Virus record (IMG/VR): IMGVR_UViG_3300036832_000975
Coordinates: 1-64,000 of that record
DNA: 64,000 nt
Direction: 5' to 3' (one strand)
From: a virus
The notes beneath the pieces were generated by a model. That model did no database searches, was not told where the DNA came from, and worked only from the letters and a program-made list of their open reading frames with translations. Shown here in pieces: positions 1 through 64,000 of this stretch. A program made the position numbers and the translations under genes. The stretch's first letter is position 1, and each line of letters begins with the position of its first letter.

Positions 1-2
1 CC

Positions 3-557
3 AAGTACGCCTTCGAGGCTGATTCGGCTGGTTTGGCGCTTGGTTCGGGCGATGCAGTTGCGAAGATGCCTGCGATTGCTGCAGGAGCAGCGAGCGGTGT
101 TGGTAATGCTATTGGTCAAGGTTCGTCTGCGGTTGCCGCGGTGGGGGCGGCTCAGGCGAGTGGCAATGCCATCGGTGCAGCTCTTGGGGCGGTCGTCGCC
201 CGCGCTGGCGGTGTGGGTGCGGCAGTTGGTGCCAGCGGTGTTATTTTTCAAGCTAGCGGGCTGGCGGCGGGCTTTAGTGATTCGAGGGCCGTCACTGGCT
301 TCCTCGGACAGGCTGCGGCAACTTCCGATGCGGCTGCGCTCAGCGCGACTTCCGGGATGCGGTTCTCGTTTGGGGAGGCCGATGGTGTTGGGCGTGCATT
401 CGGATCGACAGCACCGTATGTTACACTTGCGTATGGATCGGCGGCTGGTGTCGGCGCCGCATATGGTAAGTTTTTGTTCCCCAAGCGGGTCATGTCGCTG
501 TATGGGCGTCGAAGCGGTATGATGCTTCAAGGGGGCGCGCAAGGATTCGTACGATGA
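3..557 (+). CDS. Gly/Ala-rich structural protein, 5' end cut by the window edge
   Basis: The reading frame is open from the first complete codon at base 3 to the TGA at 555-557, so this is the C-terminal part of a longer protein. The visible 184 residues are dominated by Gly, Ala, Ser and Val in short irregular repeats of the type AxGxGxA, with no charged catalytic motif. Such sequences are common in phage fibres and other repetitive virion proteins. The MDG-type repeats at the N-terminus of the protein encoded at 14362-16185 have a similar flavour, but I cannot align them. The stop overlaps the start of the next gene (ATGA), so it is in the late operon. A TTG at 33 could be an internal start but has no ribosome binding site. 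Function unknown; structural role inferred. Confidence 0.6.
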   Translation, partial: KYAFEADSAGLALGSGDAVAKMPAIAAGAASGVGNAIGQGSSAVAAVGAAQASGNAIGAALGAVVARAGGVGAAVGASGVIFQASGLAAGFSDSRAVTGFLGQAAATSDAAALSATSGMRFSFGEADGVGRAFGSTAPYVTLAYGSAAGVGAAYGKFLFPKRVMSLYGRRSGMMLQGGAQGFVR

Positions 558-820
558 ACAGCATACGCATCGAGCGAGCGCAGAACGGGTATGTTGTCTG
601 CGTGGACGATCCGAAGATCGCCGCCAAGAACCGAAAATCCGATGGGCCGTATGTAGACCCGGAGCGGCAGTTCGTCTTCGACGACGAGTCTGAGGTCATC
701 GCGTTCATTACCAAGAATCTCGACAAGATCATACCGGACAAGAAGGATGATTTCGCCTCCAGTTTCGACGCAGCGGTCGAGGAGAGTGACGAAGAGGAAA
801 AGGTGGAGAACAAAAAATGA
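554..820 (+). CDS. Small acidic phage protein, unknown function
   Basis: An 88-residue protein with an ordered N-terminal half and a highly charged C-terminus (EESDEEEKVENKK). No family recognised. The ATG overlaps the stop of the upstream gene in an ATGA arrangement, and its own stop overlaps the next ATG in the same way, which implies translational coupling in the late operon. The size and charge would fit a small assembly or chaperone-like accessory factor, but that is only inference from context. Confidence 0.7.
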   Translation: MNSIRIERAQNGYVVCVDDPKIAAKNRKSDGPYVDPERQFVFDDESEVIAFITKNLDKIIPDKKDDFASSFDAAVEESDEEEKVENKK

Positions 821-1149
821 GCACGGTGCTTCCTGAGGATAACGAGTCGGCGCCGCTAAATGCGCGCTCTAAATTATCTGACCCACCATCTCTACCACCT
901 ACGGTGAAGACTCCTAAGCGGGTCAGAATCGTCCTGGAAGAGGACCCGGCGATTCCACCGACAGGTCTTTTCATTTCGGCCAATGGAAAGCCGTACCTGT
1001 TGATGGCTGGTGTCGAGGCGAGTGTGCCGCCGGAGGTGACGAGCATCTTGAACGACGCGGTGACCTCGGTACCAGTCATAGACCCGCAAACGCAGCGTGT
1101 TACCGGGTATCGTGAACGGCTTCGGTTTCCCTATCGGCGTATGGATTGA
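817..1149 (+). CDS. Small late-operon protein, unknown function
   Basis: A 110-residue protein with a proline-rich N-terminal segment (residues 22-33, PPSLPPTVKTPK) followed by a compact region and a basic C-terminus. No domain recognised. It starts at an ATG overlapping the previous stop (ATGA) and is followed after 10 bases by the neck/adaptor candidate. Its position between a structural gene and the adaptor suggests a virion or assembly role, not shown by sequence. Confidence 0.7.
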   Translation: MSTVLPEDNESAPLNARSKLSDPPSLPPTVKTPKRVRIVLEEDPAIPPTGLFISANGKPYLLMAGVEASVPPEVTSILNDAVTSVPVIDPQTQRVTGYRERLRFPYRRMD

Positions 1150-1159
1150 TAGGTGATCT

Positions 1160-1939
1160 ATGCGTACAGACGAATTACTAAGTGAGTTGCGTCATCACAT
1201 ACTTCGGGATGTTTCCGATCAGGTCTCTGGTGCGTCGGACTATCTGTGGTCTGATAACGGACTGATCAGGTACATCAACGAAGGGCAGACCCGGTTTGCC
1301 CGGCAAACCAAGTGCCTCCGTGATTCAGTGACGCCGCAAGTTTGTCAGTTTACGACTGTGGATAATCAGCCATTCTATACGCTCGACCCTCATGTTGTCA
1401 GTGTTATATCTATCAAAATGACAGGTGATGTAGCTGATCTGGCTCGTGCTGGACATGCTGATCTCGATACTTATCGTCAGCCGGATACCTACTTTTTTGA
1501 TCCGGGTCAGCTTTCGAGCATGCCGCCAGGTAAGCCGGTGGCATGGACGACGGATGAGAGTGTGGTTCAGGAGATGGGCGGGTCTTACAGGGCGATCCAG
1601 TTGCGGCTCTATCCGACGCCGATAGTACCCTATGACGGCATTGTCGGTAACATGCGTGTCGCGCGGTTGCCGCTCGTTCCCTTGAGTATTAGTAAGCCGG
1701 ATGCTTCTCCTGAGGTTCCGGAAGAGCATCACATGGATATCCTGAACTGGGCAGCGTATCTAGCGCTGCGCGGGGTCGACCTCGACGTCGCCGGGGGTGG
1801 CGCCTGGGATCGTGCCAAGGAGTTCCGGGCTGCGTTCGACGACGCGGTCAATGACATGAAAAGGGATGCGCAGTCCAAGATGTTCCGCCCACTGCAGTTT
1901 GGATTTGGTAGAAATGGTTTTAGTTGGGAGAGGTACTGA
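1160..1939 (+). CDS. Putative head-tail adaptor / neck protein
   Basis: A 259-residue protein that begins with a helical segment (MRTDELLSELRHHILRD) followed by a YLWSDNGLIRYINEGQTRFA block. This resembles the N-terminus of phage adaptor or neck proteins, in which a short helix leads into a 'W.D..L..Y.NEA....' motif. The C-terminal third is helical (LNWAAYLALR... KEFRAAFDDAV). In the family these proteins sit beneath the portal or form the neck. It lies just before the very large virion protein and in the late operon, which fits. The assignment rests on motif memory and context, not on a search. Confidence 0.5.
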   Translation: MRTDELLSELRHHILRDVSDQVSGASDYLWSDNGLIRYINEGQTRFARQTKCLRDSVTPQVCQFTTVDNQPFYTLDPHVVSVISIKMTGDVADLARAGHADLDTYRQPDTYFFDPGQLSSMPPGKPVAWTTDESVVQEMGGSYRAIQLRLYPTPIVPYDGIVGNMRVARLPLVPLSISKPDASPEVPEEHHMDILNWAAYLALRGVDLDVAGGGAWDRAKEFRAAFDDAVNDMKRDAQSKMFRPLQFGFGRNGFSWERY

Positions 1940-1940
1940 C

Positions 1941-2981
1941 ATGGTAGCGCTTCGACGCGGTATAGCACATTATCAGGGCGGTACCGAAGATACGACGGTA
2001 TCTGCGCAGCCTGCGGTAACGCTGCAGCGTCCGTTGGTGTCTACGTCAGTAGCGCCAGCAACAACACCGGTAGTGTCAGCAACACCTGCGGTACCTGTGG
2101 CACCAGCAGCGCTGGCACAGCGATCGCCGCTCAGTACTATGGGGGATATGTTTACTGGTGGGTTTGGTAATGTTCTAGCAGACCCACGAGCGTCAGCGTT
2201 TTCTCAGTATATTGCTGGGATAAATCAGGCTGCGCAAAACCAGGAGCGGGCACAAAATCTTGCTCGTGGGCCTTCTGTTTATGAGAAAGTGACTAAAGGT
2301 CTTTTTGGCGACCAGGCTGACTGGGCGGATATTCAGAAACGCGATGTCACGGCTAAAACGTTAGGCGATCCGTTGGTGCAGCAGCATCTTACGGTCGATC
2401 CTCGTGCGTTAGCAACGGCCGAACAGGACCCGCACGGGTTTGCGGCTCAAGCTCAAGACCCGAGTTTCAGGGCGGAGATGATGAAAGCGGCGGCGATTCA
2501 TAAAGCGGCAGCAGCCAATCCAAGGATAACTACTCCGGACGAGTACGATGCGACTGTAGATAGAGCGCGTGACGCTAATGCTCATCCGGACGTAGCGCAT
2601 GTCGCCGTTGCGCCTCAGAAATATACGGTGGATGATTTCGTCAACACCTTCAAGGGTATTCCGACAGCTACCTTCATGCAGTTGTTTGGTGCACAGCTTC
2701 AGCATGTTCAGACCCCGCAAGAGAAAGCAGCGACAAAGGTCTTTGATCACATGCATGGTGTGTATGCCGATGCTAACCAGAGGGTCAAGGCTATGGAGGA
2801 TGAGGACGCAGCACTATGGAAAGAGGGCAAATCTAAAAAGTACGACACATACATGTTGCCGTTTACAGGGAAGAATCCTTACAACACAGCAAAAGAAGAG
2901 CGGGACAAAGCGATGAAGGCTACCATGGATGCATTGTCCCAGTTCAGTGGAATATCCAACAAAGGCTACGTGGTACCGTAG
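1941..2981 (+). CDS. Putative internal virion or tail-associated protein
   Basis: A 346-residue protein. I chose the ATG at 1941, which directly follows the upstream stop and has GAGAGG before it; an upstream start at 1866 would lie wholly inside the previous gene. The N-terminal 75 residues are low-complexity Thr/Pro/Val/Ala, followed by helical, charged sequence to the end. Residues 5-12 read RRGIAHYQGG, which resembles the RRGIANVPGYAEG-type motif repeated in the tape-measure-like protein at 20612-22969. No enzymatic motif is visible. It lies immediately upstream of the 2103-residue virion protein, so co-assembly with it is plausible. Confidence 0.6.
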   Translation: MVALRRGIAHYQGGTEDTTVSAQPAVTLQRPLVSTSVAPATTPVVSATPAVPVAPAALAQRSPLSTMGDMFTGGFGNVLADPRASAFSQYIAGINQAAQNQERAQNLARGPSVYEKVTKGLFGDQADWADIQKRDVTAKTLGDPLVQQHLTVDPRALATAEQDPHGFAAQAQDPSFRAEMMKAAAIHKAAAANPRITTPDEYDATVDRARDANAHPDVAHVAVAPQKYTVDDFVNTFKGIPTATFMQLFGAQLQHVQTPQEKAATKVFDHMHGVYADANQRVKAMEDEDAALWKEGKSKKYDTYMLPFTGKNPYNTAKEERDKAMKATMDALSQFSGISNKGYVVP

Positions 2982-2990
2982 GCGAGAACG

Positions 2991-5900
2991 ATGGCTGAGC
3001 TGTACGATACTCCGTGGTTTAATACCAACTTGCCGCTGTCCGAGCCGGGTGCGTCGGCGTTACCGACGCGGCAGTTGCCGGCCGAGGTTCCGGCGACTGG
3101 CACTGGTGACTGGTTCACCTCTGGTGTCATGGCTGGTTTTCATGGAGCGCTCTCGGAGGGTGCCCGAGCGCTCCAGGCTGGTGCTCAGATGATGGGCTCG
3201 CCTGGTGCGGCCCAATCTCTCGCTGAGTTTGCTCAGGAGCATCATGCCCGCGAACAGTCGTACGCGCGTCCCGATCTGGAAGCCAACCCGTGGTCGCCCG
3301 CCGGGATCGGTTACCAGATCGCGCGTATGGTGCCGATGGGGGCTGCAGCTATTGGTGGGACCGCAATCGGGGCAGCGACAGCACCTGAAGCTGCAGCTGG
3401 GGCTGGTGCTGCGGCTATAGCTGCAGCGGCAAGGACAGCCTTTACTCGTCGTCTGGCGGGCGCTGCAGGGGCGATGTACCTCCCCGCCGCTGGAGCGAAC
3501 GTTCAACGGCAGATCACTGAGACTGGCGAGCTTACCACTCCAGGCAAGGCGCTGGGACTTGGAGTGCCGGAAGCGATTGTGCAAGGAATATTGCCGGGAC
3601 GACTGGAGAAGTTTTTCGGGGAAGGAATTTTGCGGGGGATCGCTCATTCTGCAGCGGCGCAAGGTGTTGCTGGTGGCGTGACCGAAGGATTGACCCAGTT
3701 GCTGGGTGACCCGAATCGTGGGTTCGCCGATCGAGCGGCTGCTATCGGACAATCGACCTTGAGTGGCGCAGCACTTGGTGGGATCGTCGGCGGAGCGTTC
3801 GGTGGTCTTCATGCGCTTGTCGGTAAACCAGCGCAGAGCATCAAGACTGAAGACCTTAGTAAGTCGGTTGATCAGGCGCTCGAACCGCCGGCACAGGGGC
3901 AGCTCCCATTAACTGGCGGTGGAGTGCGTCAGGGGCAGCCGCAAGGTGAGCTGCCATTACAGGCACCTCGCCAACCGCCTGAACGTCAGTTGGGCCTATT
4001 CGGTATGCCTGGGACGCAGACCGATCTATTTCGACCTGAAGAACCTGCGCCGCGGGTGGCAGAGGCGGCACCTGCTGCTGAGCCTCCTGCCGCACCTGCA
4101 CCCCCCGCTGCTGAACCTCCGCCATACGTAATAGATTTCACCAAGGGCAGGGTCAAGGAGGTTACGGCGGAGTATGAAAAAGCGACGCCAGAACAACAAG
4201 AAGAAATGGTACAGCCGTTGATCGATCAGATTATCGAACGTGGCGGTAAACCAACAAAGCCACAGGAGAAATGGATCAAGGCGCTTGGGCTCGATATTTT
4301 GGACAAGGATACAGGTTACCTCAAGGACGAATTGATCCCGGAGCGGCCGCTTGAAGAGCCGCCAGAGCTTACAGCTGAGCCTGCTGCGTCGGTAGATCCA
4401 GGAGAACGGATCGAGTTTGCGAGCGCGGGGGCGCGGCGAGCGCCTGAGGGAACTGTCACGCAAGGAGTTACAAGACGTGCTCCTGTACCAGCTACTGCTG
4501 CGGAGCTGGCAGCTATCGAACGTAACAAGCAGCTCACGCAAGAGCTAATTAATGCACCACGAGCTGTGTCTACTGACCCCAATGCGGGTAGGGTTGGCTA
4601 TGCTTCTGCGGGGGCGGAACGTCAGCAGCCTTCTATACCTGAGGTGCCTCCTGCTGAACTAGCTCCTGCGACAGACTATACCGGCCCGCTTCATAGTCAG
4701 ATTCATCCTAAGGATGAGGCTGCCCAGGCTGCTTATCAGCTTGGGCACCAGGACGCGCGCGCCGATATTTATCGAGAGTTTCCCGGTGATCCTAAGTTCG
4801 GCTATGCCTACGAACGCGGGCGCAACGACGGCAGAGCCGCCATGAGGGCTGCTCGTGATGTTCCGATCAAGACTGTGGATGATCGTGCTGATGTTCGTGA
4901 CGTGGTTCGAAAGGATATCAACACGATCGATGATCCTGTTATACAGGGTCGTCTCAAGGAAAAGGTAGATAAAATAGATGCAATGTTGCCGGGTGCAGCG
5001 GAGCGTCCGAATTCGGATTTTGCTACGTCGCTCAACACACTGTTATCGCGCTTGCGTACGGAGACCCAGGAGGCCGCACAACCATCCCCAGACCAAATAG
5101 CGCCTCCGCCCCTGAGATCGTCGCCGCGCGCCGAGGCGGTGCCGGCACCGATGGTTGATCTTGGTGCTGCTGTGGAGGGCGCGCAGAGTGAGCTATCGAA
5201 ATTCAAAAATATGCTGGGGAGAGGTCAAGCGGATGCGCTGGCAGGGGTCGAACAGCATTCGAAATGGCTAGCGGAGGTCAATAGAGCAGGGCCGGATGAG
5301 TTACAGGCTGCTTTGGCAAAAGACCCTGAAGCCTTGGCGGCCGCCGAGACACCCGATGTAGCGGATTTGGGTGGTCTTAGACAGCTGAGTACTCCACAAA
5401 AGAAACAGCTGGCTGCGTACCTGAACGCTCAGGGTGAGGTGCTCAAGGCTTTGCGTGGACCCGAATCGCGCGCGCGAGTTGTCGCCTCGCGAGACGGGCT
5501 ACCGGTAAAGCAGCTCGACGCCGATCTGGCGGACATGCATGTGCGTGGCGTCAAGTTGACTGACGCTCTCGATCACATCACCGAACACAGCGCCGATCCG
5601 GAGGAGGCTGAGCTTGCGGCGTGGATCAAGCAAGGTGTGCCGGAAGATGTAACGACGTCTTTCAGAGATGGTGTTACCGACAAAGAAGGCGAGTACTTTC
5701 CTAAGCAGCGGCTTTCGACACTCTACAATGCAGCAGATGCAACGGTAACCACGCTTCATGAAGCAATACATGCGGCGCTGTCTCGGGTGCTCGATGGTAA
5801 TAGTGCTCCGGCACGAGCCATTCGTGGTATTTATAATCAGCTCAAAGATAAGGGGGATCACGCCGGTATAGCCAACGAACACGAGATGGTGGCTGAGGTC

Positions 5901-8900
5901 GCCAATCCGGTTTACCGGGCCTGGCTAAAGTCGCAGATCGTTCACGGCACCAGCATGTGGGATCGGTTCATCGACGCGGCACGTGGTATCATCGGTCTTC
6001 CTCCACGTCTTTTCAATGCGTTCGATCGCATCATGTCGCATGGCGATGACTTGATGCAGGAGCAGAAGCTGTACCCGAATAATGAGTGGGTAGGACCCGA
6101 CAGTTACGCCAGAGTAGCGAATAAAGGAACAGGTACTGCGGCAGCTGCTGCTGATTATGCTGATAGGTCGTTAAGCGAGAAACTTTCTAACGGTATGCTC
6201 AATGTCAGAGAGTTCATACGCAACATTGTAAATGGTTGGAGTCCTGGTCAGTGGCTTGCTAGAAACCCGGTATTTAATAAGCTTTCTCCTAATATACAGG
6301 AATATGTTAATTCGCTGGGGATGGAGGACCCTCGAAAAAAGCAGCTAGGACGAGCAGCTATAGTTGCCGACCGACAAGCACGGGCACTTCCTGTGGAGGG
6401 GCAAGAGCTTTTGAACCAGGTCATAGCGGCATCGACTTCTTACGGATTCCATCCGGATCGGTCGCTTGCCGATTATTCGGAGATTCATGACGATCCGACT
6501 CGGGTGCAGCAATTCAATGTAGTCAAGGATTTGTGGAACCAGCTCGGAAAAATTCCTGGCGGTCAAGAAGCGTACAACACGTGGCGTTCAACCCTGTCAG
6601 CGTTGGGGCATATGACCGCCGTACATAATCTACAGGTAACAGAGCGCGCCACGGGATTGGCGGCGGTTGATTCGTTCAGGAAGTTCGATGGTCGCGATGA
6701 TCTAACCAATCAGCCGAAGCTAAGTGACGTGTATTGGCAGAAGGAATTGAATGACAAGATTGCAGTCAACAAGGAATTCAATAACCAGCTGTCTGCTCAG
6801 AAGGCTACAGTAGATACACAGCTCGCTGCGATAAAGTTCAAGAAAGACTATCCGAAGGAGCTTGTGAAACAAAGCGCCGATCTGGGGTCTGCGATTGACA
6901 AGCTTGATGCAGCAGTCAAGTTGGCGGAAGCTGAGCAGAAGAGAATGTTCAAGGAGCCGTATTTCCATCTTGGGCGTAAAGGAGATTATTTCTATACCGG
7001 TAAGCTGGTTACGAAGCCAGGCGAGATAGACGAGGAAACCGGGAAGCCTGATAAACAGATAGTAGATAAAGATGCGCTTTCCGAGTTTGCCGATCATTTG
7101 GAAAAGAACGGTATCAACGATGTGGCGATCATGGAAGGCAACCAGCATGGCACCTTCTACACGCGGGTAGAGACTCCTGCTCAGTTGGGTGCGCTACACA
7201 AAGTAATGCAAGAGGCGCAGAAAGCAGGTCTGTTAGCGGACTCGCCACTGGCAAGCGGTAAGATACTTGACTCGCATATTTTCAATAGAGTTGCCACGCA
7301 AGCAACGCAGGATGTTATCGAGCGGCTGCGGGCAAACCGTCCGATAGCTCCTGAAGGAACGGACCAAGCTGTAATGGACAAGGCGCATTACGCGCAAATA
7401 CAGGATTTACAACGTACGCTTTTGAATATGACGCCAGAAACATCAATGAACCGATTGATGGCGCATCGGCAGAATGTACAGGGCTTCAGCAAGGACATGC
7501 TGCGAAGTCAGGGCTATGCAGCAGATGTTTCGGCGTTCGGTCTCGCTCGTCAGTCACTGATGCATGAAACTAGTGCGTTCGAAGCAGGTATGCTGAAGGA
7601 TGTCGAGAATGCCAATCGTAACCCTGATGTTGATCTGAACACGAGGTTGGGTCTTGCGAGTACGGTAGCGGAGCTGATGAGTGGGCAGCGGCTCAGGCAA
7701 ACTTACGTACCCAAAGATTGGAAAGACGCGGCTCGTCAGTTTACCAACTTCCTGCATATCGGCATGAGCTCGGCGTATTTCCCGATGCAGATGAGCCAGC
7801 TAGCAATAACCGGCGCTCCGGAGCTTGCTAAGCTGCAGGGCTCCGGTCTTTCCGGTTACGGCCCGGCGTTCATGGCGATGCAGCGGGCAGTGACGCCGAC
7901 TATGAAGGCTCTTGCTGCAACAGTTAGAAGTCCGGATGGGTTGACGGCTGGGATTACGCGCGAGGGTCTAGAAAAAAGTACACTCACACCAGCGCAAATC
8001 AACACGATCATGGGGATGGAGCTGCGAGGGTCGTTGGGATCGTACACTGCGTCAGTAAGCGAGCATCCAGCATTGACCGGTACGATGCTGAAAGCGGCGA
8101 ACACGTTGGGCACGTATGCTGATCTTGCTCCTAGAGTGATCATGGGTCTCGCTGCTGATGAGCTTTATACGGCAAAAGGCCACCCCACACTGTCGAGAGA
8201 ACAATTCATCGACCGCGCGATTGGCGATAGCCAGGGCTACTACAGTGCTGCACTTGGCGCACGGCAGATGGGTAGAGGTGGTTTGCTTGGTTCTTATACG
8301 CCGATGACCATGCAGTTTCAGACGTGGAATATCAATTTGACCAACAAGATTTATCGTGAGGTGCATGATGCATTCAAAGGCGAGGATGCGCAGACGAAGA
8401 AAGATGCTCGTACGTGGCTGCTCGGGCACGCGGCAGCAACGACAATGTTGGCAGGTACGTTGGGGCTGCCGGCGGTGTCAGTAGCGGCTTCGGTCTATGA
8501 CAAGTTGATGGACCTGGTCACGAACCGTGACGACCACGACATAACGGCGTCGTACCGGACTTTCCTGGCGAACACATTCGGCAAGGACATGGGCGAGATC
8601 ATCGCTCGTGGATTGCCACGCGCAGCAGGGGTGGACTTCGCGAATTGGGGTGAAGGGGAAATTATACCTGGTACAGCCAGTCTGAAAATCTTCACCGAGA
8701 AGCGTAAGTGGGAGGATGTGGAGAAAGATTGGTTTAAGTCCATGGGTGGTCCGGCGCTTGATACGATGTTCCAGGTCGGTCTGGCGGCGCGAGATATCAC
8801 GAACGGTGACTACCTCGAAGGATTGGGCCGGCTGGCGCCTGGGTTGGTTGCTGGTCCTATGAAAGCCTACAGGCTCGGTCAGGATGGATTTGTCGATCAG

Positions 8901-9302
8901 CATGGGCAGAAGTTGCCGATGTCGAGCCCAGGTGCTCTCGACATTGCGCTGACTGCGATGGGGCTCAAGCCACAGAAGCAGGCCGAGTATCAGGAGGTAG
9001 CTCGGGAAGAATCCGGGTTGCGGGCCATGCGTGAGGCGAGTTCAGCGAACATCAGCGAGCACCTGAGGCAAGCATGGACGCAGCACGACCAGGGGGGGTT
9101 CAACGCCTGGATGGCTGAAGCGCAAAGGTGGCAAGTGCAACATCCTGGCATGGTGCCGCCGCAGGCCACCTTTGGACGGGCGCTTGAGAACCATCTGAAC
9201 CAGCTTGCGCAAGCGCGTGCCACGGGTTTACCGATCGGGGTGTTGCCGCGGGATGTCGGCGGTCGTGGATTACTTCAATACGGCAACATACCGATGCAGT
9301 GA
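2991..9302 (+). CDS. Giant virion 'polyvalent' protein with HExxH metallopeptidase motif
   Basis: A 2103-residue protein. Residues about 108-150 and 250-275 are Ala/Gly-rich hydrophobic stretches that could insert in or cross a membrane. A Pro/Ala/Glu-rich linker covers about 290-380. Residues 923-927 read HEAIH, a zinc-binding HExxH motif, followed by NEHEMVAEV with E965 or E969 as a possible third ligand. This arrangement is typical of the metallopeptidase domain in large phage polyvalent proteins, which are thought to be ejected with the DNA. The C-terminal third has long helical regions, and the block near residue 1590 (HIGMSSAYFPMQMSQL) resembles large polyvalent-protein-associated domains. 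I see no polymerase motifs that would make it an N4-type virion RNA polymerase. It follows a possible partner protein and precedes a beta-rich tail protein. The molecular function of the non-peptidase parts is unknown. Confidence 0.7.
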   Translation: MAELYDTPWFNTNLPLSEPGASALPTRQLPAEVPATGTGDWFTSGVMAGFHGALSEGARALQAGAQMMGSPGAAQSLAEFAQEHHAREQSYARPDLEANPWSPAGIGYQIARMVPMGAAAIGGTAIGAATAPEAAAGAGAAAIAAAARTAFTRRLAGAAGAMYLPAAGANVQRQITETGELTTPGKALGLGVPEAIVQGILPGRLEKFFGEGILRGIAHSAAAQGVAGGVTEGLTQLLGDPNRGFADRAAAIGQSTLSGAALGGIVGGAFGGLHALVGKPAQSIKTEDLSKSVDQALEPPAQGQLPLTGGGVRQGQPQGELPLQAPRQPPERQLGLFGMPGTQTDLFRPEEPAPRVAEAAPAAEPPAAPAPPAAEPPPYVIDFTKGRVKEVTAEYEKATPEQQEEMVQPLIDQIIERGGKPTKPQEKWIKALGLDILDKDTGYLKDELIPERPLEEPPELTAEPAASVDPGERIEFASAGARRAPEGTVTQGVTRRAPVPATAAELAAIERNKQLTQELINAPRAVSTDPNAGRVGYASAGAERQQPSIPEVPPAELAPATDYTGPLHSQIHPKDEAAQAAYQLGHQDARADIYREFPGDPKFGYAYERGRNDGRAAMRAARDVPIKTVDDRADVRDVVRKDINTIDDPVIQGRLKEKVDKIDAMLPGAAERPNSDFATSLNTLLSRLRTETQEAAQPSPDQIAPPPLRSSPRAEAVPAPMVDLGAAVEGAQSELSKFKNMLGRGQADALAGVEQHSKWLAEVNRAGPDELQAALAKDPEALAAAETPDVADLGGLRQLSTPQKKQLAAYLNAQGEVLKALRGPESRARVVASRDGLPVKQLDADLADMHVRGVKLTDALDHITEHSADPEEAELAAWIKQGVPEDVTTSFRDGVTDKEGEYFPKQRLSTLYNAADATVTTLHEAIHAALSRVLDGNSAPARAIRGIYNQLKDKGDHAGIANEHEMVAEVANPVYRAWLKSQIVHGTSMWDRFIDAARGIIGLPPRLFNAFDRIMSHGDDLMQEQKLYPNNEWVGPDSYARVANKGTGTAAAAADYADRSLSEKLSNGMLNVREFIRNIVNGWSPGQWLARNPVFNKLSPNIQEYVNSLGMEDPRKKQLGRAAIVADRQARALPVEGQELLNQVIAASTSYGFHPDRSLADYSEIHDDPTRVQQFNVVKDLWNQLGKIPGGQEAYNTWRSTLSALGHMTAVHNLQVTERATGLAAVDSFRKFDGRDDLTNQPKLSDVYWQKELNDKIAVNKEFNNQLSAQKATVDTQLAAIKFKKDYPKELVKQSADLGSAIDKLDAAVKLAEAEQKRMFKEPYFHLGRKGDYFYTGKLVTKPGEIDEETGKPDKQIVDKDALSEFADHLEKNGINDVAIMEGNQHGTFYTRVETPAQLGALHKVMQEAQKAGLLADSPLASGKILDSHIFNRVATQATQDVIERLRANRPIAPEGTDQAVMDKAHYAQIQDLQRTLLNMTPETSMNRLMAHRQNVQGFSKDMLRSQGYAADVSAFGLARQSLMHETSAFEAGMLKDVENANRNPDVDLNTRLGLASTVAELMSGQRLRQTYVPKDWKDAARQFTNFLHIGMSSAYFPMQMSQLAITGAPELAKLQGSGLSGYGPAFMAMQRAVTPTMKALAATVRSPDGLTAGITREGLEKSTLTPAQINTIMGMELRGSLGSYTASVSEHPALTGTMLKAANTLGTYADLAPRVIMGLAADELYTAKGHPTLSREQFIDRAIGDSQGYYSAALGARQMGRGGLLGSYTPMTMQFQTWNINLTNKIYREVHDAFKGEDAQTKKDARTWLLGHAAATTMLAGTLGLPAVSVAASVYDKLMDLVTNRDDHDITASYRTFLANTFGKDMGEIIARGLPRAAGVDFANWGEGEIIPGTASLKIFTEKRKWEDVEKDWFKSMGGPALDTMFQVGLAARDITNGDYLEGLGRLAPGLVAGPMKAYRLGQDGFVDQHGQKLPMSSPGALDIALTAMGLKPQKQAEYQEVAREESGLRAMREASSANISEHLRQAWTQHDQGGFNAWMAEAQRWQVQHPGMVPPQATFGRALENHLNQLAQARATGLPIGVLPRDVGGRGLLQYGNIPMQ

Positions 9303-10420
9303 TGGCACAGAACCAATTTCTTCGACAAGCTCAGAACGCTCCACTGCCGGCGCCTGCCGAGGTCGGCAAGGTCCTGAACAGCTGGGATGGGTTGAAAAAC
9401 ACTCTGCAGCCAGAGCGACTAGGCGACAAGGACCTGGTCCGCGCGCGGAACGTCGTCCTGGATGACAGTGGACAACCGTCCCGGCGGCGCGGCTACACGT
9501 TGAAGCTCCACGGCAATGTGCACTCGCTGTTCACGTCATACCAGGGGGTGGTGCTGGGTGTCGTCAACAGTGAGCTGAGTGTCATCAACCCTGATTATTC
9601 TTACCAGCCGCTGGCGTTCATCAGCACGGACCCGGCGAGTGGCATGCTGCCGCTGGCTTATGCCCAGGTGGGCGACCTGGTCTATTACGTGGGCGAGATC
9701 GACCGCGGTGTGGTGAACGTCCCTGAGCGTAGTTGGAGTTCGTGGGGCGATCCGAACGATCTCTGGCTCTCTCCTGTCGTTAACCCGACCGAGACCTTAC
9801 CGCCGGTCGCCGGGCGGCTTCTGAAGCAGCCGCCGCACGCGACCTGCATGACCTACTTCAATGGCAGACTCTATCTCGGTCAGGGCCCGACGCTGTGGGT
9901 GACTGAGCTTTATCTATATAATTTTGTCGACGCGACGGCTGGGTACAAGTTGTTCGAGGCCGACATCACCATGATCGGGACGGTGACCGATGGCGTCTAT
10001 GTTGGGACGAAAGAAGGTATCTGGTTTCTGTCTGGGCCGACTTTTGCCGAGATGAAGCGCACGCGGGTCATGGACTCGGGTGCGATCCCTGGCTCCATGG
10101 TGGACATCTCCGGTGAGCTTGTGAACCCGCCTCAGGTGCCGCTCGTGGCGACAACGCCGATCGAGTCGGCGATCATGTTCATGACGAACAAGGGTGTCTG
10201 TGTTGGACTCGACGGTGGCAAGGTGACCAGCATGACGGAGACCAAGTACATCTTCCCGGATTCGGTGAGCGCCGCGGCGCTGTACCGTAAGCAAGATGGC
10301 ATCAACCAGTACATCGCTACGCTGCAGAATGCCGGCTCACCGACGCAGTCGGCGGCGATCGGTGACTATCTCGATGTCACGATCATTCGTGGGTCAGGAT
10401 TTCCAAACGGTAGGTCATGA
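9302..10420 (+). CDS. Beta-rich tail/virion structural protein
   Basis: A 372-residue protein. The ATG at 9302 overlaps the upstream TGA (TGATG); a GTG one codon earlier is less likely. The N-terminus contains WDGLKNTLQPERLGDKDLVRARNVVLDDSGQPSRRRGY, read here only as a pattern: phage tail proteins of this class often start with an 'N..l...G....RPG' segment before beta-propeller-like repeats. The rest is rich in short beta strands with G-x-L/V-Y patterns and has no catalytic motif. Position between the giant virion protein and the hydrolase supports a tail or tail-tube role. Confidence 0.55.
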   Translation: MAQNQFLRQAQNAPLPAPAEVGKVLNSWDGLKNTLQPERLGDKDLVRARNVVLDDSGQPSRRRGYTLKLHGNVHSLFTSYQGVVLGVVNSELSVINPDYSYQPLAFISTDPASGMLPLAYAQVGDLVYYVGEIDRGVVNVPERSWSSWGDPNDLWLSPVVNPTETLPPVAGRLLKQPPHATCMTYFNGRLYLGQGPTLWVTELYLYNFVDATAGYKLFEADITMIGTVTDGVYVGTKEGIWFLSGPTFAEMKRTRVMDSGAIPGSMVDISGELVNPPQVPLVATTPIESAIMFMTNKGVCVGLDGGKVTSMTETKYIFPDSVSAAALYRKQDGINQYIATLQNAGSPTQSAAIGDYLDVTIIRGSGFPNGRS

Positions 10421-11412
10421 CAATGGATAGACCAACGATCAGTGATGGTGACTACGGTTCGTTGGTGCGCCTCGTGCAGGAGTGCCTGGTGTGCGAATCG
10501 TTGGATGGCTCGTTCGGTCCCGAGACCGAGAACGCCGTAAAGGCGTTCCAGGACGCCCACAACCTGGACAACGACGGTATTGTCGGGCCGCAAACGTGGG
10601 ACAAGCTCGCCGAGGTCTTTGACCTGCCACTCTACCCGGCGCCGATGCTCAGGCCGTTGCCGAAGGATGTGGTCGACGAGATCGAGGAGGTCGCGGCTAT
10701 GAGTGACGCTGCCGACCTGATCTGGGACGATCGTGGTGTTGCGCCAGCGGGCTATATCAAGGGCATGGCGCTGGCTTACGCCACGTGCGTTCGCAAGTTC
10801 AAGATCGGCGATATGACGGTGCACGAGATCGCCAAGGCCGAGACCGGAGATACCGATCATGACGCGCTCGCGCTCTACCGCAAGCAGTTTCAGAAGCTTG
10901 GCATGAACAACAACGTTCCAGGGCGGAACGTGCTACGGAATGTGTTCGTGTTCCTGCTCGGGCTCGGGATGCGCGAAAGCTCAGGCCAGCATTGCTGCGG
11001 GCGCGACCAGAGCGCTGGAGAGAGCAGCCAGAGCGCCGACACTTATGAGGCCGGGCTCTTCCAGACTAGCTGGAACTACCATGTGTGCGCGATCGACGCC
11101 GAGACGCTGTTCGACGAGTATTATCACGCCCTAGAGCGCCAGGAGCCTCAGTGCCAGCTTGGGGCGTTCGAGAAGGGCGTGAGCTGCGACGGCGATGACT
11201 GGGAGAACTACGGCTCGGGTACGGGCGCGCAGTTCCAGGAGCTATCCAAAGTTTGTCCGGCTTTTGCGGTCGAGAGCGCCGCGGTGGGCATCCGCAATGT
11301 GCGCAAGCACTGGGGCCCGATCGGTCGTATGGAGGTCGAGATCATGTCCGCGGCTGAGGACCTGTTTCGGGAGGTCGACGAGATTCTGGCTGCCAGCGAG
11401 GCTGTTGCCTAG
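10417..11412 (+). CDS. Peptidoglycan-binding domain plus lysozyme-like hydrolase (virion-associated or lysis)
   Basis: A 331-residue protein. Residues about 10-68 form a PG_binding_1-type domain (LVCESLDGSFGPETENAVKAFQ ... DGIVGPQTWDKL, cited in parts). After a linker, residues 175-290 resemble a transglycosylase/lysozyme-like domain: E187 in the block GLGMRESSGQHCCGRD is the natural catalytic-acid candidate, followed by GLFQTSWN, typical of lysozyme-fold enzymes. There is no signal peptide. The start overlaps the previous stop. It converges with an antisense gene, with the two stop codons sharing the tetranucleotide CTAG. Because a separate amidase is encoded at 43528-44355, this enzyme may serve DNA entry from the virion rather than lysis; that division is inference. 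Confidence 0.75.
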   Translation: MTMDRPTISDGDYGSLVRLVQECLVCESLDGSFGPETENAVKAFQDAHNLDNDGIVGPQTWDKLAEVFDLPLYPAPMLRPLPKDVVDEIEEVAAMSDAADLIWDDRGVAPAGYIKGMALAYATCVRKFKIGDMTVHEIAKAETGDTDHDALALYRKQFQKLGMNNNVPGRNVLRNVFVFLLGLGMRESSGQHCCGRDQSAGESSQSADTYEAGLFQTSWNYHVCAIDAETLFDEYYHALERQEPQCQLGAFEKGVSCDGDDWENYGSGTGAQFQELSKVCPAFAVESAAVGIRNVRKHWGPIGRMEVEIMSAAEDLFREVDEILAASEAVA

Positions 11413-11801
11413 GCTGGGCTCGCTGTAACGCGCATCTGTTCAACCAGGACAACGCTAGTCGGGGCCGGGAAATCCACGAATTTGGAGGGGACGACAGTGA
11501 TCTCGCCGACGTTCTGGACGGTGATGGTGCCGTCTGCAAGAGTGGCTCTAACCTCGTATTGGTACGTGGTTAGGGCCAGGTTGGTCTGCTGGTCCGGGGC
11601 GATCTCGAACTGGTAGCCGCCCGTGGTAGGAGGATCGAGGATTATGCCAGTCAGGTCGAAGATCATCGAATTGCCCAGTGTGACGCGCAATCGTATGGTG
11701 GCGCTGGTGAGGTCGACGATGATGCCGTTGGCGTCTCGAACATAGCCGGCAATGACCCAGGTTTCGCCGATGTAGAAGGTGCCGCTCTGCCAGATGCTCA
11801 T
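11409..11801 (-). CDS. Baseplate/fibre-like beta protein on the opposite strand of the late operon
   Basis: A 130-residue, strongly beta-patterned protein with a YxxGETWVIAGYVRDANGIIVDLTSATIRLRV start region (quoted as a pattern), G-Y-Q-F-E and Y-E-V-R strands. It resembles the N-terminal domain of BppU-like baseplate proteins, which bind other tail components. It is the only minus-strand gene in the left late region. Its start lies 24 bases from the divergent start of the gene at 11826, and its stop overlaps that of the hydrolase gene. An AAGG lies upstream of the ATG. It needs its own promoter, or antisense transcription; none is clear. Confidence 0.65.
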   Translation of the reverse strand: MSIWQSGTFYIGETWVIAGYVRDANGIIVDLTSATIRLRVTLGNSMIFDLTGIILDPPTTGGYQFEIAPDQQTNLALTTYQYEVRATLADGTITVQNVGEITVVPSKFVDFPAPTSVVLVEQMRVTASPA

Positions 11802-11825
11802 GGTCTAACCTTAGGAGGGTTTCCG

Positions 11826-12380
11826 ATGTTGCCGATTCCTCGCGCGAAGTCGCTGCTGGTTCCCGATCGGCGATTGCTGGTACCTGAGGCCGGACAGATC
11901 ATTGGCGGGCGCTTCCTCGGGAAAATCATCCGGGCGAGAGAGGTGATCGACGAGTTTGAATGTAAAAACATCGTTGTCAATCAAGGACTTAACTACCTCC
12001 TGGGGGCTTCGCTCGGAGCTCAGTCGGTGGTGTCCTCGTGGTTTATCGGCCTGTTCTCCAATAATTACACCATCTTGGCGAGCGATACAGCAGCCACGAT
12101 CGCAGCGAATTCCGGTGAGGTGACGCAGTACACGGCTGGAACCAGGCAAGCCTGGAGTTCGGCGCCTCCGTCAGCTCAGTCGATCACCAACGCGGCGACT
12201 CAGGCGTCGTTCACGTTCAATGCGACGCTGACGGTTTACGGCGCATTCCTGATCTCGTCCTCGGCGATCAACGGCACCAGCGGCACGTTGTTCGCGGGCG
12301 CGCAGTTCGGCTCGCCGAAGTCGGTGGTCAGCTCGGACATCCTGCAGCTGACGTACACCTTCACCGCAGCATCTGCGTAA
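11826..12380 (+). CDS. Tail/fibre-associated beta-rich protein
   Basis: A 184-residue protein with a strong Shine-Dalgarno sequence (AGGAGG, 7 bases before ATG). The N-terminal 45 residues are basic and helical. The remainder is Ser/Thr/Ala-rich beta sequence with NQGLNYLLGASLG and FIGLFSNNYT blocks that recall conserved phage 'receptor-binding-adjacent' proteins. No catalytic residues. It begins a run of fibre/spike genes (to 16185). Function inferred from neighbours. Confidence 0.55.
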   Translation: MLPIPRAKSLLVPDRRLLVPEAGQIIGGRFLGKIIRAREVIDEFECKNIVVNQGLNYLLGASLGAQSVVSSWFIGLFSNNYTILASDTAATIAANSGEVTQYTAGTRQAWSSAPPSAQSITNAATQASFTFNATLTVYGAFLISSSAINGTSGTLFAGAQFGSPKSVVSSDILQLTYTFTAASA

Positions 12381-12394
12381 GACAGGGGGCCATC

Positions 12395-12829
12395 ATGGCT
12401 GGCGGTAAGGGCAGTACGTTCGATAACGATCTCCTTAAACTAATTTTGAATGGTGTCGCGATTGCCAATATTGCGGACAACGCAGCGTCGAGCCCGTTGA
12501 CGAATTTGTATCTTTCGCTTCACACGGCTGATCCCGGCGCAGGTGGGAGCCAGACCACCAGCGAGGCGACCTATGGCGCCTATACTCGGATGGCGGTACC
12601 GCGCACGTCGTCGGGCTTCACGGTGTCCGGCACGTCAGCGACGCTGACGTCGTCAGTGGTTTTTCCGACTGCGACCGGCGGTAGCGAGACAGAGACCTGG
12701 TCTGCACTTGGTACAACGATAACCGGAGCTGGCAAAATCCTCTATCGTGGACCGATCACACCAAGCCTCTCAGTTTCGACGGGTGTATCGCCGCAGCTCA
12801 CGACTGGGACAACGATAACAGAAAGCTGA
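12395..12829 (+). CDS. Tail fibre-like protein, paralogue of the protein at 59902
   Basis: A 144-residue protein containing LYLSLHTADPGAGGSQTTSE followed by a Y-R-x-A-V-P-R-T block. This pattern is shared almost position by position with the protein encoded at 59902-60339 (ISIALHTADPGTGGTQSTSE), so the two are paralogues. Proteins of this type are common in phage late operons near tail fibres and are taken as minor tail or fibre components. An AGGGGG ribosome binding site precedes the ATG. Confidence 0.65.
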   Translation: MAGGKGSTFDNDLLKLILNGVAIANIADNAASSPLTNLYLSLHTADPGAGGSQTTSEATYGAYTRMAVPRTSSGFTVSGTSATLTSSVVFPTATGGSETETWSALGTTITGAGKILYRGPITPSLSVSTGVSPQLTTGTTITES

Positions 12830-12833
12830 TCCC

Positions 12834-14357
12834 GTGGCAGATTGGTATGTTTCGTCGGTAGCCTGGGCCGCAATTTCTCAGTTTGCGGCAAGTCACGCCT
12901 ACAGCATCGGCGATGTTGTCAGACCTTTAACGACGCCTGCGGCTGGTAAGGAATACGCTTTCCGGTGCACGACGGCGGGGACTTCCAGCACCGAGCCCGC
13001 CTGGCCGACCGCCAACAACGGCACGGTCGCCACGGGCGGGGCGACGTTCACCAACGTCACGGGCCAGAGCACTTACGGCTGGGGCGCCGCGGCAGGCACG
13101 CTGTTCGCCCTGACCTATGCTACGGCGTTTGTGACCCGTCCGGTGGTCGGCGATCGGGTGTTTCTGTCGAGCGACCACAGCGAGAGCGTCACTGGAGATC
13201 GCACATACGCGTTCAACACGAACACCGGCGCATTCGGGGTCATCGAGTTTCTTTCTGTTAACCGTGCGGGTTCGGTGCCGCCAGTTGCAGCTGATCTCAC
13301 GGCCGGCGCAGCCATCAGCATTACGTCCACTGCGTCTAATAGTCTGACGCTGGATGCGTACTGTAGTTACTACTGGCAAGGCGTCAACTTCAGTGTCGTC
13401 GGGGCGTCGGCGGGAGCGATGCAATTCAACACCAGCGGCACGAAGGTTAATTATCTAAAGAATTGCGCCATAAGTTTTGCCAACGGCTCTATGAGGAGTG
13501 GCAACACTGCGAAGGTCGTATTCGACAATACGACTGTTCAATTCGGAGCAGCTGGCAACTCCATTCAGACCTCCACCGCCACGTTCGACCTCGTCTGGCT
13601 GAACACATCCTCGGCGGTTGTCGGCCCGACCTACCCGACGAACTTGTTCACCTTGGGCTCCGGGCAGTTCTCGATCGCATGTCGCGGCGTGGACCTCAGC
13701 GCCATCACCGGCACCTTGGTGGCGCCTGGTTCCGGAGGCGGCGTCAAGGCGCTTTTTGATAGCTGCAAGATTGCATCTAGCGTTGTCCGCTACCCTTCGT
13801 CCAGCGGCACTCTTGCTGTTGAAGAGGTCGAGCTGGTGAACTGCTGGGACGGCACCAACGTGCTCAACGAGCGATACACTCCTGCTGGTGGGATCACCAC
13901 AGACCACAGCACCTACCTCAGCGGTGGGGCGCAGGACGACGTCGGCAATTACAGCCTCAAGCTGGTGTCGAATACACGTTCGGACTTCTGCGCACTGCCA
14001 CTCGATTGTTTCATATTCGACGTGGAGAATACACCGACAGGATCATCCAAGACGGCCACGGTGGAGATCATCTCCTCGGGCACGCTCAACAACAACGACA
14101 TCAGGCTATTGCTGGAATACATGGGCGCGTCAGGCAATCCAGTCGCCAGCTTCGTCGACAGTCTGGCGACCGTACTGACCGCCGCATCGGCGTTGTCGTC
14201 GTCTTCGAGCACCTGGAACAGCCCGCCGTCGACGCCGCAGAAACAGTTGCTGCAGGCGACCTTCACGCCGCAACGGGCGGGACGGGTGCGTGGCCTGGTG
14301 AGGTTGGGCAAGGTCTCCAGCACAGTCTGGATCAACCCGCAGATTGCGATAACGTGA
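12834..14357 (+). CDS. Putative tail fibre or spike, right-handed beta-helix type
   Basis: A 507-residue protein starting at GTG four bases after the previous stop; no ATG start is available nearby. The N-terminal 90 residues contain WPTANNGTVATGGATFTNVTG-type sequence, typical of carbohydrate-binding or adaptor modules of fibres. The central part has regularly spaced V/I-x-F/L and N/D residues compatible with a parallel beta-helix. No glycosidase residues can be assigned. It is grouped with two other fibre-like genes. Receptor binding is inferred. Confidence 0.6.
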   Translation: MADWYVSSVAWAAISQFAASHAYSIGDVVRPLTTPAAGKEYAFRCTTAGTSSTEPAWPTANNGTVATGGATFTNVTGQSTYGWGAAAGTLFALTYATAFVTRPVVGDRVFLSSDHSESVTGDRTYAFNTNTGAFGVIEFLSVNRAGSVPPVAADLTAGAAISITSTASNSLTLDAYCSYYWQGVNFSVVGASAGAMQFNTSGTKVNYLKNCAISFANGSMRSGNTAKVVFDNTTVQFGAAGNSIQTSTATFDLVWLNTSSAVVGPTYPTNLFTLGSGQFSIACRGVDLSAITGTLVAPGSGGGVKALFDSCKIASSVVRYPSSSGTLAVEEVELVNCWDGTNVLNERYTPAGGITTDHSTYLSGGAQDDVGNYSLKLVSNTRSDFCALPLDCFIFDVENTPTGSSKTATVEIISSGTLNNNDIRLLLEYMGASGNPVASFVDSLATVLTAASALSSSSSTWNSPPSTPQKQLLQATFTPQRAGRVRGLVRLGKVSSTVWINPQIAIT

Positions 14358-14361
14358 AGCC

Positions 14362-16185
14362 GTGGCTAGCACCTATGTCATTAGCTCGCCGCGGGCCGGC
14401 ATAGGTTCAACGGTCGTCCAAGAGACGGCACGCGGTACTTACGTTGCCAACGATTTCATCATTTACGAGACCTCCATCATTCCTGCGCCAGGTGCGGCGC
14501 AGATGGACGGCGTGGCGAGCGTCTCCTTTGCTGGTCACACTGTAGTCGCACGCGCTGCGCAGATGGATGGCCACGCCGATGTGTTTGCCACTGGCGCCTT
14601 TTTGGCGCCTGGCGCAGCTAATATGAACGGCGTTGCGTCCGTCACCGTCAACAGCCTCACACTGTTGGGCGGTTACGCTCGTATGGACGGCCGAGCTCAG
14701 GTACAGGCCGCCAGCACTACTTTTGCTTCGGGCGCAGCCAACATGGACGGCCGCGCTTCGGAGGTGGTTGCGCAAAGCGTCCTTGGTGCGGGCCTCGCCG
14801 AATTCGGTGGCGCTGCCTCGATGATCGCGGTCGCGCCGCATAGATTCAATGTCGCCATGCTGGAGAATATCATCGGCAGCGGAACTACATTACTTCGCAC
14901 TGGTTATAGGGCTACTATGCTGCAAGGTATTGTCGGCGGCGAACTTCTGAAGCCTTTGGCTCATTATAGATGGACGTTTCACGATACCATTAATTCGGCT
15001 GGTTCTATAAGCTATCACATGAAGTTTATACGGACACTCCGGGATGTCGTTATTACCCTGACTCCGAGTTTGAAGCCGCATTCGCAATTTCACTATGTCT
15101 TTACTTCTCCGATCAGTGTGCGACCGACATTGGCTTCGGAATGGTTTGCGGTTCTTAGCTTGGTGCAGAATTTGCTCGTAGGTCAAACTATGAGCCCAAA
15201 GTTCATCTGGGGCCGGGTGCTGACGCAGGCGATCAAAATCTCTGTTGCCTTGGGTTCCAGAGGGCAGCATGAAGTAATTTTGGCACAGCTGCTCGAGCTT
15301 GCCGAGGTCGAAGGTTTCAAGCTCAGGCACCCTGTCACTCTGAGCCAGAACATCGATCTATCCTCGTTGCCAGTCGGCGGGATCAGCTTAAAATTGTTGC
15401 AGAAACTCCTAGTAGCAGCAACGGTAGCACCGGCGTTCAGCTATCACTTCACGCTCGCTGGTCGGATAATCGCCGACGATATTCTCGAACATCTCGTCGG
15501 CGAGATATTGGCGGAGCTGTTCACTGTACATGATACCCTGGGTCGGCAATTCGTTTCGAACAGTTTGCTGGCGCAGTTGCTTACTGTGCAGCCGGCTCTT
15601 ACCAACACGCTGGTTTTGAAGATCGTCGGGGATATCCAGCTGAGTCCGGAACAGCTGGTGAGCATGCTGTATCGGGGCGACGAGCTACTGGACGGCGTGA
15701 CGATTACCGCACTGTACATCAGTCCTTCTGGAACAACCACGACCTGGGCGGTGAATACCAGGACTAATGCGGTTACCGAGTATATGAATTACGATTTTAG
15801 GTCGTTTACGAAGATGGGTGATCGATACATTGCGGCTGGTTCCGATGGGCTGTATGAGCTGGACGGCGACACCGACGACGGCAAGCTGATCATCTCCGAG
15901 TTGATGAGCGGGTATCTCCAGCTCAACGAGAAGAAGCTGTTCGGCATCAAGGGAGCTTACGTGGCGATCCGCGGCGGTGGAAGATTTTACCTGAAGCTGA
16001 TCGCTGGCGACGGACGCACGTATGTTTATGAACTCAAATCTCAACCCAACTTGATGACGACGAAGGTCAAAGTCGGTAAGGGCATCAGCACGACCTACAT
16101 GGCTTTCGATCTCGTGACCGAGGGCCAGGACTTCGATCTGGATAGTCTCGAGTTCATTCCGATGACGCGCGGAAGGAGAGTATGA
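14362..16185 (+). CDS. Repetitive tail fibre-like protein
   Basis: A 607-residue protein starting at GTG. Residues about 40-155 hold five copies of a roughly 28-residue unit with core GAAxMDGxAxV (AAQMDGVASV, AAQMDGHADV, AANMNGVASV, YARMDGRAQV, AANMDGRASE). The middle (about 165-440) is hydrophobic and lower in GC. The C-terminal 150 residues have GDRYIAAGSDGLYELDGD and beta-hairpin repeats. The repeat architecture suggests an elongated fibre. It is translationally joined to a small two-helix membrane protein (overlap at 16182). Confidence 0.6.
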   Translation: MASTYVISSPRAGIGSTVVQETARGTYVANDFIIYETSIIPAPGAAQMDGVASVSFAGHTVVARAAQMDGHADVFATGAFLAPGAANMNGVASVTVNSLTLLGGYARMDGRAQVQAASTTFASGAANMDGRASEVVAQSVLGAGLAEFGGAASMIAVAPHRFNVAMLENIIGSGTTLLRTGYRATMLQGIVGGELLKPLAHYRWTFHDTINSAGSISYHMKFIRTLRDVVITLTPSLKPHSQFHYVFTSPISVRPTLASEWFAVLSLVQNLLVGQTMSPKFIWGRVLTQAIKISVALGSRGQHEVILAQLLELAEVEGFKLRHPVTLSQNIDLSSLPVGGISLKLLQKLLVAATVAPAFSYHFTLAGRIIADDILEHLVGEILAELFTVHDTLGRQFVSNSLLAQLLTVQPALTNTLVLKIVGDIQLSPEQLVSMLYRGDELLDGVTITALYISPSGTTTTWAVNTRTNAVTEYMNYDFRSFTKMGDRYIAAGSDGLYELDGDTDDGKLIISELMSGYLQLNEKKLFGIKGAYVAIRGGGRFYLKLIAGDGRTYVYELKSQPNLMTTKVKVGKGISTTYMAFDLVTEGQDFDLDSLEFIPMTRGRRV

Positions 16186-16355
16186 TGCAGAATATTGGGT
16201 TAGTGCTCATGGTGTTCGGCTTCGTATGCGCGGTGCTGGCTGCGGTGTGGCAACCACAACCAGCTCCATGGTGGCATCTCGGGTGGGCTGCGATTGCGTT
16301 CTGGCTGGCGGCCGAGATTTTCGGCGGCGTCGGACGCCTGTTCGGCACGCATTGA
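16182..16355 (+). CDS. Small two-helix membrane protein, holin candidate
   Basis: A 57-residue protein too short for routine ORF lists. Two hydrophobic segments, about residues 5-22 (IGLVLMVFGFVCAVLAAV) and 30-47 (WWHLGWAAIAFWLAAEIF), are joined by a short Pro-rich turn. The start has an excellent AAGGAG ribosome binding site and overlaps the previous stop. Size and topology fit a small class II holin, and a peptidoglycan hydrolase is encoded 5 kb upstream, but small membrane proteins of other function are equally possible. Confidence 0.65.
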   Translation: MMQNIGLVLMVFGFVCAVLAAVWQPQPAPWWHLGWAAIAFWLAAEIFGGVGRLFGTH

Positions 16356-16361
16356 TCCGTC

Positions 16362-17032
<671 letters not shown>

Positions 17033-17033
<1 letters not shown>

Positions 17034-18343
17034 TGAGCTATCTAATTATTAATCCCGAGACTGACATGGATATGAGTAAGGCCGTCATATCAGTCTGGTT
17101 CAGGATACCAAAAGAATCAGCCGATGCCGTTCGTGCAGAAGTTCCGCCATATTATCCCTGGACGGTAATGTGGGGAGTGATTCCAATTATCACGTGGGGA
17201 CCGCAGCCAATGGCGGGGACCGGCACGGATACACCAGTCTATCAAAAAGCTCTTCAATTTCCGAGTAACCCGATCGTCGTACATAAGATTACATTCGAGG
17301 GTCCGCCTCGGCCAGTAAGTCCTTCTTTTATTGGTGTGTTTGTTGGTGGTAAAGATAACAATCCTGACGCTCAACTACTGATGGTTAACATCCAGACTGC
17401 AACTTTTGCTACCGGTAAGGGCCTATATACACCAGTCACAGGCTGGAGTGGAACTGATACTGGGTTTGTTTTACAGGTGCCTATTGATAGTCCGTATCTG
17501 GGCGATCCTATTTATATAAACGTGGAATATACAACGACAGATATGAGCAACGAATATCTGGCATTGAAGCCAGATTCTTTTGGCACGACAACTTCTAACC
17601 ATGTTACTGTGGCTTTCGATAAGTGGCATCATTTATTAATCTCATGGGACCTTAATGACCGTAAAATGTGGTGCGCTCTTGATGACGTGAATTTAACTGG
17701 ACGTGATTTGCCCGCGTGGAACGATCCATCTGCAGGAGATAACCCAAATCAGAATTGGTCTAGTAACGAATTTGGCAACCAGCCGACTGAAAGTCGGCCT
17801 GATGTAGAAGTAACACTTACTAAAATAAATGTACCAGTTACACCTATTAATATTCCGGCTGCAGAAGTTAAGTCAAATGAGGGTGATACGTTTGTCATTA
17901 CTACTAAAAACCTGGTTAAGCATGTTGAGCTAGCAGAACTTTTGATGTTCACCGATATCACGCTGGATACTAGTATAGAAAATAACCGTCGTTTGTTCAT
18001 CACCAAACCCAATAAAAAGGGGGAACAATTCCCGACCAACCCGTCACCGATCTATATACCTATGCGCAAATTCGCTTTCGGCGATCCCGCGAACTGGGAG
18101 CCTGGTGCTGACAATCCCGCCTTTGTTCCTCCACTGTTCGACCCCAGCGCCACACCCACCTCGATCAAGGCTCTTTCGCGTGCGGAGAGCCGAGGCGGCA
18201 CGGCGGACATCGACTTCACGAAATGTTGCATCAACTGGCAGATGGGGCGGAACCTGGGGATCGCCAAGTGTAAGGTTGAAAAAGTCGGGAAGATCAAGGC
18301 ATATTTATCAGACCCCAAGATAAAAACCGACACCGGAGGCTAG
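17033..18343 (+). CDS. LamG/concanavalin-like structural protein
   Basis: A 436-residue protein. The block VTVAFDKWHHLLISWDLNDR (about residues 190-210) is the typical 'W.H...s.d' signature of LamG-like jelly-roll domains, which bind carbohydrate or ligands at the tip of fibres. The start codon overlaps the previous stop (TAATG) with AGGAG upstream. The DNA for roughly the first 340 codons is clearly richer in A and T than the last 95 codons and the neighbouring genes, which suggests acquisition by recombination with a join near 18060. Confidence 0.55.
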
Positions 18344-18346
18344 GTC

Positions 18347-20599
18347 ATGCCGTACGAATCACCGCGAGTCTGGGGCGACCCATCGGTCATGTTCGCCGAG
18401 TCCCAGCAACTGGTGGCTCTTGCCGAGGCGTTCATCCAGCAGCTCGAAGCACAGGCCGGTCAGCTTGCAGCGCCCACGATCAATGTGAACTTTCCGGTTG
18501 TCACTACACCCCCAGTGCCGGGGAGCGTGCCGGGTCCGCCTTTGCAGCAGGTGACCTGGACCGTTCCGACTCAGCCTCCGCCGTTCAACGGGTCGGTGGA
18601 TTTATCTGGTATAACCATACCGCCCTTTACTGGTGTTGCGCCGAGTCTGTCGTTCGGCGTCGCGCCGGCGCCGTTCACAGGTACCGTGCCCGATGCGCCG
18701 GTCACCAACCTGGATTTCACCTACCCAACCGTCGCCGTCACGTTGCCAACTCCGCCACCGTTGATGACTCTCGACACGGTGAATTTCCCGACCATCACGG
18801 TCCCCCCTTTCAATGCGAACGTGCCAGCGCTCATCGCCGTGGCGCCCGGACCGTTCAACTACACACCTGGTGCACTCTATACCTCGCAACTTCTGACTGA
18901 TCTCGAAGAAGACCTCGACCTGGCGATTACCACCGGGGAGTACACCTACCTCAACAAGCAGGCCCAGCAGGCACTGTGGGATGCCGGCCGCGAGCGTGAA
19001 TACAGGCAACAAGCCGCGGCGCTGGCTGAGCTGAACAGGATGGAGGTCCTGGGTTACGCGTTTCCTCCAGGGGTGTTCGTCGACGCCAGGATCAAGATAC
19101 AGACTGAGACAAATTATACGTTGGCTGGCTTGTCTCGCGACATCATGACGAAGCAGGCCGAGCTGCAGCTCACCAACATCGTCAAGGCCAGGGAGAACGC
19201 GACTGCCCTAGAAGGACAGCTGATCCAGTACGCCAACCAGAACGCGCAGCGTGCGTTCGAGGCGGCCAAGTATGCGACCGAGGCCGCCATCGCGCTCTAC
19301 AATGCGCAGGTGCAGGCGTACACGGCGTCGCTGGAGGCGTACAAGACTCAGGCGTTGGTTTACGACACCCAGATCAAGGGGCTCCTGGCGCAGATTCAGA
19401 TAACTCAGGCGCAGATCGAGTACGAGAAGACCAAGGCCAGCATCAACACTTCGCTGGTCCAGCAATACGCGACCGAGGTCCAGGCTGCCGAGGCTGTTCT
19501 GCAGATTTACAAGACTCAGGTCGAGATCATCCAGACTCAGGCCAGCGTCGAGAAGATCAAGGTCGACATCTACGGCGCCGAAATCCAGGCGTTCGTCGGT
19601 AAGATCAACGCCTACACGGCCGAGGTCGAAGGCTACAAGGCGAGCATCGAGGCGCAGGCGACGATCGAGCAGGCGTATAAAACTTCAGTGGATGCATATA
19701 CTGCCGAGGTCAACGCGGGCGTGGCGCAGATCAATGCGCGGGTCGCCGTATTTCATAGTCAAGTGGAAGCTTTCCAGGCGCAGCTCTCGGGGTATGACTC
19801 TGCCATCAAAGGAATGATCGGTCAGGCTCAGGCCGCGTCCTTGTTCAACACCGCGACGGCCGAAGTGTTCAAGGCTCAGGTCGCTGCGATGCAGAGCTAC
19901 AACCAGGTGCTGACTTCCCAGTGGGAAGCAATAATGAACGAGCAGGCGCAGATCACCCAAATTGCAGTATCTGCTGCCAAGGCCAACGGAGACCTTTACA
20001 TCTCCGCACGTGGTCTGAGTCTCGATGCTTCCAAGGTGGGGGCCCAGGTTTGCGCCCAGCTGGGCGCCGCAGCTCTTGGCGCGATCAGCTGGCACAACTC
20101 ATCGCAGTGGTCGTCGAACATGCAGTCGAGTGATAGCGATAACAAGAACGATAATGTCAGCGTCAATACCAACACCAGCACCAGCCAAAGCACTAGCGCT
20201 AGCACGAGCAATAACGTCAACCAAAGTAATAATACTAGTTTTAGTAGTAGCGTTAGTACTGCTAACAGCAATACAAATAGCAATAGCAACGTAAACAGTA
20301 ACTCTAATACGAATAGCAATAGCAATAGCAATAGCAATGTTAACAGTAACACGAATGCCAACAGCAACATAAATAGTAACACGAACGCCAACACCAATAG
20401 CAGCAGCAACATTAATAGCAACACGAATGCCAACACTAATAGCAATACGAACGCCAACACCAATAGTAACAGTAACATTAATAGTAACACGAACAGTAAC
20501 AGTAATATCAACAGCAACACGAACGCCAACAGCAACGTCAATAGTGAGATTAACTCAACGTCTAATAACGAAAACCACAACTTCAATACGGCTGAGTAG
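18347..20599 (+). CDS. Long coiled-coil virion protein with Asn-rich low-complexity tail
   Basis: A 750-residue protein in three parts: residues 1-185, Pro/Val/Thr-rich; about 190-585, a very long helical region with heptad-like repeats of the type YxAEVxAYKAxIEAQ; and about 600-745, an extreme low-complexity tail made of NSN, NTN, NAN and NVN triplets encoded by alternating AAY and AGY/ACS codons. A GGAGG ribosome binding site precedes the ATG. The helical middle fits a tail-length or fibre-shaft protein. The Asn-rich tail has no recognised function; it could aggregate, act as a flexible tether or vary in length by slippage. Confidence 0.6.
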   Translation: MPYESPRVWGDPSVMFAESQQLVALAEAFIQQLEAQAGQLAAPTINVNFPVVTTPPVPGSVPGPPLQQVTWTVPTQPPPFNGSVDLSGITIPPFTGVAPSLSFGVAPAPFTGTVPDAPVTNLDFTYPTVAVTLPTPPPLMTLDTVNFPTITVPPFNANVPALIAVAPGPFNYTPGALYTSQLLTDLEEDLDLAITTGEYTYLNKQAQQALWDAGREREYRQQAAALAELNRMEVLGYAFPPGVFVDARIKIQTETNYTLAGLSRDIMTKQAELQLTNIVKARENATALEGQLIQYANQNAQRAFEAAKYATEAAIALYNAQVQAYTASLEAYKTQALVYDTQIKGLLAQIQITQAQIEYEKTKASINTSLVQQYATEVQAAEAVLQIYKTQVEIIQTQASVEKIKVDIYGAEIQAFVGKINAYTAEVEGYKASIEAQATIEQAYKTSVDAYTAEVNAGVAQINARVAVFHSQVEAFQAQLSGYDSAIKGMIGQAQAASLFNTATAEVFKAQVAAMQSYNQVLTSQWEAIMNEQAQITQIAVSAAKANGDLYISARGLSLDASKVGAQVCAQLGAAALGAISWHNSSQWSSNMQSSDSDNKNDNVSVNTNTSTSQSTSASTSNNVNQSNNTSFSSSVSTANSNTNSNSNVNSNSNTNSNSNSNSNVNSNTNANSNINSNTNANTNSSSNINSNTNANTNSNTNANTNSNSNINSNTNSNSNINSNTNANSNVNSEINSTSNNENHNFNTAE
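20146..20590 (+). repeat. Asn-codon low-complexity repeat array
   Basis: About 445 bases of imperfect 6-, 12- and 18-base repeats built from AAY-AGY and AAC-ACG units encode the Asn-rich tail of the protein above. Units such as AATAGTAACACGAACGCC recur several times. Such arrays are prone to replication slippage, so length variation between isolates is expected. Confidence 0.8.
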
Positions 20600-20611
20600 G
20601 AGCAATCTACT

Positions 20612-22969
20612 ATGCCCAACCTTCCTCCTAGTTTTAATCCTGGTTTTTACGCCGAGCACTCCCGGCGGATGGATCGAAAGTACGACATCCTCGCCGAGCA
20701 CTCCGCAGCTGACATGTTGCGGGCTCAGACTGATGCTTCGTCACTGCCGCAATATCGGGAAGCTTTGGGTTTCCATGCGCGCGGGGCGGGCCAGCTTAAT
20801 CTTGAGCAGGCGGCTACCGAGTCTGCACGTCGGTACATGGACCCCGATTGGCTGCGCGGGGCGGCTATCAACATGATTGAAAAAGGGCAGTTACCGGGCT
20901 ACTCCCGCACACCGGGCGCGGGAGCGCCTGAGTCCATGCCCTCCACAGTAGGATCGCCTGCGGGGCCACCTGCGCCGGTACAGTTTCAAACGCTGCCGGA
21001 GCAACCGGGTTATCCATTACAACGATCATCAGCAGTGTCGCCAGCGGGGGCTGCAGGGCCTACAGGACCTACAGGACCTACAGGGCAGCAACTGTCAGAC
21101 CTTACGGACAGTCTGCTGTCGGGGACGCCGATGGAGCAAATGACGCCGGAGCAGCTGGGACCGCAGGGAGCGCAGCCTGCAACACAGGCTGAAACGCAGA
21201 TGGGGCCAACGGCACAGCGAAGGTTGCAGCAGGCGCAAGCGCGACAGGGGCAGCAACCGGCATTACCGTCACTGTTGAGACCGACATCGGTCAGTACGGT
21301 ACGTACGTCAGCAGTGAGACCTCTTTATGCTACAGGTAATTTTGGCTTCCGAAGGGGTATCGCCAACGTTCCTGGCTATGCAGAGGGGGATGCGGATGTT
21401 CTCTTGCGCCATCCACTCTTTGGTGCTCAGCTCGCGCGCGGTGGCGTAGGTGGCGCGCCCGGTGGGCTGCCTTCGGCCCTGCCGCCCGCACCCACGCCCG
21501 GGATAGCGACTGCGCCCGCACCCACGCCCGGGATAGCGACTGCACCCATGCAGCCTGGCTCCTTCCCTGCACCAGACCCCTACTCGCCTGGTGCGCCGAG
21601 GGGCTCCAACTATGATCCAAACGCGACGACCGGCATACCAAATCTTGCGGGAATCTTTGATGCGGCCAGCCGGATGGTCAACCCAGAGAAGTTTAATGAG
21701 GCGCTTCAAAGTTTTCGCCCCTCTGAAAATATCGAGGATCGCCGCGGTGTAGCATCCGGACCTACAAGCCTGGGTCAATACTATACCAATCAAATGGTTG
21801 AAGGTGGCCGTGCACTCATTAACGACATCGGGACAGCGTTATTGGGCAACATGGCCGCTCCCGGCAGTCTAGGAGCAGCGGCTGGCGTTAACAGCCTGCC
21901 AGGCGGTACTCCTGGTATTCTGGGTGGTATTTTTGGTGGTTCTACACCAGCACCCGCAGCACCCGCAGCACCCGCAGCACCCGCAGCACCCGCAGCACCC
22001 GTAGCACCCGCAAATGCTCCATCTCCACAATCGAATTATCGAAAAGGCACTGCCAACGTTAAAGGTAAAAACGGCAAAGCAGGCAAGGCTGGTGGTCCGC
22101 CCAAGGGACTCGAAGCAATGCTACCCATGCTCCTGGCTGCGATGCAAAGGGGTGGCGGTGGTCCACCAGCAGGGGCGCCACCCGCGCCTCCTGGCGCAGG
22201 TCCAGGTCTCAAGAAGGGCTCCGCCAACGTCAAAGGGGGCAAATCGAAATCAAGCAAGAGCAACCAGCCTGAGGGGCTCGAAGCGCTTCTGTCGGCGCTC
22301 GGGGCCGGGGCCAGAGGCGCGGATGGCGCCGCCGGCCCGCAGGCAGCGGATGCTCTTCCTATGCCCATGGCACCGGGCGTCGCCGCGCCCTTCGCCCGCG
22401 GCACACCCCAGGTACGAGGGTACGCGGTAGGTGGCGAGATAATACCTGAACGCCCTGATACGGGTCCCGGTTCTTTGCCGGTTCTACCAGCTAATCCAAT
22501 CCCTACAGCACCTGGCAACTCATTCTTTCTGGGGCAAGGAGGAAGTGGGGTCGCACCAGTACCACGGAATTTAGATCCTGGTTTATCGCAACCACTGGGA
22601 ACGTCACCTTTCAGCGGCAATCCGAACGCAGAACCTCGTAAGCTTGCCAGGGGCACATCCGGTGTACGAGGGTACGCGGGAGGTATGCCGGATGTGCCGC
22701 TGACCCGACCATTGCCGCCGCTGATGTCAATGGCTGCTTTTGCCAGGGGTACGCCCAGTGTGCAGCCAAGATCCAATTACCCGTTCGGCGCCGGTTATCT
22801 GTTCGGTCAGACCGCGGTACCGGGACAAGGCTCCGGGACGACCGACACGGTGCCGGCGATGCTGGCACCACATGAGGCAGTGCTCAACCGGGCCGCTGCC
22901 GATATGCTGGGCAGGGGCCTGATCTCGGCGCTGAATGCTCGGGGGGTCAAGCAAATGGGGATGCGCTAG
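20612..22969 (+). CDS. Tape-measure-like / tail protein with repeated RGTxxVxGYAxG motif
   Basis: A 785-residue Pro/Ala/Gly-rich protein. It carries at least five variants of one motif: RRGIANVPGYAEG, YRKGTANVKG, LKKGSANVKGG, FARGTPQVRGYAVGG and LARGTSGVRGYAGGM, with a partial sixth (FARGTPSV). The C-terminus contains GTTDTVPAMLAPHEAVLNRAAADML. The pattern 'DTVPAMLtPgE.V.N' is characteristic of the end of many phage tape-measure and tail proteins. GPTGPTGPTG collagen-like and PAAPAAPAA repeats also occur. The ATG has a good GGAG site. It ends the left late operon, converging on the primase-helicase gene with overlapping stops. Confidence 0.6.
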   Translation: MPNLPPSFNPGFYAEHSRRMDRKYDILAEHSAADMLRAQTDASSLPQYREALGFHARGAGQLNLEQAATESARRYMDPDWLRGAAINMIEKGQLPGYSRTPGAGAPESMPSTVGSPAGPPAPVQFQTLPEQPGYPLQRSSAVSPAGAAGPTGPTGPTGQQLSDLTDSLLSGTPMEQMTPEQLGPQGAQPATQAETQMGPTAQRRLQQAQARQGQQPALPSLLRPTSVSTVRTSAVRPLYATGNFGFRRGIANVPGYAEGDADVLLRHPLFGAQLARGGVGGAPGGLPSALPPAPTPGIATAPAPTPGIATAPMQPGSFPAPDPYSPGAPRGSNYDPNATTGIPNLAGIFDAASRMVNPEKFNEALQSFRPSENIEDRRGVASGPTSLGQYYTNQMVEGGRALINDIGTALLGNMAAPGSLGAAAGVNSLPGGTPGILGGIFGGSTPAPAAPAAPAAPAAPAAPVAPANAPSPQSNYRKGTANVKGKNGKAGKAGGPPKGLEAMLPMLLAAMQRGGGGPPAGAPPAPPGAGPGLKKGSANVKGGKSKSSKSNQPEGLEALLSALGAGARGADGAAGPQAADALPMPMAPGVAAPFARGTPQVRGYAVGGEIIPERPDTGPGSLPVLPANPIPTAPGNSFFLGQGGSGVAPVPRNLDPGLSQPLGTSPFSGNPNAEPRKLARGTSGVRGYAGGMPDVPLTRPLPPLMSMAAFARGTPSVQPRSNYPFGAGYLFGQTAVPGQGSGTTDTVPAMLAPHEAVLNRAAADMLGRGLISALNARGVKQMGMR
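21480..21546 (+). repeat. 30-base tandem duplication inside the tape-measure-like gene
   Basis: The unit GCACCCACGCCCGGGATAGC plus flanking bases is present twice in direct succession and encodes APTPGIATAP twice. A second, 9-base array (GCACCCGCA units, about 21955-22010) encodes the AAPAAP stretch. Both are in frame, so they alter length only. Confidence 0.85.
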
Positions 22970-25875
22970 CGCTTCGTGAACTCAACGATCTTGTTGTCGG
23001 GATCAGGTGCATTCGGCACGGCGACCGGTGACACCGCCTTTACCGCAATTACGAAGCAGGGAATCGGGCTGCTATAGGTTCCTTTCTCTGCTCGCATGCG
23101 CTTCTTTACTGACGTGATCGTAACAAGCCCGGTCATCACAAGATGGTTTAATATGCCACCATAATCATGACGATGCTCGTTGCAGTAACTTCTGAACGGC
23201 CCAGTGCGTACGTATATCTCTGCTCTGGGTATTTCGTACCGTGCCTTGAATTCGATATGCGCTGGTGCGTATAATATTTCGGGCTCGTTCCTGGTGTTCT
23301 TGTCAATACGGCACATGTTCGGATTGATCGCTTCCAGGTACTCACTGAGAATGGTCTCTGGCGTCACGTGCTCACGTTCGAGTTTAGCTGCACTTCGCAT
23401 GGCGGGCACCTGCACGTTGACCAACCAATCCCACATGGCCTTGTAGCTGAACGGAAAATATCCCAGCTTGTTGCCTAGCTTGATCCCCAATAAGGCGGTG
23501 GCACAGGCGGCAGTCATGAAGCGCTCTTCTTGACCGGCGTTGATAGCGGCTTCGAACTGCCGCTGGATTTCGAGGAACTTTTCGCTGATCGCTTTGGTAT
23601 GCGGCAAGCAACGACGTAGAAAATCTTCGCCGATCCAGCCGTAGTTCTTGAGAAGAAGACGCATGGCGGCGTCTGCTTCTATCTTTGTGCGAGTCGTGTT
23701 TCTATCCACATTGATTTCGAAGACGCGCATGATGCCGGCCTGACCGCCAGCACTATCGGCGTTGACCATCTGCACCAGCGACCTGTTGCTGGTGCAGATG
23801 GTCAGGTTCGACTTGTACCCGCCACGAGGATCACGGAAATCGCGGTTGCTTTTCAGGCTCCTGTATGATCCGGGCTGGCTGGCTGAGAGAGCGATCTCGT
23901 GCGCCACATCTGGTTCGAACCGGGTGATCTCGTCGCACATGAACGGCACGTTGCGAAGGATCGCGCCGTGCTCCTGACGGGCCTTATCCGTGCTGTTGGA
24001 TCGCAGGCCACTAATACAGTAAAGTTCAGGATGGCCCCATAAGCTAGCAGCGAAATATAAACCCGAGGTTTTTGACGAGCCGGTGTCTCCGGTCAGACAA
24101 ATCAACATACCGTGTAGATTCGAGTACTTGAAAAAAGGAGTTGCCAGCGATGCGCCAAGAATGAATTGTTGGGCCATATATTCTGGAGCGTCGTAGAAAT
24201 TCATGAGCGCGATCTGTTGATGCAGATCACCCATGCGGTTCATGCCATCAGGTTGTGTATTCTTCGTCATTATGCATGGCACTACCGAGCCATCCACAAT
24301 CGAGATTTTTCGACCGTGTAGAATGAACCACTCCTGGGTTCCAAGCTGCAATGGTTTTTCGATACCCTTTGCTTCTTGAAGAGTAGCTTCCCACCCGAGG
24401 TAATCGTATTGAGTGAGCGAGTCTTGGTACCTGTGCAGTTCTTTGAGATAAGCTTGCATAAATACTTGCATTTGCTTGAGCTGTTTTGGAAGGACAATGA
24501 TGTCCTTATTACGTAATGACGCTGCAATAGTCTTGATCTCCAGCTCAGCATTCAGGATTTCGAATGTTTTCCATCCTTCGCGTGGAGTCTTATGGCACCA
24601 ACGTGAGAGACAGTTTTCGTTGGAGGTTGCCTTGATCCAATGTACGGGGAATATCGGGTATTCGTAAACCAGACCTTTTTTCTTTTCTACGACTCCGTAG
24701 GTCATGTCCAGTGTGTAAGGTTTCGGCGGAGGGCATGGCGGCGTTGGTACCTCGTTTTGATATACCGGTGAAAGCACGGGCGCCTCCGGCGCGTGCGTCT
24801 TCTCATAGACCACGTTGGCTATGAGAACCGGGTTCTTCGCCAGGTCTCGGTACGGGCAGCGTTCGCAGATCGCCGGATCGCCGCTGTTGTGATCGATCTT
24901 CTCGCACCCTGGTGGTGGCAGGGTCCAGGCGTCGAGCTTCTCTTGAGTCTCCTCTATGGTATAGTCCGGGTAGCCGCTGGACCACTCCTGAACTTTGGCT
25001 GGGCCCTCGTCACAGTATTTTATCGTGCCGATGCCGACGTGCCATTGCGGCTCGGTGATGTTCCCCTGGCTGTCACGGAACGTGCGCATGTGCTCGCAGA
25101 CGTCAGCGACCTCGTCAGCCGGCGGGCGGCGGCCGTCCCAGGCGACGGAGAGTTCGGGGCTCGCATCCCCATTGGTGCGGGTTGCGTTCTTGCCGGGGCG
25201 GCTCGGGGTGTAGTCCTTGGTCAGCCAATCGAGCTGAGCCAGGAAGTCACCCATGGGGGTCACTGCACCCTCGGCGATGAGTCCAACCTGACGTGGGTGA
25301 TCCCGGTCCTTAAGGTTGAGCGTGCCGGGAACGCGCAGTACGCTGCTCTGATCGGTCGTTCGCATCGGGTCGACGTATAATTCGTGATGCCGGGCCAACC
25401 AAAAGAGTCGCGCCGCAGGCTCTTTCCAAGCCACGGACTCGATCGATGTGTCGATGATCCAGTGGACATGGATACCGTATCCTGAGTTCACCACGAACGG
25501 CGCCGGCAGGCAGGTCTCGAATAAAAATTTTTCTAGTGCATCAAGAACGTCACTCTGGGTAGCGTAGTGGTCCTTCGGGCCACCCGAGTCGATATCAAAA
25601 AAGAAGTCGCGAGCTTCACGCATGTTTTCGTGTGTTCGGAAAGTCTGGTGCTTCCCAGTCTTCGGATTCAGCTCGCGCACGCGCTTTAGCGCGTGTGGTG
25701 CAAAATATAAATCCTTGGATTGCTTCTTAGTTAAGATATAAGCTATGGCATCATCGATGGTTTCGCATCCTCGATGTGCCATGACCTCGTCGCCGTTGGG
25801 CTTCACCCACGGAGTGGCAATGCAGTAGGGACCGCGCTCCGGCCATACCATACTCAAGAATTTGCGCGTGTTCAT
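22966..25875 (-). CDS. Primase-helicase (archaeo-eukaryotic primase plus P-loop helicase domain)
   Basis: A 969-residue replication protein. The N-terminal primase shows the three archaeo-eukaryotic primase motifs: FFFDIDSGG with D94 and D96, SGYGIHVHW (131-139) and RVPGTLNLKD (181-190). Cys residues at 324, 337 and 340 (CERC) may bind metal. The C-terminal half has a Walker A motif GDTGSSKT (596-603) and a Walker B FMCDEI (645-650), resembling DUF927-type helicase domains attached to phage primases. It would make primers and unwind DNA at the fork. It is the last gene of the leftward early operon; its start overlaps the stop of the gene upstream (ATGA). Confidence 0.85.
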   Translation of the reverse strand: MNTRKFLSMVWPERGPYCIATPWVKPNGDEVMAHRGCETIDDAIAYILTKKQSKDLYFAPHALKRVRELNPKTGKHQTFRTHENMREARDFFFDIDSGGPKDHYATQSDVLDALEKFLFETCLPAPFVVNSGYGIHVHWIIDTSIESVAWKEPAARLFWLARHHELYVDPMRTTDQSSVLRVPGTLNLKDRDHPRQVGLIAEGAVTPMGDFLAQLDWLTKDYTPSRPGKNATRTNGDASPELSVAWDGRRPPADEVADVCEHMRTFRDSQGNITEPQWHVGIGTIKYCDEGPAKVQEWSSGYPDYTIEETQEKLDAWTLPPPGCEKIDHNSGDPAICERCPYRDLAKNPVLIANVVYEKTHAPEAPVLSPVYQNEVPTPPCPPPKPYTLDMTYGVVEKKKGLVYEYPIFPVHWIKATSNENCLSRWCHKTPREGWKTFEILNAELEIKTIAASLRNKDIIVLPKQLKQMQVFMQAYLKELHRYQDSLTQYDYLGWEATLQEAKGIEKPLQLGTQEWFILHGRKISIVDGSVVPCIMTKNTQPDGMNRMGDLHQQIALMNFYDAPEYMAQQFILGASLATPFFKYSNLHGMLICLTGDTGSSKTSGLYFAASLWGHPELYCISGLRSNSTDKARQEHGAILRNVPFMCDEITRFEPDVAHEIALSASQPGSYRSLKSNRDFRDPRGGYKSNLTICTSNRSLVQMVNADSAGGQAGIMRVFEINVDRNTTRTKIEADAAMRLLLKNYGWIGEDFLRRCLPHTKAISEKFLEIQRQFEAAINAGQEERFMTAACATALLGIKLGNKLGYFPFSYKAMWDWLVNVQVPAMRSAAKLEREHVTPETILSEYLEAINPNMCRIDKNTRNEPEILYAPAHIEFKARYEIPRAEIYVRTGPFRSYCNEHRHDYGGILNHLVMTGLVTITSVKKRMRAEKGTYSSPIPCFVIAVKAVSPVAVPNAPDPDNKIVEFTKR

Positions 25876-26195
25876 GAGTCACGCTCCTGCAGTATAGCTT
25901 TGAAAAGCATAAGATATACGATGAGGTCGTCGGCCCGACCTGCGAGACTTTCCATGCGCGTGCGAGTCTTACCGGCGAGGACATCGGCGCAATATTGCGT
26001 GATGGCGTCATAGTGCTTGCTAGCATAGACCGCCCAGATGACCTCCATTGGCAGGCCCAGACGCTCGCCGTTGCGTTTGAAGTTCTCCAGGCGATCATGA
26101 TCGCCAGCGTATTCTCCGCCCTTTTTCTTGCCAAGCTCGGTGATGGTTTCCCAGGTCTGGGTGACGAGCTTGTCATAAGTACTCTGGTCAATCAT
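25872..26195 (-). CDS. Conserved small phage protein, possible nucleotide-metabolism accessory
   Basis: A 107-residue, mostly helical protein. The pattern KGGEYAGDHDRLENFKRNGERLG ... GRADDLIVYLMLFKAILQE (cited in parts) is shared with a family of small phage proteins related to MazG-like or DUF1599-type nucleotide-associated proteins, in which a K-x-x-E-Y-x-x-x-x-D-R-L-x-N-F block is typical. Catalytic function is not established for the family. It overlaps the primase-helicase start and follows a hairpin and the SSB-like gene, so it belongs to the replication operon. Confidence 0.55.
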   Translation of the reverse strand: MIDQSTYDKLVTQTWETITELGKKKGGEYAGDHDRLENFKRNGERLGLPMEVIWAVYASKHYDAITQYCADVLAGKTRTRMESLAGRADDLIVYLMLFKAILQERDS

Positions 26196-26239
26196 GATGA
26201 AATCACCCTTATCTTCTAGAGGGATGCTGAAGACTACAA

Positions 26240-26270
26240 CACCCCCCGCTCGTATGAAGAGCGGAGGGTG
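26240..26270 (-). terminator. Hairpin between the SSB-like gene and the next gene
   Basis: On the minus strand CACCC-CCGCTC pairs with GAGCGG-GGGTG around a 6-7 base loop. It is followed by TTGTAGTC, not a clean T tract, so it is a weak terminator, an attenuator or a processing site. The 113-base gap between the two genes holds nothing else I can identify. Confidence 0.45.
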
Positions 26271-26308
26271 CGGAAATCCGAAGAGACCGAAGGCTAACGC
26301 GTCAAGAG

Positions 26309-27427
26309 TCAGTCGTCATCCCAGTCCTTGAGAATATTGTCGACTGGTAGTGGGGCAGGAGCAGGAGCCCGGCCTGCCGCAATCGCAACAGCGGGCTCTT
26401 CTTCATCATCGTCTTCCAGCACGGCAGCCCTGCGCGCTGAGGCGGCGGCAGTAGCAGCGTCGATCTTCTTCTGAGCTGCTGTCTTGGCCTTCCCCCCCGC
26501 TGGAGGAGACGGCGTGGCAGCAGGTGCTGGCGTAGGCGCTGGTGCCGGCGTAGCTGGCTTCGCTGTGGGCTGCTGCAGGATCACCTCCTCGTCATCGTCA
26601 GCCTCGTCTTCCTCGGTGATACCCGGCGGGCGCGCGCCGGCATTACCGAAGCCGGTGAAGTCGGTCTTGAGCAGATCGTCGAGGTTGCCCGACGCGGCGA
26701 TTTCCGCGCACGTTGCTGCCTCCTCTTCGCTCAACCACCGGCCGGGGGAGAACCACAGCTTCGGGTAGCTTTTGGTGTTGTCGAACCGGAGCTTCGTGGT
26801 CAGGCTGTAGGTGAACGGCACCGATTTCGACTTGAGAAAATTGAGGTAGTTCGTGAACGCGAACATGCCTTTGGCTTGAGCTTCTTTGTTCAGGCCGTCG
26901 AAGTCGGAGGTCTGTGGAATCTTCAGGCGAAGAAGCGGCGCCGCGCCCAGATCGCGGCTCTTCGGGACGATCGCCAGGTTACGGTGCACGGCGCACGCCG
27001 CGGCCGCCTTTCCCTGGTCGGTCTGTCGCGAGCCTTTGACGGCTTGCGGACAGACGTTGCACTTTTCGGACTGGCGTGCCGTCGAGCTCGGGCTCGATGT
27101 GATCCCGTCGTTGGACCAGCAGTCCGGCGCGCTCTCCTGATTCGGATCGTAAGCACGTCCGCCGTAGTAGGCGCGCCCGCGATTCTCATTGTAGGCGATG
27201 ATCACGATGTCCAAGGTCTGGATCAGCTCCTCCTCACCATCGGCATTGGTTCGCATCAGCGGTCGCTTGGAGCCGTCGATGTTGATCGTCCAGACCTTGC
27301 CAGGGAACGTCAAGGTATTGACCTGACCACGAGTCACGATGTTGCTGGTGCCGGCCGCTTGGGCTTCTTTGACGTGTGCCGGCGTCTGGGCCGGATCGAA
27401 GATTGCCATAGGGTTGTTATTGACCAT
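26309..27427 (-). CDS. SSB-like / DNA-binding replication protein with acidic DWDDD tail
   Basis: A 372-residue protein; I chose the ATG at 27427, preceded by AAAGGA. A GTG-initiated extension to 27526 would run through the regulatory palindrome. The N-terminal two thirds hold a mixed alpha/beta region with four Cys (CWS..., CNVCPQ..., CAVH) that could bind zinc, then a Pro/Ala/acidic linker. The protein ends NILKDWDDD. An ordered N-terminal domain, flexible linker and acidic C-terminal tip is the architecture of phage single-stranded DNA-binding proteins, whose tips recruit replication enzymes. The same DWDDD tip is found on the protein at 33347-33823. OB-fold homology cannot be shown by eye. 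Confidence 0.6.
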   Translation of the reverse strand: MVNNNPMAIFDPAQTPAHVKEAQAAGTSNIVTRGQVNTLTFPGKVWTINIDGSKRPLMRTNADGEEELIQTLDIVIIAYNENRGRAYYGGRAYDPNQESAPDCWSNDGITSSPSSTARQSEKCNVCPQAVKGSRQTDQGKAAAACAVHRNLAIVPKSRDLGAAPLLRLKIPQTSDFDGLNKEAQAKGMFAFTNYLNFLKSKSVPFTYSLTTKLRFDNTKSYPKLWFSPGRWLSEEEAATCAEIAASGNLDDLLKTDFTGFGNAGARPPGITEEDEADDDEEVILQQPTAKPATPAPAPTPAPAATPSPPAGGKAKTAAQKKIDAATAAASARRAAVLEDDDEEEPAVAIAAGRAPAPAPLPVDNILKDWDDD

Positions 27428-27506
27428 GTTGAGCGTGTCCTTTATTGTTTGTGGTGCTTGTTCCAAAGTTGGATCGGGGTCCTGGTCGGAACAGGTCCAG
27501 GACCCA

Positions 27507-27527
27507 GGTGTTACATTTTGTAACACT
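27507..27527. promoter_or_regulatory. Copy of the dispersed 21-bp palindrome
   Basis: Arms GGTGTTACA and TGTAACAC(T) around TTT; one arm base differs from the perfect copies. It lies between the stop of the gene at 27531 and the start of the SSB-like gene. On the plus strand it is followed by six T, so in that direction it could also terminate transcription. Confidence 0.7.
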
Positions 27528-27530
27528 TTT

Positions 27531-27968
27531 TTACTTGCGCCGAATCGTAACCTCCCACTCCCTCAGTACAGTTATTCCAGTGGGCAGCTCGTCGGCGTTA
27601 TCCGCCATGTAATCTACAATGAACGATTTCTTGACGCGCTTTTCGAGTGCATCGAACGCATCGTTCTCGGCAATCCAGGCGTAGAACGCAGTCCAGTCTT
27701 CGCAGCTGGGTTTGAGAGCAAGCGACTTGTATACCGTGCCATACTTAGTACGGGCGCTCTCGACACCTAAAGCCTGCAGTGTCTCCAAGCAGAAACTCTC
27801 AAGAGTTTCGAGCTGAGCTTTCAGCTTGAGGTCTGCATCCTCGTACTCTTTCTTCAGCTCGCTTCGCTTGTCTCTGATCTTGACATAGGTCGCTGCGACC
27901 TTGTCGAGCTTCACCTGCATCTCTGGCGCAGGTTTTCCCTTCAGGCTCAGTTTCGTTTGGTCGGACAT
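27531..27968 (-). CDS. Coiled-coil phage protein of the replication operon
   Basis: A 145-residue protein starting at ATG 27968 with a good GGAGAT site 6 bases away. A longer frame to 28133 exists but its extra part is the AP2-like fragment described separately. Residues about 15-75 are strongly helical and charged (KLDKVAATYVKIRDKRSELKKEY, cited in part). The C-terminal part has VESARTKYGTVYKS, a block seen in a family of phage proteins encoded beside recombination genes. Exact role unknown; Gam-like or host-nuclease-modulating roles would be speculation. Confidence 0.65.
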   Translation of the reverse strand: MSDQTKLSLKGKPAPEMQVKLDKVAATYVKIRDKRSELKKEYEDADLKLKAQLETLESFCLETLQALGVESARTKYGTVYKSLALKPSCEDWTAFYAWIAENDAFDALEKRVKKSFIVDYMADNADELPTGITVLREWEVTIRRK

Positions 27969-28001
27969 TTGTATCTCCGTTGTTAGTAAACCTAGGTCTT
28001 G

Positions 28002-28094
28002 GTTAGTCCCAGTCCAAAGACCGGTTAGTTCAAATACTGCTATATCATAAGCATAACCCGCCTCCTCTCTCGTGTCAAAGCTCCACCTCTTTTT
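28002..28094 (-). pseudogene. AP2-domain-like remnant after the helicase gene
   Basis: Between the helicase stop (28111) and the next true start (27968) one frame reads KKRWSFDTREEAGYAYDIAV followed by FELTGLWTGTN. This matches the C-terminal part of AP2 DNA-binding domains of phage HNH endonucleases (pattern 'G.FdT.EEAA.AYD.AA...hG..A.lN'). No HNH part precedes it because the helicase end occupies that DNA. I read it as debris of a homing endonuclease gene; it is also in frame with the next gene, so a rare extended product is possible. Confidence 0.45.
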
Positions 28095-28110
28095 CTGACT
28101 GGTAGTAGCT

Positions 28111-30429
28111 TCATGACGCGATGACTCGTTCATACAAACGAAGGATGCTATCTTGATTTAACGCACGATTATCTAATAGGTTGTAAATTTCTCGCTCAAA
28201 GTCATTCGCAAATAAGCGGACCACCGTCATTTTCCTCGTCTGTCCCGCGCGATTGAATCGTTCGATTACTTGCGCGTATTGGTCGTGACTGTAGATAGGT
28301 GCGAAGAAGATCGTGGTGTCGGCCTCCGTCAGGTTTAGTCCATGGGCCATGACCCTGGGGTGGCACAGCAATACCCGCGGGTCAGGGCCCGATTTGAAGT
28401 TACGAATGATCCGATTGCGGTCCCTGATACTGACATCGCCGTTGAGAACTGCAAGGCTAAATTTATGCGCCGCCAATTCGGTTTCCAACAACCGGGTGAT
28501 TCCCTTGAACGGAACGACTACGATCACCTTGGCTGTGGCTTGATTGATCGTAGCGATCAGCTCATTGAGCCTGGTTGAATGGTCGATGGTTTCGTACGTG
28601 TCATCCTCTTTATTTTTTACTGACCCGCAATTATGTACAATCATCAGTTCGCCATACTGGCCACGAACAACGAAGCGAGATCGTGGGCCACAATTCAGGA
28701 TGTCCATAACTCGTGCGGACGTTTGTTCGCTGCCTGCTCTTTTGCGGTCGCCCAGCAACAGTTCGCTTTGCAATATGGACCATTGTTGTTGATCCGTTCG
28801 ATTGACAATCCCGGAGCATACCCACTCGACATGTCCTCCCAGAAGTTCTCGAATGACCACATCCATCTGATGCAGACCTCGATCCCACGCGCGCCGTAGT
28901 TTTTGTAATCCTTGAAGGTAGGATCGGTGCATCGACGACGTAAGTGTATCCAAATGCGGTAAGGTCGTGAGCGACTCATTGCATGGGTTGTTATCCATTC
29001 GCCATGCCGGCACCCACAGTGCTTGGCATTCGGTCGTTTGGTTGTTCGTAAGCTCTGGCTTTCGCGTGTGACCTTGCGGCCACAATCGCAGCGGCACAAC
29101 CATATCGCTTTCTGCGATGATCCTATCGTCGTACCAGCACGCTTCAGAACGGTGAGGTAGCCGAACCGGAGCCCGGTTAAATCGATCGCCGGATATGACA
29201 CAAAGCACCTCGTGCTCACTTGTTAAGTAAACCCCATTAGAGAGTGTTACATTCTGTAACCCTTTATCAAGTACTCCTTCATGAGCTACCCACTCCACGC
29301 CGTCCCAAAGCTGATCAGTCAGTGCGACGTGTTGGATGGGAATCCAACCACGCTGCGTGAGGACTGGTGTATCGATTGCAATGCAGCAAATCTGTCTGAG
29401 CTTGTTGAGCGCATCGGCGGCATTAACAGCAGTAATCTTTACCGTCTTGTGCTGCAGGATCATGTACTCGCGCATGAGCCTGAATGCTTTTTGTTGATCT
29501 GTCGTGAGTTGAGTCTGGCGGTTGCTGACGGTTAATGGTGGTAAGCTTATGCAGTCCTTCTTGCAAATGCGAAACGCAGGCTGTAACGCATTGAACACGA
29601 TCTGTTCGTGCCCGTTTACGGGGTTCCATTTATGCTGGCTCACCTGTCGCATCGTCATGCGGCGGAACGCACCGAAGAACTTCGGCACCCGATCCGGGCA
29701 GACCAGTCGCGCGAGCGCCCAGGCATCGGTTGGCCAGTTGGGACATGGAGTCCCCGTCAATAACCATACCCGTTTCTTGTTCTCGATGGCCCATGCGAAG
29801 AACCTGTAGGAGATGTTCCGACTGTTGCGAAAGAAGCTTGCCTCATCAAGGATAATAAGATCGATATCTTTTCGCCGGCGTACCGCCGTCGCGACTTCTT
29901 TATGAGCGATCATGTCGTGGTTGGCGATGTAGAAATCTACGTCCATGTTGAACGCATTGAGTCGGTACTCACGCGTGCCGTGGGTGACCACAGATGAACG
30001 ATGCATCAGAATATCGAAAATATCTTGCTGCCAGATGGTTTCGAGAATGGACAGCGGCGCGAGGATCAACACCTTATGCACTTCGCCGATCGACTTGAGA
30101 TAGTCGGCCGCCCACAGCGCTGAGAAGCTCTTGCCGACGCCCATCTCGGAAAGGTTGAGCCCCTTGGGATTGCGAGTATGAAAATCCGCCATCGGTCTTT
30201 GATGTGTGAAGGGCGTGTATTTGCCCGGCCAGTCGTATTGATAGAGGATCGGCGATGGTACGTTGATCCCCAGCTCGTTGAGCCTGAGCGTGGTCTCGAA
30301 CGTGTGCTTGATCTGGACGTTGCCTTCGTTGGCGTCGATCATCCGACTGAGACGGGGAAAGAACGTAAGGATACGCGATGGATTGCGTAGCTTTAGCAGG
30401 ATGCTTTTGGTTGGTTCGTGGATCATCAT
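28111..30429 (-). CDS. SNF2-like DNA helicase interrupted by an intein
   Basis: A 772-residue precursor. Helicase motifs: MGVGKS (Walker A, 96-101), LDEAS (194-198), LLTGTP (223-228), GLNLTEADTTIFF (697-709) and RFNRAGQTR (724-732), as in SNF2/DEAD-like helicases of phages. Residues 349-600 form an intein that splits the conserved block KLRQIC/CGSV; splicing would give a 520-residue helicase with KLRQICCGSV restored. It probably acts in replication or recombination, since VRR-NUC, Cas4-like and polymerase genes lie upstream in the same operon. The start (ATGATG) has only a weak binding site. The C-terminus overlaps a degenerate AP2-like fragment. Confidence 0.85.
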   Translation of the reverse strand: MMIHEPTKSILLKLRNPSRILTFFPRLSRMIDANEGNVQIKHTFETTLRLNELGINVPSPILYQYDWPGKYTPFTHQRPMADFHTRNPKGLNLSEMGVGKSFSALWAADYLKSIGEVHKVLILAPLSILETIWQQDIFDILMHRSSVVTHGTREYRLNAFNMDVDFYIANHDMIAHKEVATAVRRRKDIDLIILDEASFFRNSRNISYRFFAWAIENKKRVWLLTGTPCPNWPTDAWALARLVCPDRVPKFFGAFRRMTMRQVSQHKWNPVNGHEQIVFNALQPAFRICKKDCISLPPLTVSNRQTQLTTDQQKAFRLMREYMILQHKTVKITAVNAADALNKLRQICCIAIDTPVLTQRGWIPIQHVALTDQLWDGVEWVAHEGVLDKGLQNVTLSNGVYLTSEHEVLCVISGDRFNRAPVRLPHRSEACWYDDRIIAESDMVVPLRLWPQGHTRKPELTNNQTTECQALWVPAWRMDNNPCNESLTTLPHLDTLTSSMHRSYLQGLQKLRRAWDRGLHQMDVVIRELLGGHVEWVCSGIVNRTDQQQWSILQSELLLGDRKRAGSEQTSARVMDILNCGPRSRFVVRGQYGELMIVHNCGSVKNKEDDTYETIDHSTRLNELIATINQATAKVIVVVPFKGITRLLETELAAHKFSLAVLNGDVSIRDRNRIIRNFKSGPDPRVLLCHPRVMAHGLNLTEADTTIFFAPIYSHDQYAQVIERFNRAGQTRKMTVVRLFANDFEREIYNLLDNRALNQDSILRLYERVIAS
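28695..29201 (-). CDS. HNH homing-endonuclease-like protein nested out of frame in the intein
   Basis: About 168 residues. It has the typical phage layout: LTGLRFGYLTVLKRAG at the N-terminus, a zinc-binding part (CRCDCG ... HCGC), RPYRIWIHLRRRCTDP, YKNYGARGIEVC, a W..F..F..DM block, then GLSIERINNNGPY and NCCWATAKEQAANKR, the 'RIDNdG.Y...NCRWAt..eQ.rNkR' core of this HNH family. The frame is open from 29222. I prefer GTG at 29201, preceded by GAGG with 6-base spacing; GTG at 29219 is the longest option. The frame is shifted relative to the intein, which stays open throughout. Normally this family is free-standing or in introns. It could drive homing of the intein; expression is not proven. 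Confidence 0.7.
   Translation of the reverse strand: MSYPAIDLTGLRFGYLTVLKRAGTTIGSSQKAIWLCRCDCGRKVTRESQSLRTTKRPNAKHCGCRHGEWITTHAMSRSRPYRIWIHLRRRCTDPTFKDYKNYGARGIEVCIRWMWSFENFWEDMSSGYAPGLSIERINNNGPYCKANCCWATAKEQAANKRPHELWTS
29243..29263. repeat. Degenerate palindrome copy inside intein block B
   Basis: AGTGTTACATTCTGTAACCC matches 17 of 21 positions of the dispersed palindrome and encodes LQNVTL of the intein. It may be a chance result of coding constraints or a retained binding site at the position where the two reading frames begin to overlap. Confidence 0.4.
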
Positions 30430-30457
30430 ACTCAGTTACTTTCTATTTGTTAGTATA

Positions 30458-30856
30458 CTAGTTTATACCTCGGGGGGTTTGCCACTTTATGAGCTCACTA
30501 AACCCATAAAGCTTGCGAATATTACGCCCGGTGTGATTTGGTGGCCATGCCTGTTGGCATGTCAGTACTTCGCGTAATCTATCGATATTGGTTTCATCCA
30601 CCAGAAAGGCGTAGTGCCCTGCTTCGTGAATCATTGTAAGAAACACGAGTTGCAGTGCAGTTGGCGCATCGTCGTATTTGGTCTCTATTGCCATAAACTG
30701 CTTGGGCCACTTCACAGCAAGGAAATCGCTCACACCGCTCCGGCCAAATGCACCTGCGCTCGGCATCCAGAATTTCCACCCGGTATCGGTGAGAATTCCA
30801 CGCACCTGTTGCTTGATGTAATGCTCAGTCTGGTTGCTGGGTTTTGGCTTTCTCAT
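30458..30856 (-). CDS. VRR-NUC domain nuclease
   Basis: A 132-residue protein with the VRR-NUC (PD-(D/E)xK type) signature: GAFGRSGVSDFLAV (D44), FMAIETKYDDAPTALQ with E58, K60 and Q69. The family cleaves branched or flapped DNA and replaces Holliday-junction or Endo VII-like functions in phages. It would process recombination or replication intermediates. It lies between a small basic ORF and the helicase; a perfect 13-bp stem-loop lies just upstream of its start. Confidence 0.85.
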   Translation of the reverse strand: MRKPKPSNQTEHYIKQQVRGILTDTGWKFWMPSAGAFGRSGVSDFLAVKWPKQFMAIETKYDDAPTALQLVFLTMIHEAGHYAFLVDETNIDRLREVLTCQQAWPPNHTGRNIRKLYGFSELIKWQTPRGIN

Positions 30857-31124
30857 GTTTCAGTCTCACTGTGATGGCGCACCTCGATAGGATCGAGGTG
30901 CGCCTGATGGAGTTAAACGACAACCGAGAATCCGACGACGCGTGCACGCATGCCGGGGTATTATTCTTGCGCTCGACCGTATATGGTGCGAGGTTGTGCG
31001 CCTGAAGTACAAGGTGTAGGCGCGGATACGGATATCGCCGTACCGCTTCTTGTCGAAGATGCGGCGTAACTTGCATAGCGAAGCTCGTTGTTCCTGATGT
31101 AGGAGCGAGATGTCTAGATTTCAT
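30825..31124 (-). CDS. Small basic protein, uncertain
   Basis: A possible 99-residue protein. Its ATG overlaps the end of the upstream gene and has a very good AAAGGAGAT site, which is the main support. The sequence is Arg/His/Pro-rich without a known domain, and the last 27 codons run through the perfect stem-loop at 30876-30904 and into the VRR-NUC gene. A different frame in the same interval also looks protein-like (KLRRIFDKKRYGDIRIRAY) but lacks a start codon, so a frameshift within a decayed gene is an alternative. Confidence 0.4.
   Translation of the reverse strand: MKSRHLAPTSGTTSFAMQVTPHLRQEAVRRYPYPRLHLVLQAHNLAPYTVERKNNTPACVHASSDSRLSFNSIRRTSILSRCAITVRLKHEKAKTQQPD
30876..30904 (-). terminator. 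Perfect 13-bp stem-loop upstream of the VRR-NUC gene
   Basis: GGCGCACCTCGAT pairs exactly with ATCGAGGTGCGCC around a 3-base loop. No T tract follows on either strand, so it may be a transcription pause, RNA processing or mRNA-stability element rather than a classical terminator. It lies 20 bases before the VRR-NUC ATG on the minus strand. Confidence 0.6.
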
Positions 31125-31581
31125 TTGGGTATCTCCTTTTTAAGTAGGCAAAAAACTTTTGCCTGGTTTCATTATTCATATGCTTTACGTAGCCTGTCAT
31201 CTGGTCGTAAAGCTCTTGCTGCCATTCTTCATCTACCTCCTCTTGAGTTGGAATGTCCTCCTCCTTTGGTTCGGGCCTAGGTTTAGACTTTGCCGAGTAG
31301 CTCTTGCCATCACGGCCGGTGATCTTGTCAGGTGCAAACTGGTTTGCACCTGAGTACTGGTGTTCACCTGATTTACGCGCCTTTTGAACACCTGATTGGC
31401 TGATACCTAGATCAGCCGCCGCCTGGCGTGTGGACTTGCCTGGATTGGCCTTGTCGTACGCGGTGACACGTCGTACCGCCGGTACGTAGGGCGCTCCACA
31501 TCTACAAGTGCCTTCGCCATCAGCACCACAAGTAGAGCAGACGAGCTTCGTATGGATTGGAAGTGGGACTACTTTCGCCAT
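31114..31581 (-). CDS. Zinc-ribbon plus helix-turn-helix protein, putative regulator
   Basis: A 155-residue protein. Residues 15-28 (CSTCGADGEGTCRCG) form a short zinc ribbon; residues 50-70 (STRQAAADLGISQSGVQKAR) are a clear helix-turn-helix. The rest is charged and helical. The ATG at 31581 has AAGGAG six bases away; an ATG five codons upstream overlaps the previous gene. Such proteins could be DNA-binding regulators of phage genes, for example reading the palindromes in this region, but that link is speculative. Confidence 0.65.
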   Translation of the reverse strand: MAKVVPLPIHTKLVCSTCGADGEGTCRCGAPYVPAVRRVTAYDKANPGKSTRQAAADLGISQSGVQKARKSGEHQYSGANQFAPDKITGRDGKSYSAKSKPRPEPKEEDIPTQEEVDEEWQQELYDQMTGYVKHMNNETRQKFFAYLKRRYPNEI

Positions 31582-31592
31582 GTGCTTCTCCT

Positions 31593-32315
31593 TCATCGCT
31601 TCGGTTTCCAGTATTTACAGCTGATGACAGGACACCAGCCATTGCATAGACCGCTCTGGCGCAACTGCCAGGTGTCAGTCCTGAACGCTTCCTTGTACTG
31701 AGTCAGATCGCCGACCAGCTCACCCCACAGTTTAGGTACTTCGTCCCTGGACCAAGTCTTACGGGACGCAGTCCCATCCTTGGTCCAGTAAAACAGGACC
31801 TCGATCGTGTCGACGTAACGAAATTCCTGAAACACCCACAGTGCATAGATGACCAGCTGGTTGAATTTCCTGTGTGGCCTTCCTGTTTTATAATCCACGA
31901 TCCATGCACGACGGGAAGCTGCATCGACGCGCAGGTAGTCGATGATCATGCGACACCACACGTTCTCGTCGTCCCACTCGCAAGTTTCCAGGTTCTTCGC
32001 CAGTGCGACCTTATGCTCGATATACGGCCACCCTGGCTGGCCGCTCAGGATGAGCATGAACGGTTCATGACTCGCCAGACCGGGTGGCAGTTTCGTGCGC
32101 TTCGGTCCCTGGCGGTTGGCGAACGCCTCGTGTACCTGCTCCCCGTAAATTTGCTCCCTGGACCTTTCCTCGGGCGGCAGGTCCTTGAGCACATAGCGAT
32201 GGTGGTACTGCTCGGGACAGTTCTTGAACGTGTCCAGCGCGCTCGGTGACCAGGGAAGTGGTTTCATAATTCCCAACTTTCGTTTTGCCGGCAGGGCTGC
32301 AGCTCGGCGCTTCAT
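31593..32315 (-). CDS. Cas4/RecB-like PD-(D/E)xK exonuclease with Fe-S cysteines
   Basis: A 240-residue protein. Nuclease motifs: WSPSALDTFKNCPEQYHHRY at the N-terminus, YIEHK (E100), MIIDYLRV (D126) and AWIVDYKTGR (D141, K143), the classic order for Cas4/AddB-type nucleases. C33 with C224, C228 and C233 (CNGWCPVISC) match the four-cysteine iron-sulphur arrangement of that family. It should resect double-stranded ends in recombination. ATG 32315 overlaps the upstream stop; ATG 32267 is an alternative that starts just before the conserved core. Confidence 0.85.
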   Translation of the reverse strand: MKRRAAALPAKRKLGIMKPLPWSPSALDTFKNCPEQYHHRYVLKDLPPEERSREQIYGEQVHEAFANRQGPKRTKLPPGLASHEPFMLILSGQPGWPYIEHKVALAKNLETCEWDDENVWCRMIIDYLRVDAASRRAWIVDYKTGRPHRKFNQLVIYALWVFQEFRYVDTIEVLFYWTKDGTASRKTWSRDEVPKLWGELVGDLTQYKEAFRTDTWQLRQSGLCNGWCPVISCKYWKPKR

Positions 32316-32890
32316 GTCAGCTTGAGCCCCAACTTGCGCACGATCTGGTTGGCGCGGATCGCTTGGTTTTCGGCATCGGCTAAAGCTGTATGTGCAGGTC
32401 CTAGATAGTGCTTATCTTCTGGAGTCATACTGCGAAGAGTCCTGAAGCACCGGTCGTGCCGGAAGCTCCAGGGCGCATCGCGCTTCGTGACTTCGTAAGC
32501 CTGCCGCAAAAGGATGTTGTCGAAGCCAGCGCCGTTGCCCCAGACACGTACATCACGGCAACCACCATCGCCAGTATCGGCAGAGTGCGACTGCAGCCAG
32601 TCAGTAAAGCCGTCCAGCGCTTCGAGCAGCGACACCTTGGAACTGCCCAACCAGATTGCCCGTGCGCCGGTACGTTCGGTGGCCATCCACCACATCACGG
32701 TACTGGCCTCGATACGCAGCGAGCCCTGTGAAAGGGCCGGGTCAATTGCGACCTCGAAGCGATCCAAGATGATATTGCTGACTGGCAACTCGGCATACGG
32801 GTCGAACACGCACGCCCCGATCATGATGATAACCGAATAAGGGCCTACTCCCCAGGTCTCCAAATCCAGCATGACGTGCTTCAGTGACAT
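32312..32890 (-). CDS. DEDD-family 3'-5' exonuclease
   Basis: A 192-residue protein starting at ATG 32890 after AGGGG. HVMLDLETWG gives D9 and E11 (ExoI); NGAGFDNILL gives the ExoII Asp; HTALADAENQA gives His and Asp of ExoIII, so a DEDDh exonuclease. The layout resembles the Rv2179c/exonuclease VIII-like 3'-5' exoribonucleases common in phages. It could process RNA ends or DNA. It is between the Cas4-like nuclease and small operon genes, with a 4-base overlap downstream. Confidence 0.8.
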   Translation of the reverse strand: MSLKHVMLDLETWGVGPYSVIIMIGACVFDPYAELPVSNIILDRFEVAIDPALSQGSLRIEASTVMWWMATERTGARAIWLGSSKVSLLEALDGFTDWLQSHSADTGDGGCRDVRVWGNGAGFDNILLRQAYEVTKRDAPWSFRHDRCFRTLRSMTPEDKHYLGPAHTALADAENQAIRANQIVRKLGLKLT

Positions 32891-32891
32891 T

Positions 32892-33176
32892 TCATTTCCC
32901 CTTGCTGTTGATAACGTGAAGATAGAACCCGACACGAACGGCCGATGTCACGTCGTAGATCAGACGTTCGAGATTTTCAGGGTTCATGCCCTTCCTTCCC
33001 AGCAAGATACCGACCGCAGCGACGACCGTACCTACGGTCGGGTTCTGTGTACGGATAGCCCGATCTAGAAAATCCACCATCTTGACGATCTTCGGATCGA
33101 GCCCCGGGTCCTGTCCGTTGGACTTGGGCGACTCGGCTATCTCTTTCAGGTAGTCTGGGTTAGGAAGCCTGACCAT
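32892..33176 (-). CDS. Small replication-operon protein, unknown function
   Basis: A 94-residue protein starting at ATG 33176 four bases after the upstream stop. It is mostly helical (PKIVKMVDFLDRAIRTQNP, VVAAVGILLGRKGMNPENLE) and might be membrane-peripheral or DNA-associated; no family recognised. Downstream ATG of the exonuclease gene follows directly. Confidence 0.65.
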   Translation of the reverse strand: MVRLPNPDYLKEIAESPKSNGQDPGLDPKIVKMVDFLDRAIRTQNPTVGTVVAAVGILLGRKGMNPENLERLIYDVTSAVRVGFYLHVINSKGK

Positions 33177-33180
33177 CGTA

Positions 33181-33357
33181 CTACTCGTCTTTTTGTACAT
33201 AGGCATAACCAAGTTCCTTGAGCTTGGTCTTGTCGTAGGGTTCGTCGAATACCCCGCCAGTTTCCCCCTTGAGGGTCAACAGGTTCTTGTCGCGATCGAT
33301 CTTGACGATCTCGAATTTGCGGTTGGTTCTTGTGTTAACCAAGTAGCTAGTCATCAT
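33181..33357 (-). CDS. Small beta-rich protein, unknown function
   Basis: A 58- or 57-residue protein with pattern SYLVNTRTNRKFEIVKIDRD suggesting a small beta barrel. Its start (ATGATG) lies within the codons for the DWDDD tail of the upstream gene, and the ribosome binding site GGAGG is supplied by that same coding sequence, so its translation is tied to that gene. Confidence 0.65.
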   Translation of the reverse strand: MMTSYLVNTRTNRKFEIVKIDRDKNLLTLKGETGGVFDEPYDKTKLKELGYAYVQKDE

Positions 33358-33823
33358 CCCAGTCCTCCAGTATTCGATCCAATGCACCGGCTTTAATTTC
33401 AGATCGAGCCGATGCAGCGGCCTTCATTTTAGATTGAACAAACGCATTAGCTCGGCGAACCTCTTCAAGAGGCCGCAGTTCAATAGTCACGGTGCCGTGG
33501 CCGTACCATCCGCGGCCAGTTATAGCGACATCCAGATTAAATTTTTTGGCTGCCGCCATCAGCGTTTCAGGATCGTCGAGAAAGTATGGTTGGCATAAGA
33601 GAAGATGTTCCAGCCCACTTTCAGCTTGACGAACGTATCCTGAGGTATGGTCCATCCACGAATGTGAATCCTTATTATTATAGCAGCGACAACGACGCCC
33701 TGTGCTGATCCAGTGCAGGCAGTAAGCAGTTGGGATGTATTTCCAACCCCACGCAGCAATGAATCTATCGTATCGTCCATCAGAGTTCATTGCCCCGTAA
33801 GGTTTGATACGTTGCTTAGTCAT
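33347..33823 (-). CDS. Unknown replication-operon protein with SSB-like DWDDD tail
   Basis: A 158-residue protein starting after GAGGGACCA. The body contains CLHWISTGRRCRCYNN and RRANAFVQSKMKAAASARSE; no domain is recognised. It ends LDRILEDWDDD, nearly identical to the NILKDWDDD end of the SSB-like protein at 26309-27427. In phage and bacterial SSBs an acidic tip of this sort is a docking peptide, so this protein may compete for or share the same partner, for example the polymerase encoded just downstream. The gene directly precedes the DNA polymerase in the opposite sense of reading order (it is transcribed after it). Confidence 0.65.
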   Translation of the reverse strand: MTKQRIKPYGAMNSDGRYDRFIAAWGWKYIPTAYCLHWISTGRRCRCYNNKDSHSWMDHTSGYVRQAESGLEHLLLCQPYFLDDPETLMAAAKKFNLDVAITGRGWYGHGTVTIELRPLEEVRRANAFVQSKMKAAASARSEIKAGALDRILEDWDDD

Positions 33824-33847
33824 TGGTCCCTCACTCGTTGGCGCAAG

Positions 33848-35770
33848 TCATCGGTTGAACCCCCGGTTCAAACTCCCATGCGCAAACTCGAACGGTTTTA
33901 GATCGCCCCAGCTCGGACCGACCTTGCAGTCCCACGGCATCGGGATGGGTGGCTTGAACTTCCAGACGGCCTCGTACGGGAGATTGTCCAGAAGGTCCTT
34001 GATGTAATACGCGGCTTCCTCCACCTTCGGTATGGGCACGTAGAAATAGAGCCCGTCATGCAGGTCCCATGCGAAGCGCGCGCCGATCTCGACGAGATAT
34101 TCTCGCACGCATCTCAGTGCGAGATACTTCTGCTCGGCTCCCGTCCCCTGGATGCGGTAGTTGATCGCCGTGCCCTCCATCTGCCAACCCAGATCACCTC
34201 CCCACTGACCGGTAATACGAACACGTCGTCCTGGAATGGTCTCTACGTATCCCTTGGTTTGCGCCGAGTGTATCTGGTTGTTCCAGTAATTTCGAATCCT
34301 CGGGTAAGTCGCCAAGTAAACTCGCTGGATACGCTGCGCCTCTTCGAGCGAGAGCGAGATGCCGTAGTCGACCTCGGCGATTTGCTGAAGTTTTTTATAA
34401 CCAACGCGGTACTGCGAGCTGAGGTTCACCACCTTGCCGCACTGACGTGCGTTGGCCTCTCGTGAGCCACTGACCTTGGCGTTCTCCCTAATTTGCTTGT
34501 AGGTGAGTGTCCGGTCGATCCGCGAGCCCATGTAGGCATGTGGGTCCTGGCCCGGCTCACACAGCTTGAGCATGGTCGTGTCACCTGACGCGATCGCCAT
34601 CCAGCGATACTCCTGACCGGCGGCATCGAATTCCATCAGCGTGAACCCTGGTGGGGGCACGATGATCCTACGGAAGAGCGGATCACGTTTTTCCTGATGT
34701 AAGGCGAATCCAATCTGGCGCTCGCCCTTGTTCTTGCCTTGCTTGGAACTATAGGTCATGCGTCCGGTATACGTGCCGAACACCTTCATCTGTGGATGCG
34801 AACGGCGATCGCCGTTGTAGGCACAGGACTTGAGAGGGGCCTGTGCGAACTTGGTATCGTTGTTGAGTGCCTCCCTGTACGTCTTGATTCGTTTTATGCG
34901 CGGGTCTCGATCTCGTAACGCCAGCTTGTGTAACACTGCCTTGCTAGTCGAGCGTGCGCCGGCAGGAGTAAACTCCAGAACAGGAAGTCCCCACTGGTCA
35001 TAGAGAACCTTGCCCAATTGTTTTGGCGACCGCACTATTTTTTCGGTGATTCCGTGCGGCGCCAAGCTGGCGAGCATGGCGTTGGCCGCCAGCTTGAGAC
35101 CCGCTGAAAGATTGCCAGCTTCCAGCGTGTCCACGATCAACCCCTCCAGGTTGGCGCGCGCGATCATCTTGAACGAAGCTGCCTCGGTCATTGCTACGGT
35201 CTGTTGAGAATGAGTCAATTTTTCCCAGAATTTCCCGGCCAGCCGCAGGGTGAAGAAGCAGTCCTTGATATTGTACTCATGGAGTCGCTTGAGCTGCTCG
35301 GAGTCCGTCCCATGATAATCAACATCGGCTTCATACCTAGCGTACTTCGGGAAGAACAGCGGCACTGCGGCCTTGAGACTGTAGCTGCGCTGCTGCTTGT
35401 GGTCGTACTCCGGCTCGATATCTAAATGGCGCCACAGCAGCATCGCATCCAGGAATCTCACCTGTTCTATGAGCTTGAGAACCTCGTCATCCTTTTCGCC
35501 ATAGGCATAGAGCCACGCGATGTCGAACACGACGTTCCACCCCACCAGGATGCAGCTCTCGTCGACAGCCCACTGCAGCATCCGGCGGATCATCGTAGTC
35601 CTCTCCGAGGAAGAGGATAATAACCCGCCCTCGTGCATGGTCTCGCCATCCTGACGCCAAACCCAGGCGAGCGACGTGAGCCAAGCTTTATCCTGGCGAA
35701 CTCGCCAGGGCTGGAGCGCCATCTCAATAGGATCGCCGCTAGTTTCCACGTCAAACGCCGCGATCTTCAT
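33848..35770 (-). CDS. Family A DNA polymerase with 3'-5' exonuclease domain
   Basis: A 640-residue protein; true start ATG 35770 (AGGAAAG upstream), since the longer frame is antisense-like Ser/Arg-rich sequence overlapping the next gene. Exonuclease motifs: FDVETSG (D7, E9), VFDIAWL (D83) and YNIKD (Y166, D170). Polymerase motifs: A FDAAGQEYRW (D382), B REANARQCGKVVNLSSQY (K446, Y454), NYRIQGTGAEQ (537-547) and C LHDGLYF (H571, D572). Motif C has Gly where many PolA enzymes have Glu. It is the replicative polymerase of the phage. It lacks the 5'-nuclease domain of bacterial PolI. Confidence 0.93.
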   Translation of the reverse strand: MKIAAFDVETSGDPIEMALQPWRVRQDKAWLTSLAWVWRQDGETMHEGGLLSSSSERTTMIRRMLQWAVDESCILVGWNVVFDIAWLYAYGEKDDEVLKLIEQVRFLDAMLLWRHLDIEPEYDHKQQRSYSLKAAVPLFFPKYARYEADVDYHGTDSEQLKRLHEYNIKDCFFTLRLAGKFWEKLTHSQQTVAMTEAASFKMIARANLEGLIVDTLEAGNLSAGLKLAANAMLASLAPHGITEKIVRSPKQLGKVLYDQWGLPVLEFTPAGARSTSKAVLHKLALRDRDPRIKRIKTYREALNNDTKFAQAPLKSCAYNGDRRSHPQMKVFGTYTGRMTYSSKQGKNKGERQIGFALHQEKRDPLFRRIIVPPPGFTLMEFDAAGQEYRWMAIASGDTTMLKLCEPGQDPHAYMGSRIDRTLTYKQIRENAKVSGSREANARQCGKVVNLSSQYRVGYKKLQQIAEVDYGISLSLEEAQRIQRVYLATYPRIRNYWNNQIHSAQTKGYVETIPGRRVRITGQWGGDLGWQMEGTAINYRIQGTGAEQKYLALRCVREYLVEIGARFAWDLHDGLYFYVPIPKVEEAAYYIKDLLDNLPYEAVWKFKPPIPMPWDCKVGPSWGDLKPFEFAHGSLNRGFNR

Positions 35771-35780
35771 CTTGCTTTCC

Positions 35781-36494
35781 TCAACCCAAGAACGGCACGG
35801 ACTTGCGCTCGATACACTCGCACTCCTGGTAAATCGCCTGCCGTATCTCTTGCAGTACCTTATCGAGGGAGTGCCAAGCATTCGGTCGCTTGTTGACCAG
35901 CTCACGCCACTTGCGCTCACGCAGCAGACTGACGACCATGGCGTTGTCCATATACTCATACACAAACGGCGCCGGAGCCATCTGCACATAGACTTTGAAC
36001 CAATCTCGAAACTCGTTGTAACCGGTTTCGAGGCGCGCTTGCTTGGCGCGCTCGCGGTTGACGACACGGACGGACCACGACCTGATCTGATCGGGCTTCC
36101 AGGTATCATCACGCTTACGAAACGTGATCGTGTCACTTACTTTGTAGGTACGCCCATCAACCGTGAGAGCGAAATTGCTGCCGCACATTTGCACGTGCAT
36201 ACCTAAGGGCGTGCAGTGATTGGCGAACACGACCGTCGATCGCGATTTGTACGGACACAAGGTAAACGAATTGTCCTCGTGCCAGGTGATTACAGAAAAA
36301 CCATACAGCCGAAGAATGATGTCTCTCGTTGCTTCTGACCTCTCGACTGTCATGTGCTTCTTGCGTTTGTCCACCAGCCCGCGCGGCATCAGTGGAGAGC
36401 CGAGCTCATGAAAGATCACACCTTTTTCCCAGGCTTCGACAGCCTGAGCATAGGACTGGATACGGTCGAAGTTGCAGCGAATCTGGAAAGCCAT
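35781..36494 (-). CDS. Conserved-looking protein upstream of the polymerase, unknown function
   Basis: A 237-residue protein with AAAGGAGTAACTTACC before its ATG, one of several early genes with this leader. Mixed alpha/beta sequence with FHELGSPLMPRGLVDKRKKH and HCTPLGMHVQMCGSNFALTV; no motif I can name. Its stop lies 10 bases before the polymerase start. Adjacent position suggests a replication role. Confidence 0.7.
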   Translation of the reverse strand: MAFQIRCNFDRIQSYAQAVEAWEKGVIFHELGSPLMPRGLVDKRKKHMTVERSEATRDIILRLYGFSVITWHEDNSFTLCPYKSRSTVVFANHCTPLGMHVQMCGSNFALTVDGRTYKVSDTITFRKRDDTWKPDQIRSWSVRVVNRERAKQARLETGYNEFRDWFKVYVQMAPAPFVYEYMDNAMVVSLLRERKWRELVNKRPNAWHSLDKVLQEIRQAIYQECECIERKSVPFLG

Positions 36495-36526
36495 GGTAAG
36501 TTACTCCTTTGTTTAGTTAGTAAATT

Positions 36527-36551
36527 CCGGTGTTACATTTTGTAACACCGG
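36527..36551. promoter_or_regulatory. Longest copy of the dispersed palindrome
   Basis: Perfect arms CCGGTGTTACA and TGTAACACCGG around TTT (11-bp arms). It lies between the stop at 36558 and the start at 36494, 33 bases before that ATG. Confidence 0.8.
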
Positions 36552-36557
36552 CCGCAC

Positions 36558-36848
36558 TTAGACCAGAATGTCGCATATGATCGTAAAGCCATCATCTTCC
36601 TTGAGCAGAATCTCTACTCGATTGGACCAACCTTCGGGGATACAGTCCAGGATGGCATCGATGGTGGTCATGGGAGAAGGTATCATCACCTTACCATCTG
36701 CCCACCACGGGCGCTGTATACCTGTCTGGATGCCCTCGGTCTCCAGGAATCTAGTCAGTCTCGTCTCGATGCGGCGACACCGCTGGAGAACCTCCAGTAA
36801 GTTTCCCCGGTCGCTAGTAGCAAAGCCGCTGGCGTCCTTTACTAACAT
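36558..36848 (-). CDS. Small early protein, unknown function
   Basis: A 96-residue protein with leader AAAGGAGTTAACTGACC before ATG. Helical N-terminal half (LLEVLQRCRRIETRLTRFLE) and beta C-terminal half. No family recognised. It is between the DUF3150-like gene and a palindrome copy. Confidence 0.65.
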   Translation of the reverse strand: MLVKDASGFATSDRGNLLEVLQRCRRIETRLTRFLETEGIQTGIQRPWWADGKVMIPSPMTTIDAILDCIPEGWSNRVEILLKEDDGFTIICDILV

Positions 36849-36854
36849 GGTCAG

Positions 36855-37712
36855 TTAACTCCTTTGTGTGAGTTGTTCATTGATGCTTTCCCTGATCTCC
36901 CTGGCCTCCTTTGCAGCAGCGGCGCGTAGATCACTTTGCTTGCGCAGATCGTTGGCTTCATAACTACCAATGGTCTCCATGATTCGCTGACGGATTTTCT
37001 TGAGCTTCGGGTCACCCATGACGTTGAGACCCGGCAAGATATTCATCAGGTCCACGAGATTGTTCACGGTGGAGTCTCTGAAGATCGCTTCACCGTCGTC
37101 CATCTTCTCGATGTAGTGTTCGAGCAGCTCGGCGATGCGCAACCAGACATCCTGCATGGCCGAGCCAAGCCTGCGGTTGATGCTCTCTTCCATGGTGGCT
37201 TTGAGCTGGTTCAACTCCTTCTCGGGCAGGGCGATGCGAAAATCGTCCGGCTCTGTTATCCCATCTATGTCCAGGTCGACCCTGAACTTCTTACGAAGCT
37301 CTTCAGGTGGCGGGTAGTCCTTGGTATTGAACAGATCGCCCAGGCGGAACGATGCCTGATCCCGCACCGGAGGGTACTTGACCGTGATGAACTCGTTTAC
37401 TGCCTCGTTGAATCGCCGTTCCAGCTCACCATACCCCGACATGAACAACTCGAAGATGTTCCGGGTCATGATCCGCGGTCCCTTGTCGGACCACGGGAGA
37501 GTGTGGTGATCCCTGTGCGCTTTTAATGCGTTGTACGCGGTAGTAATATCTGCGAGCGCCTCCTTGGGTACGACGCGCTTAGAGACTACCGCCGAGCCGG
37601 CCTGGGCGTTGGCTTCCCTGGTTAGTTTATTACTAGCTTCCTGGTCAGTCTTGTATCCGTTCCACTTGGATACACGGACATCGACGATCATGCACTTTTG
37701 AGAGAGACTCAT
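36855..37712 (-). CDS. DUF3150-like protein of the MoxR-VWA cassette
   Basis: A 285-residue protein with the DUF3150 outline: N-terminal 'V.vSkWnGyK', then HHTLPWSDKGPRIM, and a long helical body ending in coiled coil. In phages and bacteria this family is encoded with a MoxR-type AAA ATPase and a VWA/metallopeptidase protein, as here (39644 and 37932). The trio is thought to form a chaperone-like machine, but its target in phages is unknown. GGAAAG precedes the ATG. Confidence 0.7.
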   Translation of the reverse strand: MSLSQKCMIVDVRVSKWNGYKTDQEASNKLTREANAQAGSAVVSKRVVPKEALADITTAYNALKAHRDHHTLPWSDKGPRIMTRNIFELFMSGYGELERRFNEAVNEFITVKYPPVRDQASFRLGDLFNTKDYPPPEELRKKFRVDLDIDGITEPDDFRIALPEKELNQLKATMEESINRRLGSAMQDVWLRIAELLEHYIEKMDDGEAIFRDSTVNNLVDLMNILPGLNVMGDPKLKKIRQRIMETIGSYEANDLRKQSDLRAAAAKEAREIRESINEQLTQRS

Positions 37713-37748
37713 TTTACTTTCCTTTCGTGTGTTCAGTTACGGATTGAG

Positions 37749-37916
37749 TTAGATGTCTAGTGAGCTAAACGAGTCGGTTGGTACACCATCTCGTTTCTTT
37801 TTCCACCAGTTCCATAGAAAGAACGGTGCAGCGATTGGACACAGCATAGAGAGCCCTACCCTGTGGAAGCGGCAGCTAAGCAGGATAATCGCAACTGCGA
37901 CCCATAAAAAGATCAT
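37749..37916 (-). CDS. 55-residue membrane protein inside the MoxR cassette
   Basis: MIFLWVAVAIILLSC forms an N-terminal hydrophobic helix; a second hydrophobic stretch (MLCPIAAPFFLWNWW) follows, then a basic, polar tail. A strong AGGAGTGACTGACT leader precedes the ATG. It occupies the gap between the VWA and DUF3150-like genes. It may be a lipoprotein-like or double-spanning peptide; function unknown. Confidence 0.65.
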   Translation of the reverse strand: MIFLWVAVAIILLSCRFHRVGLSMLCPIAAPFFLWNWWKKKRDGVPTDSFSSLDI

Positions 37917-37931
37917 AGTCAGTCACTCCTC

Positions 37932-39086
37932 TCATTGCACTTCGATTCGTACGACACCAGCCCAGTCCGGACAAGGCGCATCGGTCGTGCACCCCACGAT
38001 GAGTGGGAATGGTGTCTCGACTTCGGGCCACGGCGTGTAGCCGTCCGTCAGAAGAAGCACCACCTCCGGGTCATACTGCTCGGCGTAGACCAAGGGTTTG
38101 CGCATGTCGGTGCCACCACCTCCTTTCGGATGGAGAACGACTTCGTCGTTGTTCTCGAACATGTCGATGTTCTGGCAGTCCTCGTCGTCGGCCCAGATGA
38201 CCCTGACCACCATGGGCTTGATGACCGTCACTACGTGACGCACGGCGACTGCTATCCTTTCGAATATTTCTTTATTGAACATCGACCCGGATGAATCCGC
38301 GACGATGGTCAGCTCGTCCATGCCGTCGCCCTTGCAAGAGGGCAAGATGACCTTGCTGTACCGACGGTTACGCCGGGACCAGTTTTCGTCTTGCGCCACG
38401 CACGCCGATAAATAATCGGCGAGCACCTGTTCCCAAGGAATAGGGTCTTCATAACCAGCGCTGACAATGGCGGCAAGGTCGCCGGGCATGACGCCGTGCT
38501 CGCGTGCGATGGCGCTCGCCCGGGCGAGAGTCTTGTTGATGTGATGCTCGATCGCCGCCGCCTGCTCGGGAGTCGCCACCGGGGCGGGCCTCAGGTCGCC
38601 ACCCAGGCCGCCCTGACCGCTCGCGACAGCAAAGCCTTGCTCCTGGTCCGGGTTCTTGCCTCCCTGTCTTTTTTTTTCCTTTTCCCGCAGGGCATAGATT
38701 TGCTCTGCGGTCATGCCGCGATACGCAGGGTTGATCAGCGCCCATTTCCAGATGCTGAAGCCAAGGTCCTTGAGCATGATGTTGATGGCGAAATCGCTAG
38801 CATGATTCCACCTGGCGGGATCACGGGAACCACGCCGCAATCCGTGCTTGAGCAGGATGTGCAAAAGCTCATGGATGATCACGAACTTGGCAGTGGGTAT
38901 ATCCAGACTCTCGATGAACTCGGGGTTGTACCCTATGACCACCATGTCGGTCCAAGCCGTAGGACAGGTCGGGTCCTCGACGAACTTTGTCTGGAGCAGG
39001 GCTGACGCGAAGAACATGAGGGCTTTTACCTTGACGAGACTCGCGCGCGCCGTCTCGAAGACAGTAAGTGAGTTGGTACGTCTCAT
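37932..39086 (-). CDS. VWA domain protein with putative metallopeptidase (DUF2201-like)
   Basis: A 384-residue protein. Residues 71-80 IHELLHILLK contain HExxH (H72, E73, H76), and NHASDFAINIML follows, the DUF2201 metallopeptidase-like pattern. After a charged linker, the VWA-like domain has the MIDAS motif DSSGS (264-268) and GGGGTDM (322-328). Such proteins pair with MoxR ATPases in metal-insertion or complex-remodelling systems. Leader GGAGTGACTTACC before ATG. Its start overlaps the stop of the small gene upstream. Confidence 0.85.
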   Translation of the reverse strand: MRRTNSLTVFETARASLVKVKALMFFASALLQTKFVEDPTCPTAWTDMVVIGYNPEFIESLDIPTAKFVIIHELLHILLKHGLRRGSRDPARWNHASDFAINIMLKDLGFSIWKWALINPAYRGMTAEQIYALREKEKKRQGGKNPDQEQGFAVASGQGGLGGDLRPAPVATPEQAAAIEHHINKTLARASAIAREHGVMPGDLAAIVSAGYEDPIPWEQVLADYLSACVAQDENWSRRNRRYSKVILPSCKGDGMDELTIVADSSGSMFNKEIFERIAVAVRHVVTVIKPMVVRVIWADDEDCQNIDMFENNDEVVLHPKGGGGTDMRKPLVYAEQYDPEVVLLLTDGYTPWPEVETPFPLIVGCTTDAPCPDWAGVVRIEVQ

Positions 39087-39280
39087 GGTAAGTCACTCCA
39101 TCTCTCTGCATCTTCTGCATCCTTGGCGTGCACTGCCAACAAAAACCTTTGCAGCTGCTCTTTGTTGCCACACCAGCCCGTACCAACATTGAGAGCGTCA
39201 CGCAACTTAGCAATACGCAACTCCAGGGCTTCGGTTTGGGTAGCAGGTGTGAATGTGTAGATGTTATCTGGTATAGTCAT
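39083..39280 (-). CDS. Small early protein, unknown function
   Basis: A 65-residue helical protein (ATQTEALELRIAKLRDALNV). Its leader AAAGGAGTGACTTACCATG is identical to the consensus of this region, and it overlaps the VWA gene start by 4 bases. No family recognised. Confidence 0.75.
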   Translation of the reverse strand: MTIPDNIYTFTPATQTEALELRIAKLRDALNVGTGWCGNKEQLQRFLLAVHAKDAEDAERWSDLP

Positions 39281-39286
39281 GGTAAG

Positions 39287-39454
39287 TCACTCCTTTCCTT
39301 CTTTTATCTTCAAAGCCGCGTTATGCGCCTCGATGAACGCGGCACGAACCTTCGGGTCTCTCTCGGCGTCGGCATTCCGACGCAGCCACCAGATAATGGC
39401 GTTCAGCTTTTCGTCGATCTCGCGACGGATGGATTCACTCGGATCATGTGCCAT
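39287..39454 (-). CDS. 55-residue helical early protein
   Basis: MAHDPSESIRREIDEKLNAI... a short amphipathic helical protein ending KIKEGKE. The ribosome binding site region is GGAGAGCTACTAACC, and its own last codons GGAAAGGAGTGA provide the binding site for the next gene. Below the usual length cut-off, but supported by coupling on both sides. Confidence 0.7.
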   Translation of the reverse strand: MAHDPSESIRREIDEKLNAIIWWLRRNADAERDPKVRAAFIEAHNAALKIKEGKE

Positions 39455-39456
39455 GG

Positions 39457-39621
39457 TTAGTAGCTCTCCAGTTTTTCCAGCAAATCAGTAATTGCTTTTT
39501 TCTTGGTGAGGCCCCAGCCGATGGGGTCGCCGGGCTCATAGTTGTTGGTGACTGCGCTCCAGTCGAACTCTCGCATCGGGATGGGCTTGGGGTCGTAGGT
39601 CGTGACGATGATGATTTTCAT
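39457..39621 (-). CDS. 54-residue early protein
   Basis: MKIIIVTTYDPKPIPMREFD, then GYEPGDPIGWG-like and a helical end. It starts after AAAGGAGTAACTGAAC and stops 2 bases before the next ATG. The sequence is compact and protein-like; function unknown. Confidence 0.7.
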   Translation of the reverse strand: MKIIIVTTYDPKPIPMREFDWSAVTNNYEPGDPIGWGLTKKKAITDLLEKLESY

Positions 39622-39643
39622 GTTCAGTTACTCCTTTCAGTTT

Positions 39644-40726
39644 CTAGTTTGACATGTAAACCTCACGATAGCGCTTCACGAAGTCCATGTACGCGTCTGA
39701 GTCGAACAGAGTCGCGTCCCTGGCAGTCGCCAGCTGCCATGCCATGACGACGAACTCCGCCGTGAACCTTTTCAGGTAGATGTATAGCTTATCCACGTTG
39801 CCGAGAGTCATGTGCTCAGACACATGCATGGCCGTCGCATACTTGAGCGAAAGCTCCTCGGGCACGTCGATCGTATCCGGATTCTTGATGATCTTGTCAA
39901 TTGACAGTACGCGCCCATGCACATCCACGTAGGCCAGAAACTCCATCGTCGGACCTTCGCCGATAGAGCCGATCATGGCAGCTTCCTTGATCACAGGGTC
40001 TAGTCTTTTATCTTGCCAAAGCTCAACGGTAGTAAGCCACGTACGCGGTGTCGCTACGATAGGGTTGGTCTTCTTGGGATCGTAGGTATTGACCAGTTCC
40101 TGGCGGAACTGCCAGAACCCGGTAAACATCGATGGCACGCCTTGTGATTGGGCGTAGATACAGAACTCCTCGACCGGGTTGATAGCCTCGACGTGGATCA
40201 GCCTGTTGTTCAGGGGCATCGGGAACTTCTTGGCAAGCCCCTGGTCGACATCGCGGTTGCCAGCGAGCAACATCCTGACATTAGGTTTCAAGACATGCTC
40301 GCCGCAGCAACGATTCAAGAGTATCTGTTGCATGACTGTGAACACATCCGGCTTGGCGTCTGGAGCTTCGTCGAAGAAGACTACAATTAACTTATCGTCA
40401 GGAAAGCTATCGTTCCCGATAAAAGGAAAGGTCGATGGTGGATACCAGATCGCTGTTCCTGATTTCTTGTCGGCCTGAGGGAAACCTCTCAAATCCACCG
40501 AATCGTACTGGGAGAGTCTTATTTCACAGAGCACAGTTCCAGTATAGGGACAATCTTTACCTAACAGAGCTTGTAACGCTTTAGGATCATCGAGTTCGTC
40601 GACAGCCTGCTCGACGCCCTGGCTTTTACCAATGCCGAAACCGCCCTTGATGACGAGTGGCTTGTCGAGCCTGACCACGAGTTCCTTGATGGCGGTCTTG
40701 ATCTGGGAGATAGAAAGCTTTTTCAT
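39644..40726 (-). CDS. MoxR-type AAA ATPase
   Basis: A 360-residue ATPase. Walker A is GGFGIGKS (28-35) and Walker B LIVVFFDEA (113-121); LAGNRD is sensor-1-like, and RLIHVEAINP follows, as in MoxR/CbbQ-type AAA+ proteins. With the VWA-metallopeptidase and DUF3150-like genes downstream in the same operon it makes the conserved three-gene cassette. It likely remodels a protein complex with the VWA protein as adaptor. Confidence 0.85.
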   Translation of the reverse strand: MKKLSISQIKTAIKELVVRLDKPLVIKGGFGIGKSQGVEQAVDELDDPKALQALLGKDCPYTGTVLCEIRLSQYDSVDLRGFPQADKKSGTAIWYPPSTFPFIGNDSFPDDKLIVVFFDEAPDAKPDVFTVMQQILLNRCCGEHVLKPNVRMLLAGNRDVDQGLAKKFPMPLNNRLIHVEAINPVEEFCIYAQSQGVPSMFTGFWQFRQELVNTYDPKKTNPIVATPRTWLTTVELWQDKRLDPVIKEAAMIGSIGEGPTMEFLAYVDVHGRVLSIDKIIKNPDTIDVPEELSLKYATAMHVSEHMTLGNVDKLYIYLKRFTAEFVVMAWQLATARDATLFDSDAYMDFVKRYREVYMSN

Positions 40727-40761
40727 CGTACTAACCTTTCAGTAAGTCGTTGAGTTGGGTA

Positions 40762-40911
40762 TTACATTTTGTCGTTGGGGCGCCATGAGTGACGACACAC
40801 GACGAACTCGCCGGTGTCGAACTGAATGAACCTGTTGTACTCGTAAACAACGTAAAACGCTTGCCAGGCGTCCCATTCCATTTTGGAGTGGTCGAAGGGA
40901 GGTAGTTTCAT
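40762..40911 (-). CDS. 49-residue early protein
   Basis: MKLPPFDHSKMEWDAWQAFY ... CRHSWRPNDKM, preceded by AAAGGAGTTACTAAC. Aromatic-rich and protein-like. Its last codons and stop (AAAATGTAAT) form half of a palindrome-like sequence. First gene after the promoter at 41007-41035, so it should be strongly expressed. Function unknown. Confidence 0.65.
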   Translation of the reverse strand: MKLPPFDHSKMEWDAWQAFYVVYEYNRFIQFDTGEFVVCRHSWRPNDKM

Positions 40912-40940
40912 GTTAGTAACTCCTTTGTGGTCAGTAAGTT

Positions 40941-40961
40941 GGTGTTACATTTTGTAACACC
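40941..40961. promoter_or_regulatory. Perfect palindrome copy downstream of the 41-kb promoter
   Basis: Arms GGTGTTACA and TGTAACACC around TTT. It lies about 40-60 bases downstream of the expected start of transcription from the promoter at 41007-41035 and before the first ATG (40911). This placement fits an operator, roadblock or attenuator for leftward transcription. Confidence 0.75.
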
Positions 40962-41006
40962 TTTCTCGTGCCAGTGGGTATCTTTTTCTAATCCACCGTA
41001 ATAAGT

Positions 41007-41035
41007 ATTATAACACAGTATAGGAATAAAGTCAA
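41007..41035 (-). promoter_or_regulatory. Strong sigma70-type promoter, leftward
   Basis: On the minus strand TTGACT (41030-41035) and TATAAT (41007-41012) are separated by exactly 17 bases. The surrounding 70 bases are AT-rich and non-coding. It should drive the replication operon from 40911 down to 22966. Confidence 0.8.
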
Positions 41036-41072
41036 TAGGTTTTCTGTAGTTTCTCAATATTTCGTCCAACGA

Positions 41073-41459
41073 TCACCTCTCCTCTTCCTTTGGTGTGGGT
41101 GGCGCGGGTTTATTCCTGGCGAAGAACTCCTCCGCAGCAGCTCTTCGCTGGAAATCCTCTGCGTTCATGGGCTCGACGTACGCATCGTAGTTTCGCCAAG
41201 CCTTCGCGACGTGTTGCGCGGACTCCTCGCTCAGGTTGTCGCTGATGCCCCACCACTTGCGCAGGGACTTGTTTCCATCGGCATTGCAGCGCGAGCAGTT
41301 GCCCCACGCGCAGCAGGCGATCATGACCTTGAAGTTACCGCGTTCGTGAACTGGTTGCGCTGGAGTGTTCATGTCTCCTCCTGGGCCGTTACGCCAGCCG
41401 GGGCACAAGGCGTAGAGGCAGAGCGTGCCTTTTGAGCCACACAGGTTGCATCGACTCAT
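41073..41459 (-). CDS. Cys-rich small protein, putative zinc binding
   Basis: A 128-residue frame beginning MSRCNLCGSKGTLCLYALCPG, with a second cluster ACCAWGNCSRCNADG. The arrangement suggests two zinc-binding knots. The first ATG overlaps the upstream stop but has no clear binding site; an internal ATG at residue 30 is preceded by AGGAGGAGAC, so two products or an alternative start are possible. Ends in a Pro/Glu-rich tail. Confidence 0.65.
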   Translation of the reverse strand: MSRCNLCGSKGTLCLYALCPGWRNGPGGDMNTPAQPVHERGNFKVMIACCAWGNCSRCNADGNKSLRKWWGISDNLSEESAQHVAKAWRNYDAYVEPMNAEDFQRRAAAEEFFARNKPAPPTPKEEER

Positions 41460-41653
41460 GTGGGCTCGGAATGAGCGTCCAACTGATCCTCGCTGAAAAT
41501 ATGCAGCATCCCGATGAATGCCGGGTGGTCGGCTTCCACCACGTAGCGAACCATTCCCGCACGGGTGGTGAATACTGAAACTACAACTCCAGGGTACGCG
41601 TATCCATGGGGTTTGTGGACTCGGTCGCCGACGCCGAACCGGGTGGGCTGCAT
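41456..41653 (-). CDS. Small beta protein, SH3/KOW-like pattern
   Basis: A 65-residue protein: FGVGDRVHKPHGYAYPGVVV, then MVRYVVEADH. The 'GDRV...G..G.V' layout is that of small SH3-like or KOW-like barrels. Its stop overlaps the next start. Function unknown. Confidence 0.65.
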   Translation of the reverse strand: MQPTRFGVGDRVHKPHGYAYPGVVVSVFTTRAGMVRYVVEADHPAFIGMLHIFSEDQLDAHSEPT

Positions 41654-41662
41654 GGGGGGTAG

Positions 41663-41923
41663 CTACCCCAACTCGGATTCAGATTTTTCCTGAGCCAGTG
41701 ATGCTCCGGACGCGGTTTTAATCGTATTCCAGCGAGCGTCTCGCCGTACATTAATAAATTCATGCCGCTGCGCCCATGCCAGCGCCGCATCTTTTGCCCT
41801 GGTCAGGTTGACCATGTCAGAAACACGGCCATCTGGAGTGCGGATACGCCACATGTGTGGCCATTGCGTATCAGGCTCAACCGTGATGCCAGCCGGCTTG
41901 CTGCCAATCCACAGCTCATGCAT
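41663..41923 (-). CDS. Small early protein, unknown function
   Basis: An 86-residue protein starting MHELWIGSKPAG with a short beta-rich domain (WRIRTPDGRVSDMVNLTRAKDAALAWA, cited in part) and a polar tail. The start overlaps the end of the basic 52-residue gene. A longer frame to 42148 is not protein-like. The pattern resembles small phage proteins that bind ligands or DNA, but I cannot place it. Confidence 0.65.
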   Translation of the reverse strand: MHELWIGSKPAGITVEPDTQWPHMWRIRTPDGRVSDMVNLTRAKDAALAWAQRHEFINVRRDARWNTIKTASGASLAQEKSESELG

Positions 41924-42074
41924 CGTCGTTCTTCCGATCCTTCGACTCGGTGACCAGCAACTTCTGACGCGCCTTCTTGCGCCGTATGGCTTGCTGCTGG
42001 TTGTTGGCGGCCCGACGGCGGACCTTGTTGGCCGCATGCCACGCGCGCTTGTTCTCGGGGAGCTTGTACGGCAT
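41916..42074 (-). CDS. 52-residue basic protein
   Basis: MPYKLPENKRAWHAANKVRR followed by more Arg/Lys/Gln-rich helix and an acidic end (RKNDDA). AAGGG precedes the ATG; the stop overlaps the next ATG. The composition suggests nucleic acid binding. It lies right after the terminator-like structure at 42117. Confidence 0.6.
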   Translation of the reverse strand: MPYKLPENKRAWHAANKVRRRAANNQQQAIRRKKARQKLLVTESKDRKNDDA

Positions 42075-42116
42075 GGACCCTTGCCAGGCTCAAAAGAGGC
42101 GGACTCGCCAGTTCCG

Positions 42117-42147
42117 GAAAAAGTGGCCCGCCAAATGAGACGGGCCA
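42117..42147 (-). terminator. Intrinsic terminator on the minus strand
   Basis: Minus strand TGGCCCG pairs with CGGGCCA around a 10-base loop and is followed by CTTTTTCC. It comes 100 bases after the stop of the gene at 42248, so it probably ends or attenuates the transcript from the lysis/anti-defence segment. Confidence 0.65.
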
Positions 42148-42170
42148 AGGCTGGGGAGGAAAGCCAAGAG

Positions 42171-42228
42171 GGCGGTCCGGCGACTCATTGCTCATGATTT
42201 CGTGCCCCGCTGGCACGGCCGGACCGCC
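42171..42228 (-). ncRNA. Structured intergenic RNA element
   Basis: An 11-bp perfect stem (GGCGGTCCGGC with GCCGGACCGCC) encloses an inner hairpin (CGTGCC with GGCACG). It lies in the 173-base gap between two minus-strand genes, directly before the terminator at 42117. It could be part of a riboregulatory attenuator or just a strong processing site. Confidence 0.45.
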
Positions 42229-42247
42229 TTCCTCCCATGTTACCATA

Positions 42248-42685
42248 TTAGCTCGATGGGGCCGTCTCGGTCGGCTTCGGCACTACCACCTTACCGACAC
42301 CGGGATAGTCGATGATGATGGCGTCCGGCGGTACGATCGGGTGGGTCGGGGTCGAGCCGGGGAGAATGAGCGGTGGTGACCCCGGCGGCGGGACGTTGGG
42401 TGTGCCCGGTGGTACCGGGATGATCGGCCCGCCACCCACCGTGGGCGGGTAGCCGGGCTTGTCAGGGAACCCGGCGCCAGGGCCGCCCCAGATCGGGAAC
42501 GCCGGATGCGGGGGGCCACCCGGACCCCAGCCCGGTGGTTGATCTGGACCAGGCCCGCCCGGCATGGGACCTCCTCCTATGCTGAGCCCAGTCAGCGTCG
42601 CCTCGCCAATGAGCACGACGTTCTGCGTGGTGCGGTTAAGCTTGTCGTAGAGCATGCCCGAGATCGTGATTTCGATGGCCGCCAT
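42248..42685 (-). CDS. Pro/Gly-rich phage protein
   Basis: A 145-residue protein with an N-terminal beta region (MAAIEITISGMLYDKLNRTT, QNVVLIGEATLTGL) and a long PG-rich body (GGPMPGGPGPDQPPGWGPGG and so on) ending in KVVVPKPTETAPSS. Similar Pro/Gly-rich proteins occur in many phages without known function. AAAGGAGAT precedes the ATG. It is the last gene before the terminator at 42117. Confidence 0.7.
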   Translation of the reverse strand: MAAIEITISGMLYDKLNRTTQNVVLIGEATLTGLSIGGGPMPGGPGPDQPPGWGPGGPPHPAFPIWGGPGAGFPDKPGYPPTVGGGPIIPVPPGTPNVPPPGSPPLILPGSTPTHPIVPPDAIIIDYPGVGKVVVPKPTETAPSS

Positions 42686-42727
42686 GGGGTGTGATCTCCT
42701 TTGGTGGGATAAACTCGCGGGACGTGC

Positions 42728-42796
42728 TTAGCACGGTTGGGTGACGTCTGGAACACGTAGCAAGTGCTGGTACCACGGCTTGAACTCGAGTTTCAT
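42728..42796 (-). CDS. 22-codon ORF, uncertain
   Basis: MKLEFKPWYQHLLRVPDVTQ followed by PC and stop. It has a GAGGGAG binding site and its ATG overlaps the stop of the 40-residue membrane peptide gene (ATGA). Too short to judge; included because both flanks fit translation. Confidence 0.3.
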   Translation of the reverse strand: MKLEFKPWYQHLLRVPDVTQPC

Positions 42797-42915
42797 CTCC
42801 CTCTTCGAAAGCCGTTACGGACCCATACCCAGTACACGAATTGCGTCAAGCTCAGCAACGCAGCAACTCGACCCACGAGCACATGTTTCATGTTGTAGCA
42901 CTTTCTACCGGTCAT
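42793..42915 (-). CDS. 40-residue single-span membrane peptide
   Basis: MTGRKCYNMKHVLVGRVAAL then LSLTQFVYWVWVRNGFRRGR: one hydrophobic helix between positively charged ends. Its ATG overlaps the stop of the Acb2-like gene (ATGA). Next to an endolysin gene such a peptide could be a pinholin-like lysis factor, or a toxin-like or regulatory peptide; not provable here. Confidence 0.5.
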   Translation of the reverse strand: MTGRKCYNMKHVLVGRVAALLSLTQFVYWVWVRNGFRRGR

Positions 42916-43265
42916 GTGTTCGTATTCGTATTCGTATTCGTATTCGTGTTTATATTTACGTTACCGCGGACTCTCGTGCTCGTGCTCATGCTCTCCGAGA
43001 TGCTCTCCGAGATGCTCTCCGAGATGCTCGCCCCCATACTACGTGGTGTTCCGTCCGGGTTGCGAGTCACGCAGACGTCGGCCCATAGAGCCACTTCGCG
43101 CAACTTTCTCAGGACGTAGCCGGCGTCAGCTCCTGCTGGCAAGTGCGCCTCCAGGGTGGCGGCGTAGGTTTTGGCTGCGTCCCGTAGAGCGGACATGGTC
43201 CGCCTCTGGTCCTGCGTGGGTTCTAGGTGGTCGAACGTGGTCGGATGGAGGTGTGGGTGGGGCAT
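42912..43265 (-). CDS. Acb2/Tad1-like protein, putative anti-CBASS/Thoeris nucleotide sponge
   Basis: A 117-residue protein. Residues about 12-72 (FDHLEPTQDQRRTMSALRDA, then AKTYAATLEAHLP, GYVLRKLREVALWADVCVTR) match the helical-hairpin pattern of proteins annotated as Acb2/Tad1-like: an N-terminal aromatic-His segment, 'Q...m..LR.aAk..A', and 'L..le.a.mWAn....R'. Known members bind cyclic nucleotide signals and block CBASS or Thoeris defence. The remaining 35 residues are low complexity: SES repeats, then NVNINTNTNTNT to the stop, encoded by 12-base and 6-base tandem repeats. Assignment is by pattern; binding residues cannot be confirmed. Confidence 0.55.
   Translation of the reverse strand: MPHPHLHPTTFDHLEPTQDQRRTMSALRDAAKTYAATLEAHLPAGADAGYVLRKLREVALWADVCVTRNPDGTPRSMGASISESISESISESMSTSTRVRGNVNINTNTNTNTNTNT
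42917..42950. repeat. Hexanucleotide tandem repeat (TATTCG)n at the end of the Acb2-like gene
   Basis: About five TATTCG-like units in direct succession encode alternating Asn-Thr. As the units are multiples of three, slippage changes length without shifting the frame. Confidence 0.85.
42989..43029. repeat. 12-base tandem repeat (ATGCTCTCCGAG)n
   Basis: Just over three units of ATGCTCTCCGAG encode the SES-I/M repeats of the Acb2-like protein. In frame, thus length-variable without frameshift. Confidence 0.85.
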
Positions 43266-43531
43266 CGTGCTTTCTTTTCCCTTGCTCGTCGGGTTGCTTC
43301 CAGTTTTCCGTCCAGCACACGTGGAAAGACATGGCGCAGCGCAGTTTCCAGAGCGGGCATCAACTCTCTGAGTTCATCTACGGCATCCGGCAAGGTGTCG
43401 TTTCTCATGGATATGGCGACCAATACCACATAGGACGCAGCACCGAGTACTTCATACGGCTGGTTCCTCACGGCTATGTCCATGAACTCATTCTTGACGA
43501 GGTCTTGCGTGCTCGGTCGACTCTTCTTCAT
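43223..43531 (-). CDS. Small helical protein beside the endolysin
   Basis: A 102-residue protein starting at ATG 43531 with a strong AGGAGGTGG site. Helical segments (YEVLGAASYVVLVAISMRND, VDELRELMPALETALRHVF) with one moderately hydrophobic stretch near residues 20-35. It overlaps the endolysin gene upstream by 4 bases and the Acb2-like gene downstream by 43 bases. Could be a lysis accessory; no homology recognised. Confidence 0.65.
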   Translation of the reverse strand: MKKSRPSTQDLVKNEFMDIAVRNQPYEVLGAASYVVLVAISMRNDTLPDAVDELRELMPALETALRHVFPRVLDGKLEATRRAREKKARCPTHTSIRPRSTT

Positions 43532-44355
43532 GCCCCCACCTCCTGCACGTAGGACGCGGCACACCAGCCGTAGATCGCAATGTCGGGTCCTTCGTCCCGA
43601 CCGACTCTGAAGCGTAGCCACTTGGTCGAGCCGTTCATGGCCTCGCTCACGATGGTCAGCATGTCGCCGTTTTCCATCTCGCCAATAATAGGAGAGGACG
43701 AAGAGGACGCAGCGCGGATGTTAAGCTTCTCGTTCGGAGTCAACCCACGGACCACGCCCCTTCGTGGAATCTGTAGTTGGATGGGACCGTCCTCGCCGCC
43801 CTCTCCCATGGTTTGTCGCACGCAGTCCACGTACGTGGATTTCTGCATGTTGTCGCCGGGGCAGGCGTGATCGGTGTTGGGGTCCTCCTCATGAAACTTG
43901 AGATTGCCAGGGTCCCAACCGAAGAACTCGCAGCATATCGCACTTAGTTCGTGCCCCATGCGCTGGACTTCCGCCCCCATGCCTTCCGTTGCGCTTTCCA
44001 CGTCGTAATCACCTACGTGTTCAAATCCCAGCATGGTGCCGTTCCAACTCGGGGAGTGAACCCCCTTGATGTTGGGTGGCGTCATGCACCACCAGCTTTC
44101 CCCATCGATGAAAAAGTGCGGGCCCGCGCTCCAGCCCATGTCGTTCTCGTAGTAGCTTTGCAGGTTCACCATGCGTTGTTTCGGTGACGTGCCGGAGTGC
44201 CACCATTGTTCCAGTGTCGGTGATGCCGTGTTGTGCACGACGAAGTTGGATGGTCGCCAATTGGTATAATTCAAACCACGGATGTACGAGCGTAGTTCTT
44301 CGAGTTGGGTAGATTTGAATTCGATTGCCGGGTCATTGCCCTTCCAACTACTCAT
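43528..44355 (-). CDS. Endolysin: N-acetylmuramoyl-L-alanine amidase with SH3b domain
   Basis: A 275-residue protein starting at ATG 44355 (GGGAGAGCACG upstream, overlapping the previous stop). Amidase_2 features: FVVHNTASPT (H41), PHFFIDG, HSPSWNGTMLGFEHVGDYD (H100, E112) and DHACPGD (H163, C165). Residues about 205-272 form an SH3b-like wall-binding domain (LNIRAASSSSSPIIGEMENG). It cuts the amide link between MurNAc and L-Ala. It has no signal peptide, so a holin is needed. It sits in the leftward operon, apart from the other hydrolase at 10417. Confidence 0.88.
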   Translation of the reverse strand: MSSWKGNDPAIEFKSTQLEELRSYIRGLNYTNWRPSNFVVHNTASPTLEQWWHSGTSPKQRMVNLQSYYENDMGWSAGPHFFIDGESWWCMTPPNIKGVHSPSWNGTMLGFEHVGDYDVESATEGMGAEVQRMGHELSAICCEFFGWDPGNLKFHEEDPNTDHACPGDNMQKSTYVDCVRQTMGEGGEDGPIQLQIPRRGVVRGLTPNEKLNIRAASSSSSPIIGEMENGDMLTIVSEAMNGSTKWLRFRVGRDEGPDIAIYGWCAASYVQEVGA

Positions 44356-44659
44356 CGTGCTCTCCCAATTTGTCTCTTGGTTCGTCGCTTTGCTCCAGAA
44401 CCTCTGGTTCGAATCTAGCGCGTATGGCATCGGCAAGATCGATCCCATTGAGAATAGCCATCCTGTCGATCTGGATCACTGCGTCGGCGAGAATCTCCGC
44501 GATGCGGTCCATATCCTGGGCCGCTCGACGAGCCTGCAGTAAATTAGCTAGTCTCAGTTCGCCGAACGTCAGTGATTCTTTCGCACGTTCTCGTGCCCTG
44601 GCGAGCGCTTCGGTACGCTGAATCTGCGCGCGTGATCGGGGTGGCTCGGTCTTGGTCAT
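44348..44659 (-). CDS. Helical protein with MazG-like C-terminal pattern
   Basis: A 103-residue protein. The C-terminal block IAEILADAVIQIDRMAILNG IDLADAIRARFE (broken here for length) resembles the end of MazG-type nucleotide pyrophosphohydrolases ('ElADv.i...dla...gIDl..a...K'). The N-terminal metal-binding EExxE motif is not clear, so it may be a degenerate or divergent member. ATG at 44659 is chosen; a GTG at 44695 has no binding site. Its stop overlaps the endolysin start. Confidence 0.55.
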   Translation of the reverse strand: MTKTEPPRSRAQIQRTEALARARERAKESLTFGELRLANLLQARRAAQDMDRIAEILADAVIQIDRMAILNGIDLADAIRARFEPEVLEQSDEPRDKLGEHDE

Positions 44660-44695
44660 TGCTGCTGTTCCAAGTTCTCTATGCGTCGTGTTCAC

Positions 44696-45691
44696 TCACT
44701 TGGTAGGTGTTACATTTTGTAACACCTTATCTCGCGCATATTTCTTTCGTCTTTGCTCGTTGTATTTTTGACGTATGATTTCTCTCTGCCAGGCGTCCTG
44801 TTCTTTGGACAAGGGCCTGGTCGGGTCGGCCAGCTTGGCCAGGTCAGCTGGGGTGGCCCAGCCCTTTCCGTACACGCGGTGTTCTATTCCGTTGACCATC
44901 ACGATCTCGGCAATGCCACGCGTCCTGTGCGTCGTGTATGGGCGGCCGCGCTTTTTCTTGGGCGGGTCACCCACGAGCTTATGTGCTCGAGCGTAGGCTA
45001 GAAGCCAGGCTTCCAATTCCTTGTGAACTCTCGGTACATCCGGGTCGCCATCGATCCGGCCGAGCATGAGCGGAGATGGCGCATTCTGGACATCGTCGAG
45101 CACGTCGAGCGTCATTCGTTTTAGATTTTTCTGCCAATATATTTCAGGTTGCCATTCGTAAATGGCCCGACGCATGGTTTCGTAATAGGGACGTATGTCC
45201 CGGTCGCGCCGGGCGTATTGTGCACAGCGGATTATTGCTCTGGCGAAGGTTCGGGTCGAGCAACCATGGGGCGTAGCGATAAAATCTGCGAAGGAAATTT
45301 CCAACGCTCTCTCTGGGCGTGGCTTTACCGGGTCGAGCGCAATATCGGCGTAGGGCCGGATGCGTCGCCGGTAGTAAACCCACAAACGCAATACTTCCGT
45401 TCCGTCCACGTGCACGTCGGCGTATATGCCTTTATCGGTAATCTGCGTATCGGCTGGGAAGGTGGCGTTGTGCGTTGCTATGGCGGTGCGTGCTCTTTCG
45501 ATCGCGGTCTCGGGCAATGGAATACCAGCCACGCGCGCGTCGTAATACATCCGGGCTTCCAGCCAGACGCGCCCACGTTCCGAGATGGGTCGCGTGAGAA
45601 CGAAGAAATATTCGAGAGGGAATGAGTCTTCTGCGTATAGCACGAGCCTTGACAGCTCGGATCGGTTCCTGGGATTAAGCATCTCAGCCAT
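44696..45691 (-). CDS. Unknown 331-residue early protein
   Basis: A mixed alpha/beta protein with RPISERGRVWLEARMYYDAR, a basic KKKRGRPYTTHRTRG segment resembling an AT-hook (KRGRP, about residues 250-255) and a C-terminus DKVLQNVTPTK that is encoded by a perfect copy of the dispersed palindrome. The basic KRGRP core suggests DNA binding. GGGAAC precedes the ATG. No family recognised. Confidence 0.7.
   Translation of the reverse strand: MAEMLNPRNRSELSRLVLYAEDSFPLEYFFVLTRPISERGRVWLEARMYYDARVAGIPLPETAIERARTAIATHNATFPADTQITDKGIYADVHVDGTEVLRLWVYYRRRIRPYADIALDPVKPRPERALEISFADFIATPHGCSTRTFARAIIRCAQYARRDRDIRPYYETMRRAIYEWQPEIYWQKNLKRMTLDVLDDVQNAPSPLMLGRIDGDPDVPRVHKELEAWLLAYARAHKLVGDPPKKKRGRPYTTHRTRGIAEIVMVNGIEHRVYGKGWATPADLAKLADPTRPLSKEQDAWQREIIRQKYNEQRRKKYARDKVLQNVTPTK
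44706..44726. promoter_or_regulatory. Perfect palindrome copy at the end of a coding sequence
   Basis: Arms GGTGTTACA and TGTAACACC around TTT; here it encodes VLQNVTP at the C-terminus of the 331-residue protein and lies 47-67 bases before the ATG at 44659. Confidence 0.8.
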
Positions 45692-45781
45692 GGTCTGTAG
45701 TTCCCTTACATGATCGTGGTCAGCAGAGTCGCGTGGCCTGATACCGCGCGGCTCTGCGCATTTAATCAGGGAATTACAAAC

Positions 45782-45939
45782 ATGTCAAACCAAGAACCAA
45801 TCGAGTGTCCGTGCTGCTATGGCAGGAAATACCTCACTGTGAAGACGGCCACACCATCGTCACGAAGCCTATGTGCTGCCACTGCCAGGGTAGCGGCACG
45901 GTAGAAGTGTTACAAAATGTAACACCTTCAAACACTTAG
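45782..45939 (+). pseudogene. Frameshifted zinc-knuckle (DnaJ-type) mini-protein
   Basis: From ATG 45782 the frame reads MSNQEPIECPCCYGRKYLTV and then loses sense, ending at 45904. The frame one base back reads TIVTKPMCCHCQGSGTVEVL and ends at 45939. Joined, they give one small protein with CPCC and CCHCQGSG, the paired C-x-x-C(-x-G-x-G) of DnaJ-like zinc knuckles. Either a one-base deletion or sequencing error between about 45823 and 45870, or a programmed -1 shift, separates the halves. An imperfect stem-loop (45722-45756) and AGGGAA precede the start. It is on the plus strand, unlike its neighbours. Confidence 0.5.
45906..45926. promoter_or_regulatory. Palindrome copy in opposite orientation
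   Basis: Arms (A)GTGTTACA and TGTAACACC around AAA; same element with the centre reversed and one arm mismatch. It encodes VLQNVTP in the second frame of the zinc-knuckle gene. Confidence 0.75.
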
Positions 45940-46122
45940 AACGTTTTGTTTAACATGATTGAACGTACATGCGTCTAAGCTGTTGATATCTCGCTTGTAG
46001 CCAAAGTTGCCTGTTGTTGTGCAGGTCAAAGCCTTGTATTTACTAGATTTAATCGTGAGTTCACTTGTGCCACTAAAAATAACAACCCCATATACACTCA
46101 TGGAGTCAAAAAACCACATCAT
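45928..46122 (-). CDS. Mini-gene copy A of an inverted duplication
   Basis: A possible 64-residue protein whose residues about 12-43 (VVIFSGTSELTIKSSKYKAL plus TCTTTGNFGY) are almost identical to the protein of copy B at 46192-46374. Of the isolated differences between the two DNA copies, two are silent, which favours coding. The region is AT-rich and unlike the rest of the genome. No family recognised. Weak or absent ribosome binding site. Confidence 0.45.
   Translation of the reverse strand: MMWFFDSMSVYGVVIFSGTSELTIKSSKYKALTCTTTGNFGYKRDINSLDACTFNHVKQNVLSV
45997..46092. repeat. Left arm of a 96-bp inverted repeat
   Basis: Matches the reverse complement of 46228-46323 with about six differences in 96 bases. 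The two arms are separated by 135 bases that include an AT dinucleotide run near 46151-46171. Confidence 0.9.
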
Positions 46123-46191
46123 AGATTATAACATGATATCACTAACATCCTATATATATATATATATATAAAATCAAGAGAAGAAGTACAT

Positions 46192-46374
46192 ATGGGATTT
46201 TATATCTATTTGGTTTTTGAGGAAATATATAGGGTTGTTATTTTTAGTGGCACAAGTGAACTCACAATTAAATCTAGTAAATACAAGGCATTGACCTGCA
46301 CAATGGCAGGCAACTTTGGCTACGACGATGACCCCACTGGTCCCTGGATACCACAAAAGTGCTACATCCTGTAA
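46192..46374 (+). CDS. Mini-gene copy B of the inverted duplication
   Basis: A possible 60-residue protein with VVIFSGTSELTIKSSKYKAL and TCTMAGNFGYDDDPTG, ending KCYIL. AGAAGAAG lies upstream of the ATG. It is divergent from copy A. Its last codons lie in another degenerate copy of the palindrome (46359-46377). Function unknown. Confidence 0.45.
   Translation: MGFYIYLVFEEIYRVVIFSGTSELTIKSSKYKALTCTMAGNFGYDDDPTGPWIPQKCYIL
46228..46323. repeat. Right arm of the 96-bp inverted repeat
   Basis: Reverse complement of 45997-46092 with about six differences. Long arms without transposase resemble a miniature inverted-repeat element or a duplicated origin-like region. Confidence 0.9.
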
Positions 46375-46377
46375 CAC
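46359..46377. promoter_or_regulatory. Degenerate palindrome copy
   Basis: GTGCTACA and TGTAACAC around TCC: one mismatch between arms. It lies 15-30 bases before the terminator hairpin at 46395. Confidence 0.5.
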
Positions 46378-46394
46378 ATCCTAACATTAAACAC

Positions 46395-46422
46395 AAAAAA
46401 GGGCGCGGCTCGCGCCGCGCCC
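46395..46422 (-). terminator. Rho-independent terminator after the membrane protein gene
   Basis: Minus strand GGGCGCGGC pairs with GCCGCGCCC around a 4-base loop and is followed by six T. It is 28 bases beyond the stop of the gene at 46450. It should end the transcript started near 48.3 kb. Confidence 0.85.
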
Positions 46423-46449
46423 CTTGGAAAGACTAGTTAGGTTTATAGC

Positions 46450-46929
46450 TTAGCGTGAATCTAGCCACATTGCTGCCCCAATCTTGGTTAACGCATATAC
46501 CAACGCAGGAATAGACAGACCAAGCATTGTACCAGCTATCTGCATGACCAGATTGTCCGCTCCGCTGGCAAATGCGAGCGCATTGAGTATAGCGGACCAT
46601 AGGATGGTCCCTAGAATGGCTGGCCGGAACACACGGGTTAGCTTAGTTCTAAGCTTATCGCTAATCGTGAGTTGCGCTAATTCTAGACTTACAAAGGCGC
46701 AGTCGACCCCGACTGCCATCGCCCAGGCTTGGTAAGTCTCACAGTGCGATATGGTCCCGATACCTGAGGCTAAATGGTTTAGGGATAACCCGGTTAGGGT
46801 CACAGCCACTAACCCAACCGCGCTTGCTGCGAATAATTGGTGCGGGATGGTTTTACGTTTGGCGCGGGATATTGGTTTTGATTTTGCGCTGGGGATAACT
46901 GAGAGTTTGGTAACGTTGGTAGTGGTCAT
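46450..46929 (-). CDS. Multi-span membrane protein
   Basis: A 159-residue protein with a basic N-terminus (SKPISRAKRKT) and about four hydrophobic segments: FAASAVGLVAVTLTGLSLNH, AWAMAVGVDCAFVSLELAQL, FRPAILGTILWSAILNALAF and IAGTMLGLSIPALVYALTKI. It resembles DUF2637-like integral membrane proteins found in phages and actinobacteria only in general layout. Located between hairpins on both sides. It may alter the host envelope during early infection. Confidence 0.7.
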   Translation of the reverse strand: MTTTNVTKLSVIPSAKSKPISRAKRKTIPHQLFAASAVGLVAVTLTGLSLNHLASGIGTISHCETYQAWAMAVGVDCAFVSLELAQLTISDKLRTKLTRVFRPAILGTILWSAILNALAFASGADNLVMQIAGTMLGLSIPALVYALTKIGAAMWLDSR

Positions 46930-46961
46930 GGTTTGAGTATCTCCGTTGTAAGTAAGTTGTA

Positions 46962-46983
46962 GGGCGAGCCTTGCGGCTCGCCC
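46962..46983 (-). terminator. GC-rich hairpin between two early genes
   Basis: GGGCGAGCC pairs with GGCTCGCCC around a 4-base loop. No T tract follows on the minus strand, so it may stabilise or process the mRNA between the genes at 46995 and 46450. Confidence 0.55.
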
Positions 46984-46994
46984 CGTTGGTTTGG

Positions 46995-47159
46995 TTATTG
47001 GTTGTCATACCGCCCTAGGCACATGGCAACGTCGGGCGTGTCCCACATGCGCATGCGCCAATCGTGATTGAGTTCGAGCATGAGTTCGAGTTCGCGAATA
47101 CGGTTTTCGAGGCGGTAAATCATGATCTTGGTGTTGCGGTCGATTGCTTGGTTGGTCAT
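46995..47159 (-). CDS. 54-residue helical early protein
   Basis: MTNQAIDRNTKIMIYRLENR followed by IRELELMLELNHDWRMRMWD, a likely short coiled coil, ending RYDNQ. GGAAGTACTCAACC precedes the ATG. Too short for routine ORF lists but flanked by hairpins in the same way as its neighbours. Function unknown. Confidence 0.65.
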   Translation of the reverse strand: MTNQAIDRNTKIMIYRLENRIRELELMLELNHDWRMRMWDTPDVAMCLGRYDNQ

Positions 47160-47195
47160 GGTTGAGTACTTCCGGAGAACTACTGGTCTCGTCAG

Positions 47196-47239
47196 GCACG
47201 GCCTTACCGTGCGACGGCGCCGCGCTAGCGCGGCGCCGT
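47196..47239 (-). ncRNA. Double-hairpin element, copy 1
   Basis: Hairpin one: GCACGG/CCGTGC (47196-47212). Hairpin two: a perfect 26-bp palindrome (47214-47239, core GGCGCCGCGCTAGC). The flanking bases AGGCACGG...CCGTGCGAC and TTTCG are shared with copy 2 at 47973-48009, though hairpin two differs in sequence, showing conservation of structure rather than of bases. Confidence 0.6.
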
Positions 47240-47256
47240 TTCGACCTGTTGATTAA

Positions 47257-47931
47257 TTACCGGGGAGCGTTGGCGAGCCAATCACGCCACTCGGAACCAC
47301 GATCGTCTACGAGCTTTCCAGCGTACTTTTTCTGGAGGCTCTTCATGGTGAGTACTAACCTGTTGAGCGCGTCGAACACGTCGACGTCGTCCTTTGGGTT
47401 CACGATTTCATCGGCCTTGACGAGTCGTGCTTCGTGTGCGGCCTTTTCGGCTTCGCGTTCGGCGCGCTTGACCTCGGTGTCTTGGTTCTCGGGCTTGGTG
47501 ATGCCGGCCATACGCTTGGCACGGGAGATCAATACCCTGACTGCGACCATGACGCGTTCTTGATCCGCTGTGCGGTTTTCGTCGGTGTTCTTGCTGGGAT
47601 TAAGCTGGTTGTACTTTTTCAGGCCAATGACCCGCTTGGACTCTTCCCGGTCATAGCCGAGCTTGCGAACCATGTAGCCTTCGGTGAGAGCCTGGATCAT
47701 ATCTCCTAAGACTTGCTCGTTGGTCTTGAACGTGGTGAAAGCCTGAGTGAGGCTACCGTCCAGCCCAGCCATGCTGGAACCGAACTCGAAGGCAATGTCG
47801 CAAGCCTGAGCTGGAGTCATCATCACCACGCTGTTGGGGAGCTTGGTGCCCGTCATGGCCTTACCCTTGGCCTTGCCGTTGGCCTTGGTCACGGGAGTCG
47901 TAGCGGTAACAACAGATTGTACGTTAGTCAT
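47257..47931 (-). CDS. Abundant-type early protein, unknown function
   Basis: A 224-residue protein starting at ATG 47931 with AAAGG upstream. N-terminal 35 residues are Thr/Val/Lys-rich and flexible; the rest is helical and charged (REAEKAAHEARLVKADEIV). No domain recognised. It lies between the two double-hairpin elements, second in the operon from the 48.3-kb promoter, so it is probably made early and in quantity. Confidence 0.7.
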   Translation of the reverse strand: MTNVQSVVTATTPVTKANGKAKGKAMTGTKLPNSVVMMTPAQACDIAFEFGSSMAGLDGSLTQAFTTFKTNEQVLGDMIQALTEGYMVRKLGYDREESKRVIGLKKYNQLNPSKNTDENRTADQERVMVAVRVLISRAKRMAGITKPENQDTEVKRAEREAEKAAHEARLVKADEIVNPKDDVDVFDALNRLVLTMKSLQKKYAGKLVDDRGSEWRDWLANAPR

Positions 47932-47972
47932 GTTGTAAGTGCCTTTGTTCGTGGCTATCTGGCCATCATCAG

Positions 47973-48009
47973 GCACGGCTTTACCGTGCGACGCGGGATA
48001 ACCCCGCGT
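47973..48009 (-). ncRNA. Double-hairpin element, copy 2
   Basis: Hairpin one: GCACGG/CCGTGC (47973-47989), same as copy 1 apart from one loop base. Hairpin two: ACGCGGG/CCCGCGT (47991-48009). It lies immediately after the stop of the gene at 48017 and before the start at 47931. Confidence 0.6.
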
Positions 48010-48016
48010 TTCGGCC

Positions 48017-48265
48017 TTAACGAACGCGCTGTATTGCGGCTTTCACATCATCAACACTCACATCAAGAACGTTTGCCATGTGCTGGTAGACAAGCTCACC
48101 CATGGCTAACGGATCATTACGATGCATTTCCATCTCTTCATACGTGGCGTACCTATCGCCACGGTTGTAATGCTGTAGTTCGTGCGCTTCGCGTGCCAGT
48201 GCGGCGAACTGTGCGTATGTCATGCGCCGATGTCCGATTTTGGTTCGCTTGCTGTACGTTTTCAT
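48017..48265 (-). CDS. Small early protein, first gene of the leftward operon
   Basis: An 82-residue protein from ATG 48265 with AGAGGATATAAG before it. Basic N-terminus (KTYSKRTKIGHRRMTYAQFA) and a helical C-terminus (VYQHMANVLDVSVDDVKAAI). Being first after the 48.3-kb promoter suggests a host take-over or regulatory role, but no family is recognised. Confidence 0.7.
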   Translation of the reverse strand: MKTYSKRTKIGHRRMTYAQFAALAREAHELQHYNRGDRYATYEEMEMHRNDPLAMGELVYQHMANVLDVSVDDVKAAIQRVR

Positions 48266-48306
48266 CTTATATCCTCTGTTATCAGTTAATCCCATCACCC
48301 AATCAA

Positions 48307-48336
48307 ACAATAGCACAGTACATTGGATGTTGTCAA
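48307..48336 (-). promoter_or_regulatory. Sigma70-type early promoter, leftward
   Basis: Minus strand TTGACA (48331-48336), 18-base spacer, TATTGT (48307-48312). It is 41 bases before the ATG at 48265. A degenerate copy of the palindrome (48343-48363, GGTGTTATA / TGTTACACC) lies just upstream of the -35 box. Confidence 0.75.
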
Positions 48337-48342
48337 CTAGCA

Positions 48343-48363
48343 GGTGTTATATGATGTTACACC
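48343..48363. promoter_or_regulatory. Degenerate palindrome copy upstream of the early promoter
   Basis: GGTGTTATA-TGA-TGTTACACC: outer five arm bases are kept on both sides, with two arm mismatches. Position next to the -35 box would suit an activator or repressor site. Confidence 0.5.
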
Positions 48364-48467
48364 TTACCCCCGCTCTACCCCTAGCCCGTAAGAATTACTT
48401 GTCGGCAGAGCGACCGGCCCAAGGGGATCGCTCGCAAGTGCTTGCGGCTGCTTGCCCATCCAACAAA

Positions 48468-48560
48468 TAAAATTTGGAATTTTTTGCCATAAATCAACTT
48501 ATACACTAAAACTATATATGTAAAATTTGAGATTTTTTACCAAAATCAAATAATGTACTA
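48468..48560. repeat. AT-rich direct repeats in the divergent region, origin candidate
   Basis: Two imperfect 40-base copies begin TAAAATTTG at 48468 and 48521 (53-base period) and end ACTA; a weaker third (AAAAATTT...GATTTTTTGAG) follows to about 48590. The 430-base gap between the early and late modules is far more AT-rich than the rest of the genome. No gene is visible in it; it also holds the leftward promoter. Iteron-like repeats in such a place suggest an origin or late control region. Confidence 0.5.
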
Positions 48561-48694
48561 GAAAAAATTTAGAACCAGATTTTTTGAGAATATCTAACCA
48601 GCCGCCAGTACCAGCGAGACCTACGCGCAAACCCGGCCGGCCGGCGAACCACCCCGAGAAGACGTTCATGTCGTAGTGTCACGTAAAACATGTT

Positions 48695-49162
48695 ATGACT
48701 CCAGGTATGAGTAGCAACACGCCCCTTCAGTTGATGGACCTGACCGCGGACCCCGCGGCACTTGGTTGGCCGCCGAGCCTGCCCCTGGAGCTGGCGCTGC
48801 GGAGTCAACCCGTCAGGGAAATCTGCGCCGCCTACGGCATAGACAGGTTCGAGTACGATCGCCTGCGCGCCGACCCGGCGTTCAGGCGCGCCGTGGTAGA
48901 AGCCACCGAGACCCTCAAGGAGGAAGGCGCCACGTTCAGGCTCAAGGCCCGGGCTCAGAGTGAAGAATTACTCAAGACCTCCTGGGCCCTGATCCACAAG
49001 CCCCTGGATCAGGTGAGCGCCTCGGTGAAGGCCCAGCTGATCCAGATGACGATTCGTTGTGCCGGCCTGGATGCCTCGATTGAACAAAAGGCCAAGGCCA
49101 GCGCGACCGCGCAGGCCAACGCTTTGACTACGTTAACTATTAACTTGCATCTTGGGGACTAG
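48695..49162 (+). CDS. Putative small terminase subunit
   Basis: A 155-residue helical protein. Residues about 33-60 (LRSQPVREICAAYGIDRFEY) form a helix-turn-helix-like DNA-recognition segment, followed by a long helix (FRRAVVEATETLKEEGATFRLKARAQSEELL, cited in part), as in small terminase proteins. It opens the late operon that also encodes the large terminase 3 kb on. ATG 48707 (5th codon) is an alternative start; neither has a good binding site. Confidence 0.55.
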   Translation: MTPGMSSNTPLQLMDLTADPAALGWPPSLPLELALRSQPVREICAAYGIDRFEYDRLRADPAFRRAVVEATETLKEEGATFRLKARAQSEELLKTSWALIHKPLDQVSASVKAQLIQMTIRCAGLDASIEQKAKASATAQANALTTLTINLHLGD

Positions 49163-49168
49163 ACCCCG

Positions 49169-49471
49169 ATGAGCCCTGGCATCCTCGACAGCGCGGGACA
49201 GGTCGCCACCAGCGCCATAGAAGCCATGAAGGCTGCGCCGGTGCTCATAGCCCTGGTACTCCTTCAAGGGCTCACCCTCGGCGTCGTTGGCTACAACGTC
49301 AACATGCGACAGCGCGACATGGCGGAGGAGCGCAGGCTCTTCGCGGACGAGCGAAAGATGTTCCTTGAATTGTGTGTTGTCCAGCGAACAGGGTCGGGTC
49401 CGACGAATTTCCGCCTGGAGAGTGAGTCGAGTAAACCAGTGCCATTGCCGCCTGAGCGGCCGAAGGAGTGA
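49169..49471 (+). CDS. Single-span membrane protein with cytoplasmic/periplasmic helix
   Basis: A 100-residue protein with one hydrophobic segment ([20 protein letters not shown], about residues 24-43) followed by a charged helix ([20 protein letters not shown]). Topology resembles a small holin accessory or an i-spanin-like protein, though a spanin partner is not evident. It lies right after the small terminase candidate. Confidence 0.55.
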
Positions 49472-49475
49472 TGCA

Positions 49476-51449
49476 ATGCTGACCGAGGCAGGCCAGCCTG
49501 AGCCCGACGAACCCAAGCCCGAAAGCAAAGCAGTGGGCAGTCCCATCCAGTACAAGGTGGTCGACCACCCATGGAATCCCGGCAATCCCACCATTGCCGA
49601 GGCGATGCTGGGCACCGTGGGGCAGGATGGCTGGCAGCTGGTCTCCGTCTATCCGGACCCGATGCGCGAGAGAACCCGCTGGATTTTTTCGAACGTCACC
49701 GCCAGTGGCGTCGGCGGTGGCGGTATCCCCGAAGCGCCAGTAGACGGAAACCTCTATGGACGACAGGACTCGAATTGGTCCCCTGTCCCTGCCGGGACAG
49801 GAGGAACACCAGGACCCACCGGCCCTGCGGGCCCTGCCGGACCCACCGGCCCTCCCGGCCCACCCGGAGTGGGTGGAAATAGTGGTCCCGTGGGGCCAGA
49901 AGGCCCCCAAGGTAGTCCAGGGCAAGATGGACCTCCGGGGCCCACGGGACCCGCAGGACCCGCAGGCACACCCGGTGTGCCCGGTCTACCTGGTGAAGTG
50001 GGCGCGACCGGCCCAGCCGGCCCACAAGGACCCGCCGGACTCACCGGCCCACAAGGACTTACGGGAGCAGATGGACCACCCGGTCCAGTCGGGCCACAAG
50101 GAACACCCGGTGCGCAGGGAGCTACCGGCCCTGCCGGCCCTACCGGCCCCACGGGTGAATCAGGACCAGCAGGCGCGGATGGCGCGGCTGGCGCGCAGGG
50201 CCCACAAGGTCCGATAGGCGTCGACGGTGCGCAAGGTCTGGTGGGCCCGCAGGGCTCGTCGGGCCCGCAGGGCTCGCCGGGCACTTCGACCAGCCTGTGG
50301 CCGTGGGGGTACAGTGAGTCCGCAACGCCGCCACCGGCCAACGGGTTCATCAATACCGATGGCGCCGACGCGCCGAGCACCACCGTGATCTGGGTCGCGG
50401 CGCTCGATCAGAACGGCAACGACGAGAGGTTGCTACTACTACTGGCGAACCCGGGCGACGAGTTGTTCGTCCAGGTGGCCAACGATTCGACCTGCTATGC
50501 GATCTTCAATCTGACCGGGCCACCGGTAGACGACACGACCTACGTCACCTTCCCGGTGGCATTCGTACAGCAAGGACCCACGCTGCTCACCGGCAACAAG
50601 CCGAACGTGCTGTTCGGTGTTCGCGTCGTCGGGCAACAGGGCATGCAAGGACCTTCCGGTCCGCAGGGACCGCAAGGTCTCCCCGGAGCCCAGGGCGCGC
50701 AGGGTATACAGGGCCCCGCCGGCGTCGACGGTGCACAGGGAACCCAGGGAATCCCGGGAACCCAGGGACCAGTCGGTGATCAGGGCCCACCGGGTCCAGC
50801 CGGTCCAGCCGGCGCACAAGGTCCAGCTGGACCTCAAGGTCCACAGGGGCCGCAAGGTATTCTAGGGAGCCCTGGAGCCCAGGGCGCGACCGGTCCACAA
50901 GGAGCACAAGGAGCACAAGGAGCACAAGGTCAGCAAGGTATTCCGGGCCCGGTCGCCGTTTCGGCGAATGCCGGCAACCTCGCCAGGTTGGGCACCGATA
51001 ACCTGCTACTGGTGCCCGACACCTCGAAGCTCAAGGGCATCACTGACGGCTCGAACGCCGCGGCGGGCGTCATAGGCGAAGTGCTGAGCGCGTCGATCAC
51101 CACGGCCGTCAACCTCACGCTCAACACGCCGGTCAATATCGGCCAGATCACCCTCACCCCTGGCGACTGGGCGGTAGCGGGAAACGTGAACTTCGTGAGC
51201 CCTGGCACCGCCGGAACCCGCTATGCGATCGCGATCTCCAACACCAGCGCGACGCTGCCTACGGCAGCGCAGCTCGCAGTAGGTACCGGAACTCTCACCG
51301 ACATGTCGTTGACTTTCGGCAAGGCAGCGCAGAACTTCAACACTTCTCTCTGTCGGTTCAATGTCAGCGCGAGCACGACGGTGTACCTGGTTGCCCTTGG
51401 ACCAGCCACGACTGCCACTGGTTACCTGAGCGCGAGGCGCATGCGATGA
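49476..51449 (+). CDS. Collagen-like tail fibre
   Basis: A 657-residue protein from ATG 49476 (AAGGAG upstream). Residues about 1-105 are a globular N-terminal domain ([20 protein letters not shown]). Two long runs of Gly-X-Y triplets follow ([19 protein letters not shown] and so on), separated by a beta domain of about 115 residues ([20 protein letters not shown]). The C-terminal 150 residues form another globular beta domain. Collagen-like repeats make trimeric fibre stalks in phages; the terminal domains probably bind receptor or attach to the virion. Confidence 0.8.
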
Positions 51450-51583
51450 AGAAATGTATTCGCTGTGGGGCTGTGGTTAGACGTAAACTCGTTCGCGCCA
51501 AGTACTGTTCGGGCGAGTGCAGGCAAAAAAATGCGATGGAGGCATATTTGAAGAGGCAGCTTTTCAAGAAGAGGAAGCTGTGA
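51446..51583 (+). CDS. 45-residue zinc-finger-like protein
   Basis: [20 protein letters not shown] then [18 protein letters not shown]: a CxxC...CxxxC zinc ribbon with a basic helical tail. The start overlaps the fibre gene stop (ATGA) and the stop overlaps the next start (TGATG), so it is firmly part of the operon. Possibly nucleic acid-binding. Confidence 0.7.
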
Positions 51584-51732
51584 TGACGTTCTACCAGGAC
51601 CCGCGTGACCCCGACCCCCGTGAATGGTCCAAACGCGAAAAGATCGGAATGGGTCTGCTCGTCGCCGTCGTGGTGTTTTTACTCGTGCTGGTCCTGATCG
51701 GCTGGGTGACCGGACGCTGGGAGTACCAGTGA
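51583..51732 (+). CDS. 49-residue single-span membrane protein
   Basis: A charged N-terminus (DPRDPDPREWSKREK) followed by one strong transmembrane helix (MGLLVAVVVFLLVLVLIGWV) and a short tail. Overlaps of one base on each side couple it to neighbours. A holin, antiholin or virion membrane peptide are options. Confidence 0.7.
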   Translation: MTFYQDPRDPDPREWSKREKIGMGLLVAVVVFLLVLVLIGWVTGRWEYQ

Positions 51733-51923
51733 TGCTCTTTGCAGCCTCGGGATCGGACAGGTGGGAAGTGGTCGAGCGCCATGGTGCACAGCACATCCGG
51801 CCACTCGCCGACTTCATGGTGCACACAGGATGCGAGTGCTGGTGCCACCCCACAGAAATAGGCGAGCCCGGCAAGCGAATTTGGTTGCACCACTCAGCTG
51901 ATGGGCGAGAAGATGAAGAGTGA
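51732..51923 (+). CDS. 63-residue protein with Cys/His cluster
   Basis: MLFAASGSDRWEVVERHGAQ ... HTGCECWCHPTEIG. The CECWCH cluster may bind metal. ATG overlaps the previous stop. Ends in an acidic, charged tail. Function unknown. Confidence 0.6.
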   Translation: MLFAASGSDRWEVVERHGAQHIRPLADFMVHTGCECWCHPTEIGEPGKRIWLHHSADGREDEE

Positions 51924-51986
51924 TCGCGTCCTCGGGCTGCCCCAGCGACAGCTGGGGGCGAGAAGATGAAGAGGAGCAAGTGATCC

Positions 51987-52154
51987 ATGCCCAGCGTGAG
52001 TAAAGTGCAACGTGGGGCCATGTTCGCTGCCAAGGCGGGCAAGAGCACACTCGGTATTCCGCAGAGCGTTGGTAAAGACTTCATCGCAGCGGACAAGAGC
52101 AAAGATTTGAGTAAACTTCCACTGCGCAAAGGCGCACCCAAGACAAAGAAATAG
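51987..52154 (+). CDS. 55-residue conserved-type basic phage protein
   Basis: [20 protein letters not shown] then [18 protein letters not shown] and a basic tail. The pattern 'SKAQ..AM.AAA.GKS.LGIP..VG.eF..aD' is familiar from small proteins near phage head genes whose function is unknown. GAGGAGCAAG precedes the start. Confidence 0.7.
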
Positions 52155-52166
52155 GAGAAAACCAAC

Positions 52167-52346
52167 ATGGCAGTAAAACAACCCTGGCAGGACAATTACC
52201 AACCTCAATTGGGCCAGTACGGAGACGGATATTCCGGCGATCTCAACAAGGGGAACGAGCAAGAATATCTAGAGCAAGACGCTAAAGTCGACGCTACTCG
52301 CGCCGAGTTTCATAAGACACCTGCATCTAAAGGCGTACAAGAATAA
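52167..52346 (+). CDS. 59-residue acidic late protein
   Basis: MAVKQPWQDNYQPQLGQYGD then GYSGDLNKGNEQEYLEQDAK. Polar, Gln/Asp-rich, no known domain. AGGAG lies 9 bases upstream. It immediately precedes the large terminase gene; a packaging-accessory role is possible. Confidence 0.6.
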   Translation: MAVKQPWQDNYQPQLGQYGDGYSGDLNKGNEQEYLEQDAKVDATRAEFHKTPASKGVQE

Positions 52347-52357
52347 TAGATGCAACT

Positions 52358-53911
52358 GTGCCTAGTATAATTGACTACAAGCCTGCGCCGACCATCAAGG
52401 CATTCATCAAGGACCACCGGCGGCAAGCTCTATTCTATACGTGGATCGTCGGACCCGTGGGGTCCGCGAAGACGACGGCGCTGTTCTTCAAGCTCATCTA
52501 CATGGCGATGAAGCAGAGTCCTAGCCCTGATGGGATAAGACGAACCAAAGCAGTCATCGTCCGTAACACACTCCCTATGCTCAAAGATACTACCCTGGCG
52601 AGCTGGGAATACTGGTTCAAGGACGGTGTCGCCGGTCAGTGGAACGCCACCGACAAGATATTCGTGCTGCGCTACGGTGACGTCGAGTGCACCGTGCTCT
52701 TCCGCCCACTGGATACACCCGACGACGTCAGACGTGTCTTGAGTCTGGAAATCAACTTCGCGATCATCGACGAGTTCGTCGAACTTCCCAAGGCAATCGT
52801 GGACGCGCTCTCTGCCCGGCTTGGGCGGTACCGCCAGCCCGACGGGACTCCCGTGACGATCTGGGGAATGTGGGGCAGTTCCAACCCTGGCACCGAGGAC
52901 GTGTGGTGGCACGACTACCTGCATGGACCTGCTGTTCGCAGGTATAAACGCCTATCGGGCTCTCTTATCCCTACGCTGGTCCCCGATAGCATCGGCGACG
53001 TGGCGGCGTGGGCGCCGCGCGCTCCCGGGGCTCCCATGGAGCCGATCGCCACCTACTACCATCAGCCCGGAGGACTTTCCCCTGACGCCGAGAATCTGGA
53101 TAACCTGCCTGGCGGCAAGCAGTATTATCTCGATGCCATCGCCGGTAAGTCCGAGGTCTGGGTCCGGCAGTTCGTCGATGCCGAGTGGGGGTTCAGCATA
53201 GCTGGAAAAGCCGTGGTGTCCGGCTTCCGGGCTGACCTGCACGTCGCCCTTCCCAACACCCTCCAGCCCAATCCCTATTTCCCTCTCGTGGTGGGGCTGG
53301 ACCCTGGGATCACCGGCTCGGCCATGATCATCGGGCAACAGGATTACGACGGCCGCGTGCGAGTCTTTGCGGAGCTGGTGCAAGAAGGTATGGGGGCCGA
53401 GCGCCTGGTCCAGGAGCGGCTCCAGCCGCTTTTACGGAACCGGTTCCCACAGGTCTCACGCGTCATCATTGCGGCCGATCCCGCCGCTGCGAGCCGGACT
53501 CAGACCGACGAGCGCACAGTGGTCAAAGTGTTCCGGCAGCACTACGAGGTGGATGTCGAGTCCAACAACCGGTTACCTTTGCGCCTGGATGCTATAGATT
53601 ATTACACCAACAAGCTCACCGAGGGACGAGCCTCTCTCCAGATCGACCCCTCTTGCCAGATTCTGATCCGCGCGTTGAAAGGAGGTTGGCGTTACAGCGC
53701 CGATCTCAAGCGCGAGACGCTGAAGGGGCACGACCCCGAGAAGAACGCCTATTCCCATCCTGGGGATGCTTTTGGATATCTTTGCAGGTTCTTCCATCGT
53801 GATAAACAGCGTGAGACGCGCTACCGTCTTCCTGCGGGCAGCCTGGCAGCGCGGCGCCAGGGCGTGCCGTGGCAGCGTCAGCCGGAACGTAGTTCGTACC
53901 ATGTACGATGA
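52358..53911 (+). CDS. terL: Terminase large subunit
   Basis: A 517-residue packaging motor starting at GTG. ATPase: Walker A GPVGSAKTT (32-40), Walker B NFAIIDE (133-139). Nuclease: VVGLDPGITG with D315, IIAADPAAA with D374 and HPGDAFGY with D470, the three acidic residues of the RNase H-like fold. SNPG near 175 is the coupling motif region. It cuts and pumps DNA into the prohead. No strong binding site precedes the GTG. Confidence 0.92.
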   Translation: MPSIIDYKPAPTIKAFIKDHRRQALFYTWIVGPVGSAKTTALFFKLIYMAMKQSPSPDGIRRTKAVIVRNTLPMLKDTTLASWEYWFKDGVAGQWNATDKIFVLRYGDVECTVLFRPLDTPDDVRRVLSLEINFAIIDEFVELPKAIVDALSARLGRYRQPDGTPVTIWGMWGSSNPGTEDVWWHDYLHGPAVRRYKRLSGSLIPTLVPDSIGDVAAWAPRAPGAPMEPIATYYHQPGGLSPDAENLDNLPGGKQYYLDAIAGKSEVWVRQFVDAEWGFSIAGKAVVSGFRADLHVALPNTLQPNPYFPLVVGLDPGITGSAMIIGQQDYDGRVRVFAELVQEGMGAERLVQERLQPLLRNRFPQVSRVIIAADPAAASRTQTDERTVVKVFRQHYEVDVESNNRLPLRLDAIDYYTNKLTEGRASLQIDPSCQILIRALKGGWRYSADLKRETLKGHDPEKNAYSHPGDAFGYLCRFFHRDKQRETRYRLPAGSLAARRQGVPWQRQPERSSYHVR

Positions 53912-53921
53912 GTGAGATAGG

Positions 53922-56453
53922 ATGGCATTCCCAACCTCGGAACCGCCGCTGAACACGGCCAAAGCCTATCCGGACCCGGACCTGCGGCCACCGGCACTCC
54001 CGGTACCGACTCTCATGCCTACCAAGGACGTGCCTGATCCTGCGTCTGAACCTCCAGTCAAGAAGATTTCGTCCGAGTCTCTGCGGACTCTGGGCCAGCG
54101 TTTCAATCAGATGTTCATGCAATACGTCTCTGATCGCCGGATCGTGGAGCTACGCTGGCTGGCCAACCAAAGACAATATCTCGGGCTCTATGACCCCGAG
54201 GTCGAGAAGGCCATGAGCCCCAACCGGTCCAAGGCTTACCCCAAGATCACGAGAACCAAGTGTATAAGCGTGCTGGCTCGAATCATGAATCTCATGTTCC
54301 AGGGTAACGAGCGCAACTGGGAGATTCATGCCGCGCCGTGGCCGGACATCACCACACAGGAAGTCCGTGAGGCGATCAACCTGGCGCAGGAGAAAGATCA
54401 GACGGCTGGGGTACCTACACCAGACCCGACGGATTCGTTCGCGTTCAATAATTACGTGATGGAAGCTTTGGACCGCTACGCCGATCTGCGCGCCAACAAG
54501 CTCGCTATGCTCATCGACGATCAGCTTCAAGAATTAGGCGGTCACCAGGCGCTGGACTACGTTGCGCTCAACCGCGCGGTGATCCGCTCGGGCATCATGT
54601 ACGGGCTCGGCGTCTTGCGCGGTCCGTTCGTGCGTAAGTCCGAGACCGTGACGTGGAAGGTGCAGAAGCCACCCCCATCTCCAGGATTATCCACAGGGTT
54701 ATCCCCGCAATTATCCCCAGTTCAGCCTGGAGCCTCACCACCACCCCCTCCAACCGGATTACCCTCATCCGGGACGCCTGGCTTGGGGTTACCCCCAGCG
54801 GGCCCACCGAACTTACCCACAGCCGGGCCGCCCATGCCGCCTCCACCGATGGTCAAGCCAGTCAAGCAAACGGTCTTCAAACCTTACTTCGAGTTTCTTC
54901 CGGTCTGGGATTTCTATCCTGATCTGAGTGCTAAAACTCTACAGGGCATGGATGGGTATTTCGTGCGTCTCGTCATGAGCCGTACCCAGGTAAAGGAGCT
55001 TGGTGGCCGACCTGATTTCTTCGCCAATGTTATTGATAACTATCTGACTCGTTACCCGATTGGTAACTACCGTACCCAACCCTTTGAAATGGAGTTACGG
55101 GCAATGGGCGTCAAAGTCAACGTCAACGAAATGAAATCGGAGACGATGAAATACGAAATCATGGTTTGGCATGGCTCGGTAGATGGTCGGATGCTTCAGG
55201 AAGTCGGTGTCGAGGTTCCTCCGGATAAACTTTCTGATTTTATCGATGCGGAAATCTGGATGCTTGATGCCAACGTTATTGGAGCAAGGCTCAATCCGTG
55301 GGAAGAACTCACCAATGAAATGCCTTCTATACCTGTACCTAAAATGATTCATACGTTTTTGTTCGATGAGGATGATACTAGCCCGGTTGGTTTTGGATTA
55401 CCTCAGGCCATCAGAGACAGTCAGATGATGGTCGCCGCCGCGGTACGCATGTTGCTGGACAACGCGAGCGTCGTGTGCGGACCAAACCTCGAACTCAACA
55501 CTGATCTCTTGCGCCTCGATCAGGATTTGAGCGCCATCAGCGCGTACAAGGTCTGGTACCGCGAAGGCTCCGGGCCCGAGGCGCAATGGCCAGCGGTGCG
55601 CAATGTTCAGGTCGACGCCCATCTGGATAGCCTCCTCAAGATCGTGGAGCTCGGTTTGCGTTTTGCGGACTCGGAAACGTTCGTAGGTCCGGCGACGGGT
55701 GGCGATATGGAGCATCAGCCTTCCGAGCCACTGCGCACGGCGGCGGGCGCCTCTATGCTGAGGGGTGACGCAGCTTTACCCTTCAAGGATATCATTCGGA
55801 GCTTCGATACGTTTACCCAGAGCGTCATCAACTCCATGGTGCTGTTCAATCGGGTCTTCAATCCGACTCAGGCGCCCGATGGCGATTACGACGTGATCGC
55901 GCGCGGTGCTACTTCCTTGATGGCCAAGGAGCTTCGCGGCATGCAGGCGGACTCCCTGGTCCAGACGCTCAAGCCCGAGCAGATGATCCACGTTGACGAG
56001 CGCAAGCTCACCGAGGCCCAGATCAAGGCCAGGGACATGGACGACATCCTGGTGACCGAGGACGAGGCGTCGAGGCGTCAGCAAGCTCAGACACAATCCC
56101 AGCAGGCGCAGCAGGATCAGCAGAACAAGCTCATGGAAGCCAATCTGCGCAAGATTCTATCTGATGCCTTCAAGAACATCGCTCAGGGTCAGAAGAACAC
56201 TGCCAACGCAGATGCCCAGTTGGTGGACACGGCGCTGGGTATTCTGGAGAAAGGAATGCAGGATGAGCTTACAGGAGCCTCTGCCGCTGGACCTTCCCCC
56301 GTTCCAGCCCCCAAAGGCGCGTCTTCAGGAGGCGGACTTGCTGCGGCGCTTGGTATTGGCGCGATCGGCGCCAGAGTTAACGGTGGTGCGCCAGCTCCTG
56401 TCGGTCCGCCTGGGGTTATGCCAGACCAAGCTGGTCAAGGCATCCCTCAATGA
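53922..56453 (+). CDS. Portal protein
   Basis: An 843-residue protein. The N-terminal helical part (LRTLGQRFNQMFMQYVSDRR), a YPKITRTKC block and the order terminase-portal-scaffold-capsid identify it as the portal, in the size range of podovirus portals. Residues about 245-310 are a Pro/Gly/Ser-rich insert encoded by unusual TTA Leu codons. The C-terminus has a Gln-rich coiled coil (RRQQAQTQSQQAQQDQQNKL) and a Gly/Ala/Pro end. The DNA of codons about 325-490 is richer in A and T than its surroundings. The next gene overlaps it by 191 bases. Confidence 0.8.
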   Translation: MAFPTSEPPLNTAKAYPDPDLRPPALPVPTLMPTKDVPDPASEPPVKKISSESLRTLGQRFNQMFMQYVSDRRIVELRWLANQRQYLGLYDPEVEKAMSPNRSKAYPKITRTKCISVLARIMNLMFQGNERNWEIHAAPWPDITTQEVREAINLAQEKDQTAGVPTPDPTDSFAFNNYVMEALDRYADLRANKLAMLIDDQLQELGGHQALDYVALNRAVIRSGIMYGLGVLRGPFVRKSETVTWKVQKPPPSPGLSTGLSPQLSPVQPGASPPPPPTGLPSSGTPGLGLPPAGPPNLPTAGPPMPPPPMVKPVKQTVFKPYFEFLPVWDFYPDLSAKTLQGMDGYFVRLVMSRTQVKELGGRPDFFANVIDNYLTRYPIGNYRTQPFEMELRAMGVKVNVNEMKSETMKYEIMVWHGSVDGRMLQEVGVEVPPDKLSDFIDAEIWMLDANVIGARLNPWEELTNEMPSIPVPKMIHTFLFDEDDTSPVGFGLPQAIRDSQMMVAAAVRMLLDNASVVCGPNLELNTDLLRLDQDLSAISAYKVWYREGSGPEAQWPAVRNVQVDAHLDSLLKIVELGLRFADSETFVGPATGGDMEHQPSEPLRTAAGASMLRGDAALPFKDIIRSFDTFTQSVINSMVLFNRVFNPTQAPDGDYDVIARGATSLMAKELRGMQADSLVQTLKPEQMIHVDERKLTEAQIKARDMDDILVTEDEASRRQQAQTQSQQAQQDQQNKLMEANLRKILSDAFKNIAQGQKNTANADAQLVDTALGILEKGMQDELTGASAAGPSPVPAPKGASSGGGLAAALGIGAIGARVNGGAPAPVGPPGVMPDQAGQGIPQ
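54687..54821 (+). repeat. Cluster of TTAYCC-type nonamers in the portal gene
   Basis: TTATCCACA (54687), TTATCCCCG (54699), TTATCCCCA (54711), TTACCCTCA (54759), TTACCCCCA (54789) and TTACCCACA (54813). The first is identical to a DnaA box. All are in frame and encode Leu-Ser/Pro-Thr/Pro, so coding constraint may explain them, though TTA is a rare Leu codon here. Confidence 0.6.
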
Positions 56454-56535
56454 TGTACCGTTGCTGCAGGGTGAGGCGCGTACACTTGAGAAGCTGTTGC
56501 TTGATCTATCCGGTGAGCGCACCGTAATCGAGTAA
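56263..56535 (+). CDS. Small protein overlapping the portal 3' end
   Basis: A 90-residue protein in a different frame from the portal, sharing 191 bases with it. It begins MSLQEPLPLDLPPFQPPKAR and ends with LVKASLNDVPLLQGEARTLE, a helical pattern seen in small proteins placed after the portal in other phages. GGAATGCAGG precedes the ATG. Likely real because it continues 82 bases beyond the portal stop with the same style. Confidence 0.65.
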   Translation: MSLQEPLPLDLPPFQPPKARLQEADLLRRLVLARSAPELTVVRQLLSVRLGLCQTKLVKASLNDVPLLQGEARTLEKLLLDLSGERTVIE

Positions 56536-56555
56536 AAGTAGGTAGGAGACGACCT

Positions 56556-57542
56556 ATGGCAAAAGCCGCGCGTGTCGCTGCAGCTCCCACTGCCGAGCCA
56601 CCGGCGCCAGCTCCCGCCCCTGCGCCTCCGCCTGAACCTTCGGTGCCAGACCAGTTCGATGCGGCATTTGCTGAGGCCGTGACTGCTGATATTGCAACGG
56701 AATCACCGCCGTCTGCGCCGGTCGCGGCCGCTTCTCCTCCACCCAAGAAGCCAACCCCAGTGCCAGAGGCGCCCAAGCCGGATGAGCTTCCGACAGGGAA
56801 GCCGGCAGCGATTCCGGAATCGCCGACGCCTGCTGAGCCACAGGAGCAGCCACATCCGGGACCTCGGGAGCAGCCGCAGCCGCAACCGCAAAATCTGCCG
56901 CCACAACCCCCGCCGGAGCCGCAGCCTCCGCCGCAGCCACAACCCCCGCCGCAACCGCAGGCCCAAGAGCCTCCACTGTTCAACGCCGAGGAAGTGAGTC
57001 AGCTGCAGGCATTTTATACTGATTGGCCTGATGTCGCCCGAGCTACCGAGACGATGATCCGGGGGATCATGACTCAGACTGCGCGACGTATGTACCAGGA
57101 TATGGCGACGTCATTGGCGCCCTACCTGCAGACCATCGACACCCTGGCGGACCGGTCGCAGCTGTCCGAGCTGCAGAACCAGGTTACTGACTACGATACT
57201 GTCGCAACTCAGCTGAACTCCTGGGCGTCTCGTCAACCTACGTATTTGCGCTCAGCTTATGAGCATGTTATCAAATCTGGAACGGCGGCCGAGGTTGTTG
57301 ACTTGATCAATCGGTACAAAGCAGACACTCAGATACAGTCTACGCAACCCGCCGCGTCTGCGGCGGCTCCGGCGCCAGTGGTTACTCTGGCCCCCGCTCC
57401 GTCATCGGCGCCGGCACCCGTAAATCCCGCCTTGGCGCAGGCTGCGGCGCGGCTCGCGCCCGTGAGCACCAAGCGGACCAATGTCGTAGCTCCGCCTACC
57501 GATTTTGATTCGGCGTTCGCCGAGTTCGCTCGTGCGAGCTAG
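56556..57542 (+). CDS. Putative scaffolding protein
   Basis: A 328-residue protein between portal and capsid genes, the usual site of the scaffold. Residues 1-145 are Pro/Ala/Gln-rich and disordered (PPPEPQPPPQPQPPPQPQ). Residues about 150-250 are helical (EEVSQLQAFYTDWPDVARAT, SQLSELQNQVTDYDTVATQL). The C-terminus is again Ala/Pro-rich and ends in FDSAFAEFARAS, near-repeating an internal FDAAFAEAVTA. It would assemble the prohead and leave it. AGGAG precedes the ATG. Confidence 0.7.
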   Translation: MAKAARVAAAPTAEPPAPAPAPAPPPEPSVPDQFDAAFAEAVTADIATESPPSAPVAAASPPPKKPTPVPEAPKPDELPTGKPAAIPESPTPAEPQEQPHPGPREQPQPQPQNLPPQPPPEPQPPPQPQPPPQPQAQEPPLFNAEEVSQLQAFYTDWPDVARATETMIRGIMTQTARRMYQDMATSLAPYLQTIDTLADRSQLSELQNQVTDYDTVATQLNSWASRQPTYLRSAYEHVIKSGTAAEVVDLINRYKADTQIQSTQPAASAAAPAPVVTLAPAPSSAPAPVNPALAQAAARLAPVSTKRTNVVAPPTDFDSAFAEFARAS

Positions 57543-57550
57543 ATAAAATC

Positions 57551-57584
57551 GGGCCGAGCGGCGTTGCCCACGCCGGATCGGCCC
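57551..57584 (+). terminator. Strong stem-loop between scaffold and capsid genes
   Basis: GGGCCGA pairs with TCGGCCC, with an inner CGGCGT/ACGCCG stem. No T tract follows, so partial termination or RNase processing is more likely; this may uncouple high capsid expression from the scaffold. Confidence 0.55.
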
Positions 57585-57614
57585 TGACCACAACCGAGAA
57601 TCGGGACCTCGATT

Positions 57615-57689
57615 ATGGCTTTGGACAGGGTAACGCTTGACCAAAGGACGTTGCAAGAGTGGCTGCTGCGCAACCTAAAGGGGAGTTAA
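57615..57689 (+). CDS. 24-codon leader ORF before the capsid gene, uncertain
   Basis: MALDRVTLDQRTLQEWLLRN then LKGS and stop, ending 3 bases before the capsid ATG. Its last codons contain the capsid ribosome binding site (AAAGGGGAG). It could be a translated leader. No binding site of its own is clear. Confidence 0.3.
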   Translation: MALDRVTLDQRTLQEWLLRNLKGS

Positions 57690-57692
57690 GTT

Positions 57693-58760
57693 ATGGTTGC
57701 AATTACGAGTTATGGCGATATATCTCCGGCCGTTGCAGCCTATTCTGTGGTCCGCATGTTGAAAAGGGCCATGCCATATTTGCATATCGAGAAATTTGGA
57801 CAAACGTATCCTTTACCTACGAATTCAACTCAAACTGCAAAATTTCGTAGGTATTTTTTACAAGGCACGACTGGTGCGGCCGGTCCGAACGCTGGAGGCA
57901 CCAACGGCGCTGGGCAACCGTTCTACATCCCGCTAGCGCTGACACCCCTGGTGGAGGGTGTGACACCCTCGGGGTCCATGCTGGCGAATCAGGATTACAC
58001 GGTTCAATTATACCAATACGGCGATTACATCACCATCACTGACGTCATCGAGGACACCCACACCGACCCGGTGCTGCAGCAGTCCACGGATATCCTGGGT
58101 GAGCAGGCGGCCGTAACGGTAGAAACTCTACGGTTTAATGTACTTAAAGCGGGCACCAACGTCTGGTACCAGAACCTGGTTGCGGGGCGCGCGAACGTTG
58201 CCGGTGTCCTTAGCCTGACCGACCAACGTCGGGTAACGACCGGGCTCAACCGGCAGAACTCTAAAAAGATTTCTCAGGTCGTGGCGTCCAACCCTGACTT
58301 CCAGACCAAGTCGGTAGAAGCCGCGTACTTTGCTCTCGTTCATCCCGATCTAGAGACCGACATTCGCAACATGACCGGTTTTGTGCCGGTGGCGAGCTAC
58401 GGGCCACATACTTCGCCGTTTGAAGGTGAAATTGGCGCAGTCGAGCAGTGCCGGTACCTGAGTTCGACGGTGATCGCGCCGTTCCCAAACGCGGGTGCTG
58501 CGACCAGCGGCGCGACGACGTACCGGTCGACCGGTGGCGTCAACTGGGATGTGTACCCTGTTCTGTATTTCGGCCGTGATGCTTTTGGCCTGGTGCCGCT
58601 CAAGGGCAAGTCTTCCATGACTCCGATGGTGGTCAATCCCAAGCCGGCGCCGGGCGATCCGCTGGGTCAGCGCGGGACCTGTGGCTGGAAACTCTATACC
58701 GGTACTGTGATTCTGCAAGATGCGTTCATGGCTCGTCTGGAGGTCACCGCTACGGCGTAA
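57693..58760 (+). CDS. Major capsid protein, N4-gp56-like
   Basis: A 355-residue protein. The block QLYQYGDYITITDVIEDTHT DPVL (split here) and LGEQAAVTVETLRFNVLKAG resemble the N4-gp56 family of HK97-fold capsid proteins, as does VAGRANVAGV. A very strong AAAGGGGAG site precedes the ATG, as expected for the most abundant protein. It follows the scaffold gene and precedes an Ig-like protein. Confidence 0.85.
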   Translation: MVAITSYGDISPAVAAYSVVRMLKRAMPYLHIEKFGQTYPLPTNSTQTAKFRRYFLQGTTGAAGPNAGGTNGAGQPFYIPLALTPLVEGVTPSGSMLANQDYTVQLYQYGDYITITDVIEDTHTDPVLQQSTDILGEQAAVTVETLRFNVLKAGTNVWYQNLVAGRANVAGVLSLTDQRRVTTGLNRQNSKKISQVVASNPDFQTKSVEAAYFALVHPDLETDIRNMTGFVPVASYGPHTSPFEGEIGAVEQCRYLSSTVIAPFPNAGAATSGATTYRSTGGVNWDVYPVLYFGRDAFGLVPLKGKSSMTPMVVNPKPAPGDPLGQRGTCGWKLYTGTVILQDAFMARLEVTATA

Positions 58761-58791
58761 TTCTCGTTCGATTGAATAGAGGAGGCTTCAA

Positions 58792-59436
58792 GTGGCCAAT
58801 CAGCATCCTGCACAACCCGCGCACCCGGGACAGCCTGCACAACCTGCACATCCCAAGTCCGAGCAACAGAGGGCTGATCCTGCAAACGCGCAGTATATGA
58901 TCAGCATTACACCTGAGCAGTACGAGAGTCAGCTCAAGCAAGCACAAGTGTCCAAAGACGTGGCCCCTCGTCAGCAAATGGAGTTGGGTGGAGAAGGGAC
59001 TGTCAAAGCGCAATTCAAGGATGCGTTCGGCGGCGATGTGAAACCAACAACTGCCGAGTGGTCTGCGACTGGTCCCGTGACGGTGACGGCGGACGAGAAA
59101 GACCCGACTAACGCCAAGATATTTGCGTACGGGACTGGGCTCGCATCTATCAAGGTAGACGCGCATAGTGACGCTGGTTCGACGCAGACGTCTATTGAGG
59201 TGATGGTGATCGCGAAGGGTGCGCCAGCCGAGGGCAAGATCGAGCTTTCGGTTCGGCCTGCGACAGACGAAGGTAAACGTAGGGCGGCCCCATCTGGACA
59301 GATTTTACCTGTGCCTGCGCCGGCTCCACCGCTTCCGCATGCGCAGACCGTTCCACCGGCACAGACCTTGTCTCAGCCTTCGCCGCAGCCGCAGCCACGG
59401 GACGAGGACAAGGCGAAATCGGCACAGCACTCGTAA
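58792..59436 (+). CDS. Ig-like (BIG2-type) head decoration protein
   Basis: A 214-residue protein starting at GTG after GGAGG. N-terminal 35 residues are Ala/Pro/Gln/His repeats (HPAQPAHPGQPAQPAHP). Residues about 60-150 show an Ig-like fold pattern (VKAQFKDAFGGDVKPTTAEW SATGPVTVTA, split) with TSIEVMVIAKG, as in bacterial Ig-like domains on phage heads. A Pro/Gln-rich tail follows. It would decorate the capsid and bind surfaces weakly. Confidence 0.65.
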   Translation: MANQHPAQPAHPGQPAQPAHPKSEQQRADPANAQYMISITPEQYESQLKQAQVSKDVAPRQQMELGGEGTVKAQFKDAFGGDVKPTTAEWSATGPVTVTADEKDPTNAKIFAYGTGLASIKVDAHSDAGSTQTSIEVMVIAKGAPAEGKIELSVRPATDEGKRRAAPSGQILPVPAPAPPLPHAQTVPPAQTLSQPSPQPQPRDEDKAKSAQHS

Positions 59437-59496
59437 TAGGCTATCCGCGATGGGAAGAGAGTTTATACTCTCGTTAACCCATAAGGAGAGAATCAG

Positions 59497-59898
59497 ATGC
59501 CGACACAAGTAGTTGACACTTCACTGCATCTTGCTGCGTTTCCATCGGGCTACACTGGGCCTGGTAATCTGATTGGCAACTGTGTGAACTCTGGTGGTGA
59601 GGCGTGCGACGTTTATGGGTTTTTTACTTCGTCTACTGGTAACGCGGTGCAGATCAACGTCGGTTTCCAGGCGCTGCAGGTCGATATCATGGACGTTACT
59701 GGTGCACTGATGTGGCATTGGCAATGGGGTATGCCGGCTAGCAATAGCGTCAAGGTGACATTGGGGACGATTGCTGGTGTGCTCGATACCACAAGCGCCA
59801 TTACGGTGGTCACTGACCTGGCCGGTAATTCTATAGTGACTTTGTCAACCGGGTTGTGCGGTAACGCCAAGAATATCTGCTACCACATTATGGGGTGA
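59497..59898 (+). CDS. Small head/tail protein, unknown function
   Basis: A 133-residue beta-rich protein (VYGFFTSSTGNAVQINVGFQ, LDTTSAITVVTDLAGNSIVT) with AAGGAGAG before its ATG. No family recognised. A short stem-loop (GAGAGT/ACTCTC, 59456-59471) lies in the 60-base gap before it. Structural role inferred from position. Confidence 0.6.
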   Translation: MPTQVVDTSLHLAAFPSGYTGPGNLIGNCVNSGGEACDVYGFFTSSTGNAVQINVGFQALQVDIMDVTGALMWHWQWGMPASNSVKVTLGTIAGVLDTTSAITVVTDLAGNSIVTLSTGLCGNAKNICYHIMG

Positions 59899-59901
59899 TT
59901 T

Positions 59902-60339
59902 ATGGCTATTGCTGGCACGACCGAGACTGCAATTTTACAGCTGATCTACAATGCCATCGCATGGGCGAACTATGCGGACAATGCTGCGGGTACGCCGCAG
60001 ACGAACATTTCGATCGCGCTGCACACGGCCGATCCGGGAACGGGTGGCACGCAGTCAACTAGCGAAGTTGCTTATACGAGCTACGCACGCGCGAGTGTGG
60101 CGCGCACGACCGGTGGGTGGACGGTAACGGGTGTTGGCCCAGCCAGTTGCTCACCGACTTCCAATATTACATTCCCGGCCGGTACTGGTGGCGCGGGGAC
60201 ATGTACTAACTTCAGCACAGGTAAGACAGGCGGCGGTGCGGCACCGATTCTATGGTCTGGGACGGTTACGCCGAACATTGTTTCGGGGGCGGGTGTGACT
60301 CCTGTTTTGACCACGGCGACCACTATCACACTGAGCTAA
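59902..60339 (+). CDS. Tail fibre-like protein, paralogue of the protein at 12395
   Basis: A 145-residue protein with ANYADNAAGTPQTNISIALH and TADPGTGGTQSTSE, then ARASVARTTGGW. These line up with the protein at 12395-12829 throughout. Starts after GGGGTGATTT. Minor virion protein inferred; duplication implies two related positions or alternative roles. Confidence 0.65.
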   Translation: MAIAGTTETAILQLIYNAIAWANYADNAAGTPQTNISIALHTADPGTGGTQSTSEVAYTSYARASVARTTGGWTVTGVGPASCSPTSNITFPAGTGGAGTCTNFSTGKTGGGAAPILWSGTVTPNIVSGAGVTPVLTTATTITLS

Positions 60340-60357
60340 CCATGACCTGTTGTACAC

Positions 60358-60795
60358 ATGAACCATGCGGATGCATTTCGGCGATGTCTGATTGATCTCG
60401 ACGTCGTTGGGGTATGCGATCTATGGTTTCATGCTGCACCGTATTTGCCACAACCGAAGAATAATGACGAAGCGCTGGTGACGCTGCACTATGCGCGTAC
60501 ACAGGCTGGTTCAATCCCCGTAAGGCTGCGTTGCTACTCACATGCTTGGCTGTGCGAGCGTGGGCTTCCATCTGGGTTGCCTGATTGGTTGAAGCCGAAA
60601 GCAGCGCGGCTCTATCCGCACGAAGTCAAGGCGGTAGGTATTGCGGTCAAACCGCTTTCAGCAGCAAGTAAACCTCTGGCGCGTGCGATCGAGAAGGTGA
60701 TGTCGAACGCAGTGCTCGAATGTTACGCTGATGGGGTTACTGATCCCGATATAATCAAGGTTCGGATGAACGCGGCGCGACATACTATCAAATGA
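60358..60795 (+). CDS. Conserved-type phage protein, unknown function
   Basis: A 145-residue protein: ALVTLHYARTQAGSIPVRLR, YSHAWLCERGLPSGLPDWLK and AVGIAVKPLSAASKPLARAI. This pattern is familiar from hypothetical proteins near head-tail genes of other phages. Mostly helical, basic. Start has no clear binding site. Function unknown. Confidence 0.65.
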   Translation: MNHADAFRRCLIDLDVVGVCDLWFHAAPYLPQPKNNDEALVTLHYARTQAGSIPVRLRCYSHAWLCERGLPSGLPDWLKPKAARLYPHEVKAVGIAVKPLSAASKPLARAIEKVMSNAVLECYADGVTDPDIIKVRMNAARHTIK

Positions 60796-60819
60796 GTAGA
60801 ACGAAGGGCGGAGATACGG

Positions 60820-63800
60820 ATGACTGCGTCGATCAAACACACATTCGCCAGCTCTCATGGTGAAGACCCGGACCCAACATTGGTTGCCGCTAATGCATGG
60901 AATACCGACCATACGATCACCCTGAGCGCACCGGGATTGCTCGGCCGCACGCCGGAGGGCACCACGACGGATGTGATTGTGGTCGGGACTGGTTTGTCGC
61001 TGGCTGGAAACGTGCTTACGAATACCGTGGCTGTCGGCCCTACCGGGCCCGCAGGTCCTGCGGGCCCAGCTAGTACGGTTCCTGGTCCGACTGGTCCTAT
61101 AGGTCCCACGGGCCCGACTGGCCCTACGGGCCCGACTGGTCCGGCCAGTACGGTTCCTGGTCCTACGGGTCCCGCAGGCAGCGTCATACAAAGTGGTTCA
61201 GTCACGGCTGGACATATTGCAACCTGGGTTGGAACAAACGTCATTCAGGATGGTGGTCCGGTTCCCAGTGGTGGCGGTACTGGATTGTCGAATGTGTTCG
61301 CCACCATCGCATCATTGCATGGCGCCACGGTTTCGACTGGCGTTCCAGCTGTGTTTACGCAAGGTCGTATCAGCCCTGGCGACGGCGGTGATGCGACGTA
61401 CCTATTGGCCCCGGTTCAATCTGCGGCGCCCAACCGGGAGCAATCGGCGGACGGGCAGTACTGGGAGTACAAGCCGGGCCCTGCCGGCATATGCCCGAAT
61501 GCCTTCGGTGCAGTTGGGGACGGTGTTGCGCTGAACGATACGCCATGGAATAATTTTCTCGCATCATTGAAGCTGTACGGCCGCACTCAGCCACTGGCGA
61601 CGGTTACAATAGCGCCGTTGAGTGGCGCCGGAACGGCTGCCGTGATCTCATGGCCGGCACACGGACGACGCCTCAACGACGCCATATTCTTCTCCACGAC
61701 GGGGACACTCCCGACTGGGCTTACTCCAGGCGTTGCATATTACGTCATTACGCCGGGCTTTCTGGCTGATAGTTTTCGCGTGGCGACTTCGAATAACTAT
61801 GACCAGGCGCATGGTGAGGGGGCGGCTGTAACCATAACCGGAACCGGAACCGGAACTCATTCGGCGGCGGTCGGCGGAGAACGGCCGATGCAAATATACA
61901 TTTCTCCCGGTCATTATCTGTTCTCCAACAGTAATCCGAGCCTATCTGGGGGCAATCAGAAGAGTTGCATCGTATCGGCCTATGGCGCATCCATGATTCA
62001 TGTAAGCGCTGGGCAAGGCTTGATAGGACAAGATCAGACTTTCAATTTTAATTCATGGTCATATATTCAATCTGCATTCCAAGGGCAGAGTTTCGTAGTC
62101 GTGGATGTTGTTGCGCATGCGTCGAGGTTTTTTGTTGGACAATGGATTTTTGTTGGCGGGCTTGATCTGCAAAACGCATTTGGAAGTCAGAACTGGCCAC
62201 CAAACTGTCAATATAACCAACATCTAAAAATAACCGCCATAAATACATCTACTGGCCGCATCGACCTGAACGGTCAATTGTGGAGTGATTTGTTCTCTAC
62301 TTGGCCTAAAATGAATGATGGCACTGCTGTAGGAGTTCCTATCGGCTCCGGCGCTGCTTTCATCATCGGGATGGGAACGACTTGGGACAATGAGACGGAG
62401 GTGCGTGGGCTCACCATCACGGGCCCAGGTCCAGATATCGGTCTAGCCAGGGAGCTAAGACTGACGGATGTGCATCATAATGGCGCGCAATCCTTCAATT
62501 GTGGATCATCAAAACGGTGGATCAATACACGATGTCGGTTTGGTAATCGCAATCCCGCAGCTCTGCAGGGGATGGAAATCGATAAATTAATGGAGTATGT
62601 CGAATTTAATGAATGCACAGCCGATGCTATAAATTTTGTCGCCCCTGGCGGATACATGGCTGTGATAGATCGATGTGATATCCTTACTTTATCTAGCACG
62701 GCCAGGAATATGAAAGTGTCAAATTCGATTATTCAGGAGTTTGATTATGGGCAATTTTTTGGCGCCAATGAAAGTCTAATTCTTGAAAACAACAAGATAA
62801 GTAAGTTCGTGCGCACTACCCGTCTTGACGATCCGCTGGCGAGTAGCGCTGTAGCAAACATGGTTGAAAATTGGACGTTCTCCGGCGGCACGCTCAAGCA
62901 ACCGATTGCCACGACGAATGCAAATTGGTGGGCTGTCCCTGGTCGGAAAATGTTCGTCAATGATATGGCAGGCATCTATGACAATATGGGCTCGCCATTC
63001 ACGGTCAGAAATGTCTTCGTGGATGGATCGGGCAATTTCAGTATCGAGACCGATCTGGCGGCATTGCCTGTTGGCAATAGCACAAAGAATACTGCTGTGT
63101 CATTCACGGGAAGCAATGTCAACTGGACGGCACATGGCCTGCCGGCCAATACGCCGGTTGCCTTCTTGCCGGGAACTGGGACGTTGCCGTCCCCGCTATC
63201 GCCAGGGCAGGTTGTCTTTGTCCTTGCTGCGCCCCCGACCAATACATTTCAGGTCGCAACGACAGTTGGCGGCGTAGCGCTTACGTTCTCTGGGGGCACG
63301 GGCCCGAATACGGGCGTCTCCAATCCATTGCATTTCCAGCCCCATCCTTGCGTCAAGCTGACGGCTAGGGCGAACAGGGGCGATCCTCACTTGATGGACC
63401 TGAACGGCGCGGACAACGAGCCTATTTTTGGTCGTTCTCATCGTTCATTCGGCGGTTACACGACGGACAGCGTCAGTTTTTATACTGACCCTGTCATGTG
63501 GGGGCTGGTCAATCAAATCATCATCAATATTACACGACCAAGCAGCTTTGCTGGCGACAAGGTAGCGATATCCGGTACAGGTTTTAATAATCTGACGCCA
63601 ACGGCTTATTCAGAAACAATTGATCTCACCGTTGGTCCTCGTGTAATCACAATCACGCCGTCGGGGTTTACTATCGTCCCATCAAGCTCAACAGGCCCCA
63701 ACGACATTCTGGCCGCTCTTAATCTATGGTTAGGGGGCCAAACCAACATTCGTCCAGCCACGGCCAATGGTGGAGCTATAAATCAGAACGCTGTCTTTAC

Positions 63801-63918
63801 GGTTACAATGACGACTGATCAAGGTATCACTCGCAATGACTTGACTTCGTGGCACGGACCGAATGACTCGCATATCGGTTTGTGGGCAGATACGACGGTA
63901 ATTGGGAACCTGAACTGA
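60820..63918 (+). CDS. Tailspike with collagen-like segment and pectate-lyase-like beta-helix
   Basis: A 1032-residue protein after GGCGGAGAT. Residues about 65-125 are collagen-like (GPTGPTGPTGPTGPAST). CPNAFGAVGDGVALNDTPWN (about 225-245) is the classic 'fGAkGDG.tDdT' opening of pectate-lyase-type beta-helix spikes. Residues about 285-330 and 755-800 contain a repeated 'WPAHGRRLND / WTAHGLPANTPV ... LPSPLSPG' module. Spike proteins of this type often degrade host polysaccharides; catalytic residues cannot be assigned. The central DNA is AT-richer than both ends. Confidence 0.75.
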   Translation: MTASIKHTFASSHGEDPDPTLVAANAWNTDHTITLSAPGLLGRTPEGTTTDVIVVGTGLSLAGNVLTNTVAVGPTGPAGPAGPASTVPGPTGPIGPTGPTGPTGPTGPASTVPGPTGPAGSVIQSGSVTAGHIATWVGTNVIQDGGPVPSGGGTGLSNVFATIASLHGATVSTGVPAVFTQGRISPGDGGDATYLLAPVQSAAPNREQSADGQYWEYKPGPAGICPNAFGAVGDGVALNDTPWNNFLASLKLYGRTQPLATVTIAPLSGAGTAAVISWPAHGRRLNDAIFFSTTGTLPTGLTPGVAYYVITPGFLADSFRVATSNNYDQAHGEGAAVTITGTGTGTHSAAVGGERPMQIYISPGHYLFSNSNPSLSGGNQKSCIVSAYGASMIHVSAGQGLIGQDQTFNFNSWSYIQSAFQGQSFVVVDVVAHASRFFVGQWIFVGGLDLQNAFGSQNWPPNCQYNQHLKITAINTSTGRIDLNGQLWSDLFSTWPKMNDGTAVGVPIGSGAAFIIGMGTTWDNETEVRGLTITGPGPDIGLARELRLTDVHHNGAQSFNCGSSKRWINTRCRFGNRNPAALQGMEIDKLMEYVEFNECTADAINFVAPGGYMAVIDRCDILTLSSTARNMKVSNSIIQEFDYGQFFGANESLILENNKISKFVRTTRLDDPLASSAVANMVENWTFSGGTLKQPIATTNANWWAVPGRKMFVNDMAGIYDNMGSPFTVRNVFVDGSGNFSIETDLAALPVGNSTKNTAVSFTGSNVNWTAHGLPANTPVAFLPGTGTLPSPLSPGQVVFVLAAPPTNTFQVATTVGGVALTFSGGTGPNTGVSNPLHFQPHPCVKLTARANRGDPHLMDLNGADNEPIFGRSHRSFGGYTTDSVSFYTDPVMWGLVNQIIINITRPSSFAGDKVAISGTGFNNLTPTAYSETIDLTVGPRVITITPSGFTIVPSSSTGPNDILAALNLWLGGQTNIRPATANGGAINQNAVFTVTMTTDQGITRNDLTSWHGPNDSHIGLWADTTVIGNLN

Positions 63919-63978
63919 TGGTATAGATTCGAGAAGACAGATACGAAATTCATGACTGCAGAAGGTGGCGTGACGTAA

Positions 63979-64000
63979 ATGACCGGGCCCGTATTCTCGT
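63979..64000 (+). CDS. Possible gene start cut by the right edge
   Basis: ATG ACC GGG CCC GTA TTC TCG follows AAGGTGG and runs off the window. Only seven codons are visible, so this is a weak call. The 60 bases between the tailspike stop and this ATG show nothing else. Confidence 0.3.

Follow-up and report, generated by a model that had tools for sequence, protein, structure and literature searches.

An HNH-type endonuclease gene lying out of frame within a phage helicase intein and its relatives

In the DNA analysed here, a window comprising 64,000 of the 65,064 bases of IMG/VR virus record IMGVR_UViG_3300036832_000975, an intein within a phage helicase gene contains an HNH-type endonuclease gene that is read in another frame of that strand. 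We regard it as probable, though short of certain, that this is a self-contained mobile intein whose homing endonuclease is encoded out of frame. The architecture, its recurrence, the avoidance of stop codons in two frames and a shift of selection at the borders of the HNH gene were observed, while splicing, separate translation and cleavage are inferred. In the proposed mechanism, the helicase mRNA would be read in the helicase frame to give a precursor protein, whose two HINT halves (intein residues 1-60 and 221-252) would, judging from the splicing blocks and the fold, close round a disordered loop, splice out and restore the helicase. An internal SD/GTG site beside block B would allow translation in the +1 frame of a separate HNH-type endonuclease, as suggested by the conserved start and SD and by selection. 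This protein would then cut intein-less helicase alleles, and repair would copy the intein in; this last step has not been shown.

The helicase gene and its intein

The host gene (28111-30429, minus strand) encodes without interruption a phage SNF2-type DNA helicase precursor of 772 aa, including the intein, and is matched by Pfam (SNF2-rel_dom, 4.8e-19; Helicase_C, 1.8e-12) and PHROG (phrog_62 DNA helicase, 3.2e-83). The N-extein is encoded by positions 29386-30429 and the C-extein, with the stop codon, by 28111-28629 (both minus strand). Once joined, the exteins align as one continuous stretch to intein-less phage helicases (36.5% over 99% for that of Pseudomonas phage Rollin). The helicases of phages Rollin, RHph_TM3_14A and Xp15 provide intein-less alleles of the insertion site, with the empty-site motif KLLQ(L/V/I)(S/A) followed by x-G. 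The insertion point, KLLQxx/G (here and below a slash marks the junction), falls within a conserved motif of the helicase, and the empty alleles have this motif unbroken. Elsewhere in the window, a small ORF upstream of the helicase (30458-30856, minus strand) looks by eye like a VRR-NUC nuclease, and large virion-like ORFs are found on the plus strand at 18347-20599, 49287-51449 and 60820-63918, an Asn/Ser-repeat tail and collagen-like GPx repeats among them.

The intein itself (28630-29385, minus strand; 252 aa, helicase residues C349 to N600) is located between LRQIC and CGS of the helicase. The first-pass annotation, made from the sequence alone, had assigned four splicing blocks (A, B, F and G) to the helicase frame and had seen no LAGLIDADG or HNH motif in the centre of that frame, and both observations were borne out. 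Block A reads CIAIDTPVLT, block B TSEH (T55, H58), block F VMDILN and block G IVHN/C; the catalytic residues C1, T55, H58, H251-N252 and C+1 are all present, and the first three are invariant across an alignment of 56 inteins. A Pfam search of the helicase-frame protein returned no in-frame LAGLIDADG or HNH domain. In the AlphaFold model (three rows from annotated phage records were left out of the alignments for structure models), residues 1-60 and 221-252 form a confidently predicted HINT fold (pLDDT about 90 or more), between which most of the dual-coded part is disordered. The N-terminal splicing half, with blocks A and B (29206-29385, minus strand), is coded in the helicase frame only and reaches pLDDT 90-98; the C-terminal half, with blocks F and G and the terminal HN/C (28630-28725, minus strand), reaches 87-95 and carries the conserved VxDIxNCGPRxRFVV...IVHN. 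Alignment of the model to solved inteins with VIA-align gave Z 12.7 for gp41-1 (rmsd 2.1 over 101 residues) and Z 12.5 for the Ssp DnaB intein (100 or more residues). We assign 28630-29385 as an intein on the basis of its blocks, its predicted HINT fold and the empty alleles, from which splicing activity is inferred.

Two readings that deny protein splicing by the insert were weighed against these data. The insert could be a dead, non-splicing domain like that of phage ShiLan, with only the HNH gene being of consequence; an out-of-frame HNH insertion without splicing domains has been published (PMC11855218), and the window intein lacks the GWxxA stretch that follows block B in relatives. However, the complete set of catalytic residues, the confident HINT fold, the position in a helicase motif that is unbroken in empty alleles and the codon-level purifying selection in the N- and C-terminal blocks (see below) make this improbable. 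An HNH ORF housed in a group I intron would also be a familiar arrangement, because introns often hold such ORFs in another frame. It can be set aside almost completely, since no intron family was matched by Rfam in 28000-30500 and the insert is open in the helicase frame, with intein blocks and an intein fold.

The nested HNH-type reading frame and its start

The proposal that an HNH-like gene in another frame occupies the place where an in-frame endonuclease normally lies holds up. The ORF (28695-29219, minus strand) is situated wholly between blocks B and F and is +1 relative to the helicase. Its product has 174 aa if translation begins at GTG 29219 and 168 aa if it begins at GTG 29201, with the stop codon at 28697-28695. 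In a comparison of start sites the N-terminal extension from GTG 29219 (29202-29219) had no good SD, and this codon is the less likely start; the nested, dual-coding gene is given here as 28695-29201. The product matches PHROG family 374 ('HNH endonuclease') with 9.5e-55 over residues 10-168 and is 35-60% identical to 52 out-of-frame HNH ORFs of other inteins. The protein had been described as complete and HNH-type endonuclease-like, but it is shorter than most of its relatives, which have about 45 additional C-terminal residues with a helix-turn-helix that are missing here. As the window copy also has an intein without GWxxA, either activity could be weakened in it.

The HNH label rests on the PHROG family annotation, and cleavage of DNA is inferred from sequence similarity. 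No HNH match was found by Pfam in the protein, Foldseek returned no significant match to the HNH model, and a PDB sequence search with the HNH alignment gave nothing useful. The model has a predicted beta-beta-alpha element at residues 133-158, and its best structural neighbour is the HNH enzyme PacI, but the match is weak (Z 6.1, 79 residues) and perhaps reflects only a common arrangement. By eye, the motif is (L/I)(D/E)R...N...N, compared with DH...N...H in canonical HNH enzymes, with LDR/IER in place of the canonical DH pair.

A putative ribosome-binding site, GAGGTG (29206-29211, minus strand), lies four bases before GTG 29201 and is formed by codons E59-V60, directly after H58 of block B. 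Several relatives share CACGAGGT at the HNH start, and the starts are found at consistent offsets, about 184-226 nt into the intein. An SD match of 4 nt or more precedes 69% of 64 HNH starts, compared with 19% of 10,877 control codons, which were ATG/GTG triplets from the surrounding sequence (p about 1e-17). In the +2 HNH ORFs (L006-L008 and L010-L012), the first ATG overlaps the LWDGVEWV motif of the intein, and no clear SD was seen at their first start codons. Because the HNH ORF, its SD and its stop are all contained in 28630-29385, the element carries a complete gene. The conserved internal SD and start sites lend support to the earlier suggestion that production of the endonuclease need not depend on splicing, but this suggestion remains unproven. 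Programmed frameshifting, by which the HNH protein would be made as a fusion to the N-terminal half of an otherwise identical intein, seems unlikely: the two frames do overlap, consistently at +1 or +2, but start codons with an SD occur shortly before the HNH core, and their offsets are consistent.

Coding in two frames and its recurrence in relatives

The opening of both frames is not a matter of chance, since a fortuitous second ORF was ruled out by synonymous recoding. When the HNH protein of the window was recoded synonymously, 7.5 stops appeared on average in the intein frame, and when the intein was recoded, 6.7 appeared in the HNH frame; neither treatment gave a stop-free sequence in 1000 trials. 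Across relatives, both frames were stop-free in all 91 loci for which 8.8 (intein frame) and 5.4 (HNH frame) stops per locus were expected by the same procedure. Some of these loci are near copies, so 91 is not the number of independent events, but each locus shows the deficit of stops. On the HNH side, this test covers only the open segment with the HNH core, and loci with a broken HNH gene (L089) enter it shortened.

Codon-level selection was examined in both frames, as the first-pass annotation had advised, and constraint was found to follow the HNH gene inside the overlap and the intein outside it. In the overlap of the +1 inteins, substitutions at intein codon positions 1, 2 and 3 numbered 1319, 566 and 522; intein position 1 is there HNH position 3, the one that changes freely. 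The corresponding counts were 193, 142 and 479 in the N-terminal splicing block and 9, 5 and 41 in the C-terminal one, with the excess at intein position 3 in both. A +2 pair (L006/L007) gave 32, 96 and 54, with the excess again at HNH third positions. A few of the pooled pairs nearly duplicate others, but the pattern also holds pair by pair in those listed, and the same phase shift was seen between the window and 10 relatives. Purifying selection thus switches frame at the HNH borders.

The two frames are not equally constrained within the overlap. In distant pairs the amino-acid identity of the intein frame inside the overlap was 0.240, where a mere shadow of the HNH gene would give 0.220 (z 0.8), and amino-acid similarity was only slightly in excess; equal selection on both frames is therefore rejected. 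Taken together with the substitution phase, this near-shadow identity indicates that the HNH gene carries the sequence constraint and that the intein frame is chiefly kept free of stops. Dual coding is therefore asymmetric: in the overlap the intein frame for the most part merely shadows the HNH gene, tolerated and free of stops, and the weak constraint agrees with the disordered middle of the AlphaFold model. The initial description of about 500 dual-coding bases stands in so far as both frames are open beyond chance expectation, but not in the sense of two frames under similar constraint.

Other phages have this arrangement as well. The top database matches of the HNH protein fall within the DNA polymerase genes of APSE and Caulobacter phages, where the intein-frame protein also aligns from end to end. 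The same out-of-frame layout was found in APSE-1/-4, Caulobacter GB2A, Shewanella SFCi1, Vibrio 97.13, Pseudomonas MR14 and EBPR siphovirus 2, and four IMG/VR contigs likewise show an out-of-frame HNH gene within an intein. Relatives were collected from a profile scan of virus contigs (the best 80 of 393) and from 84,980 prokaryote genomes, which yielded 24. In total, 126 inteins from phages, virus contigs and prophages were delimited, 102 of them distinct in their splicing blocks. The HNH gene is at +1 in 108 and at +2 in 13, is absent from five and is in frame in none; an out-of-frame HNH gene is the usual arrangement in this intein family. A bifunctional intein with an in-frame endonuclease was accordingly rejected for the window, where the HNH gene is at +1. 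As all relatives were gathered by similarity to the window intein, the set is uninformative about prevalence among inteins at large.

Recurrence also bears on the possibility that two compensating frameshift errors in sequencing or assembly displaced an in-frame HNH domain, which had been named at the outset as an observation that would overturn the reading. In-frame endonuclease domains are the textbook layout. However, about 120 other inteins, from independent contigs, isolate genomes and prophages, have the same out-of-frame layout, none has the domain in frame, and the phase of substitutions differs by region as a genuine overlap predicts, so that we consider this explanation refuted.

In six single loci (L051, L061, L089, L092, L093 and L105), PolA was seen to contain a pair of inteins of this family. 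Each member of the pair has, or once had, an out-of-frame HNH gene of its own, and sometimes one is at +1 and the other at +2.

Mobility, precedents and meaning

Inteins of the family are inserted at several conserved motifs in two unrelated genes, those of the SNF2 helicase and PolA. The phage's own PolA-like DNA polymerase (33848-36136, minus strand) has no intein of this family. Divergence of the splicing blocks and of the HNH gene is correlated (rho 0.55), whereas that of the exteins is only weakly tied to either (rho 0.16 with the splicing blocks, 0.29 with the HNH gene). In pairs such as L009/L073, the exteins are only 25% identical but the splicing blocks 77%.

Relatives with a broken HNH gene and an intact intein had been named as potentially refuting evidence, and such cases do exist: L089 (3001-3918) and L100 (3001-3918; Arsenophonus endosymbiont) have stops in the HNH frame and an open intein frame. 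They are, however, rare exceptions that fit ordinary decay of an endonuclease. An HNH remnant is also present in the second intein of L105. In Streptococcus phage Javan422 (L014, 3230-3406), a 168-aa mini-intein retains only the N-terminal part of a +1 HNH ORF, and this remnant illustrates a way in which the family's mini-inteins may originate; others (L013, L107, L112 and L113) have no HNH gene. Such decay and loss are what one would ordinarily expect in the life cycle of a homing element, although homing itself is inferred.

A reading that keeps the intein but separates it from the endonuclease deserves more weight than the others, though it remains unlikely. A free-standing HNH gene, a selfish element in its own right, may have settled in a mini-intein at its permissive loop; it would then home itself, cutting inteins or other DNA, and would not be the intein's own homing enzyme. 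Free-standing members of the same HNH family are widespread in phages (940 records), the occurrence of at least two frame types (+1 and +2) suggests more than one entry, and mini-inteins without the HNH gene exist. Against this, the splicing blocks and the HNH gene co-vary across loci, the HNH gene is at the canonical B-F site every time, and, like homing inteins, those that bear the HNH gene are spread over several conserved sites of two unrelated genes. We therefore continue to prefer a mobile intein with its own endonuclease.

Textbook inteins are single proteins with two activities. The classical bifunctional inteins, of the PI-SceI type with LAGLIDADG or with an in-frame HNH domain, share with the window intein the HINT splicing domain and an endonuclease between blocks B and F, but theirs is read in frame and belongs to the intein protein, whereas here it would be a separate protein from another frame. 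In the fractured genes reportedly described by Dassa et al. in 2009, which have split inteins, the endonuclease is likewise encoded apart from the intein protein, by a gene of its own between the host-gene pieces. They differ in that the host gene is split, whereas the window has one uninterrupted gene overlapping the endonuclease.

The closest published case is the insertion in phage ShiLan (Arsenault et al., 2025), an out-of-frame HNH insertion that is explicitly not an intein and for which its authors reported no intein or intron splicing elements and no detectable ribosome-binding site (PMC11855218). Both systems have an HNH gene in another frame of an insertion open in the host frame, occur in phage genes, have a proposed homing function and use a GTG start. 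The family described here differs in its full splicing blocks, HINT fold, SD-type starts and location in helicase and PolA genes; an insertion of the ShiLan type is marked by the absence of splicing domains and was rejected for the window on these grounds.

APSE-1 P45/P46 (NC_000935) is likewise a PolA intein with a +1 HNH ORF, whose product is about 43% identical to that of the window, but in another host gene and at another site. The GenBank record already annotates P46 as 'HNH endonuclease' inside P45 (NC_000935), and a 2005 paper lists APSE-1 among intein-bearing phages (PMC549080); we found no paper naming P46 an out-of-frame intein endonuclease. The annotated start of P46 (L002, 3229-3651) is about 230 nt downstream of the conserved GTG at 3001, and P46 is probably annotated too short.

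On this evidence, the out-of-frame endonuclease intein looks new and widespread, although a prior description in bioRxiv 10.1101/2025.01.02.630785, on actinobacteriophage inteins of 'non-canonical architecture', is not excluded. We lean, with some reserve, towards the wider view that these elements form a broad class of inteins, found in phages and prophages, that has not been described before. Its homing endonuclease would normally be encoded out of frame (+1 or +2, in SNF2 helicases and PolA), with production of the enzyme decoupled from splicing within one uninterrupted gene. One stretch of DNA would then encode both a splicing protein and, in another frame, a second protein that cuts DNA, and would do so in dozens of distinct phage genes. 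The arrangement suggests a route by which a homing gene can invade an intein and leave the host gene working. With selection visibly switching frame at the gene borders, the family offers a clean natural system for the evolution of overlapping genes. Out-of-frame coding also explains why annotation pipelines miss such endonucleases, and the mobility of many apparently endonuclease-free inteins becomes testable.
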